Below, one piece after another: positions 1-37,471 of a stretch of 37,471 nt of DNA. The DNA is from Verrucomicrobiaceae bacterium. Lineage in GTDB: Bacteria; Verrucomicrobiota; Verrucomicrobiia; Verrucomicrobiales; DEV007. Location: the NCBI GenBank assembly GCA_009936795.1, contig JAACDM010000462.1, positions 1 through 37,471 of the forward strand, in the 5' to 3' direction. The position numbers and the translations under genes are program-made. The notes beneath the pieces are model-generated. The model was not told where the DNA came from. It saw only the letters and a list, made by a program, of their open reading frames with translations, and did no database searches. Each line of letters opens with the position of its first letter. The first letter of the stretch is position 1.

Positions 1-479
1 AGGAACGGCTTGTTATTGTCGAATGAGAATTGCTGCGTCTGAAAACGATCATCGCCTGGAAACGTCTCTACCCAGCTAGGAATGGCAGCATTCTCATAGA
101 TCGTCTCCCAATTTCCCGTGTCCCATGTGGGCGCCTCATCGTTAGAGCCTTCCAAGGTGATGGACAAAGGATCACGGCCGACTGCATCATTCGCCGACTG
201 CATGGTGAGGCCGGTCACCAGCGTCGCCCCGACAGATGGCGTGACTACGAATCCGGAAGGCGTCGTATTATTCGCCGTATCAAAGTTGAGGTATTTGGTA
301 GGTTGACCATCGATCGCGTTGGCGACCCCTTCTGAACCAGGACTGTTATCCGAACTCGCAATCAAAGGATCACCGGGTTGGGTAACGTCGCTCTGGGCGT
401 ATGTTGTTGATATCGGCAGGGCTAAGAGAAGGCCGCAGAGGGCCAACGCGTAGCTCCAAGCGCTTAGGTTAGTTTTCAT
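1..479 (-). CDS. Secreted discoidin/F5-8C-like protein, N-terminal part
   Basis: This reading frame opens at ATG 479 and stays open for about 159 codons to the left edge, so the C-terminus is outside the window. Residues 1-28 form a signal peptide (short basic start, LALCGLLLALP core, cleavage near TYAQ), so the product is exported. After that comes a segment with GVANAIDGQPTKYLNFD and GLTMQSANDAVGRDP. These are hallmarks of the galactose-binding-like (discoidin-type) domain found in many large secreted verrucomicrobial and planctomycete proteins, which probably bind carbohydrate. The function of the whole protein cannot be read from this fragment. It might carry a sorting signal or an enzyme domain further on. 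An 8-bp hairpin lies in its leader. Confidence 0.7.
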   Translation of the reverse strand, partial: MKTNLSAWSYALALCGLLLALPISTTYAQSDVTQPGDPLIASSDNSPGSEGVANAIDGQPTKYLNFDTANNTTPSGFVVTPSVGATLVTGLTMQSANDAVGRDPLSITLEGSNDEAPTWDTGNWETIYENAAIPSWVETFPGDDRFQTQQFSFDNNKPF

Positions 480-497
480 GTATTTGGAGTTTATTTG

Positions 498-518
498 AGC
501 CCTCAGAAATTGAGGGCT
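498..518. other. 8-bp perfect hairpin in leader of the secreted protein
   Basis: AGCCCTCA (498-505) and TGAGGGCT (511-518) are exact inverted repeats around the 5-nt loop GAAAT. The hairpin ends 19 nt upstream of the ATG at 479, so it would be in the 5' untranslated RNA of that gene. It lacks a U-run in either direction, which argues against an intrinsic terminator. No other structure was seen in the gene-free stretch 480-701. Confidence 0.4.
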
Positions 519-701
519 AACGCCAGCGATTACAGAAATCCCCCTAAAAACAAGACCAAAGTTCACCGATATTAATCAATAGCGCCTAGGCAAAAACAGG
601 TTGGGAAAACCACCGTCCTGTCTGGATTGCCCACGCCCCTTCGGGTCTCGCCGTCTACTCCACTCCACTCCAGGGAGATCCGCTTAATAATTCTTCGCTT
701 C

Positions 702-1187
702 CTACTCCGGAGGAATGTCTCTTGGCTGGAAGATCTCCAGCTCGCCCATGTGATCAAATTTGGTGTCACACGTCGCAAGTTGGCGAATGCCCAACCGTGA
801 CATGACCGCGAGATTGAGCGAGTCATTCGTCATCATTCCGAAACGCTCTTGAACAGTCAGTGAAGCAAAGATGTCATCCTTCTCGACCGTGACAACCTCT
901 ACCCCGCCATGCAGCCAGTGCTGCACAGGCATTCGATACTCACCAAGGCAACGAACGAGGGAATTCCGCTTCGCAAGGAAACTCGCAGGATTGTTGTTCG
1001 AAAGAATACCCTTCCGCCGGGCTTCCAGCACCATGGCACGATGGCAGAATTCGCCGACAACGATGGTTGTGATGTAAGCTTGGATGGCCCCTTCGTTACA
1101 CCGCGCTCCTAAACGCACACACTCGGGAGAGTTGCCCGTAAAGAGGTAGAGCCAAACGTCTGTATCGATGAGAATCCGCCCCCCCAT
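702..1187 (-). CDS. PIN-domain ribonuclease toxin (VapC-like)
   Basis: A 161-residue PIN-domain protein. It is expected to act as an Mg2+-dependent RNase toxin in the cytoplasm. The acidic metal-binding positions are visible: D8 (and D10) in ILIDTDVW, E46 in VVGEFCHR, D122 in TNDSLNLAV, and D141/D145 near the end. The length is slightly above the usual 130-150. It follows the small ribbon-helix-helix gene by 45 nt on the same strand, which is the classic antitoxin-toxin order. ATG 1187 sits at a run of seven G bases. An ATG at 1228, just past the antitoxin stop, would read into the PIN frame if the run had one more G, so the true N-terminus is uncertain. The family assignment is firm; target and activity are unknown. 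Confidence 0.75.
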   Translation of the reverse strand: MGGRILIDTDVWLYLFTGNSPECVRLGARCNEGAIQAYITTIVVGEFCHRAMVLEARRKGILSNNNPASFLAKRNSLVRCLGEYRMPVQHWLHGGVEVVTVEKDDIFASLTVQERFGMMTNDSLNLAVMSRLGIRQLATCDTKFDHMGELEIFQPRDIPPE

Positions 1188-1232
1188 CGGGAACGGCGTC
1201 TAGGGACAAGCTCATACTCAGTAGGCATTCTC

Positions 1233-1532
1233 TTACAGCACTGTTCGAATCTCAGTTAACGATGCTTCTAAGCTGGATGTTTCGACAGCTTTGGGCATCT
1301 TGTGGGACGCTCGTCCTCCGCTTGCCGGCGGGCAAGATGCTGGTAATACTGGGCACATAATGTTATCGGGTGTTCGTTCGTCCTCCGCTTGCCGGCGGGC
1401 AAGATACTGCTCGATGGCATCTGAAATCACATCAGCTATAGGACGGTTCTCTTCGACGGCTTGAAGCTTGAGGCTCTTAAGGAGAGACTCGTTTAGAGTA
1501 GTACCCACCTTCCGTTTCTTGGCGATTGACAT
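1233..1532 (-). CDS. Ribbon-helix-helix antitoxin, C-terminus altered by a repeat
   Basis: A small basic protein of 99 residues from ATG 1532. The first 45 residues (start KKRKVGTTLNESLL, then a helix ending AIEQYLARRQ) look like a CopG/ribbon-helix-helix DNA-binding antitoxin that would neutralise the PIN toxin downstream and repress the operon. An alternative ATG is at 1547. After LARRQ the sequence enters a 28-nt repeat that recurs 67 nt later in another frame. The C-terminal half, rich in Pro/Ser/Cys, is therefore probably not ancestral. That half is normally the toxin-binding part, so the pair may no longer be matched. The DNA-binding part is a reasonably sure call. Confidence 0.6.
   Translation of the reverse strand: MSIAKKRKVGTTLNESLLKSLKLQAVEENRPIADVISDAIEQYLARRQAEDERTPDNIMCPVLPASCPPASGGRASHKMPKAVETSSLEASLTEIRTVL
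1311..1405. repeat. Two copies of a 28-nt direct repeat, each with a 6-bp hairpin
   Basis: Positions 1311-1338 and 1378-1405 are identical over 28 nt, with a period of 67 nt. Each copy holds CTTGCC-GGCG-GGCAAG, a 6-bp stem with a 4-nt loop. Both copies lie inside the antitoxin reading frame but are read in different frames, because 67 is not a multiple of 3. This suggests insertion or duplication of a small mobile palindromic (REP-like) element inside the gene. Confidence 0.7.
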
Positions 1533-1538
1533 ACCAAC

Positions 1539-1558
1539 TTTTACCATATTTAGTAAAA
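1539..1558. promoter_or_regulatory. Inverted repeat at the antitoxin start, possible operator
   Basis: TTTTAC and GTAAAA are perfect 6-nt arms around an 8-nt AT-rich centre, 7 nt upstream of ATG 1532. Ribbon-helix-helix antitoxins usually bind such palindromes near their own start, so this is a candidate autoregulatory operator. The location supports 1532 rather than 1547 as the start codon. Confidence 0.4.
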
Positions 1559-1568
1559 TATGCAAAAG

Positions 1569-1587
1569 TGATTTTTATGGTTTATCA
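1569..1587. repeat. 19-nt dispersed repeat, copy 1
   Basis: TGATTTTTATGGTTTATCA occurs here and again, identically, at 19221-19239. Both copies are upstream of minus-strand genes. At this copy the sequence extends into an inverted repeat (TTTATG-GTTTAT-CATAAA), which the other copy lacks. Confidence 0.6.
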
Positions 1588-1735
1588 TAAATGATATACG
1601 CAATTTCATGAAAGCGCTTTGTCTCAGAACTGCCTCCCATTCCTGGGTTTCTCGCCGAGATCGCCCACTTGCGGGCTAATCTCCCTCTTGCGTTTACGCT
1701 TGGACTCGACACTTTCCCACAACCTTAAAAACCTG

Positions 1736-2311
1736 ATGACTCAAGCTACCGCCAGCCACACCGATTACCGTAATTATGTCGAAGAGCGCCTGATGAAGAC
1801 GCGCACCATCATGATCTACGGCGGCATCAATCAAGCTGTGGCTCAGGATGTTTCAGAAAAACTGATCATCCTCTCAGAAGAGTCAAACGAAGACATCACG
1901 ATCTACCTGAATTCCCAAGGCGGGCACGTGGAAGCGGGCGATACAATTTATGACATGATTCAGCATGTCACCCCGACCATCCGCGTTGTCGGCACAGGTT
2001 GGGTCGCTAGCGCAGGGGCGCTCATCTACTCGGCACCAAAGAAAGAAGGCCGCTTCGCCCTTCCTAACACACGCTTCATGCTCCACCAGCCTAGTGGTGG
2101 TGTCGGCGGCACGGCCTCAGATGTGAAGATCGCGGTGGAAGCACTCATCAAGATGCGCAAGCGCTTGAACCAGATCTTTGCTGACCAAACCGGTCAACCG
2201 TTGGAGCGCGTGACTGAAGACAGTGATCGTAACTTTTGGATGTCAGCGCAAGAAGCCGTCGACTATGGTCTCGCCGGATCCATCGTGAAGAGCGCTTCGG
2301 AGCTGAGCTAG
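1736..2311 (+). CDS. clpP: ATP-dependent Clp protease proteolytic subunit
   Basis: ClpP-family serine peptidase of 191 residues, the usual size. It would assemble into the barrel that degrades proteins fed by a Clp ATPase in the cytosol. The catalytic triad is visible: S92 in GWVASAGALIY, H117 in NTRFMLHQPSGG, and D164 in the segment before MSAQEAVDYGLAG. The substrate-channel motif LNSQGGHVEAG is present. The open frame extends back to 1619, but that region has no family similarity, so ATG 1736 is chosen. No clpX or lon follows; the next gene is trpF, 2 nt downstream, which suggests co-transcription. The active-site loop reads ASAGA rather than the common ASMGA, so it may be a secondary ClpP paralogue. 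Confidence 0.9.
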   Translation: MTQATASHTDYRNYVEERLMKTRTIMIYGGINQAVAQDVSEKLIILSEESNEDITIYLNSQGGHVEAGDTIYDMIQHVTPTIRVVGTGWVASAGALIYSAPKKEGRFALPNTRFMLHQPSGGVGGTASDVKIAVEALIKMRKRLNQIFADQTGQPLERVTEDSDRNFWMSAQEAVDYGLAGSIVKSASELS

Positions 2312-2313
2312 TC

Positions 2314-2973
2314 ATGAACTTCCTCGCTCCCGGGAGCGATGGCCAGGTCCGCACTAAGATCTGTGGGCTTCGCAGAATCGGAGACCTGGCATTCTGTCAG
2401 GAGCAAAGCATTGATGCGGTTGGTCTCAATTTCTGGCCCAAGTCCAAACGCTATCTTGAGCCCGCACTAGCAGCGACCTGGCTTGGGCAAATGCCAAAGA
2501 CACCCACTCGGGTTGGTGTCTTTGTCAACGAGCCGACAAGCAGCATTCAACGTCTGTTGGAAAAGGGCATCATTGAGATCGCTCAACTTCATGGCGATGA
2601 AACCCCTGAAGACTGCGCTAAACTAAAAATGGCAGGCTTTCCTGTCATCAAGGCCATCGGGGTAAAAGACTCCTCGTCCTTGGCTCAACTCAGTGCGTTC
2701 GACGTGGGCGGCATTGTGCTAGATGCTTTCTGCCCTGGCGACTACGGCGGCTCTGGCAAGACCTTCAATTGGGAACTCGCTCTTGAAGCTCGCGAGATCC
2801 TCGGAGATACGCCACTCATTCTTTCAGGCGGGCTTGTGTCTGCAAATGTGGCCGAAGCCATCCAGAAAGTCAGACCCCATGCAGTCGATGTGGCAAGCGG
2901 CGTCGAAAGCGCCCCTGGCGTGAAATCTAAGGAGATGATCGCCGACTTTCTTCAAACGGTGCGCTCGGCTTGA
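2314..2973 (+). CDS. trpF: Phosphoribosylanthranilate isomerase
   Basis: TrpF catalyses the Amadori isomerisation of N-(5'-phosphoribosyl)anthranilate in tryptophan synthesis. The 219-residue protein is a (beta/alpha)8 barrel of typical length. Visible motifs are TKICGLRRIGD near the start (catalytic Cys), then VGVFVNEP, AQLHGDETPE, ALEAREILGDTPLILSGGL, and VDVASGVESAPGVKS at the end (phosphate binding). The frame is open further upstream inside clpP, but ATG 2314 lies just past the clpP stop and has GGAG about 13 nt before it. The other tryptophan genes in this window (trpE, trpG) are about 26 kb away, so the pathway is dispersed. Its end overlaps the convergent MFS gene by 22 nt. Confidence 0.95.
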   Translation: MNFLAPGSDGQVRTKICGLRRIGDLAFCQEQSIDAVGLNFWPKSKRYLEPALAATWLGQMPKTPTRVGVFVNEPTSSIQRLLEKGIIEIAQLHGDETPEDCAKLKMAGFPVIKAIGVKDSSSLAQLSAFDVGGIVLDAFCPGDYGGSGKTFNWELALEAREILGDTPLILSGGLVSANVAEAIQKVRPHAVDVASGVESAPGVKSKEMIADFLQTVRSA

Positions 2974-4223
2974 GCATCGCCATAGTCATCTTCCGGCCTA
3001 AAAAACAAGGCTAGTAGGATCACGGCAATAGCAGCTAGGCCCGCTCCACAGGCGAAGAGAAGCCTGAGATCCACCTCGGCAATGCGGCCACCGATCACGC
3101 CGCTGACAATCCGAGAACCACCGATCACGACCATGGTGTAGACGCCTTGGATAGAATTTCGAAAGCGATCTGAAGCCAACTGATTCAAGTACATCACTGG
3201 CAGGACAAAGACGGCGCAAATCTCAAGACCATGAAGTAGCTGTGTCGCTACTGCCGTGAACACCGAAGGGAACGTCGCTAACAATGCTAGTCGCACAACC
3301 ATCGCACTCAATCCCGCAATCATGATTGCTCGCATCCCGAACCGCTTACGAAGTCGCCCAAGTGCTAGGATATAGAAGATTTCAAGGAAGACGCCGACGT
3401 TGATGATAAGACCGATGACCGAAGCCTCCACGCCCACCATTGATCGCAGATAGACAGGGAAGAATGTGTGATAGGCCGTCGAAGCGGCGTAGGCAAGGCC
3501 CATACATATGAGAAAGTAGCGCCCTTTCGGACTCAGCAATGCCGCAAAAGCTTCCGCCGAGGGCAAGCGCCGTTTGACCTCGAAACCCGCTCCTTCTCCG
3601 TCTAGATTCGTGGGCAACTTGGGCAACAGCTGAGCATGCAAAGCGCTCAGGACCCCAAAGGCAATTGCACACCAAAGCACCATCGTTAAGGGCGGATCGC
3701 GATCGAGCAGAAAGTAGAGCACCACCTTTGAAATTAAGTTCGGATCGGGCTCGAGAAGAAAGTAGAGCACCACACTTGGAACGATGAAGCCAATCGTCCC
3801 CCAGACCCGGATACGATGGTATCGAGTGGCTCTGACATCGTCAGAGCGTTTCGCGAGCGAGAAATAGTAGCCGTCTTGGAGGGCCACCGTTGGCATGAAT
3901 GCCAGGCTATGCAAGGTGTAGAAGATCAGCGACGGAATCACGCCTGCGGAAATCGAAATGAGATAGAACGCCAGCGCACTGATCAGAAAGGACGCTCCGA
4001 GGATGCGCCGAGGGTCGATCTTCATGTCTGCTAGCAGAGTGATCAAGATCGGCGAAAGCACGGTGGCAATACTCGTCAACGCCTGATTGTAGCCGAGCTC
4101 CGTCTCGGTGAACCCTTTCACCTCCATTAAATACACCGGCAAGAGAGGCCCAATGCAGCCGAAGATCGCATAGGAAACGAAGAACTGAGTCTGAAGGCGC
4201 CGCATGAGACAGGGTGAAGGCAT
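2952..4223 (-). CDS. MFS transporter (MFS_1-like / nucleoside-symporter-like)
   Basis: A 423-residue inner-membrane carrier with about 12 hydrophobic segments. The N-terminal stretch (FFVSYAIFGCIGPLLPVYL), the loop LLADMKIDPRR between TM2 and TM3, and the R-rich loop after the central helix fit the major facilitator superfamily, probably the MFS_1-like group related to nucleoside:H+ symporters. The substrate cannot be told. A tandem in-frame 16-residue repeat (VVLYFLLEPDPN then VVLYFLLDRDPP) comes from a 33-nt DNA repeat at 3693-3725 and 3741-3773. It would lengthen the middle of the protein and may disturb a helix. An inner ATG at 4205 is an alternative start. It converges on trpF and diverges from the PHP gene. 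Confidence 0.8.
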   Translation of the reverse strand: MPSPCLMRRLQTQFFVSYAIFGCIGPLLPVYLMEVKGFTETELGYNQALTSIATVLSPILITLLADMKIDPRRILGASFLISALAFYLISISAGVIPSLIFYTLHSLAFMPTVALQDGYYFSLAKRSDDVRATRYHRIRVWGTIGFIVPSVVLYFLLEPDPNLISKVVLYFLLDRDPPLTMVLWCAIAFGVLSALHAQLLPKLPTNLDGEGAGFEVKRRLPSAEAFAALLSPKGRYFLICMGLAYAASTAYHTFFPVYLRSMVGVEASVIGLIINVGVFLEIFYILALGRLRKRFGMRAIMIAGLSAMVVRLALLATFPSVFTAVATQLLHGLEICAVFVLPVMYLNQLASDRFRNSIQGVYTMVVIGGSRIVSGVIGGRIAEVDLRLLFACGAGLAAIAVILLALFFRPEDDYGDAQAERTV

Positions 4224-4310
4224 GCCCTAAGCGCTGCGGGACACAGATCAACAGGCAAGGAACGTGCTTCCCGCCTTGCTGATCTTCCAATAACTTCCTA
4301 GGGTTCCTCC

Positions 4311-5519
4311 ATGCGCCCCCTCCTTCTCATTCTTTCCGCTCTCAGCTGCACCTTCGCTCAGGAGAATGCAGATCGCCAATGGTACAAGGGCAACACCCAC
4401 ACCCACACCCTCTGGAGCGATGGAAACGATTTTCCTGATAGCGTGGTCGATTGGTACGCCACCCACGACTATCATTTCCTAGCACTGTCTGATCATAATA
4501 TCCTCAGTCGAGGTGAGCGTTGGATGGCGATGAAGGCGATTCAGAAACGGCGCGTGACGTTGGGAAAGAGCACACTCGCTAAGTACCGCCAGCGCTTTGG
4601 CACTGATTGGGTAGAGACACGAGGGGAAGGCGATCAGCTAGAAGTTCGGTTGAAGCCTCTAGCAGAACTTAAAAAGCGTTTTGAGAAGCCGGGTGAGTGT
4701 CTTCTCATCGAGGCAGAGGAAATCACCGACAGCTTCGAGAAAGTCCAGATCCACATCAATGCGATCAATGTCAGTGACGTGATCAAACCACAGAAAGGAC
4801 GCTCGCCTCGGGAGACGATGCGAAACAACCTCCGGGCTGTGCAGGCGCAAGAAGCGGCCACTGGCCAACCCATCCTCGCCCACCTCAATCACCCCAATTT
4901 CCAGTGGTCCCTTTCGCCCGAAGACCTCGCACAGGTCGTCGAGGAACAGTTCTTTGAAGTCTACAATGGTCATCCCTCGATCAATCACCTCGGTAAACCA
5001 AACCGGCCCGGCGACGAGAATCTCTGGGACATCGCCAACACCATCAGGTTGGTGGAACTTCAAGCAGAGCCCCTTTACGGACTCGCCACGGACGACTCTC
5101 ACAACTATCACGGCGGTGATGCCTCCCCCGGCCGGGGCTGGGTCATGGGTCATGCGGCCAGCCTTGAGCCTGCAGCGCTCATCATGGCCATGCGGGAAGG
5201 CGCCTTCTACGCCTCCACAGGCGTCACCTTGAACCATTTGGATTACGGAATGGCTTCCAAGGCCATCCGATTCGAAATCGAGCCTGAACCTTGCGTGACT
5301 TACAAGACAGAGATCTTTGGCACCAGGCGGAAATCACCAAATCTCCCAGGCGAGAGCCTCGGCGTGATCGAGGGCCTGAAAGTCCATTTCCCAATGACGG
5401 ATGAGTTCCACTACATTCGCGCCACCGTGACGGCCTCCAAACCTCACCCAAACCCTTCGTTTCAAGGCCAATTGAGCCAAGCTTGGACCCAGCCCATTGG
5501 CTGGAAAGTGAGCCCTTAG
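4311..5519 (+). CDS. Exported PHP-domain phosphoesterase-like protein
   Basis: A 402-residue protein with a short signal peptide (MRPLLLILSALSCTFAQ), so it is probably periplasmic or secreted. The PHP metal site is clear: H30 and H32 in GNTHTHTLWSDG, D61 and H62 in ALSDHN, then E in EAEEITD, H in VQIHINAIN, AHLNHPN, and DDSH near residue 260. PHP proteins use two or three metals to hydrolyse phosphoesters. Exported versions of this type are common in Verrucomicrobia and Planctomycetes, but their substrates are unknown. It starts 87 nt from the divergent MFS gene. The domain call is sure; the reaction is not. Confidence 0.85.
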   Translation: MRPLLLILSALSCTFAQENADRQWYKGNTHTHTLWSDGNDFPDSVVDWYATHDYHFLALSDHNILSRGERWMAMKAIQKRRVTLGKSTLAKYRQRFGTDWVETRGEGDQLEVRLKPLAELKKRFEKPGECLLIEAEEITDSFEKVQIHINAINVSDVIKPQKGRSPRETMRNNLRAVQAQEAATGQPILAHLNHPNFQWSLSPEDLAQVVEEQFFEVYNGHPSINHLGKPNRPGDENLWDIANTIRLVELQAEPLYGLATDDSHNYHGGDASPGRGWVMGHAASLEPAALIMAMREGAFYASTGVTLNHLDYGMASKAIRFEIEPEPCVTYKTEIFGTRRKSPNLPGESLGVIEGLKVHFPMTDEFHYIRATVTASKPHPNPSFQGQLSQAWTQPIGWKVSP

Positions 5520-5602
5520 GCCATGCCTTGAGTCGTTCGTTTGTCAGAATTCATTGGACATCGTGCTAAGCGTTGATTGGATGGACCCACAATCAATTTC
5601 CC

Positions 5603-6382
5603 ATGAGCGAAGACTCTAGCGCTGAAGCGCCAACTCCAAAAAAATCTCCGAGCCGCAAGCGTTCGAGCGGCCCTCGCAAGAAGGCCCGCAAGAAGGCTGA
5701 CGAGACTCCACAAACCGCAGGTGAAGCCCCCAAAGCGTCGACCAGTGAAACACCGAACCCTGCTGCTGAACCCGCCGCCGCCCGAGAGACGAAGATCGAG
5801 GCTCCCAGCAAAGCGGCCGCTGGCAGCGGTGAAGACAAAGGCCGCTCACGTGGCGGTCGCAATCGCCGAGGTCGCCAACGCGGCGGCAACGGTGAAGGAC
5901 GTCAGCAGCAATCTGGCCAACATCGCCATAGCAAGCCGATCGATGTGAAGAAGTTGGGCAAGAAAGCCTGGCATATTTACTCAACCGAAGTCTGCGAAGA
6001 AGGTCTTCGCTACATTGACGAAACAGATGCAAACAAGTTGGTGCGCCGCAGTTTCCGAATGGCAGAGATCTTCCTGCGCTATCAACAAGAGCAGGCAGAG
6101 ACCGTGAATACTCCGCCTCCACCGCCACGGCAAAGCCTCCCAGCAAAGTCGGAGGAGGCTCTATCATCAGCCGCTGCTCCAGAGCCGAAGGAAGAGGCCC
6201 CTGGAGAAGCAGAGAAGGCTGAACCTTCTACGACCGAAAAGGTCGAGACTCCAACTGAAGGAGTCGAGGCAGCAAAGCCGATCAACGATGATACGGCGAC
6301 ACCGGAACCGGTATTAGAGACTGCCGAGAAGAAAGCGGACCACGATGAAGTCATCGAGCCTCCAACAATCGACGTCGACTAA
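5603..6382 (+). CDS. Low-complexity protein with RG-rich segment and conserved core
   Basis: This gene is not recognised by function. The product, 259 residues from ATG 5603, has three parts: a Lys/Ser/Pro/Ala-rich basic N-terminus (KSPSRKRSSGPRKKARKK); an Arg-Gly segment (GRSRGGRNRRGRQRGG) like those of nucleic-acid-binding proteins; and a folded core around residues 108-155 (KLGKKAWHIYSTEVCEEGL to FRMAEIFLRYQ). The C-terminal third is acidic and Pro/Glu/Ala-rich and probably disordered. There is no signal peptide, so it is likely cytosolic. RNA or DNA binding is a guess from composition. The frame is open from TTG 5573. A terminator hairpin follows at 6401-6440. Confidence 0.7.
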   Translation: MSEDSSAEAPTPKKSPSRKRSSGPRKKARKKADETPQTAGEAPKASTSETPNPAAEPAAARETKIEAPSKAAAGSGEDKGRSRGGRNRRGRQRGGNGEGRQQQSGQHRHSKPIDVKKLGKKAWHIYSTEVCEEGLRYIDETDANKLVRRSFRMAEIFLRYQQEQAETVNTPPPPPRQSLPAKSEEALSSAAAPEPKEEAPGEAEKAEPSTTEKVETPTEGVEAAKPINDDTATPEPVLETAEKKADHDEVIEPPTIDVD

Positions 6383-6400
6383 TAAACATTCTCACAAAGA

Positions 6401-6440
6401 CACAGGAAGGGCTAGGGATTTCTCCCTTGCCCTTCTTGTG
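6401..6440. terminator. Bidirectional terminator hairpin
   Basis: An 18-bp stem (one G-U pair and one mismatch) closed by the loop TTTC lies between the convergent RG-rich gene and azurin gene. The arms run from CACAGGAAGG (6401) to CCTTCTTGTG (ending 6440). There is only a weak U-run after it, but position and strength fit a shared transcription terminator. Confidence 0.65.
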
Positions 6441-6462
6441 TAAGTTGTCCGAGTATTGACAG

Positions 6463-6978
6463 TTACTTGACCGTCATGACACCATTCATGAGCGCATAAT
6501 GGCCTGGGAAGGTGCAGATGTAATCATAGAGGCCAGGGGCTGGAGCAGTGAAAACCACACTAACTTCCTCACCAGGACCTAACATCTTCGTTGCCACAAG
6601 AACATCCTTCTTGTTCGCCGCAGGCATGTAGTCAGCGGCTGGTCCGGCAGTGATCGCAGCAGTCGCATAGGCCACCTTGTTGGTTCCCTTCTTCAGAATG
6701 ACGACGTTGTGCCCCATGGCCGCCTTCGGCAGCTTGCCAACGTTTTTAAAGGTCAGCTTGACCTTTTCACCAGTCTCGATGGTGAATGCCTTCTTATCGT
6801 ACTGCATGGTGTCATTGCCAGTAATCGTCACTTCGATATCGGCAGCTTCTTCTTTCTCTTTCGATTCGGCAGCCGGCTTCTCGATTGCATTCACACCCTT
6901 CTCGGGTTCGTTTGCAGTAGCAGCCTTCAAGGCGAAAGCTACACTGAGGCAAGTGATCAGTTGAATAGGTCGTTTCAT
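6463..6978 (-). CDS. Azurin (type 1 copper protein)
   Basis: A 171-residue exported blue-copper electron carrier. The signal peptide is residues 1-22. Residues 23-45 are a Glu/Lys/Ala-rich linker, and the rest is a cupredoxin. Copper ligands match azurin: H90 in GHNVV, then C155, H160 and M164 in CTFPGHYALM with the azurin spacing. It probably shuttles electrons between periplasmic redox partners. No cytochrome or oxidase gene is nearby, so the partner is unknown. It is monocistronic, with a terminator at its 3' side shared with the convergent gene. Confidence 0.9.
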   Translation of the reverse strand: MKRPIQLITCLSVAFALKAATANEPEKGVNAIEKPAAESKEKEEAADIEVTITGNDTMQYDKKAFTIETGEKVKLTFKNVGKLPKAAMGHNVVILKKGTNKVAYATAAITAGPAADYMPAANKKDVLVATKMLGPGEEVSVVFTAPAPGLYDYICTFPGHYALMNGVMTVK

Positions 6979-7055
6979 ATAGAATCTAGAAGTAGAACTT
7001 GTAGGGTTAAAGGTAATGTTGTTGGCCTCGTAGCCTTGTCAACTCTCCACGAAAG

Positions 7056-8870
7056 TCACGGCGCAGAAGTGGCAATCTCAGAAACCTGATCTTCACGAGG
7101 TTCGACCCATCTATCGTGCTCTTTAATCAACTCAATGAGCCGATTTACCGCTTCACCCTGGGGGATATTGAATTTCACCGCCTCTTTGCCCACGTACAGA
7201 TTAATCTTGCCTGGCGCACCTCCCACGTAACCGAAATCTGCATCCGCCATCTCGCCTGGGCCGTTCACGATACATCCCATAATGGCAATGCGCACTCCCT
7301 TCAGGTGCCCCGTAGCCGCGCGAATCTTACCTGTAGTTTCCTGGAGATTAAAAAGGGTCCGACCACAAGATGGACAAGCCACGTAATCCGTCTTGAAAAT
7401 ACGCGCGCCTACCGATTGCAAGATATTGTAGGAGAGCCGCAAAGATTGTCCTGGCGCTTCTTCTCCCTGAACAAGAATCGCATCGCCAATCCCATCTGCG
7501 AGCAACGCACCTAAAACCGCGCTTGCCCCCAAAAGAGTCTTTTCAAAACTCGACTTAGCATCTTGTGAGGGTTGCAACGTGTCCTTTAGAAGAATCGAAT
7601 GCCTAGACTCAAGTTTCGCTGCCAAATACCGATACGCAGAAACCGGAGCCATACCCAAGCCATCAGCAACCGTCACGAGCTGGGAAGATCTACTAGCATT
7701 AACCTCATCAACAGCAGCGCGATCGCGTGGATCAATGGCGATGACATCAGAAGAATCCACCACAAATTCCGGTTTAAAGTCACCTAACTGATCAATCTTG
7801 TGCGCGAGTTGATCCCATTTCTTCTGCGACGTGAAGACGCGGAATGCTTCGCTACCTCCCAAGCCTAAATCATCTGACATCGCGAGTGCCTCCGTGGCTC
7901 GACGGCGATAGTCGAAGAGATCGTATTTGGGTGCGGGCTCCTCCGAAAACACTTCTCGGGGAACCCTCATTCCCTGACACACGTCAATCAAGGCATGCGC
8001 AACGGGAATTTCATGAACTGCGTCCTCCGTGAGAGAGACACGGATCGTGTCTCCCACCCCATCCAAGAGAAGCGAGCCGATTCCGATAGCGCTCTTAATG
8101 CGCCCGTCCTCACCATCACCAGCTTCTGTCACACCCAAGTGTATGGGATAGTTCCATTCATCACCCAACTGACTCAAACGGGCGACGAGCAAACGGTAGG
8201 CCCCGATCATTACCTTGGGGTTACTCGCCTTCATCGAGAAGATGAACTGGTGATAGCCTTCGTCTCGGGCAATGCGAGCAAACTCAAAAGCGCTCTCCAC
8301 CATTCCAAGCGGAGTATCCCCATAGCGGTTCATGATGCGATCACTGAGCGAACCGTGATTCGTTCCAATACGCATAGCTACTCCACGATCCTGACAAATC
8401 TTCACCAGCGGCACAAAGCGTTCTCGAATACGCTCTAACTCTTCCTCATACTGGCTATCCGTGTACTCGCGAATCGCGAACTTCTTACTGTCCGCGTAAT
8501 TGCCGGGATTCACCCGCACCTTCTCCACCCACTTGGCCGCCTCAAGCGCTGCATCCGGCTTGAAATGAATGTCTGCTACCAACGGCACCTGACACCCTCG
8601 ATCCAGTAGGCCTCGTCTGATGTGCTCAAGGTTCTCGGCATACTTTCGCGTCTGTGCCGTCACACGAACAATCTCGCAACCAGCCTCCGCCAATCCTAAG
8701 GCTTCATTGACGCAAGACTCGGTATCCCGCGTATCTGAGGTTAGCATGGATTGCACCCGAATTGGATTCCCTCCACCAATCCCGACATCACCCACCCGCA
8801 CCTCACGGGTTTCCCGACGTGCGTAGCGGTAGAGGCTTTCGCAATACTGAAGAGATGCTGGGTCAGCCAT
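7056..8870 (-). CDS. ispG: 4-hydroxy-3-methylbut-2-enyl diphosphate synthase, long form
   Basis: IspG (GcpE) reductively opens MEcPP to HMBPP in the non-mevalonate isoprenoid pathway, using a [4Fe-4S] cluster. The 604-residue product is the long type with an inserted central domain, as in chlamydiae, plants and PVC bacteria. The N-terminal barrel carries IRVQSMLTSDTRDT and VADIHF. The C-terminal cluster ligands are CPSC near 499-502 and the Cys near 533 in IMGCIVNGPGEMADADFG. ATG 8870 is chosen because GGAAGAG lies just before it and the sequence from there matches the family. The open frame runs upstream to 9182 but would overlap the divergent trkA. ispE is also in this window, about 4.6 kb past the ispG/trkA junction. 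Confidence 0.95.
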   Translation of the reverse strand: MADPASLQYCESLYRYARRETREVRVGDVGIGGGNPIRVQSMLTSDTRDTESCVNEALGLAEAGCEIVRVTAQTRKYAENLEHIRRGLLDRGCQVPLVADIHFKPDAALEAAKWVEKVRVNPGNYADSKKFAIREYTDSQYEEELERIRERFVPLVKICQDRGVAMRIGTNHGSLSDRIMNRYGDTPLGMVESAFEFARIARDEGYHQFIFSMKASNPKVMIGAYRLLVARLSQLGDEWNYPIHLGVTEAGDGEDGRIKSAIGIGSLLLDGVGDTIRVSLTEDAVHEIPVAHALIDVCQGMRVPREVFSEEPAPKYDLFDYRRRATEALAMSDDLGLGGSEAFRVFTSQKKWDQLAHKIDQLGDFKPEFVVDSSDVIAIDPRDRAAVDEVNASRSSQLVTVADGLGMAPVSAYRYLAAKLESRHSILLKDTLQPSQDAKSSFEKTLLGASAVLGALLADGIGDAILVQGEEAPGQSLRLSYNILQSVGARIFKTDYVACPSCGRTLFNLQETTGKIRAATGHLKGVRIAIMGCIVNGPGEMADADFGYVGGAPGKINLYVGKEAVKFNIPQGEAVNRLIELIKEHDRWVEPREDQVSEIATSAP

Positions 8871-9014
8871 AATCTCTTCCCCCATACACAGAACACCGCG
8901 AAACGCCAGTGATACTGGAGTATCAAGACCGCGCGAGCCGGGCATTCTTTCGTAGACAGGTCGGCGAAGCTTTTCCAGGGTGGCAGTGGCGACCGACGGT
9001 GGCCTCAGCATGAT

Positions 9015-10370
9015 ATGAAGATCCATCTTATCGGGGCAGGCGAAGTCGGGCGACACATGGCATTCCGGCTCAGTGGTGATGGGCACGATATCGTCCTGAT
9101 TGAAAAGGATGAGTCCCGAGCGCGTGAGCTGGAAGACCAGCTGGATGCCAAGGTCATGGTCGGTGACGGTTGTTCGCCACATTTCCTAGCCGAGTCTGGC
9201 GTGGGCGAATGCGAACTCTTTCTTGCCCTAACGAGCTGCAACAACGCCAATCTCGTTAGCAGCTCGATGGCGAAACAGTTAGGGGCACGTAAGACGATCT
9301 GTCGTCTTCACCCAGGTTTGCAACGGGAAGCCTGGATGTTCGATTTTAAGAAAGAATTCCACGTCGACTATCTGTTCAGCTCAGAACGCCTCTCAGCAAT
9401 CGAGTTAGCAAAGTTTATCTGCAACCCCGCTAGTGTGGTCGTCGAGGAGATCGCACGTGGCAAGATCGAGCTGCAACAGCTCGAAGTGGACCCGAAGAGC
9501 CAAAACGTGGGCAAGACCCTGCTCGATCTACAGGCTCCAAATCGGGTCCGTATCGCTGCAATCACCCGTGATGGGCAGAGTTTCGTGCCGAATGCCGAGT
9601 CCCTAATTCAAGTGAACGATAGGCTTACCATCTTTGGAGATCCTCGAAAGCTTCGCTCCCTAACAAGTCAGCTACAACCCGATCGCGTAGAACCCAGCGA
9701 GCAGAATGTGGTCATCTTTGGAGGTGGCGAGTATGGCTATTCCTTGGCACAGATGCTAGAAAGCTGGAACACCCGTACGAGAATCTTGGAGAGAGACAGA
9801 GCCCGCGCCCAAGTTCTGGCAGAAAGCCTAGAAAAGACAAAGGTGATCAATGTAGACGCCACCTCCATCCTCGAACTTCGTGAGGAACAGGTTGGTGAAG
9901 CCGATTTCTTTGTAGCCGCCAGCGGCAATGACGAAGACAACGTCATGACGTGCCTCCAAGCGCACAACCTGGGCGCAAAGCACTGCCTCACCCTAATTCA
10001 TCGAGCCGACTATGCCGATGCCATCAGCGCCAACGGTGAGCACCTCGGCATCATGGCCGCGGTAAGCCCCCGCGAAGCCACCAGAATCGACCTCATGAGG
10101 TTTGTGACGTCTGACCGGTTCCATCTCTTTAAACAGCTTGATGAAGGGGAGATCATCGAAATGGCTATTCCCGAGAATGCCTTCGTCGTGGGCAAGCGGG
10201 TACAGGAAATCAGTTGGCCAGCCAGCGCTGTTCTCGTCGCTCTGATCAATGGGGACAGAGCCATTGTCCCTGGTGCAGAAGACGTGCTCGAGGCCGGGCA
10301 GAACCTTTACGCCATGGTGGCACCTGAGTCCCGGAAACAGCTCATCAAGTTGATTACCAAGAAAGCTTAA
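9015..10370 (+). CDS. trkA: Trk-type potassium uptake regulator TrkA
   Basis: A 451-residue cytosolic regulatory subunit that gates a TrkH/TrkG K+ channel. It has the duplicated layout of TrkA: an N-terminal RCK/Rossmann half starting HLIGAGEVGRHMA, a RCK_C part (VGKTLLDL), then a second Rossmann half starting VVIFGGGEYGYSLAQ near residue 230 and a second RCK_C (VGKRVQEISWP). The length is typical. No trkH gene is next to it, so the membrane partner must lie elsewhere. It is divergent from ispG, with about 144 nt between the chosen starts. Its stop overlaps the convergent Dabb gene by 4 nt. Confidence 0.9.
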   Translation: MKIHLIGAGEVGRHMAFRLSGDGHDIVLIEKDESRARELEDQLDAKVMVGDGCSPHFLAESGVGECELFLALTSCNNANLVSSSMAKQLGARKTICRLHPGLQREAWMFDFKKEFHVDYLFSSERLSAIELAKFICNPASVVVEEIARGKIELQQLEVDPKSQNVGKTLLDLQAPNRVRIAAITRDGQSFVPNAESLIQVNDRLTIFGDPRKLRSLTSQLQPDRVEPSEQNVVIFGGGEYGYSLAQMLESWNTRTRILERDRARAQVLAESLEKTKVINVDATSILELREEQVGEADFFVAASGNDEDNVMTCLQAHNLGAKHCLTLIHRADYADAISANGEHLGIMAAVSPREATRIDLMRFVTSDRFHLFKQLDEGEIIEMAIPENAFVVGKRVQEISWPASAVLVALINGDRAIVPGAEDVLEAGQNLYAMVAPESRKQLIKLITKKA

Positions 10371-10657
10371 ATATCGAAATCGAGCGCCTTCCGATCCTTC
10401 GTGAAGGGTTTGATGACCGAATCCAGGTAAGCAACGTGCAGCGGATCCACCCGATAAGCTTCGAGTGCCTCCATGGATTCGAGTTCTACCGACAGGAAGA
10501 ATGGCCACTCGTCATCGGGCACCGCATTTCTCCCTGCCTGAACACGACTGACGTGGGAAATGGCGCCGAGCTGGCTACGGGTCGTTTCGATAATCTCGCC
10601 TAGCTTGGCATCATCGACCTCTGGATTCAGCTTGAAGAAGACAAGATGGAGAATCAT
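10367..10657 (-). CDS. Dabb (stress-responsive A/B barrel) protein
   Basis: A 96-residue ferredoxin-like dimeric barrel protein. The start MILHLVFFKLNPEVD, the middle NAVPDDEWPFFLSVELES and the C-terminal Y-x-x-H-x-x-Y-L pattern in YRVDPLHVAYLDSV are typical of the Dabb family. Members have diverse or unknown roles (small-molecule binding, sometimes cyclase-like). It lies 32 nt downstream of nuoA on the same strand and may be co-transcribed, but no functional link is evident. Confidence 0.85.
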   Translation of the reverse strand: MILHLVFFKLNPEVDDAKLGEIIETTRSQLGAISHVSRVQAGRNAVPDDEWPFFLSVELESMEALEAYRVDPLHVAYLDSVIKPFTKDRKALDFDI

Positions 10658-10689
10658 AATTTAAGCTTGGTCTGCCCCACAATCGCCGC

Positions 10690-11067
10690 CTAATCACTCC
10701 ACCGCAGAGCGCCTTTCTTCAGCGCGTAAAGATAGGCGACAAAGAGAATGCCAACGAAACTGAGCGCACTCCAGAAGGCAATCGTCACGCCGTCACGAAC
10801 GACGAGTTCCTGAAAGGTGACCGCCCAGGGGTACATAAAGACCACCTCAATATCAAAGATGACGAATAGCATCGCCACGAGGTAGAACTTGACGCTGAAT
10901 CGAGGCTGGGTCTCGCCAATCGGAAGCATGCCGCACTCATAGGCGGAATCTTTCACCTCCGAGCGCTGGGCGCTCTTTCCAAGAACGACACTGATCAGCA
11001 GGGTGACGGCAGCAAAGCCACCCGCGATGAGGATCTGAATGAGAATGGGCAAGTAATCGGAACTCAT
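10690..11067 (-). CDS. nuoA: NADH-quinone oxidoreductase subunit A
   Basis: A 125-residue membrane subunit of respiratory complex I, with three transmembrane helices. It shows the diagnostic YECGMLP motif with its conserved Cys, RFSVKFYLVAMLFVIFDIE, and VVFMYPWAV. NuoA sits at the junction of the peripheral and membrane arms near the quinone site. Its length is normal. Unusually, no nuoB or other complex I gene follows; the next gene is the Dabb protein. The rest of the complex must be encoded elsewhere. A 48-nt inverted-repeat structure lies 16 nt upstream of the start. Confidence 0.95.
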   Translation of the reverse strand: MSSDYLPILIQILIAGGFAAVTLLISVVLGKSAQRSEVKDSAYECGMLPIGETQPRFSVKFYLVAMLFVIFDIEVVFMYPWAVTFQELVVRDGVTIAFWSALSFVGILFVAYLYALKKGALRWSD

Positions 11068-11082
11068 GGCCTGAAATGGAAA

Positions 11083-11130
11083 GCACTTAATCCCGGGATT
11101 TCCGTTACCGGAGATCTCGAGATTAAGTGC
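11083..11130. other. Nested palindrome upstream of nuoA
   Basis: GCACTTAATC (11083-11092) and GATTAAGTGC (11121-11130) are perfect 10-nt arms. Inside them is a second small hairpin (TCCG-TTAC-CGGA). On the minus strand it lies between the 11247-11597 gene and nuoA, so it may be the terminator of the former or a leader structure of the latter. The U-run after it is short. Confidence 0.5.
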
Positions 11131-11246
11131 TGTTAAGAGGTAATCACCTTTCCGTCAACCAACGAAGGTCGACAGATCAGCGGCTGCGAGTCGCGATGGA
11201 GGGAGGAACGATTCGGAGCGTTGTTTGGGGAAGGAAGAAGGGACGC

Positions 11247-11597
11247 TTAGGAAGCGGCCTTCTGCTGCGCAGCTGCCTGCTCTGCTTGCATCTTCTCAGC
11301 TTGCGCTGCTAAGTACTCACTAGAAGCTTCATGAATCCGGTCTGTACCACGGTACTTTCGACCTTCCTTCTCAACGAGGCCACGGGTGACCAAGTTTTGA
11401 AGCTTTTCATATGCTCGCAGGCGCAGCATTTCTTCGCCTCCGCTGACGGCGTTCTTCTCTTTGAGGTTCTCATACACGGACTCAAAGAGCCCGTTGAATG
11501 GCAGAAACTCCTTCTCGACCTTCATCACATTGACGATTTCATCAGTAACGTGGTCAGGAATGCGGCGAGAGAAACGTGTTCTTCGTGTTGTAGCCAT
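11247..11597 (-). CDS. Small conserved unknown, helical, possible winged-helix fold
   Basis: Not recognised by name. The 116-residue protein starts with a very basic tail (ATTRRTRFSRRIPDHV). A middle section, about residues 25-90, looks like a small helical/winged-helix unit (FESVYENLKEK, RAYEKLQNLVTRGLVEKEG, KYRGTDRI). The C-terminus is Ala/Gln-rich and helical (EYLAAQAEKMQAEQAAAQ). The pattern 'LVTRGLVEKEGRKY' resembles a wing in regulatory proteins, so DNA or RNA binding is possible but unproven. It has no signal peptide. It is monocistronic, facing nuoA across 179 nt. Confidence 0.65.
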   Translation of the reverse strand: MATTRRTRFSRRIPDHVTDEIVNVMKVEKEFLPFNGLFESVYENLKEKNAVSGGEEMLRLRAYEKLQNLVTRGLVEKEGRKYRGTDRIHEASSEYLAAQAEKMQAEQAAAQQKAAS

Positions 11598-12344
11598 AGG
11601 ACCGTCAGTATACCACGTCTTAAGACTTAAAGCGAATGGTTTTAGCCCCTCGCCCCCCCGAGAGACGTTTCAGTTTCTCAAAAATTCGCACATCCGCGAA
11701 TCATATGTGGGTCTCTCGCCAAGCCCCTCAGCAAACACTGTATACCCTGAAATCTCAATCCGCCCCTCGTCTAGGCGGGATCCCGATGACCCTGAGCCAG
11801 AGGTTGGCCCCCATTCAGGGCTAATCCACAGCCGACAGAACCTCTTGGGCTAAGCATGGTTATCAGCGCTCGTATCCTGAAACTCAGCGCCCCCAATCAT
11901 CACAGGTCACTTAAGAATCGAGAAACACTTAGATAAATCCTGGCCAATCAGTTATTTAAGATAAATAAATATTTTAAAACTTCTAAGTTTTCCCTTAACT
12001 GTCTGGAGCGCTCTTAATGGAGATATCCCACGAATAGTAAACCAATCAAAACCAACCTTCGGCAGAACACCTAATATTTTAAGCTTGATTTATCGTTGAT
12101 TTAACATATTTATTAAAAATAACCATAATCACCAAATCGAGAACATCACTCCACTCCTGATTTCTTCTCAATTTAGACTAGACCAAATCAAAAGTGAGAC
12201 GCAGAATAAAAACGCCATCGGATAGAAAAGATTTACAAATTATCAATCATCTCAATCATAACCATTACTAAAAACTTAGTTGAAATAAGTTATGCACATG
12301 GCTTATGACAAACGTTGAATTTTAGAGGCTGAATCAAATACAGT
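11598..12344. other. 747-nt gene-free region: hairpin-rich left half, AT-rich right half
   Basis: No convincing gene on either strand. From about 11640 to 11850 the sequence is GC-rich and structured: CGAGAGAC (11659-11666) pairs with GTCTCTCG (11711-11718) and encloses ATTCGC-ACATCC-GCGAAT (11684-11701). The minus strand nearby (AGCCCTGAATGGGGG and CTCAGGGTCATCGGGATCCC) resembles the dispersed non-coding repeats seen in planctomycete and verrucomicrobial genomes, or an sRNA. From about 11930 on it is AT-rich, with a MarR-type palindrome close to marR. Confidence 0.45.
12273..12291. promoter_or_regulatory. Candidate MarR operator
   Basis: AACTTA and TAAGTT are perfect inverted arms around a 7-nt spacer, centred about 63 nt upstream of the marR start. 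MarR dimers bind palindromes of about this length at their own promoters. The surrounding AT-rich sequence would suit a promoter, but I cannot place -35/-10 boxes with confidence. Confidence 0.4.
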
Positions 12345-12821
12345 ATGTCTACACAGGTCCTCACAGACGAGCAGGAAGCCGTGCGCCGCGACGCAGGCAA
12401 GCTTGCCGATTTCATTATGTTCACCCAGCGTTCCTTCCTGCTCAATCTTTCGAAGGAACTCAACAAGGGGAGCGTTTCTTTCGCTCAGTTCTTCCTCCTC
12501 GGCTATCTTGCCAACGAGGACTACCTGACGATGACAAGCATCTCCAAGAAGATGGGTCACTCCACCGCAGCAGCCACAGGCTTGGTGGATCGCCTTGAAA
12601 AGCTTGGCTATGTCCAACGCCTCCACGCCTCTGATGACCGTCGTAAGGTCATGGTCCAGATCACCCGCAAGGGCATCGATCTCGTTGAGCGGATGCGAGA
12701 AGACATCGTCGGTAATCTTGTCGACTTGATGTCCGGGCTCGACCAGACTGAAACGCGCAGCTTCATCGACACCTACGGAAAGCTCTCAGATTCGTTTGCC
12801 GGCCTCGGCGCCGCACGCTAG
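12345..12821 (+). CDS. MarR-family transcriptional regulator
   Basis: A 158-residue winged-helix regulator. The DNA-binding core spans roughly residues 45-115: FAQFFLLGYLA, then LTMTSISKKMGHSTAAATGLVDRLEKLGYVQR (cut here for description; recognition helix around STAAATGLVDRLEK), and the wing ASDDRRKVMVQIT with the conserved D-x-R. The terminal helices form the dimer interface. MarR proteins usually repress their own operon and release DNA on binding a small aromatic or thiol-reactive ligand. Here the next genes, 14 nt downstream, are pgeF, ispE and an acyltransferase, so it may control cell-envelope or isoprenoid functions; that is inference. A 19-nt palindrome upstream could be its operator. 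Confidence 0.85.
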   Translation: MSTQVLTDEQEAVRRDAGKLADFIMFTQRSFLLNLSKELNKGSVSFAQFFLLGYLANEDYLTMTSISKKMGHSTAAATGLVDRLEKLGYVQRLHASDDRRKVMVQITRKGIDLVERMREDIVGNLVDLMSGLDQTETRSFIDTYGKLSDSFAGLGAAR

Positions 12822-12835
12822 TTGAGCGTGTCCGC

Positions 12836-13519
12836 ATGCAACCAGGTCAGTCGCAAACTTATCTAAAACACGAATCACTGAGCGCATGTGCCGATCTGGC
12901 ACATGCGTTTTTGTGTCGGGACACCACGGTCGATGTAGACGTCCCCAAGGACGAAGCCGTTCAGCGACTTGCCCCTTTCTACCAACACGAGGTCGAGCGT
13001 CAGGGATTCTCGTGGACCCAACTCCAGACTGCCGAGCAAACCCATGGCAGTGCCCTGGCGATCGTCGAACGGTCTTTAGGTGGTCTCCGGCCATTACCCA
13101 CCGTCGACGGGCTGCTGACAAACCATCCTGGCGTGCTCCTCGGTATCATGACAGCCGACTGCTGCGCTGTCTCTATCGTGGACCCCGTCAAACGCGCCAT
13201 TGCGCTCGTACATTCGGGCAAGCGTGGAACAGAAAGCAACATCTCCAGCCGAGCGATCACTCAGCTCCGCGACGCATTTGGCTCCTCTGCCGCAGATCTC
13301 GTCGTTCAACTCAGCCCCTGCATTCGACCACCCCATTACGAGGTCGACATCGCAAAAACGATTCGTGAGCAGGCAGCTGCGGCGGGCGTGCCGGAAGGGC
13401 AGATTCATGATGAGGGCTACTGCACGGCGAGCGATGAAGAGAGATTCTACTCGTATCGGCGCGAGAAAGGCTTCACAGGACGCCACCTCGCTCTGCTAGG
13501 CTACCCTGCGCACGCATGA
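12836..13519 (+). CDS. pgeF: PgeF/YfiH-type (laccase-domain) purine nucleoside or peptidoglycan-editing protein
   Basis: A 227-residue single-domain protein of the YfiH/PgeF (Cu-oxidase_4) family. Members act as peptidoglycan-editing factor and as zinc-dependent purine nucleoside phosphorylase/adenosine deaminase. Metal-site residues are visible: H in AEQTHGS, Cys in MTADCCAVS, His in ALVHSGKRGTES. The usual HAGWRG is here HSGKRG, so the pocket is altered although the catalytic His is kept. It is somewhat shorter than the typical 240-260. It shares the ATGA stop/start overlap with ispE, so the two are translationally coupled. The family is sure; the exact activity is not. Confidence 0.8.
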   Translation: MQPGQSQTYLKHESLSACADLAHAFLCRDTTVDVDVPKDEAVQRLAPFYQHEVERQGFSWTQLQTAEQTHGSALAIVERSLGGLRPLPTVDGLLTNHPGVLLGIMTADCCAVSIVDPVKRAIALVHSGKRGTESNISSRAITQLRDAFGSSAADLVVQLSPCIRPPHYEVDIAKTIREQAAAAGVPEGQIHDEGYCTASDEERFYSYRREKGFTGRHLALLGYPAHA

Positions 13520-14325
13520 TCGGACTTTCCGCTACCGCCAAGATTAACCTCAACCTACGCATTCTAGGAAAGCGTAAAGACGGCTTCCATGATTTGGAAA
13601 CACTCATGACGTGTGTGGATCTAGCGGACACTCTAACCGTCTCCAAGGCCGGCACCTTACGGTTCACCTGCTCGCGCCCGGACCTGGAAACGGAGGACAA
13701 CCTTGTCATACAGGCTGTGCGTTTACTAGAAAAAGAGGTAACTAGCGACTTACCGGTAAGCATTCACCTTGAGAAACGCACACCCTCCGGCGCTGGACTC
13801 GGCGGCGGAAGTAGTGATGCTGCCGCCACCTTCAAAGCAGTGCGAGAACTCTACCAACTGGACGTCTCCAACCAACGCCTAGAGGCGCTCGCCGCAGACC
13901 TGGGATCGGACATCCCCTTCTTCATTACAGGAGGCACCGCCTTGTGTCGGGGACGCGGAGAACGACTCGAACCAATTGAGTTTCCCTGGAAACTCAATCT
14001 CATGCTCTTGAGGCACCCCTTAGAAATCCCAACTCCGTGGGCTTACAAACACTGGGCGAGTTCCAAAGAAATACCCGGACTTCCATATAGGGCTCAAACG
14101 ATGCCCTGGGGTGAGATCATCAATGATTTGGAACGTCCCGCTTTCGCCAAGTACCTCATTCTGGGTGACACCAAACGCTGGCTGCTCGATCAGCCTGAAG
14201 TCGAAGCCGCTGCCATGACCGGCTCGGGCTCGGCTCTCTTCGCCATTCTTAAGGACGGTGTTGATCGCCAGGAACTCGCTAAAAGAGCAAAGGAACACTA
14301 CGGGGAAAGCCTTTGGACATTCTAA
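13516..14325 (+). CDS. ispE: 4-diphosphocytidyl-2-C-methyl-D-erythritol kinase
   Basis: IspE phosphorylates CDP-ME in the fourth step of the MEP isoprenoid pathway. The 269-residue protein belongs to the GHMP kinases. It begins with ATAKINLNLRILGKRKDGFH (substrate-binding Lys/Asn), has the ATP-binding loop TPSGAGLGGGSSDAAATF near residue 95, and the third motif MTGSGSALFAI near residue 235. The length is slightly short but complete. It overlaps pgeF by 4 nt and ends 1 nt before the acyltransferase ATG, so it sits in the middle of an apparent marR-pgeF-ispE-acyltransferase operon. Confidence 0.95.
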   Translation: MIGLSATAKINLNLRILGKRKDGFHDLETLMTCVDLADTLTVSKAGTLRFTCSRPDLETEDNLVIQAVRLLEKEVTSDLPVSIHLEKRTPSGAGLGGGSSDAAATFKAVRELYQLDVSNQRLEALAADLGSDIPFFITGGTALCRGRGERLEPIEFPWKLNLMLLRHPLEIPTPWAYKHWASSKEIPGLPYRAQTMPWGEIINDLERPAFAKYLILGDTKRWLLDQPEVEAAAMTGSGSALFAILKDGVDRQELAKRAKEHYGESLWTF

Positions 14326-14326
14326 C

Positions 14327-16330
14327 ATGTCTGCGATAGCAACACAGCGCCCCGCTCACTATCGTCCAGACATCGACGGGCTCCGGGCCTTGGCCGTCAT
14401 TCCTGTCCTTCTATTTCACCTCGGCCTGAGCTGCCCTGGTGGTTACGTCGGCGTCGACGTCTTCTTCGTCATCTCGGGCTTTCTCATTACGAGTATCATC
14501 CTGCGAGAGATCGCTGCAGGCACGTTCACTCTCTCTGCATTCTGGGTAAGACGCATCCGGCGTATCTTGCCAGCCTTGTTCATCGTGATCTTGGCAACCA
14601 TGATCGGCGCTGGGTTCGTCCTCTATCCAGAAGACTACCGCCTCTTCGGCAAGGAAGTCATTTCTCAAGCAGCTCTTGTCGCGAACTTCTACTTTTGGCA
14701 ACAAAATGGCTACTTCGATGCCCCAGCCGAGAAACTAGCACTTCTTCATACGTGGTCACTTGCAGTCGAAGAGCAATTCTATCTCCTCTTTCCTTTCGTC
14801 TTGGGACTACTTCATCGATATGGACGATCTCTTCTAAAATGGACGGCGGCATTCGCCATCCTCTCCTTTGCTTGGAGCGCCGTCGGCATCTACGCGTTCC
14901 CCCGGGCCTCCTTCTACCTGCTTCCCGCCCGTGCCTGGGAACTCCTGCTTGGTAGCCTTCTCGCACTCTGGCAAGTGTCCAGCAAGCGGCCTCTTCCAAA
15001 AACCCTATCAGAGATCGGCAGCTGGGGTGGACTGGGCTTGATTCTCTATGCCATCGCCACCTACAGCACGTCGACGCGTTTCCCCGGATCTGCAGCACTC
15101 GCTCCCTGCCTCGGAGCCGGCCTTCTCATCGCCTCAAATGACAAAACGCGCACCGTGGTCGGTCGCCTCCTATCGCTGAGCCCCTTTGTCCTTGTTGGAA
15201 AGATCTCTTACTCGCTTTATCTCTGGCACTGGCCCTTGATTGTTCTCTACAAGGCTAGTTCGATTCAAAGCCTAACGCTCAACGAACAGTTAGGGATCTT
15301 ATTCGCCTCCTTTGTTCTAGCTTGGCTCTCCTGGCGCTTTGTCGAGACTCCCTTCCGCAAGCCTTCCGAATCTTCTAAAATACCTTCAAAGCGCGTCTTC
15401 CAAGCATTCGCAGCAGTGACCGTGGTCTCCATCCTCCTCGGCACCATCATCTATAAAAACGATGGCTTCGAGTCCCGATTCTCACCTGCAGTCATTCGCT
15501 ACATGAATGCCGAGCTAGCGCGCGAACCTGGAGACAAGATTGACCTGCTCGAGAATGGCGCTCCGCCTTTGCTCATCAGAGCAAAGGCCGCCCCCGATGC
15601 CCCAGTTCTTCCCGTCCTCATCTGGGGTGATAGCCACGCCCGCTCCATCCTCCATCTCTGCCGCGAAGCCTGCCGTGAATCTGGCACGAACATCTACGCA
15701 TCAGCCTTCGCCGGAACACCACCTCTACTTGGCACCGTCCATCCGCCCAGAATGACGTCGCGAGACTACACCGACGCCGTCCTGGCATTCATCAAAGCTA
15801 AGCAAATTGAAACCGTCATTCTCGTAGGAAGATGGACGCATCATGCCATTGGAGCCCCTGAGACGAACACCCCACCTGCCCTTCGTGCCAGCGACGCCCC
15901 CAAGATGTCTTCCAAAAAAGCCTTTCGTTCCAGCTTCACTCGCACCATCCGGTCACTAACAGAATCCGACGTCTCCGTTTGGGTCATGAAGCAGGTGCCC
16001 AATCACCGCGTTGACCTACCGAGTGCCCTTGCCACCGCTACTCGATTTCCCTCCCAAGCTCCCAACGGCATCGAATCCCTTGGCGTCAGCGTCACAGAGC
16101 ACCTTGAGTTTCAGAAATTCACCAACGAGATCATCGATGCCCATGCCAGCGATTCCGTGACGGTTCTAGATCCTCTATCAACCTTCACAACCGCCTCAGA
16201 TCGTTGCCGACTTGAACGCGGTGGGCATTCACTCTATCACGACGACAACCATCTCTCCGATCGGGGCTCCCTTGAGCTCCGCCCGCTGTTCGAACCTCTG
16301 TTTCGAACATGGCATGTTAGCCAAAAGTAA
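14327..16330 (+). CDS. Membrane acyltransferase 3 fused to SGNH domain (OafA-like)
   Basis: A 667-residue two-domain envelope protein. Residues 10-375 form the AT3 integral-membrane acyltransferase: start YRPDIDGLRALAVIPVLLFH, FFVISGFLI near 46-54, RRIRRILPAL near 75-84, TWSLAVEEQFYLLFP near 142-156, and about ten helices. Residues 425-667 form a periplasmic SGNH hydrolase-like domain with GDSH at 434-437 and a closing D-x-x-H type motif in YHDDNHLSDRG. Such proteins O-acetylate lipopolysaccharide, peptidoglycan or other surface glycans. ATG 14327, 1 nt after ispE, is chosen; the longer frame from 14258 lies within ispE. The exact acceptor is unknown. Confidence 0.9.
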   Translation: MSAIATQRPAHYRPDIDGLRALAVIPVLLFHLGLSCPGGYVGVDVFFVISGFLITSIILREIAAGTFTLSAFWVRRIRRILPALFIVILATMIGAGFVLYPEDYRLFGKEVISQAALVANFYFWQQNGYFDAPAEKLALLHTWSLAVEEQFYLLFPFVLGLLHRYGRSLLKWTAAFAILSFAWSAVGIYAFPRASFYLLPARAWELLLGSLLALWQVSSKRPLPKTLSEIGSWGGLGLILYAIATYSTSTRFPGSAALAPCLGAGLLIASNDKTRTVVGRLLSLSPFVLVGKISYSLYLWHWPLIVLYKASSIQSLTLNEQLGILFASFVLAWLSWRFVETPFRKPSESSKIPSKRVFQAFAAVTVVSILLGTIIYKNDGFESRFSPAVIRYMNAELAREPGDKIDLLENGAPPLLIRAKAAPDAPVLPVLIWGDSHARSILHLCREACRESGTNIYASAFAGTPPLLGTVHPPRMTSRDYTDAVLAFIKAKQIETVILVGRWTHHAIGAPETNTPPALRASDAPKMSSKKAFRSSFTRTIRSLTESDVSVWVMKQVPNHRVDLPSALATATRFPSQAPNGIESLGVSVTEHLEFQKFTNEIIDAHASDSVTVLDPLSTFTTASDRCRLERGGHSLYHDDNHLSDRGSLELRPLFEPLFRTWHVSQK

Positions 16331-16431
16331 CTTGATAATAGGAATTACTCTCCTTCGCCGATCAATCGATCAGATCATATTCTTAGGGCCTGATGCGTTC
16401 AGCGCTCCCGCACCTTGTTCCCGTTTCACTT

Positions 16432-17100
16432 TCAGTCACTCCCTATTCCTAGCAACCCACTTTCAAACTCCCATGGGATAGCTATGGAGTGGAGTATGAG
16501 CGCTAAATTCCTATACTTGCTTTCGCTGGCAGCACTGAGCTCGGCGTAGCCGGGATTCTCGCTAGGACCACAAAGCTTCTCACTTCCGCCCTTACAAATC
16601 ATCGTAAACGGCACATCGCGCAGGACGCCGAGCGCGTAGACTTCCGCCATCTCCACAGCGAGTTCGCATGAGGCTGGTGCCATGCCAAAAGCGCCAGAGT
16701 CCAAACCTTGGAGCTCATAGACATGACCGGCGCACGGACTTTCCCAACCGCGCCATTTGACTTCTTTATTCTAGCCATCGCAGCCCACTTCATTGCCACA
16801 ATGTTCGTCTACACCTTCAGCAGTAGGCACATGCTTTGCAAACAAGTTGCTATCCCTTGAATTGATCGCCTAGACGAAACATCGGTAATCCGCTGGGCTT
16901 TTAATCACTCCATAACAATCACGCAACAAGCTCATGGTGAAGTTCGCCAGGTAATTGTCGTGATCGAACTCTTCACAGATTGTTTGTGGCTTCGCCTGGG
17001 GATGGGGCCTTGAAATCTCCATTGCCAGGTCGCGATAACGCTTGGCTTCCTTCGCCCTTTCCGATCCTGCTGGATCTGGTTCTGCATAGGGTAGTTTCAT
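16432..17100 (-). pseudogene. Vanadium-haloperoxidase-like gene, two nonsense codons and truncated
   Basis: One minus-strand frame from ATG 17100 (with a good AGG Shine-Dalgarno) runs to 16432 but contains TAG at 16870-16872 and TAG at 16771-16773. Reading through, it gives RDLAMEISRPHPQ, HDNYLANFTMSLLRDCYG, SPADYRCFV-stop-AINSRD, then ELQGLDSGAFGMAPASCEL and AEVYALGVLRDVPFTMI. This order resembles the N-terminal part of vanadium-dependent haloperoxidases (PAP2 superfamily), where 'NFTKGLPH' and 'ELYWMALLRDVPF' blocks occur. The C-terminal half with the vanadate-binding His/Arg residues is missing, so the gene is dead. The family call is from memory of these motifs, at moderate confidence. 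Confidence 0.6.
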
Positions 17101-17492
17101 CCTTTGATACCCTCTCTATTTCCTTATTTTAATCTAGTTGACGAGTGACTATGACCTCCCTGGCAATGCCAACAGCTTGAGTATAGGAGACCAAGCTACC
17201 GCCCGAACAATTCGGATACCTGCTCGACAACCGAGTAGATGCGCACACCCTATCATTGATGCAGGGCAAGCAAATTGTGGCGGATGCTCAAGCATAGCAC
17301 TCAAGGCAACAGCGGCGAAAGTCATTTCAATTCCGCATACCATGCCGCTTTGCTCAATGATTCTGACAACCCTTGAGGTCGGGAGCGTAGGCGAATTCGT
17401 CGGCAGAAGGAAGCACTGACCCACCTAACCAAAAGCGCCATGATAGCATGTCGCAAGATTGTTCAAGTTCACTGGAGCTGCAAATGCGACAG
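17101..17492. other. 392-nt stretch without a recognisable gene
   Basis: Short open frames exist on both strands (for example 17138-17419 on plus and 17149-17424 on minus), but neither shows a familiar motif, a ribosome binding site or gene-like composition. It lies between the broken haloperoxidase gene and the GT-C gene and may be further decayed sequence. Confidence 0.4.
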
Positions 17493-19205
17493 CTAATCGT
17501 CCTCAGCCTCGAGCGCCAAGGCTTTCGACGACTTCCGACCAAGCAGGATAAGTTCACTCCGCAACATCTCAGGAAACTTCCCCGCGTCCTCCAACTCGGC
17601 TTCTGCCGCAGCCCAAGTCTGCGGAGAGCCACCTGGCTGACCGCCCAGCTCCTGACAAAGCAAGAGTGACAGGTAAGCGGAGGACAGCGAATCCTCAGAG
17701 CCATAACGCCGCCCCGCAACGAAGTCATCGACAAGTGCTTGGGCCTTCGCTAGGCCATTCTCAAAGTCTTCTAGCATTAGGCAAGCCCGGATGATGTAGT
17801 ACTGACAGGACGCGTAATCCAAGTGCATCCTACGCTCACTGTAGGCACGTTCGCCAACGCTATTGTAGGCAATGATTTCAGCTTGAACCATGTCCGGCAT
17901 ATCCTCACCCATGACCACTGGATCGGGATGCCCGCGCATGACCATGCCTTTGAAATAGATCCCCATTGCTCGCAGGTTGAGAGGATATTGATACAAGACA
18001 TCTTTGACCAAGTTCTGTTCCTCTCGCCAAACAGGGGAACGAGACCAAGACAAGGTCGCAAACGAGACGACGAGTATTCCGAGCACCGGCCGTGCGATCC
18101 AACGGAGACTAGGAAAGCGGAAATCCGTGAGTTCACGGACGCCATAGGCGAAGAGAAGTCCAATCCACGGCATAGACGGGTAAGTTCGATACTCCACCAT
18201 GGGTTCATCTAACGTGTAGGCGAATCGCAACAAGAGATGGAAGAAGCACAAGCCAAGCAACGCAGCGAGCCAGCGCTTACAGCGAATGTACCTTTCTAAG
18301 ATCACAGCCGCCGCCGCAAAGATCACCACAAGCTTGGTCACCGCTTCGCCGTCTGACCAGGCAATGGTCCATGGAATATGATGATCACTCGACAACCCTA
18401 TAGGCGCGAACATTCTGCTCACATACTCGCCCATCACCCGTGCTTGCGTCAGCCAGTGATGCCCCAATTCCGCGAAATTCCCGAGCTTGGAAAGCACCAA
18501 TCCAAACCAAGCCGCCGTGAACACAATCGCACAGAGCCCTATCCCTGCGATCATCAGTAATCTACTCTTAGGCTCAAGCTGAATTCCTTTGTCCTCACCC
18601 AGCCGCGCGGTAAAGAAGATCAAGATCGTCGCGTGAAAGAACCCTGGCTCTTTCGCCATGCCCGCAAGCAACACTAGCCCTACAGAGATCACACCCCAGA
18701 GAAGTCTTCGCCCGTCACGCCATTTTAGAAAAGCAACGCACGCGAGCATCGAGAGCAACGTCGCCAGTAGAATCGTGGTCTGCGCGGCATAGTGAACGGG
18801 CTCCACACAAAGTGGGTGCACGGCAAAGAGAAGCGCTCCCCAGAAAGCGAGGGATTCCGCGTGACTACAAATCGATTCTGGCCCCAGCCTAACAAAGGAA
18901 CGCAGCAAGCCCAAACTCGTGAAGGCAACCAGACCATGAAGGAACCAATTAAAGCCATGGAAGGCAACTGGGCTCGGCCCGAAGAGAAGATAGATTCCGT
19001 GCCAACAAGCGTGGGTGAGAAATCGACCAATCCAATCAAACTCCAGAGGCTTCGTCCCGATCACCTCCGCCCGCATGACGATGTGGTGAAAGTCGTCCAT
19101 GTAGAAGGCAGCCTGCCAGGCTCCGATCTGTGAAAGGAGCGCTGCGGCAAGCACCAAGAGCCAGGGCCAAAGGGTCCGCGCCCAAGGGCAACTCAGTAGC
19201 TTCAT
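17493..19205 (-). CDS. GT-C-type membrane glycosyltransferase-like protein
   Basis: A 570-residue polytopic membrane protein with about ten hydrophobic helices and a soluble, helical C-terminal tail (about residues 425-570, TPR-like). An Asp-Asp pair follows the first helix (AAFYMDDFHHIV), the position of the catalytic acidic motif in GT-C transferases. HPLCVEPVHYAAQTTILLAT and AMAKEPGFF-like loops resemble TMTC/O-mannosyltransferase-related proteins of Verrucomicrobia. It probably transfers a sugar from a lipid carrier to an envelope protein or glycan outside the inner membrane. Substrate unknown. A 19-nt repeat shared with position 1569 lies just upstream of its start. Confidence 0.75.
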   Translation of the reverse strand: MKLLSCPWARTLWPWLLVLAAALLSQIGAWQAAFYMDDFHHIVMRAEVIGTKPLEFDWIGRFLTHACWHGIYLLFGPSPVAFHGFNWFLHGLVAFTSLGLLRSFVRLGPESICSHAESLAFWGALLFAVHPLCVEPVHYAAQTTILLATLLSMLACVAFLKWRDGRRLLWGVISVGLVLLAGMAKEPGFFHATILIFFTARLGEDKGIQLEPKSRLLMIAGIGLCAIVFTAAWFGLVLSKLGNFAELGHHWLTQARVMGEYVSRMFAPIGLSSDHHIPWTIAWSDGEAVTKLVVIFAAAAVILERYIRCKRWLAALLGLCFFHLLLRFAYTLDEPMVEYRTYPSMPWIGLLFAYGVRELTDFRFPSLRWIARPVLGILVVSFATLSWSRSPVWREEQNLVKDVLYQYPLNLRAMGIYFKGMVMRGHPDPVVMGEDMPDMVQAEIIAYNSVGERAYSERRMHLDYASCQYYIIRACLMLEDFENGLAKAQALVDDFVAGRRYGSEDSLSSAYLSLLLCQELGGQPGGSPQTWAAAEAELEDAGKFPEMLRSELILLGRKSSKALALEAEDD

Positions 19206-19220
19206 TTAGCCCAGAATCGA

Positions 19221-19239
19221 TGATTTTTATGGTTTATCA
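19221..19239. repeat. 19-nt dispersed repeat, copy 2
   Basis: Identical to 1569-1587. It lies 16 nt upstream of the GT-C gene's ATG at 19205. On the minus strand it contains TTGATAAACC just before an AT-rich run, so it could be part of a promoter; that is a guess. Confidence 0.6.
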
Positions 19240-19310
19240 ACCAATCTCCGACCACCTTTTGAAAGATTATCCCTGGAAGTAGCGAGGCCCTCCGGTATAG
19301 GAGCAGACAC

Positions 19311-19946
19311 ATGCCATTGACCGACACCCAGACGCAAGAGTCTCCACCAAAGACTGGTCTCGAAGACGAGCCGCGCACCGCGCAAGAAGCACGCTGGGAT
19401 GAGAACTTCGCCAAACTAGCATTACGCTATGCCGGAGGAGAACACGCCGATGTCCTTTACGCTCCTTGCGGGAGTACCGGACAATTCTACGAACTCCTGG
19501 CAAGCCGCGCGAAGCATCTGCATCTCGTCGAAGACAATCCCGCCAAACTCGAATCCCTTCTCGCCACTCATCCGGATGCCAAACGCTGGGAGCCCCAGGT
19601 TGGCGAAGTCGCAAACCTTCCTCTAACAGACCAAAGCGTAGACCTCGCGTTCTGCATGCATCATTTCTACGACCTGCAGGATTCGGAGTCTCGTCTTGCG
19701 GCGCTCAAGGAACTCGCCCGCGTGAGCCGCCGTTACGTCGCCATCAGCGTGCATGACCGCGCGACCCTGAGCTATATTCGCAAACGCATTCGCAGCGAGA
19801 AGTCGTTCCCGGACTCTCTCAGAATGGCGACCATCCTCAAAGAGGCTGCCCACGCTGATCTAGGATTGGTGCTCAAGCACCCAACACTATCACTGTTCGC
19901 TTATCAGCGCTCGCTACTCTTCGAGAAAACTTCAGCGCGAGGTTAA
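19311..19946 (+). CDS. Class I SAM-dependent methyltransferase
   Basis: A 211-residue cytosolic Rossmann-fold methyltransferase (Methyltransf_11-like). Motif I is unusual (VLYAPCGSTGQFYELL), with CGSTG in place of the common GxGxG. Acidic residue LVEDN marks the end of beta-2. EVANLPLTDQSVDLAFCMHH is the motif around beta-4, and LKELARVSRRYVAISVHD follows it. The N-terminal 25 residues look disordered. The substrate is unknown. It converges with and overlaps by 4 nt the TIM-barrel gene on the opposite strand, and it is divergent from the GT-C gene, so no operon partner helps. Confidence 0.8.
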   Translation: MPLTDTQTQESPPKTGLEDEPRTAQEARWDENFAKLALRYAGGEHADVLYAPCGSTGQFYELLASRAKHLHLVEDNPAKLESLLATHPDAKRWEPQVGEVANLPLTDQSVDLAFCMHHFYDLQDSESRLAALKELARVSRRYVAISVHDRATLSYIRKRIRSEKSFPDSLRMATILKEAAHADLGLVLKHPTLSLFAYQRSLLFEKTSARG

Positions 19947-20953
19947 AGCATGCCCCGAGCAACCAGGTTGTTGAGACGGTGCGCCACATTCTCAACCCCG
20001 TCCAACACGGTATCGCTGTAGCTACGACCATCGGTCGTATCAATGCGATGCCCGGAGTCCAGCTTGCGAAGCCCTTCCAACGCAGGGTCCTCATGGTGAA
20101 AGAGTTCGACGAAAACATACTCCAGCTTACCTGTCTTCGCACAAGCAGCCATGAGTGCGCCAATCCACCCATCATCCGTGGTTAGGCAGCCGCGCGTGGT
20201 CTTGCTAGAAGCATGGAACATCCCGAGCTCTCCCGCTTTGGCCATGTCACGAATCACGGCCTCATTCTCGGGAATGGTTAGGCTGGAATCTCCACAGTGA
20301 GCAGCATCTACCATCACCTTGAAGAAGGCCTTACCTAGAGCCTTGTTCGTGGCTTTGACGATTGACCACGCCTTGCCTACATCCGTGAAGGTCTGAAACT
20401 CGCCACCCCGCAGAAACTCCATGTGCCATGCTTTAATACCACTGTTAGCAAGATCAGCCTCAGCATAGGCTCGTACATGCACTTTCACATTCTGAGCAAC
20501 AGCGGCATCAAAATCAGCGCCCACTTTGGGAGTTGCCCCTGGCTTCATCCATTCTTCGATCGATGTAGAAGCCACTTGGGTAATCTCATGTTGTTTAGCC
20601 AGGGTCAACCCATCCACCAGCATGCCAACGCCCGCATCTTCGTCGTCGGGATTCATCGGATCAGCTCCACCGACCATGAGAATGAGGTGCACGGCCAGCC
20701 CCAGCGCCTTGAGACCCTCTATCATCTCATCATTATCTCCGGGCTCGACTCCTGGAAACACCGAAATCTGCACACAGTTAAATTTGACCGACGATTTCTG
20801 CACCAAGTGGGCCATTTCTGTAACAACCAAAAGCTTGCCATCCTCGCCGCGAGGCAGTCGGCCCTCTTCCGGAACCAGCCCGCCCACAAACTTGATGTGC
20901 GTAGGCACGATCCCGAGTTCCACCGATGTTCTGAGTGTGATGCTTTCAGCCAT
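19943..20953 (-). CDS. Xylose-isomerase-like TIM-barrel protein
   Basis: A 336-residue cytosolic protein that I can place only by fold. The alternating beta/alpha pattern, SIEEWMKPG near the middle, FFKVMVDAAHCGDSS, LGMFHASSKTTRG and YVFVELFHHEDPA supply Glu, Asp and His residues at the places where xylose isomerase-like / sugar-phosphate epimerase barrels hold metal. Proteins like this are conserved in Verrucomicrobia and Planctomycetes without known function. An isomerase or epimerase acting on a sugar or polyol is the likely role. Its start is 98 nt from the divergent candidate selenoprotein gene. Confidence 0.65.
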   Translation of the reverse strand: MAESITLRTSVELGIVPTHIKFVGGLVPEEGRLPRGEDGKLLVVTEMAHLVQKSSVKFNCVQISVFPGVEPGDNDEMIEGLKALGLAVHLILMVGGADPMNPDDEDAGVGMLVDGLTLAKQHEITQVASTSIEEWMKPGATPKVGADFDAAVAQNVKVHVRAYAEADLANSGIKAWHMEFLRGGEFQTFTDVGKAWSIVKATNKALGKAFFKVMVDAAHCGDSSLTIPENEAVIRDMAKAGELGMFHASSKTTRGCLTTDDGWIGALMAACAKTGKLEYVFVELFHHEDPALEGLRKLDSGHRIDTTDGRSYSDTVLDGVENVAHRLNNLVARGML

Positions 20954-21024
20954 GCGCTGTGTTCGCGTAAATCAGATAGGGCGTCAAGCTTGGAGACTTA
21001 ACCCCATGAAAGAGAGTGCAGCCC

Positions 21025-21061
21025 GACGGATCATGGACGAAACTCGAAACCATGATCCGTC
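21025..21061 (+). promoter_or_regulatory. 12-bp hairpin that buries the start codon
   Basis: GACGGATCATGG (21025-21036) and CCATGATCCGTC (21050-21061) are perfect 12-nt inverted repeats with a 13-nt loop. The ATG at 21052-21054, which begins the signal peptide of the next gene, lies within the right arm. In the mRNA this would hide the start codon and could limit translation unless it is opened. As DNA it could also be a repressor site. Confidence 0.55.
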
Positions 21062-22716
21062 CTCTCGCGATCGTTTTGGCCTCTATGATGGTGAGTCCTA
21101 TCTCCCTAATCGCCGACTCAGTGTGGGTTGAAGGAGAAACCGGTCAAACCACCAACCTGCGCAAGAACGGCTGGTATTCGTCCGTTCGAGCACAAGATTT
21201 GTCCGGAGCGGACTGGCTTGCCACTTATGGAAGTGATGTTCCCGTCGTCGCCACCTTTCCTCTTACGTTCACAAAAGCCGGGAACTACACGTTGTGGGTT
21301 CGAGCAAATCCTATCAACGCAACACTTCACGCTGCAATTGGTGCTTCAGAAAAATGGTTAGAAGTTCCTATTTCCTCAGATCGCCATGAAATAATTAACA
21401 TTGCCTCTGATGGCAAACCAGACCTGCGCTTCCTCGCATGGAGCAAAGTTGGGCCGATATCGCTAGTAGAAGGCGAAACAAGACTTCGCTTTCGAATGTC
21501 TTCCAAGAATCGCAACCATGGTGCCATCGATTGTTTCTGCCTCACCACCGACTCCGAGTGGAAACCAATTGGTATCTTAAAACCTAACGAATCTTCCAGT
21601 TGGCCCGCGCCAAAACTAACAGACACCAATCTCAGCCACTGGAGCGAATTCATTCGCCCGTCCGAAAAAGATCTCTCCTGGCGTGGCGTTCGTTGGCACC
21701 GCCATCTCGATGAAGCCGCGGCGGAAGCCAGCGACCTTGGGCGCCCCGTTCTCCTTTGGGCGATGAATGGGCATCCATGTGGTGAGACATGAAACAATGG
21801 CGTCAAAGGACGCGACGAGATCTGGTCAGATCTCAACCTACAAAAGCTTTCCAAGGAATTTGTCTGTGTCATCGAGGAAACCTTTCATCTCCACCCGCCA
21901 AACTGGCTCAAGGATCCTCCGAGACCAAAGAGCACTGCGCTCTATCGCACCTATGTGAAGAATGCACCCAAGCTCTGGCCTAAAAACACCAGCACCTATC
22001 AAGGGTTCTATCTTATGAGCCCCACCGGTGACTACCTAGGTGGAAACTTCGGCATTGTTCGTGAAGAAGAAGCGCGCAACTTGATGACAACAGCGTTAGA
22101 AAAATGGAAAGCGACGGGTGCGGCCATGCGCACCGTTTCAACGAACCCTCCCGCCCTCTATGGTGGGAATGAGCCCCAACCTGGTTCTCTGAAACTGCAG
22201 CTCGCCTACCGTGACCTCCCACGCGGTGACGTTGAAAGACCAACCACGGTCTACGTTCAGAATCCCTACAACCTCGGATGGTTTGATTTCTCAAAAGAGG
22301 AGGCGCGTGCGCTTCTCACAAAATCAGAAGAGCCGGTCACAATCCCGCACTCACTCTTTGCTAAGATGGCCACTCGAACACTAAAGGACGCTGTTCGGGG
22401 CCAGATGTCACGGTGGGATAGCTCGGCACTCCACTCTGGCTCCCTCACTACGCAGCGAATCTTGAAAGCCGTTTCGCGGAGCTCCTATCGCCTAAAAGGA
22501 TCCGTCAATCTGTCAGAGAATGAACGCCGCTATGAAGTTCAGTTGCTCGGCAAAGCCGTTTACGATGAACGCCTGCAGGCCTTTTTTGAATTTGAGCTCG
22601 TCGCCGTAGGCCAACGTAGTGGCAAAGGTGGTGCCAATGGCCGCGAAAACGATCTCGGACCTGCACCAATGGGAGTAGCTTTCAAGCTCTATCGATCACC
22701 CAAAACGAGCCGCTAA
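21052..22716 (+). CDS. Exported thioredoxin-like protein with in-frame UGA, candidate selenoprotein
   Basis: One frame of 555 codons is interrupted only by TGA at 21790-21792 (codon 247). Residues 1-22 are a signal peptide. Residues 23-175 are a beta-sandwich, carbohydrate-binding-like (VWVEGETGQ, GNYTLWVRANP, GAIDCFCL). Residues 205-330 look thioredoxin-like: RPVLLWAMNGHPCGET, then the UGA, then NNGVKGRDEIWSDL. The UGA falls at the N-cap of the helix where redox Cys sits in this fold, four residues after C243. The remaining 308 codons are clean, with TSTYQGFYLMSPTGDYLGG next and an unassigned C-terminal domain. A SECIS-like hairpin follows the UGA. If UGA is read as Sec this is a full oxidoreductase-like protein; if not, it is a gene with one nonsense mutation, giving two pieces (to 21792 and from about 21955). 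Confidence 0.6.
21790..21834 (+). promoter_or_regulatory. UGA codon with SECIS-like hairpin downstream
   Basis: After TGA (21790-21792), GAGATCT (21817-21823) pairs perfectly with AGATCTC (21828-21834) around the loop GGTC (21824-21827). There are 31 nt between the UGA and the loop. Bacterial SECIS rules as I know them ask for a 4-16 bp upper stem, a 3-14 nt loop with G in its first two positions, and 16-37 nt spacing; all are met. The E. coli fdhF SECIS also has GGUC at its tip. A smaller hairpin (GCGTC-AAAG-GACGC, 21800-21813) sits between. The hairpin overlaps codons for DEIWSDL, so coincidence from codon choice is possible. Confidence 0.5.
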
Positions 22717-23223
22717 CCAAGACTTCTTACATTGAGCATGTAGGTGAGATCTGCCGGATCAGACTCTAGCCTCTACCTTAGCGAAGCGATGAAGTTGTCC
22801 ACTGTGCACGTGGTTGGATACGCATGGTATTCCCACACCACATCCAAGAAGTGCTCGCGCGACACGGGCTCACCCCGATGCTCGGCGGAAAAGCGCTCGC
22901 ACCCGAGCAATGAGCTCTTTCATGCTGATGGGCTTCACCAAATAATCATCTGCGTCCGTCTCCAGTCCAGCCACGCGATCATCTACCATGCCTTTGGCTG
23001 TCAACATCAGAATGGAGGGCTTACAACTACGACGCCGCAACTTCAGACACACTCTGTAGCCATCCACCCCGGGCATCATCACGTCGAATAGAATCAGATT
23101 ACAAGCGCGCTCCAAGCCAAGTTGACCATCTTCAGCTGTGGCCACACGAGAACCATGCCCCCGCAAGGCCTCTGCTAGAGCCATCCTTATGGCCAGTTCG
23201 TCATCGATGATGAGTAGACTAGT
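22713..23223 (-). pseudogene. OmpR-family response regulator, decayed
   Basis: The minus strand begins TSLLIIDDELAIRMALAEAL (receiver domain start, acidic pair DD) immediately after an in-frame TAG, with no start codon left. The receiver continues with LILFDVMMPGVDGYRVC (phospho-acceptor Asp) and LVKPISMKELIARVRALFRR (conserved Lys) in one frame ending at 22870. The winged-helix remnant is in another frame: SREHFLDVVWEYHAYPTT, TVDNFIASLR, a TAG, then RLESDPADLTYMLNVRS. About 40 residues between receiver and recognition helix are missing. Start loss, deletion, frameshift and nonsense make this clearly non-functional as an OmpR regulator. Its end overlaps the stop of the candidate selenoprotein gene. 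Confidence 0.75.
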
Positions 23224-23403
23224 CTAGGTACCGGACTTGGGTCGTGGAAACCGCAAGGTGAAGGTACTGGCTTTACCAGAAGCGCTATCAAGCATGACCT
23301 TGCCGCCGTAAGCCATAAGTAGCATTGACGCCACAGGTGCTCGCAATTCATGCAACACGCGCGCCACAAACCGGCTCTCGATATCACTCGCGACGCAATG
23401 CAT
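23224..23403 (-). pseudogene. Histidine kinase remnant with large internal deletion
   Basis: The minus-strand frame reads DIESRFVARVLHELRAPVAS, the H-box of a HisKA domain with the phospho-accepting His, and within a few residues continues as GGKVMLDSASGKASTFTLRF, the G2 end of a HATPase domain, then stops at TAG 23224-23226. Nearly the whole ATPase domain (N, G1, F boxes) and the sensor part are gone. It lies directly before, and in the same frame as, the decayed response regulator, so an entire two-component system has degenerated here. Confidence 0.7.
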
Positions 23404-23689
23404 GCTGTGTCAACGCCAAGTGGTGCGTCTTTCAATCCACGACAGCAATTACGGTGATAACGCTTGTAGGGTTAAGAAGACGTTCAAAAATATTGTCATA
23501 ACACCACGACCACGCCGAATGCAGCGTTCGACCATCATTCTTCTCCCACTGCGATGTCGTAAATTCTATAACACCGCCCCACTCAAGTATGGGCAGCGGG
23601 AATGACCCACTGAAGACGACATCGATGATCTCCTTCCGGGTGGTGCGACAGATTCTCGCACGTTGCCAGTCGACACTCTAATTATTCGG
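23404..23689. other. 286-nt stretch, no assignable gene
   Basis: Between the kinase remnant and the ankyrin pseudogene. One minus-strand frame is open across about 23440-23670 (including IIDVVFSGSFPLPILEWGG) and could be another fragment, but I do not recognise it and see no start codon or ribosome binding site. Confidence 0.3.
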
Positions 23690-25139
23690 TCGTTGTGTCT
23701 TAGGAGTATTGGCCCAATCAGCAAGATGGCAGCCAAGCTGGGTGTCTCGCCAGAACCTGTCGCCAACAGTGTTTGATAGAGTATCTGCGGAAGGCATAGT
23801 GTGCTCGCTCCCTGCTTCTTCCATTCAAGATAACGCAATCGCATCGTATGGGCGCGCATAGGTCTACCCTGAACTTCGGCCCCAGGATCGGCCCCACGTG
23901 CGATCAGCTCCTGAGCCTCATCCCACTTCTTATCTTGCAGAGCATGGAACATGCGGTGTCTTCTCCTGATTATCACCGGCATCGATTTCTGCAACGGCCT
24001 CTATCAATGCTGGCACTAACTCGAAAGCCCCACCACGAACAGCTGCATGTAGAACAGTCCCGCAAAACCGGTCCGTCATGGTTAGATCTGTTCGCGAAAC
24101 AAGCTGGATGGAAAACTTGAAACGCTCACTGTCTGCAAGCGCTTAATGAAATGCTGAGGGATATTGTCCCACAACAGCACTTACATCCGCGCCTTGCAGT
24201 GAGAGCAAAGCAAAGATCTCGTTTTGATCGCGGTCGATAGCCCAGATTAGCGGTGTCGGTTCTCCTTCCGCAGCGACGAGATTCAGATTAGCATCCCGCT
24301 CATGCAACAGCTTCACAAAGGGATGTCCATCGCGAAGGACGGCAGGATCTAACATCATTATTCTCCTTTCGCGTTTCTTGCCGTCAAAGCGAAACAAATC
24401 GTTCTTGATCTCGTATATGCCATTTGGAGTAGAATTCCTGTTCAACAACAGCCTACCGACACTCTGGAACCCACTCACAATCGCCCCTCCTAGAGGAGAG
24501 CCGCACTCGATATCCACGCCTGACGTTATTAGATATTCACATGCTTTTAGGCGCCCATACTGCGCAGCGATCGAGAGAGCTGTTTCGTGATCGATATCCA
24601 CGCCATTCTTGAGAAGAAACTCTAGAACCCGCAAGTGTCCGTTCCTAGCAGCTCGATGGACGGGAGCGTAACCTTCTTCCACGGCAGAAATCAGAACTGG
24701 GCTGTCTGAGATGATCTTGCTCAGACGCTCACTCTCCCTCGCTTCTCCCTCGCTTCTTCATCAAGCAAATCGAGCGCCGTTTCTACTGAAGAAGCTTTCT
24801 CTCACAAGGCGAGTAGATTCTCTCGCCTGAGCCGGGCAAGCGAATCATGCGCGGGAAATTCGGCAAGCTACTGCAGATAAAGCTTCACTGCCTCCTTAGG
24901 GCGGTTCTGCTTACGCCGGACTTCGACGAGCCAGAAGAGCGCTGTAGCGGCGAACTGGCGATGGGAGTGGTAAGTCTCCAACAGCTTCTCATAGCCCGGG
25001 GCCGGTTGCGTCAGGCCTTGAGAGGCTTCCTCCTCAATTAGAGCCTCACGAAGAAGTTTCTCCAAGTCATCTCTGCGAGATTCTTGAGCAGAAAGGCTAA
25101 AGTAACAAGAACCGAAAGAATGAGGATCGATAGCTTCAT
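23690..25139 (-). pseudogene. Exported TPR/ankyrin-repeat protein gene, at least six lesions
   Basis: Read from ATG 25139: signal peptide MKLSILILSVLVTLA; a helical TPR-like part (GYEKLLETYHSHRQFAATAL, NRPKEAVKLYLQ); and then ankyrin repeats (APVHRAARNGHLRVLEFLLK, ALSIAAQYGRLKACEYL, TVLHAAVRGGAFELVPALI, FHALQDKKWDEAQELIARGA). The frame is broken by a missing base in the signal peptide (~25093), TAG 24868-24870, TGA 24802-24804, an 11-nt tandem duplication (24733-24743 / 24744-24754), TAA 24143-24145, and a frameshift near 23955. All lesions are consistent with one ancestral gene. Ankyrin proteins mediate protein binding; no function remains here. The left boundary is approximate. Confidence 0.8.
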
Positions 25140-25180
25140 TATACCAAGATAGCACCTGCCGCTCCCGCATTGCGTCATGG

Positions 25181-26107
25181 ATGCGGCATATCGACATCTG
25201 TCAATCTTGTGCTAGTTCTGGTCCCTTGAAAAGATTCGTTCTCCCCGCTATCATCGTCACGCTCGTCCCCCTGCTCTTTGTCGAACCTCACGTCGCCCGT
25301 TGGCTTGAGTCGAACCGGACGACAAAGCGCCATGGTGAGATCATTCACGAGATCACATCGACATACTCTCACATCAGGGTACGCGAACGAGGCAATGTAC
25401 GTTGCCTGACATTCGTCGATCCAAATGGCCGCGAAGAACGCCAATCGGCAATCGACATAAAGAATCCTCATGCCATGCAGTTGGGCTACACCACCTCATT
25501 CTTTGCCTCGCTGCTATTTCGAGAACCTCAAGAGCGCGTGCTCATCGTTGGTCTGGGAGGAGGCGGCATGGTTCGCTTTCTGAACCATGCTTTTCCCGAA
25601 ACGATGGTCGAAGCAGTGGAGATTGACCGCGTGGTCGTCGGCGTCGCCAAGAACTACTTTGGTACTATGGAAGGCCCCATGACAAAAATTCATGTGGCGG
25701 ACGCCTTTGATTATCTCAAAGAACCTCACGGCCCCTTTGATGCTCTTTACATGGATGCCTTCCTCAAGCCATCAGTCGCTTCAGGTCTGGAGAATGTCAC
25801 CCAGCGACTGAAAACCCTAGAGTTCCTTCAGAGCCTGCGCAGGCAACTAAATCCTGGAGGCATCGTTGCATTTAATCTACACCAATACGCCTCCGCTACC
25901 CAGGACGATCTCGACGCCCTTAAGACGGCGTTCCCGCAGGTCTATCTCTTTGGCGTACCACGGACAGGTAATCTGATAGCCATCTGTACTATTGACCGCC
26001 AACGACTTACTACAGAGACTTTGGCAGAGCGAGCAACCAATCTAGAAACAAAGCTAGATGTCGACCTACCCTGGCAAAGCTTCGTCAATGAGCTACACCA
26101 CCTTTAA
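25181..26107 (+). CDS. Spermidine-synthase-like methyltransferase-fold protein, membrane-anchored
   Basis: A 308-residue protein with one hydrophobic segment near the N-terminus (FVLPAIIVTLVPLLFV) that may anchor it or act as a signal. The rest is a spermidine synthase-type Rossmann fold: RVLIVGLGGGGMVRFLNHAF (nucleotide motif), VEAVEIDRVVVGVAKNYFG, IHVADAFDYLK and FDALYMDAFLK. SpeE uses decarboxylated SAM and putrescine, but many relatives with membrane segments are not polyamine enzymes, and the substrate here is unknown. ATG 25181 is used; TTG 25226, just before the hydrophobic segment, is also possible. Downstream, after 173 nt, is the SenB-like gene on the same strand. Confidence 0.75.
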   Translation: MRHIDICQSCASSGPLKRFVLPAIIVTLVPLLFVEPHVARWLESNRTTKRHGEIIHEITSTYSHIRVRERGNVRCLTFVDPNGREERQSAIDIKNPHAMQLGYTTSFFASLLFREPQERVLIVGLGGGGMVRFLNHAFPETMVEAVEIDRVVVGVAKNYFGTMEGPMTKIHVADAFDYLKEPHGPFDALYMDAFLKPSVASGLENVTQRLKTLEFLQSLRRQLNPGGIVAFNLHQYASATQDDLDALKTAFPQVYLFGVPRTGNLIAICTIDRQRLTTETLAERATNLETKLDVDLPWQSFVNELHHL

Positions 26108-26280
26108 CGAAAGATTTCCGTTGATCCCGTCAATGCCCCCTTCTAGCATTCCACAGTGGCCTAGGGAGGTGATTGTAAAATTACTTGGGAGGGGGGGAAT
26201 ACTCCACTTAATGTGCGGTCGCCCCTCAGCTCACACTTTCCTGTCCCGGCATTGGGGCTACGAGGGTGTAAACCTACCTC

Positions 26281-27276
26281 ATGAATCGCCGAATTCTTCT
26301 AGCTTGCCCTTACCCCCTAGATTCTCCCCGCGGAAACAGTGTCTCCGCCAATCGCATCATTGGGATCCTCGAAGGGCTTGGCCGCACTGTCATTCCGATA
26401 TCTGGCCGAACTTCCTCTGAAGGCTCAGGAGATATTCTTATCGCGCTGCACGCAAGAAAGAGCGCTACGGCCATCGAAAGCTTTCACGCGAGGCATCCGC
26501 AACGCCCTGTCATCATCTTGCTCACAGGCTCCGATCTCTATGCCGATCTAGAAGGTCCTCCAGAGAACCGCACAACCGTGCAGCAAACCCTTGCGCTCGC
26601 AACCCGACTGGTCGTTGCGCAAGGCGCCTCGATCACAGACATCCCAGAAACCTTTCGTGACAAAGCCCAGGTAGTTCCCAAGTCACCGCTAACTAATGTT
26701 CCCACTCGCATGAAGAACCGGTCACCAGGGCTCCTGAACGTCGTCCTTTCCAGTCACCTGCGCCCAGCCAAAGCACCGCTTCTTGTGCTTGAATCGCTAG
26801 CTCTTTTACCGGAGAGCATCGCCGTTCAGGTTGACCACTATGGACATGCAGAGGATCCGGATCTAGGCCGCTATGCCCTCAATGCTTCTAAAGTCCCCAG
26901 AACTAAGTACTACTGGCATGGCAACAAGCCCCACAAAGAGATGTTAGCCACCTTTGCTCAAGCAGATCTCCTGTTAAACACATCTCGAGTCGAGGGCGGC
27001 GCCAATACCCTATGCGAGGCCATTCAAATGGGCCTACCCTGCCTTGCAACATCCATCCCACCCAACGCTGGCATGCTAGGTGAAGACTACCCTGGGCTCT
27101 TTCCAATGGATGATGCTCAGGCTCTAGCAATGTTGATAGAACGAAGCACTTCAGATGCCGATTTCCTCAACCAACTCACCTTAAAGGTTGAAATGAGGGC
27201 CCCTTTCTTTACAAGGCAGGCTGAAGCGGAAGCTTGGCAGAAAGTGATCGAGGAAGCATCGTCCCTGTCTACGTAG
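26281..27276 (+). CDS. senB: SenB-like glycosyltransferase (selenosugar synthase family)
   Basis: A 331-residue GT-B fold glycosyltransferase. Its blocks match the TIGR04348 family as I remember it: ALHARKS (55-61), HPQRPVIILLTGSDLY (72-87), SRVEGGANTLCEA (235-247), GMLGEDYPGLFP (264-275), and a tail ending EAWQKVIEEA. Members include SenB, which joins selenophosphate to a UDP-sugar in selenoneine synthesis. The usual partners SenA (selenoneine synthase) and SenC/SelD (selenophosphate synthetase) are not in the window, so the product could be a selenosugar or, if the member has diverged, another glycoside. It has its own 173-nt upstream gap. The family call is fairly sure; selenium as substrate is inferred. 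Confidence 0.7.
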   Translation: MNRRILLACPYPLDSPRGNSVSANRIIGILEGLGRTVIPISGRTSSEGSGDILIALHARKSATAIESFHARHPQRPVIILLTGSDLYADLEGPPENRTTVQQTLALATRLVVAQGASITDIPETFRDKAQVVPKSPLTNVPTRMKNRSPGLLNVVLSSHLRPAKAPLLVLESLALLPESIAVQVDHYGHAEDPDLGRYALNASKVPRTKYYWHGNKPHKEMLATFAQADLLLNTSRVEGGANTLCEAIQMGLPCLATSIPPNAGMLGEDYPGLFPMDDAQALAMLIERSTSDADFLNQLTLKVEMRAPFFTRQAEAEAWQKVIEEASSLST

Positions 27277-27399
27277 CATCGCTATTCTTGGCCGTCCTCA
27301 AAGGCGGCACACTTCTGCTAGAAATACATCATCGCCTGCTACACAGCCAATGCCTTGGACCAAAATTACTAACACTATATTTCGTAATAGTGCGTGTTT

Positions 27400-28185
27400 C
27401 TATCGCCTCACCCGGACCTCATCCGCGCTCGCCAGTACGCACCTCTTTCCTCCGCCAACGTCCAAGACGCGCTCACCTTCCGACCCAAGGTCAATCGCCG
27501 TGCCCTCAATAATCTTCACGCCAAGGCGGGCTCGTACCGGTTTGCCTAACGAGTAATGAGCCTTCTTCAACTCCGCCAATTGCTTTGCAAACGCCTCAGC
27601 TGGCGAACTCAGGATATCCGAGAGGCGATCAAGAATCCCGGCAGCAAAACCTACGCGGTCAATCCAGGTTCCCGTCACCTCCCGCAGCGACGTGGCAAGG
27701 TCTCGAATCTCCTCGGGCAATTCATCCTGTTGGACATTCACATTTACCCCAACACCAATCACGGCAGAAGCTTCTCCACCACCTTGCATCTTCGTTTCAG
27801 CAAGTATTCCTGACACCTTACGATCCCCCAGATACAGGTCATTGGGCCACTTCACGAGGGGAGACGCTGGCGGATAGCCCTCAAGCGCTCGCTTCAAAGC
27901 CAACGCCGTCAGGTGCGTCAGCCTTCCCCAGTCACGTAGCGGCCAAGCTGGCCGAACCCGGCAAGAGAAGAGGAGATTGCTCTCGGGCGGCCCTCCAAAC
28001 CAAACGTTTCCGCGTCGCCCACGACCCGCCGTTTGCCGTTCAGCAAACAGCACCGTGCCAACAGTTTCTGAACCAACTGGCAAGTCGAGCACCGCATCGT
28101 TCGTCGAGGCCACCTCATCCGTCACGTGAATACTCCAGGCATCTTCACGCTCCAGAGCAGCACCAACACTTTCCGCATCAAGCAC
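27400..28185 (-). CDS. birA: Biotin--[acetyl-CoA-carboxylase] ligase
   Basis: BirA activates biotin with ATP and attaches it to a Lys of the biotin carboxyl carrier protein. The 261-residue form lacks an N-terminal helix-turn-helix, so it is a ligase only, not a repressor. Signatures are [12 protein letters not shown] (residues near the start), [20 protein letters not shown] with the GRGR(R)G biotinyl-AMP loop, [20 protein letters not shown] and VIGVGVNVN. The start is uncertain: GTG 28185 overlaps the trpG stop and is preferred, while an ATG at 28233 would overlap trpG by 56 nt. It follows trpE-trpG as the third gene of the unit. Confidence 0.9.
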
Positions 28186-28759
28186 TGCCTGGACTTGGTA
28201 AGTCGAGGAAGTTCTGCAAAAGCTGCTTCCCATTCTCAGTCAGAATAGACTCTGGATGAAACTGCAAACCATGAATCGGATACTCACGATGCTGCAAACC
28301 CATGATCTCATTCTCAGCCGTTTCCGCCGTGATCTTGAGCACCTCCGGAAAGGTCTCTCGTTTCACAATAAGAGAGTGATAACGGGTCGCCTCAAATGAG
28401 TCAGGCAGACCCTCAAAGATACTCTGCCCTTTATGGAGAATGGGGGACGTCTTGCCATGCATGAGACGCTCGGCGCGAATGACATCCCCGCCAAAGACCT
28501 GACCGATGCATTGATGTCCAAGACAGACACCGAGAATCGGAATCGTCTTTCCAAAGGCACGCACCACTTCACAACTAATACCGGCTTCTGCTGGTGTGCA
28601 GGGACCAGGGGAAATACAGATCTTGTCTGGTGCAAGCTCACGGATTTCATCGATGGTGATCTCGTCATTCCGATAGACTTTGAGATCGGCACCGAGCTCA
28701 CGAAAGTACTGCACCAAGTTGTAGGTGAACGAATCGTAATTATCGATTACTAACAACAT
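28178..28759 (-). CDS. trpG: Anthranilate synthase glutamine amidotransferase (also PabA-type)
   Basis: A 193-residue class I glutamine amidotransferase that supplies ammonia to TrpE. It begins [19 protein letters not shown], has the nucleophile loop [16 protein letters not shown] (Cys), and ends with the HPES motif in [14 protein letters not shown] (His and Glu of the triad). The length is standard. It starts 6 nt downstream of trpE, so subunits are made together. Such proteins often serve both anthranilate and aminodeoxychorismate synthases. No pabB is in the window, so a dual role is possible. Confidence 0.95.
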
Positions 28760-28765
28760 CTTTGA

Positions 28766-30322
28766 TTAGACTCCTTTAGAAAGGTTCTTGGCATACTCGA
28801 TCGCACGGATCATGCCCATGGCTTTGTTCACGGTCTCTTCGTACTCATTCTCAGGCACCGAATCTGCCCCCACACCTGCACCCGCTTGGACGTAGGCTTT
28901 GCCATTCTTGAGAACACACGTGCGAAGGGCAATGCACGAGTCGAGGTTCCCATCGAAACCGAAATAACCCACGGCCCCGGAGTATGCACAACGTTTGTTC
29001 TTCTCTAGCTCATTGATGATCTGCATGGCACGCACCTTCGGCGAACCAGAAACAGTACCCGCAGGGAAAGTCGCCGCCATGACATCATAGACGGTCTTGT
29101 CTTCGTGAAGTTGACCAACCACGTTTGAGACGATGTGCATGACGTGGCTGTAACGCTCAATGACCATGAGATCCGTCACGTTCACCGTGTCATAGTTCGC
29201 CACACGCCCCACATCATTTCGCGCAAGGTCCACGAGCATCACGTGTTCCGCACACTCTTTGGGATCCCCTAACAAATCCTGCTCCAAAGCGCAGTCCTCT
29301 TCTTCAGACTTGCCACGCCAACGCGTGCCAGCAAGAGGACGAATTTCAATCTTGCGGTCGATGGATCTCACATGCACTTCAGGAGAACTTCCAACCAAGG
29401 AGAAGCCATCTGGAAACTGAAGGCAGAACATGTAGGGCGAGGGATTCACATGTCGCAGTGCCCGGTAAAGATCGATCGGAGGTTCTGTGAAATCGACGGA
29501 GAATCTCTGTGACGGCACCACCTGAAAGATATCACCCGCACGAATGTATTCCTTCGCCTTCTCCACCATTGCACAATACTCCTCCTTAGTCGTGTTGCTA
29601 GACGGTTCCACTCGGTCCGGCTTGGCATAAGTGATGACCGGCTTTGCATGGATAGGCTGTGACAACTTATCAATTAACTTATCGATCCGTTGCCGAGCAG
29701 CAGCATAGGCTTCTTCAGCGTTGGCAAATTCGTCAGTGACTACGTTGGCCACGACTTGGATCCGCCGATACTTGTGATCAAAGATGAGCACATCATTCGC
29801 CACCATAAAGAGCATGTCAGGGACACCGAGAATATCCTCAGGTGGGTCGGGCACCGTCGGCTCAAAGTAACGGACCGCATCATAACTCAAGTAGCCAACT
29901 GCCCCACCGTAGAACACCGGCAAGCCGTTAGAATCGGCCGGGCGATAAGCGGCCATCCACACCTCCAGCTCACGCAAGGGATCCCCTTCCGCTTGGTGCG
30001 TTTCCACGGTGCCAGTCTGCACGTTCGTCAGCGTCACCTCGAGTCCGCGACACTCGAAGATCTGACGCGGCTCGCTCCCAAGAAAGGAATAGCGTCCCGC
30101 GTCTTCACGAGTTTCCGCAGATTCAAAGAGGAACGCGTAGTCCCCATCGTTGATCTTTCGAAACGCCGAAAGAGGCGTTTCATAATCGGCTGCCAATTCA
30201 GTGTACGTGGGCACAAGATTCCCGGCAGCGAATTGCGCAGCAAAGGTCTCGAAATCAGGCTTGAGAGGCGTCTCGGGCACAGTGAATTCAGTTTGGAGAG
30301 CGAAACTCGTTTCGCAAGCCAT
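28766..30322 (-). CDS. trpE: Anthranilate synthase component I
   Basis: TrpE converts chorismate and ammonia to anthranilate, the first step to tryptophan. The product is 518 residues from ATG 30322. The N-terminal Trp-feedback domain includes LAADYETPLSAFRK and YSFLGSEP. The chorismate-binding half has AGDIFQVVPSQRFS, GSSPEVHVR, IEIRPLAGTRWRG (Trp instead of the usual Pro in RPLAGTRPRG), VMLVDLARNDVGRV, TFPAGTVSGSPK and QAGAGVGADS. Upstream ATGs at 30364 and 30409 exist in frame, but the divergent rhomboid gene starts at 30363, so 30322 leaves room for promoters. I see no clear trp leader or attenuator in the 40-nt gap. Confidence 0.95.
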   Translation of the reverse strand: MACETSFALQTEFTVPETPLKPDFETFAAQFAAGNLVPTYTELAADYETPLSAFRKINDGDYAFLFESAETREDAGRYSFLGSEPRQIFECRGLEVTLTNVQTGTVETHQAEGDPLRELEVWMAAYRPADSNGLPVFYGGAVGYLSYDAVRYFEPTVPDPPEDILGVPDMLFMVANDVLIFDHKYRRIQVVANVVTDEFANAEEAYAAARQRIDKLIDKLSQPIHAKPVITYAKPDRVEPSSNTTKEEYCAMVEKAKEYIRAGDIFQVVPSQRFSVDFTEPPIDLYRALRHVNPSPYMFCLQFPDGFSLVGSSPEVHVRSIDRKIEIRPLAGTRWRGKSEEEDCALEQDLLGDPKECAEHVMLVDLARNDVGRVANYDTVNVTDLMVIERYSHVMHIVSNVVGQLHEDKTVYDVMAATFPAGTVSGSPKVRAMQIINELEKNKRCAYSGAVGYFGFDGNLDSCIALRTCVLKNGKAYVQAGAGVGADSVPENEYEETVNKAMGMIRAIEYAKNLSKGV

Positions 30323-30362
30323 CACTTGGCAATCTTCCGAGCCGACACTACCCTTTGCTGCC

Positions 30363-31223
30363 ATGTCGGACGAGGCTGATTCCGCTCCTACCCACCCACC
30401 GGCTAACACAGCGTTAGCCGCTCGCTACGGATCTGCTCGAGAAGCTTTTGATCATGCGCTGGTCATCCTCGCCATGAATTTGCCTTACTGGCATGTCCAC
30501 CAATCTGGCAGCCACGAACTCTACGTTGAGGAAGAGCGACTCGGACAAGTCGCAGATGAATTGCGTGCCTATCGCCAAGAACAGGCCTCCTGGCGGCCCG
30601 TAGATCCAGACGCTGGAGTGGCCGACTATCCAGCTAGCTTCTACGTTCCCTATGTCGCGACCCTAATCCTGACGTTATCCTTCATTCTGCAGAACGCCTA
30701 CGCGCCATACTATGCCACTATTGGAAGGATGGACACCCTGGGGTTCCTCTCTCGAAACGAGTGGTGGCGCCCGCTCACCGCGCTGTTCCTTCATGCAGAT
30801 GTTCCTCATGTTCTTGGAAACATCGTCTTCGGCCTGTGGTACGGCACGTTGGTCAATCGCACCTATGGCACTCTGCTCGGCTGGAGCCTCATGTTGGCCA
30901 GTGGAATCTTGGGAAACACGCTCGTCGCTCTGCATCGGTTTCCGGCATCCCATTTCTCGATTGGAGCTTCCACAGCTGTCTTTGGAGCTTTGGGTCTTCT
31001 CGTCGCAGAGGGGTTCGCTCATCGCTGGCGACAGCGTTTCAGTATGCAGGTAGGCCAGCTCCTCATTCCGATGGTTGCTGGGGGGCTCCTCCTGGGCTGG
31101 ACCGGCGGGTTTCACGATCCCCAGATCGACGGCCTGGCTCATGTGGGAGGATTTCTCTCAGGTTTCATGTTAGGTCTGGCCGCTTCTTTCCTTCCGAGGA
31201 AAGAAGCAGGAGTTAGCAAGTGA
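30363..31223 (+). CDS. Rhomboid-family intramembrane serine protease
   Basis: A 286-residue membrane protease. The N-terminal 85 residues are soluble and acidic. The core has six or so helices: W-R fingerprint in NEWWRPLTALFLH, HVLGNIVF (H149 and N153 of the oxyanion site), GASTAVFGALG with the nucleophile S203 of GxSx, and the catalytic H260 in DGLAHVGGFLSG. It cleaves single-pass substrates within the membrane. It starts at ATG 30363; the frame is open to 30201 but this is inside trpE on the other strand. It is 31 nt upstream of the MYG1-like gene and is probably co-transcribed with it. Confidence 0.9.
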   Translation: MSDEADSAPTHPPANTALAARYGSAREAFDHALVILAMNLPYWHVHQSGSHELYVEEERLGQVADELRAYRQEQASWRPVDPDAGVADYPASFYVPYVATLILTLSFILQNAYAPYYATIGRMDTLGFLSRNEWWRPLTALFLHADVPHVLGNIVFGLWYGTLVNRTYGTLLGWSLMLASGILGNTLVALHRFPASHFSIGASTAVFGALGLLVAEGFAHRWRQRFSMQVGQLLIPMVAGGLLLGWTGGFHDPQIDGLAHVGGFLSGFMLGLAASFLPRKEAGVSK

Positions 31224-31254
31224 CGCCGGGCTCGGAGAGTGGCAGGCTGTTGGC

Positions 31255-32115
31255 ATGTTAAAACAAATCATCACTCACCCTGGGAGTGCGCATAAAGACG
31301 ATTTCCTCGCCTGTAGCGTGCTCGTGCACCTCCATGAGGTGCCAATTCTGCGGCGAGAACCAACGGAAGAGGATCTCAACGATCCGGGCATCTGTGTGGT
31401 GGATGTAGGTGGCCGGCACGAGCCCGAGCTAAAGAACTTCGATCACCATCAGTTCCCTCAAGATGAACCGCCTGTCTGTGCGCTTTCGCTAGTGCTAAAA
31501 GACCTTGGGATTTACGACGATGCAAAGAAGTTCTGTGATTGGCTAGAACCTGCCGAGTGGCTCGATTGCTTGGGCCCCGTGGACACCGCAAAGAAGCTTG
31601 GCGCCCCTCGGGCAGTCATCAGCCAGTTGCTCTCGCCGATCGATGTGACTATGCTGAAGCGCTTCGCTTCCGAAACTCAACTCACGTTCCGGTGTCCGAT
31701 CTGGCAGCTAATGCGCATGGTTGGTGAAGATCTTGTCGCCTACCTGCGCAGCTTGCGCAATCGGCTCGATTTCATTCACGACCGTGCCGAGTGGTGGACG
31801 ATTGACACCAAACAAGGAGCCTTCGAAGCCCTCTTCATGCCCCGGATCGAACCGATCAACGGTGAGCCTTCCTTTGGGTTGAATCGCTATATCGAGGAAG
31901 TAGGCAAGCAGGATGAGGTCATCGCGCTTGTTTATCCAGATCGCCGGGGCGGTGGCTATGGGCTAGGGCGTTTCAATGACAATCGCCGGATGGACTTCAC
32001 CCGAGTGGGCGAGGAAGAAGACGTCCACTTTGCCCACGGGCGTGGCTTCGTCGCAAAGACGTCAGCCACCGATCCAGATCGGCTGAAAGAGTTGCTGGCC
32101 CAGGCCTATCATTAA
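31255..32115 (+). CDS. MYG1/UPF0160-family metal-dependent hydrolase
   Basis: A 286-residue DHH-like protein of the MYG1 family. It shows the metal site HPGSAHKDDFLACSVLVH near the start (the family has H-x-x-x-x-H-x-D-x-x-x-A), VVDVGGRHEPELKNFDHHQ (DHH motif at about 55-72), and later CPIWQLMRM. The C-terminus has GRRxxGGYGLGRF-like loops (DRRGGGYGLGRFND) and FAHGRGFVAKT. The eukaryotic homologue is a 3'-5' RNA exonuclease; bacterial members are uncharacterised. It is downstream of the rhomboid gene and convergent with the SDH-type protease, with 13 nt between stops. Confidence 0.8.
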   Translation: MLKQIITHPGSAHKDDFLACSVLVHLHEVPILRREPTEEDLNDPGICVVDVGGRHEPELKNFDHHQFPQDEPPVCALSLVLKDLGIYDDAKKFCDWLEPAEWLDCLGPVDTAKKLGAPRAVISQLLSPIDVTMLKRFASETQLTFRCPIWQLMRMVGEDLVAYLRSLRNRLDFIHDRAEWWTIDTKQGAFEALFMPRIEPINGEPSFGLNRYIEEVGKQDEVIALVYPDRRGGGYGLGRFNDNRRMDFTRVGEEEDVHFAHGRGFVAKTSATDPDRLKELLAQAYH

Positions 32116-32128
32116 CAGGGAGAACAAA

Positions 32129-33151
32129 CTACCGCACGTGGAACGTGGAATTGCGGGTCTTCGTGCCGACAAACTCGTAACGGTTCCAGGCACTCATGTC
32201 ATTGAGTGAAACCCAACGGCGCTCTTCCTGCCGATAGTGCCAGTCCTTATCGTTTTGATAGGTGAATTGCATTCCACGACCTTCGATAATGGTTTGCACT
32301 TCATTATCGTGATAATTCTTCTCATCATAGTCGGTGAGCGCACGTTGTCCCATCTCGGAATAGAAAGCATTGATTTCAAAGAGGAGATCATCGAGATCTT
32401 CGTCCATCTCCTGGACCTTGAGCCCAATGCGCTTGGCTTCGCGTAAGGTAATAGGATAACTGTGAGAGGGATAATCGGCATTCAGCACACGACTAATGCG
32501 CGACCGTTCCTTGGCGCTCGATACATGATAGGAAAGAATTTCCTCACAAAGCTTTAGAGAAAGCGAGCTCGCTCGATCAATCGCTCCAAAAACGAGGGGG
32601 TGCACATGCTCGTAGAGTTTCGCATACGGATTCGACTGAGCTTTTGGGTCAGGAAGCTCGGCATCGGCATCGTGCCAGAGATTGGTCACGCGGTTCAGCT
32701 CATCTTGGCTCACACTGATGAGATAATTGTTCCGGTCGACCGGAGACAGATCGTGGGTAAGTGACGTATCCACCGCTGTGAGATAAGCGAGTGGCCCCAT
32801 GTGAATCTCGTCGGCGCCAAGGGAAATCATCGTTGCTGCAGAGGCACACTCCAATGGGATCAAGGCAATCACGCGCTTGCCGTGCTGCCGAAGAAGATTA
32901 ACCAGGCGAAGAGCTGCTTGCCCGTTCCCTCCCGTGGACTTCATGAAGAGGTAGATCTTGTCGTGCTTGCCTATGTGTTTCAGCACTTCGGCAAGAGGTG
33001 GCACGTCGGTGTGACAGATGGAGCCACTGCCAGCCGACCAATAAGTGAGAAACGCTCCGTCGATCGTCGACTCAATCTTCTTAATCATCTGTTGCGTCTT
33101 TCGAAACAGATTCGGCGGCTCAACGATTTTGATAGCTTTCTTCTTCTCCAT
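32129..33151 (-). CDS. SDH-type serine protease (ClpP/crotonase fold)
   Basis: A 340-residue cytosolic protein of the serine dehydrogenase proteinase (SDH_sah/SppA-like) family. The ClpP-fold core at residues 60-150 has FMKSTGGNGQAALRLVNLL (oxyanion Gly-Gly), ALIPLECASAATMISLGADEIHMGPLA with Ser in ASAA as the probable nucleophile, and TAVDTSLTH. No signal peptide or membrane helix is seen, unlike true SppA. The C-terminal 130 residues are helical and unique. It is the last of a thrB-lpxK-protease run (13 nt from lpxK). It is the second ClpP-fold enzyme in the window besides clpP. Substrates are unknown. Confidence 0.75.
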   Translation of the reverse strand: MEKKKAIKIVEPPNLFRKTQQMIKKIESTIDGAFLTYWSAGSGSICHTDVPPLAEVLKHIGKHDKIYLFMKSTGGNGQAALRLVNLLRQHGKRVIALIPLECASAATMISLGADEIHMGPLAYLTAVDTSLTHDLSPVDRNNYLISVSQDELNRVTNLWHDADAELPDPKAQSNPYAKLYEHVHPLVFGAIDRASSLSLKLCEEILSYHVSSAKERSRISRVLNADYPSHSYPITLREAKRIGLKVQEMDEDLDDLLFEINAFYSEMGQRALTDYDEKNYHDNEVQTIIEGRGMQFTYQNDKDWHYRQEERRWVSLNDMSAWNRYEFVGTKTRNSTFHVR

Positions 33152-33164
33152 AGTGGGGCGGTAG

Positions 33165-34361
33165 TTAGGTGAAAAGCCGATTCACAGCCTCTACTGACTG
33201 CGGTGAGCAGACACGTTCAATGCACTCTCTCCACGTCTCTTGTCCAGACAGAATCTCAATCTCTACTCGTAAGTAGTAGATTGGCACGTCCCTCGAATCG
33301 ATCTCCGGTAGGCGCACGGCATCCTTCTCCGTCGTCACAATCATCGCCAAGTCGCGGTCCACACAGTGATTGATGAATGTGAGAACCTCTTGCTCGGTGT
33401 ATCGATGATGATCCGTGTAGCGCCGCCGAGCCTCGACATTGGCTCCCAAGCGCGTGAGTGAATTCTCAAATGTTTCCGGGGTGGCAATCCCGCTAATAGT
33501 GCCGACGTAGATATCCTTGAGCGCCTCCAAGGGTAGTCGCTCGTCGGAGTGCACGTTATGAAGATAACAAGGCGCATGCCGACAAGCGATGATTTCCGCC
33601 GTGCGATTGTATTTTCTTATCTGTTCGATCAAGGCGTCGTTCGATTCCCCCAGGCGGCATTTCGTGAGGAAGATGTAGTGTGCTCGCTTGAGACTCGTCG
33701 CTGGCTCACGAAGAGTGCCACGAGGCAATAGTCGCCCCGTCCCAAACGGTGCCATGCTGTCGACCAGAATAATGTCGAGCCGATGGCGGAGCCTCATATA
33801 CTGCAACCCATCGTCGAGAAGGATGGTATCGATGCCATGCTCTCGAATCGCATAACCGCCAGACTTTACCCTATCCTTGTCCACGAGCACCACCACCCCA
33901 TCGAGATTGGAAGCCAACATGTAAGGTTCATCACCCGAAAGCTCTGAATCTAACAACACCTCATTTCCATCGGAAACAACACGCGGAGGATCTTGCACGG
34001 TCCTCCCAGTGACACGATTTTTTAATCGCTCTTTGAACGGCGGCTTCTTACTCTTGTAACCTCGACTGAGAACAGCCACATGCCGTCCGGCATCACGTAA
34101 AGCTCGGGCAAACAATTCGACTACAGGAGTCTTACCCGTGCCACCTACCGTGATGTTCCCGATGCTAATAACAAGACAACCCAAATTATGTTCCCGCAAC
34201 ACACGTTCGCGATACAAGTAGAGCCGGAGACGAACAAGCCCTCCCCAGACGCCAGAGAGTAACCTGAGAAAGACGCGGAGCACCCCAGCGCCGAAGCCCT
34301 TCTTGCGGTCATAAATGACCTCTGTCGCAAACTCTTCTAGGCTCTCAAGAGTCTCTTTCAT
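33165..34361 (-). CDS. lpxK: Tetraacyldisaccharide 4'-kinase
   Basis: LpxK phosphorylates the lipid A disaccharide at the inner membrane, so the cell has lipid A and an outer membrane. The 398-residue protein has an N-terminal amphipathic/hydrophobic region ([19 protein letters not shown]), the P-loop [20 protein letters not shown] near residue 65, [19 protein letters not shown], and a later [19 protein letters not shown]. It is somewhat longer than the E. coli enzyme (328). Its ATG overlaps the thrB stop by one base (TGATG), so translation is coupled. The Thr-rich P-loop and DDG motif make the call safe. Confidence 0.95.
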
Positions 34362-35242
34362 CAGCTTACCGTAAGCGTCTGAGCGCCTTCGTTGTCTGCC
34401 CCTAAGACAAGCAGACGCGAGGAGCCAACCACTGCGTAGGCTTTCTGCATGGCTTCAGCGATACGGCGCAATGGCACGCCTTCTTCCGCCAAGCAGGCGA
34501 TACTTGATCCCGAACCGCTTAGGAATCCACCGAGTGCTCCCGCAGATTCAGCTGCTGCGATCACTTCCGTCAGTCCGGGATTAGTCACCTGACGATAAGG
34601 CTGATGCAAATGATCCAGGAAGCTTCCACGTAAGGCTTCGTACTGTTGTGTAGCAAAGGCAGAGGTGATGACACAGGCATTCCCAAGACTAACCACGGCA
34701 TCTTTATGCAGCAATTTCTCGGGCAACACTTGGCGCGCCACATCCGTAAGCAGTTCGCGTTCCGGTACGAGCACCAAGAACTTAAGACGAGAATCCACCG
34801 GATGATAGAGACAGATCCCAGTAGCGTTCGTGCAGGTGAAGCCTCCATAGACGCCAGCTGAAGCATTGTCAGGATGCCCTTCCAATTCACTTCCCAACTG
34901 AAAGAGCACATTCTTAGCTAGAGGCTCGCCCAAGAGGGCATTGAGCCCCTGGAGAATCCCTTGTCGCAACGTGACACTACTGCCTAATCCACGGGAAATC
35001 GGAACGTCTCCTTCGATCGTCCAACTAAAGGAGAAGCTTTCAGCATCAGCTTGGGCAAAGAAGCGTTTCGCCGTCGCCGCTACCATCGGATGGTCTGGGC
35101 TGATACCACCGCCTTCGCGCCGAGTCACTCCAATCTGGTTGTAGACCTGAAGTGCGATCCCCATACAGTCGAATCCCGGACCGATGTTAGAGGTCGAACC
35201 GGGCACCTGAACGAGCGCGTGACTGAAACCTGAGTCTGGCAT
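34361..35242 (-). CDS. thrB: Homoserine kinase
   Basis: ThrB phosphorylates homoserine in threonine synthesis. It is a 293-residue GHMP kinase: motif 1 VQVPGSTSNIGPGFDCMGIAL at the start, the ATP loop PISRGLGSSVTLRQGILQGLNAL near residue 95 (both abbreviated here), GHPDNASAGVYGGFT, and the last motif FLSGSGSSIACL near 250. The open frame extends upstream to 35386, but ATG 35242 fits the family start and leaves 72 nt to the divergent rph. It forms a unit with lpxK and the SDH-type protease, an unusual mix of amino-acid and lipid A functions. thrC and hom are not nearby. Confidence 0.95.
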   Translation of the reverse strand: MPDSGFSHALVQVPGSTSNIGPGFDCMGIALQVYNQIGVTRREGGGISPDHPMVAATAKRFFAQADAESFSFSWTIEGDVPISRGLGSSVTLRQGILQGLNALLGEPLAKNVLFQLGSELEGHPDNASAGVYGGFTCTNATGICLYHPVDSRLKFLVLVPERELLTDVARQVLPEKLLHKDAVVSLGNACVITSAFATQQYEALRGSFLDHLHQPYRQVTNPGLTEVIAAAESAGALGGFLSGSGSSIACLAEEGVPLRRIAEAMQKAYAVVGSSRLLVLGADNEGAQTLTVS

Positions 35243-35314
35243 GAGTGGTATTCGGGAAAAAGGTTGAGGGATAGACGAGCCGACTGCAATACTCTGCCCA
35301 GCAGAAATTACAAT

Positions 35315-36100
35315 ATGGAACGTCCCGATAAGCGCGCTTGCGATCAACTCCGCCCCATCTCCTTCATCCCTAACGTGGCCCCACACGCCACAGGCTCCTG
35401 TTTAGTCAGTTTTGGAAATACCAGCGTCATCTGTGCCGCCACCATCGAAGATGGTGTCCCTGGCTGGATGAAATATCAGAAAGTCGAGGGCGGCTGGCTC
35501 ACCGCCGAGTACAGCATGCTCCCCTACTCAACTCTTTCAAGGAAGCCTCGTGATATCAATCGGGGCAAACTCGATGGACGTAGTTCCGAAATTCAGCGTC
35601 TGATCGGTCGCTCGCTTCGAGCGATCGTCGACCTCAAAGCTCTGGGCCCCCGCACGCTCTGGATCGATTGCGACGTCCTCCGAGCCGATGGAGGCACCCG
35701 CACCGCCTCGATCACTGGCGCCTGTGTTGCCGTTGGCATTGCTATAAATGCGCTCATCGCCAAGGCCAAGTTCACAAGCTCACCCATGAAAAAGAAGGTC
35801 GCGGCGGTAAGTGCCGGCATCTACAAAGACACAGCCTGCCTTGACCTCAACTACATCGAAGATCGCGATGCCTCGGTCGACTCGAACGTAGTCATGACAG
35901 AAGATCTTGATTTCGTCGAAGTACAGAGCGCGGGCGAAGAGGCTGTTTACTCTCACGACCAGCTGCAGAGCCTTCTTGAGCTGTGTAAGAAAGGGGTGCA
36001 GGAGATATCAATTCTTCAAGATGAAGCTATCCTAGCAGCCGAAACTCAGGCCAATGAAGATCAGTTAGCCAATCTCGCAAACCACTTCGGCAGTCGTTGA
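35315..36100 (+). CDS. rph: Ribonuclease PH
   Basis: A phosphorolytic 3'-5' exonuclease that trims tRNA 3' ends. It is 261 residues, close to the usual 240-260, from ATG 35315 (MERPDKRACDQLRPISF). Hallmarks are GSCLVSFGNTSVICAATIED, GGWLTAEYSMLPYST, the phosphate site SEIQRLIGRSLRAIVDL, DCDVLRADGGTRTASITGA and CLDLNYIEDRDASVDSNVV. The frame is open upstream to 35264. It is followed after one nucleotide by the interrupted pseudouridine synthase gene, so both act or acted on RNA. Confidence 0.95.
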   Translation: MERPDKRACDQLRPISFIPNVAPHATGSCLVSFGNTSVICAATIEDGVPGWMKYQKVEGGWLTAEYSMLPYSTLSRKPRDINRGKLDGRSSEIQRLIGRSLRAIVDLKALGPRTLWIDCDVLRADGGTRTASITGACVAVGIAINALIAKAKFTSSPMKKKVAAVSAGIYKDTACLDLNYIEDRDASVDSNVVMTEDLDFVEVQSAGEEAVYSHDQLQSLLELCKKGVQEISILQDEAILAAETQANEDQLANLANHFGSR

Positions 36101-36101
36101 A

Positions 36102-36851
36102 TTGAAAGGCGAACGCATCGCCAATCGCACGGATTTCACCGTTCTCGAGGACACGGAAGACTACATCGTCGTCGACAAACCAGCGCCCATGCTCGTCCAC
36201 CCGAGCAAACCCAGTCCTGTGCCCACGTTATGGGATGAATTACGTGCGTTGTTAGCTTATGACATCACCAATGGCGCGCACCTCTCCATCATCAATCGGC
36301 TGGATCGGGAAACAAGTGGCGTTGTCCTAATCACTAAACACACCTAAGCTGCACGCCGTTTCTCCATTGCCATGCAGCGGCGCCGCACAGAGAAGATCTA
36401 CCAAACACTCGTCCATGGCTGGCCGAGTGAAGACACCTTTACCATAAACGCACCATTACTTCGACGGGGAGAAGTCGAACACTCTCCAATCTGGCTAACA
36501 CGCATGGTCCACAAAGATGGCCAATCAGCGGTCACTCGCACCAGGGTGCTAGAGCGCATTCAGCACAGCGGTGAGCAATACAGCTTCTTGGAGGTCACAC
36601 CAGTGACAGGTCGCACCCACCAAATTCGCGTGCATCTCAGCCACATCGGCCACCCCATTGTCGGGGACAAGATCTATCAAGACGAAACCTGCTACCTCCG
36701 CTTCATCGAAGACGGCTGGACGAGTGAGCTTGAAAAACAGCTCTTGTTTCCTCGCCAGGCCTTGCACGCCAGCACACTGACCTTTCACTTCGAGGAAGGT
36801 GATCTTAGCTGGGCAGCACCCTTTCCCGAAGGACTAAAGCTATCTTGTTAG
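36102..36851 (+). pseudogene. RluA-family pseudouridine synthase, interrupted by in-frame TAA
   Basis: One frame of 250 codons starting at TTG 36102 is broken by a single TAA at 36345-36347. Before it: DYIVVDKPAPMLVHPS and INRLDRETSGVVLITKHT with the catalytic Asp (the family reads HRLDRETSG; here the His is Asn). After it: AARRFSIAMQRRRTEKIYQTLVHG, AVTRTRVLERI, and VTPVTGRTHQIRVHLSHIGHPIVGDKIY, the C-terminal signature. The TAA stands where most homologues have Glu or Gln before AARRF. The sequence is otherwise intact, so the mutation is recent, a sequencing error, or read through. A downstream ATG at 36372 would yield only a piece without the catalytic Asp. No S4 domain is present. Confidence 0.8.
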
Positions 36852-36870
36852 ATAGACGATTCTCACCACC

Positions 36871-37471
36871 TCACGATACCGCCCGATTCGGCAGTCGGAT
36901 ATTCCAGCGAAGCGCAATCAACCGGATCAACACGATGATCGCGATACCGCTCAGCACACGAGTTGGCTCAGGCAGAGGCACGTAGTGGAGCAGTAAGAAA
37001 ACCCAGTTTCCGACAAAGGCGCAAGTCGCGTAGAGAGGCGCAAAGCTGAAGAGGCTAGGGATTTCATTGCAAATGACTTCGCCCATGACACCACCGAAAG
37101 ATCCCGCAACAACGCCTAACAGTGACGCCACAAACCAAGTGGCACCGTAGTCGAGAGCAAACTGCGTACCGAGGACGCTGAACAGCCCCAAGCCCAGCGC
37201 ATCAGGCACATGGAGGAATTTCGTTAGGGCCCTAGGCAGCTTCCTAAAAAACGACGACAGCAACGCCAAGGCAAACACGGTTAGCGGATAGATCTCGTGC
37301 TCGATCCAAAACAGTGGATGACGGTCCAGGAAGAGATCACGCAGGGTGCCACCACCGAACGCAACAATAAACGCCAGCGAGAAGCCCCCCACAAAGTCCA
37401 TGCCCTTGCTTCGCGCCAGGAGAATCCCATAAAGCGCTCCTGCCGTGACGGCAGTGAACTCAATAATTCTG
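36871..37471 (-). CDS. TRIC/YicG-type membrane channel (UPF0126), N-terminus outside
   Basis: The frame is open from the right window edge (37471) to 36871; an inner ATG at 37401 is not the true start because IIEFTAVTAGALYGILLARSKG upstream continues the first helix. It is a polytopic protein with about seven helices in two homologous halves. Motifs are GMDFVGGFSLAFIVAFGGGTLRD (first half, GGGTLRD) and ASLLGVVAGSFGGVMGEVICNE (second half, GGVMGEV). This pattern is that of the trimeric intracellular cation (TRIC) channel / YicG family, some of which move glycine or K+. No substrate can be read. It converges with the rluA-type gene. Confidence 0.85.
   Translation of the reverse strand, partial: RIIEFTAVTAGALYGILLARSKGMDFVGGFSLAFIVAFGGGTLRDLFLDRHPLFWIEHEIYPLTVFALALLSSFFRKLPRALTKFLHVPDALGLGLFSVLGTQFALDYGATWFVASLLGVVAGSFGGVMGEVICNEIPSLFSFAPLYATCAFVGNWVFLLLHYVPLPEPTRVLSGIAIIVLIRLIALRWNIRLPNRAVS

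Follow-up and report, generated by a model that had tools for sequence, protein, structure and literature searches.

The window, that is, the whole stretch of 37,471 nucleotides that was analysed (contig JAACDM010000462.1 of a Verrucomicrobiaceae bacterium, assembly GCA_009936795.1), carries on its forward strand an intact open reading frame (26281-27276) that starts with ATG and codes for a SenB-like protein of 331 amino acids. Its neighbours encode a spermidine-synthase-like protein, BirA, TrpG, and TrpE. The first of these (25181-26107, forward strand) has 308 amino acids with an N-terminal hydrophobic segment and matches PRK04457 with 119.5 bits (cut-off 304), and the spacer that follows it contains a conserved non-coding element (26160-26232, forward strand). 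Further upstream, 3.6 kb away as described in the first-pass annotation, a thioredoxin-like frame (21016-22716, forward strand) is open across a single in-frame TGA (21790-21792), with a CGETU motif at this codon (...HPCGET[U]NNG...). With tRNA-Sec, SelA, and SelD also encoded by the organism, this frame probably specifies a genuine selenoprotein; no homologue of it was found among the loci examined. An apparent decayed response-regulator gene and ankyrin-repeat pieces (22744-23250 and 23566-24682, reverse strand) lie between both genes.

The SenB-like gene had been assigned to the SenB family on the basis of four sequence blocks, and all of them (ALHARKS, LTGSDLY, RVEGGANTLCEA, and GMLGEDYPG) are exact in the open reading frame. 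The top NCBIfam family is TIGR04348 (selenoneine biosynthesis selenosugar synthase SenB), with 268.6 bits, an E-value of 5.8e-80 and an alignment covering positions 1-309 of the 310 in the profile; this family comes first by 150 bits, though the score is below the curated equivalog cut-off of 300 bits. The runner-up is NF038229 (GPMC system GT4), with 118.5 bits, and five other members of the RI-type clade described below score between 228 and 278 bits with TIGR04348. The Pfam domain of the protein is Glycos_transf_1. A phmmer search of the PDB retrieved SenB chains only (8jjq, 8jjn, 8fbx, and 8k5u; E-values from 1e-45 to 4e-42). An AlphaFold (AF2) model, obtained with ten clade members as input, has a mean pLDDT of 92.7 and predicts the two-domain GT-B fold of the SenB crystal structures; when this model was compared with the PDB by Foldseek, the top 15 matches were all SenB chains (TM 0.81-0.91, 31-34% identity), and the first non-SenB structure, a GT4 enzyme, was far behind (E 4e-13). 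The family assignment is thus confirmed by both profile and structure searches, and no other GT4 or GT1 family gives a better match. The possibility of a pseudogene was discarded, because the open reading frame is intact in two species and the gene is under purifying selection (dN/dS 0.16). Given the score below the NCBIfam cut-off and the position of the protein in a separate SenA-free clade, the name SenB-like is used here instead of SenB.

The roles of the residues forming the SenB active site have been described for the enzyme of Variovorax paradoxus (PMC10891094). Eight of these residues (N20, H58, T83, D86, R155, K158, E231, and E239) are unchanged in the window protein, and three others show conservative replacements (T23 to S, R61 to K, and T85 to S), N20 and T23 having been equated by motif as the V. 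paradoxus sequence used started at residue 46. In the numbering of the window protein, the catalytic Lys158 corresponds to K164 and the sugar-site E231 to E238, and the selenophosphate pocket formed by N20, H58, R61, T83, T85, and R155 corresponds to N19, H57, K60, T82, S84, and R161, with two conservative changes; in fact, position 61 is a lysine in most SenB sequences of the order. The sugar site is more diverged, with Q131, V157, and H235 replaced by K134, A163, and N242, respectively, and further substitutions are found at L209 (to K) and T214 (to M). An asparagine at position 235 is also present in many SenBs encoded beside SenA, and the motif EGGAN (vs EGGAH), being common among such SenA-linked proteins, was rejected as a marker of the orphan clade. 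Lys158, Arg155, and the two glutamates are in part general features of GT4 enzymes; more specific support comes from the N-terminal pocket. Most of this pocket, together with K158, is missing from two generic GT4 paralogues encoded in the same genome.

The genomic background is that of a selenium-using organism. The assembly (6.6 Mb, 739 contigs, 95% complete) encodes SelA (489 bits), SelU (333 bits), tRNA-Sec (68.5 bits), and, on a contig other than that of the SenB-like gene, an oxidoreductase-SelD fusion that scores 266.8 bits and contains GCAAK as its Cys-x-x-Lys motif. The fusion scores 479 against the NCBIfam model 'oxidoreductase/SelD-related fusion' (short name fusion_not_SelD; cut-off 700); the genome has no other strong SelD match, and with SelA and SelU also encoded, SelD activity is its most likely function. 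Its gene overlaps a gene for a TIGR04283 arsenosugar-biosynthesis glycosyltransferase (232 bits, over the cut-off; L068 6982-10037, G000:C453). Judging from these genes, the bacterium clearly uses selenium, a possibility raised in the first-pass annotation, whose suggestion of an orphan enzyme also holds: neither senA nor senC (selD) lies beside the SenB-like gene in the window, and SenA was not found in the whole assembly, where the best match to NF041186 reaches 86 bits (cut-off 420) and is restricted to the FGE domain. Overall, this is a selenium user whose SenB-like enzyme is divergent and unaccompanied by SenA. The overall interpretation given in that annotation is supported, and the use of selenophosphate by this protein may be proposed from its sequence.

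The link between this type of gene and selenium extends across the order. In a survey of 142 genomes, TIGR04348 was found in 33 (one weak partial match was left out), selD in 41, and SenA in 11; selD was present in all 33 SenB genomes and in 8 of the other 109. The RI-type genomes all carry selD (11/11; p 4e-7, ancestry uncorrected), and none of the 101 selD-negative genomes has an RI-type gene. The same pattern is seen in genus g2 of the same family, whose listed selD-negative members lack SenB. In a sample of 388 genomes of the phylum, a SenB-like gene was found in 3, all among the 33 genomes with selD. Shared ancestry and the Sec/SeU trait in its entirety are confounders of this association; the SenB genomes also encode other consumers of selenophosphate (SelA and SelU), and it is thus with the entire selenium trait that the gene is linked.

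A scan of genome contigs with the single sequence gave no relatives, whereas an alignment-based scan did retrieve them. In a tree of 101 SenB-like sequences, including one suspect long row (L129), the window protein groups within a clade of 19 RI-type sequences, all from Verrucomicrobiota. A 100/98 branch separates this clade from 81 others, among which are all 27 sequences with SenA nearby. The RI clade has the motif GNxx[ST][AT]xR[IMF] where the other side has GNxxTAxxW, the tryptophan following GNxxTA being replaced by isoleucine. Comparison of gene neighbourhoods in relatives, which had been suggested as a check, revealed no SenA adjoining any of the 19 RI-type genes (Fisher p 0.0014, relatedness uncorrected). 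At the genome level, SenA is absent in 9 of the 11 RI-type genomes of the order survey; the exceptions are G102, where it lies beside a canonical SenB, and G135, where it is on another contig. The closest relative of the window protein is the second SenB-like gene product of G102 (74% identity), followed by that of G019 (48%). These genomes belong to a genus with four members: the present genome and G019 carry the RI type only, G102 has both types, and G509 has only the canonical one, adjoined by SenA. Among the three members with an RI-type gene, SenA thus occurs only in G102.

The neighbours of the RI-type genes are less uniform. Wherever this type occurs in the genus (three genomes), the spermidine-synthase-like gene lies 150-175 bp upstream on the same strand, and in G019 this pair is kept while the other neighbours differ. 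A single partner gene common to all RI-type loci was nevertheless rejected, since the neighbours vary (spermidine-synthase-like, KamA-like, HI0933 flavoprotein, UDPGP, or APH). In eight other clade members, from Akkermansiaceae and relatives (seven Verrucomicrobiota MAGs and G135; L088 5365-9148, L131, L136, L160, L161, L164, L176, and L182), the RI-type gene is flanked by cysS and by a gene for an APH-type phosphotransferase; these loci could be selenosugar kinase operons. Another arrangement is that of G023 (L089 5614-7811), where the RI-type gene and a lysine-2,3-aminomutase-like radical SAM gene share a 4-bp overlap. As for the canonical genes of Verrucomicrobiota, several are divergent from selD-selA and from genes for a phosphonate-type ABC transporter, with or without SenA (L077, L078, L079, L090, L093, and L097); this transporter may serve for uptake of a selenium compound. 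At loci L112-L186 (Thiobacillus, Hydrogenophilales, and others), many canonical SenB genes of Thiobacillus and Planctomycetes lie amid housekeeping genes, with no SenA in the flanks examined (up to 6 kb).

The spacer between the spermidine-synthase-like and SenB-like genes contains a stretch of about 73 nt (26160-26232), GGGAGGGGGGAAYACTCC followed by GGTCGCCCCTCAG, that is conserved in three genomes of the genus and is a candidate structured leader RNA. The putative helices are P1 (GAGG-UGA/UCGCC-CUC), P2, and P3 (GGAG/CUCC, with the invariant loop GGGGGAAYA). In this three-helix structure, which was drawn from and scored on the same three sequences, 91.5% of the cells are paired, vs 42-49% when it is slid by 1-3 columns, and compensatory (two-sided) changes occur in 4 of the 20 pairs. 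Folding of the single sequences is weak (z -0.8, -1.5, and -2.6). As the structure derives from only three sequences, the leader RNA is a candidate only. A known riboswitch was discarded because there is no Rfam match, even at E 10. When about 1.9 Mb of sequence, including the present organism's loci for selD, selA, selU, and tRNA-Sec, was searched with a covariance model, the element was retrieved at the three senB-like loci and nowhere else; no copy was seen ahead of the remaining RI-type genes or of selA, selD, or selU. Nor was it seen in about 475 kb of other sequence, covering part of the present genome (G000) and of G019, which argues against an abundant dispersed repeat. The element may regulate the SenB-like gene.

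Taken together, these data make it probable that the gene encodes a selenosugar synthase that depends on selenophosphate and makes a product with a fate other than selenoneine. Selenophosphate, the acceptor, would come from the SelD fusion encoded on another contig, a UDP-sugar would serve as the donor, and the enzyme would form a Se-C glycosidic bond, with Lys164 (Lys158 of V. paradoxus SenB) helping to release phosphate and yield a 1-seleno-sugar. To our knowledge, the only pathway with a characterised SenB-type enzyme is that of selenoneine, where SenA is the next enzyme. As no SenA was found, the selenosugar would not be converted to selenoneine here, and it might either be the final compound, a low-molecular-weight selenol, or donate selenium to another enzyme. 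Alternatively, the RI clade might have kept the SenB fold and switched its acceptor to thiophosphate, phosphate, or an organic compound, becoming a GT4 enzyme unrelated to selenium. The separate clade, the diverged sugar-site residues, and the absence of a SenA/SelD operon would fit such a switch, and so would the UDP-glucose pyrophosphorylase gene that comes after the RI-type gene in G012, a neighbour that suits any UDP-sugar enzyme; on the other hand, the conserved N-terminal selenophosphate pocket and the strict confinement of RI-type genes to selD-positive genomes in the order sample make it unlikely.

An ordinary selenoneine pathway, with the SenB-like enzyme feeding in trans a SenA whose gene is missing from the assembly, is still less probable. 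The fragmented and incomplete assembly leaves room for it, and in G135 SenA (417 bits) and the sole SenB, of the RI type, are on different contigs, so that both may cooperate there; however, SenA is also not found in G019, a member of the same genus with an RI-type gene and a 95% complete assembly of about 70 contigs, and in G102 and G509 SenA adjoins the canonical SenB. Selenoneine and ovoselenol are two dedicated selenometabolites recently characterised in bacteria (PMC13188914), and the selenosugar might then feed a pathway of the ovoselenol type through an OvsA-like enzyme. This seems very improbable, since no EgtB/OvoA-like protein of full length turned up in the genome, where the best match to the SenA model is FGE-only and the rest are partial. 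Returning to a selenosugar synthase outside selenoneine formation, a broader scheme can be drawn in which a Verrucomicrobiota-specific enzyme opens a selenometabolite pathway (neither selenoneine nor ovoselenol), under genus-level control by a new leader RNA, possibly one that senses a selenium metabolite, and with the spermidine-synthase-like protein as partner; as a whole, this scheme is speculative and rather doubtful. The existence of a SenB-like clade in selenium-using, mostly SenA-less genomes suggests other uses of selenosugars, and the RI-type genes are concrete handles for finding the selenosugar-derived product.

Comparison with known systems places the window protein closest to the SenBs. 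The GPMC system family 4 glycosyltransferase (NF038229) is the second-best profile and aligns over the full length, but with 118 bits against 269 for SenB and far under its own cut-off of 400. The GT4 enzymes BshA and MshA share with the SenB-like protein the GT-B fold and, as predicted for it, the use of UDP-sugar donors, and they act in low-molecular-weight thiol pathways, although identity is only 13-16%, TM to the query is 0.49-0.79, and the Foldseek E-value is about 1e-12 (1e-26 for SenB). The SenBs of V. paradoxus and relatives (TIGR04348; 8JJN, 8JJQ, 8FBX, and 8K5U) resemble it in the GT-B fold (31-34% identity in full-length structural alignment), the catalytic Lys, the selenophosphate pocket, and EX7E. 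Unlike them, it has PYPLxSxxGNSVSAxRI in place of GNxxTAxRW and K, A, and N at positions 131, 157, and 235, its gene has neither senA nor senC beside it, and its score is below the NCBIfam cut-off. Finally, the canonical SenBs of Verrucomicrobiota (e.g., that of G102 contig 472, beside SenA) come from the same order and share the same selenium trait, G102 having both kinds; they show about 32% identity to the window protein, often have genes adjoining selD-selA or SenA, and lie on the opposite side of the 100/98 branch.
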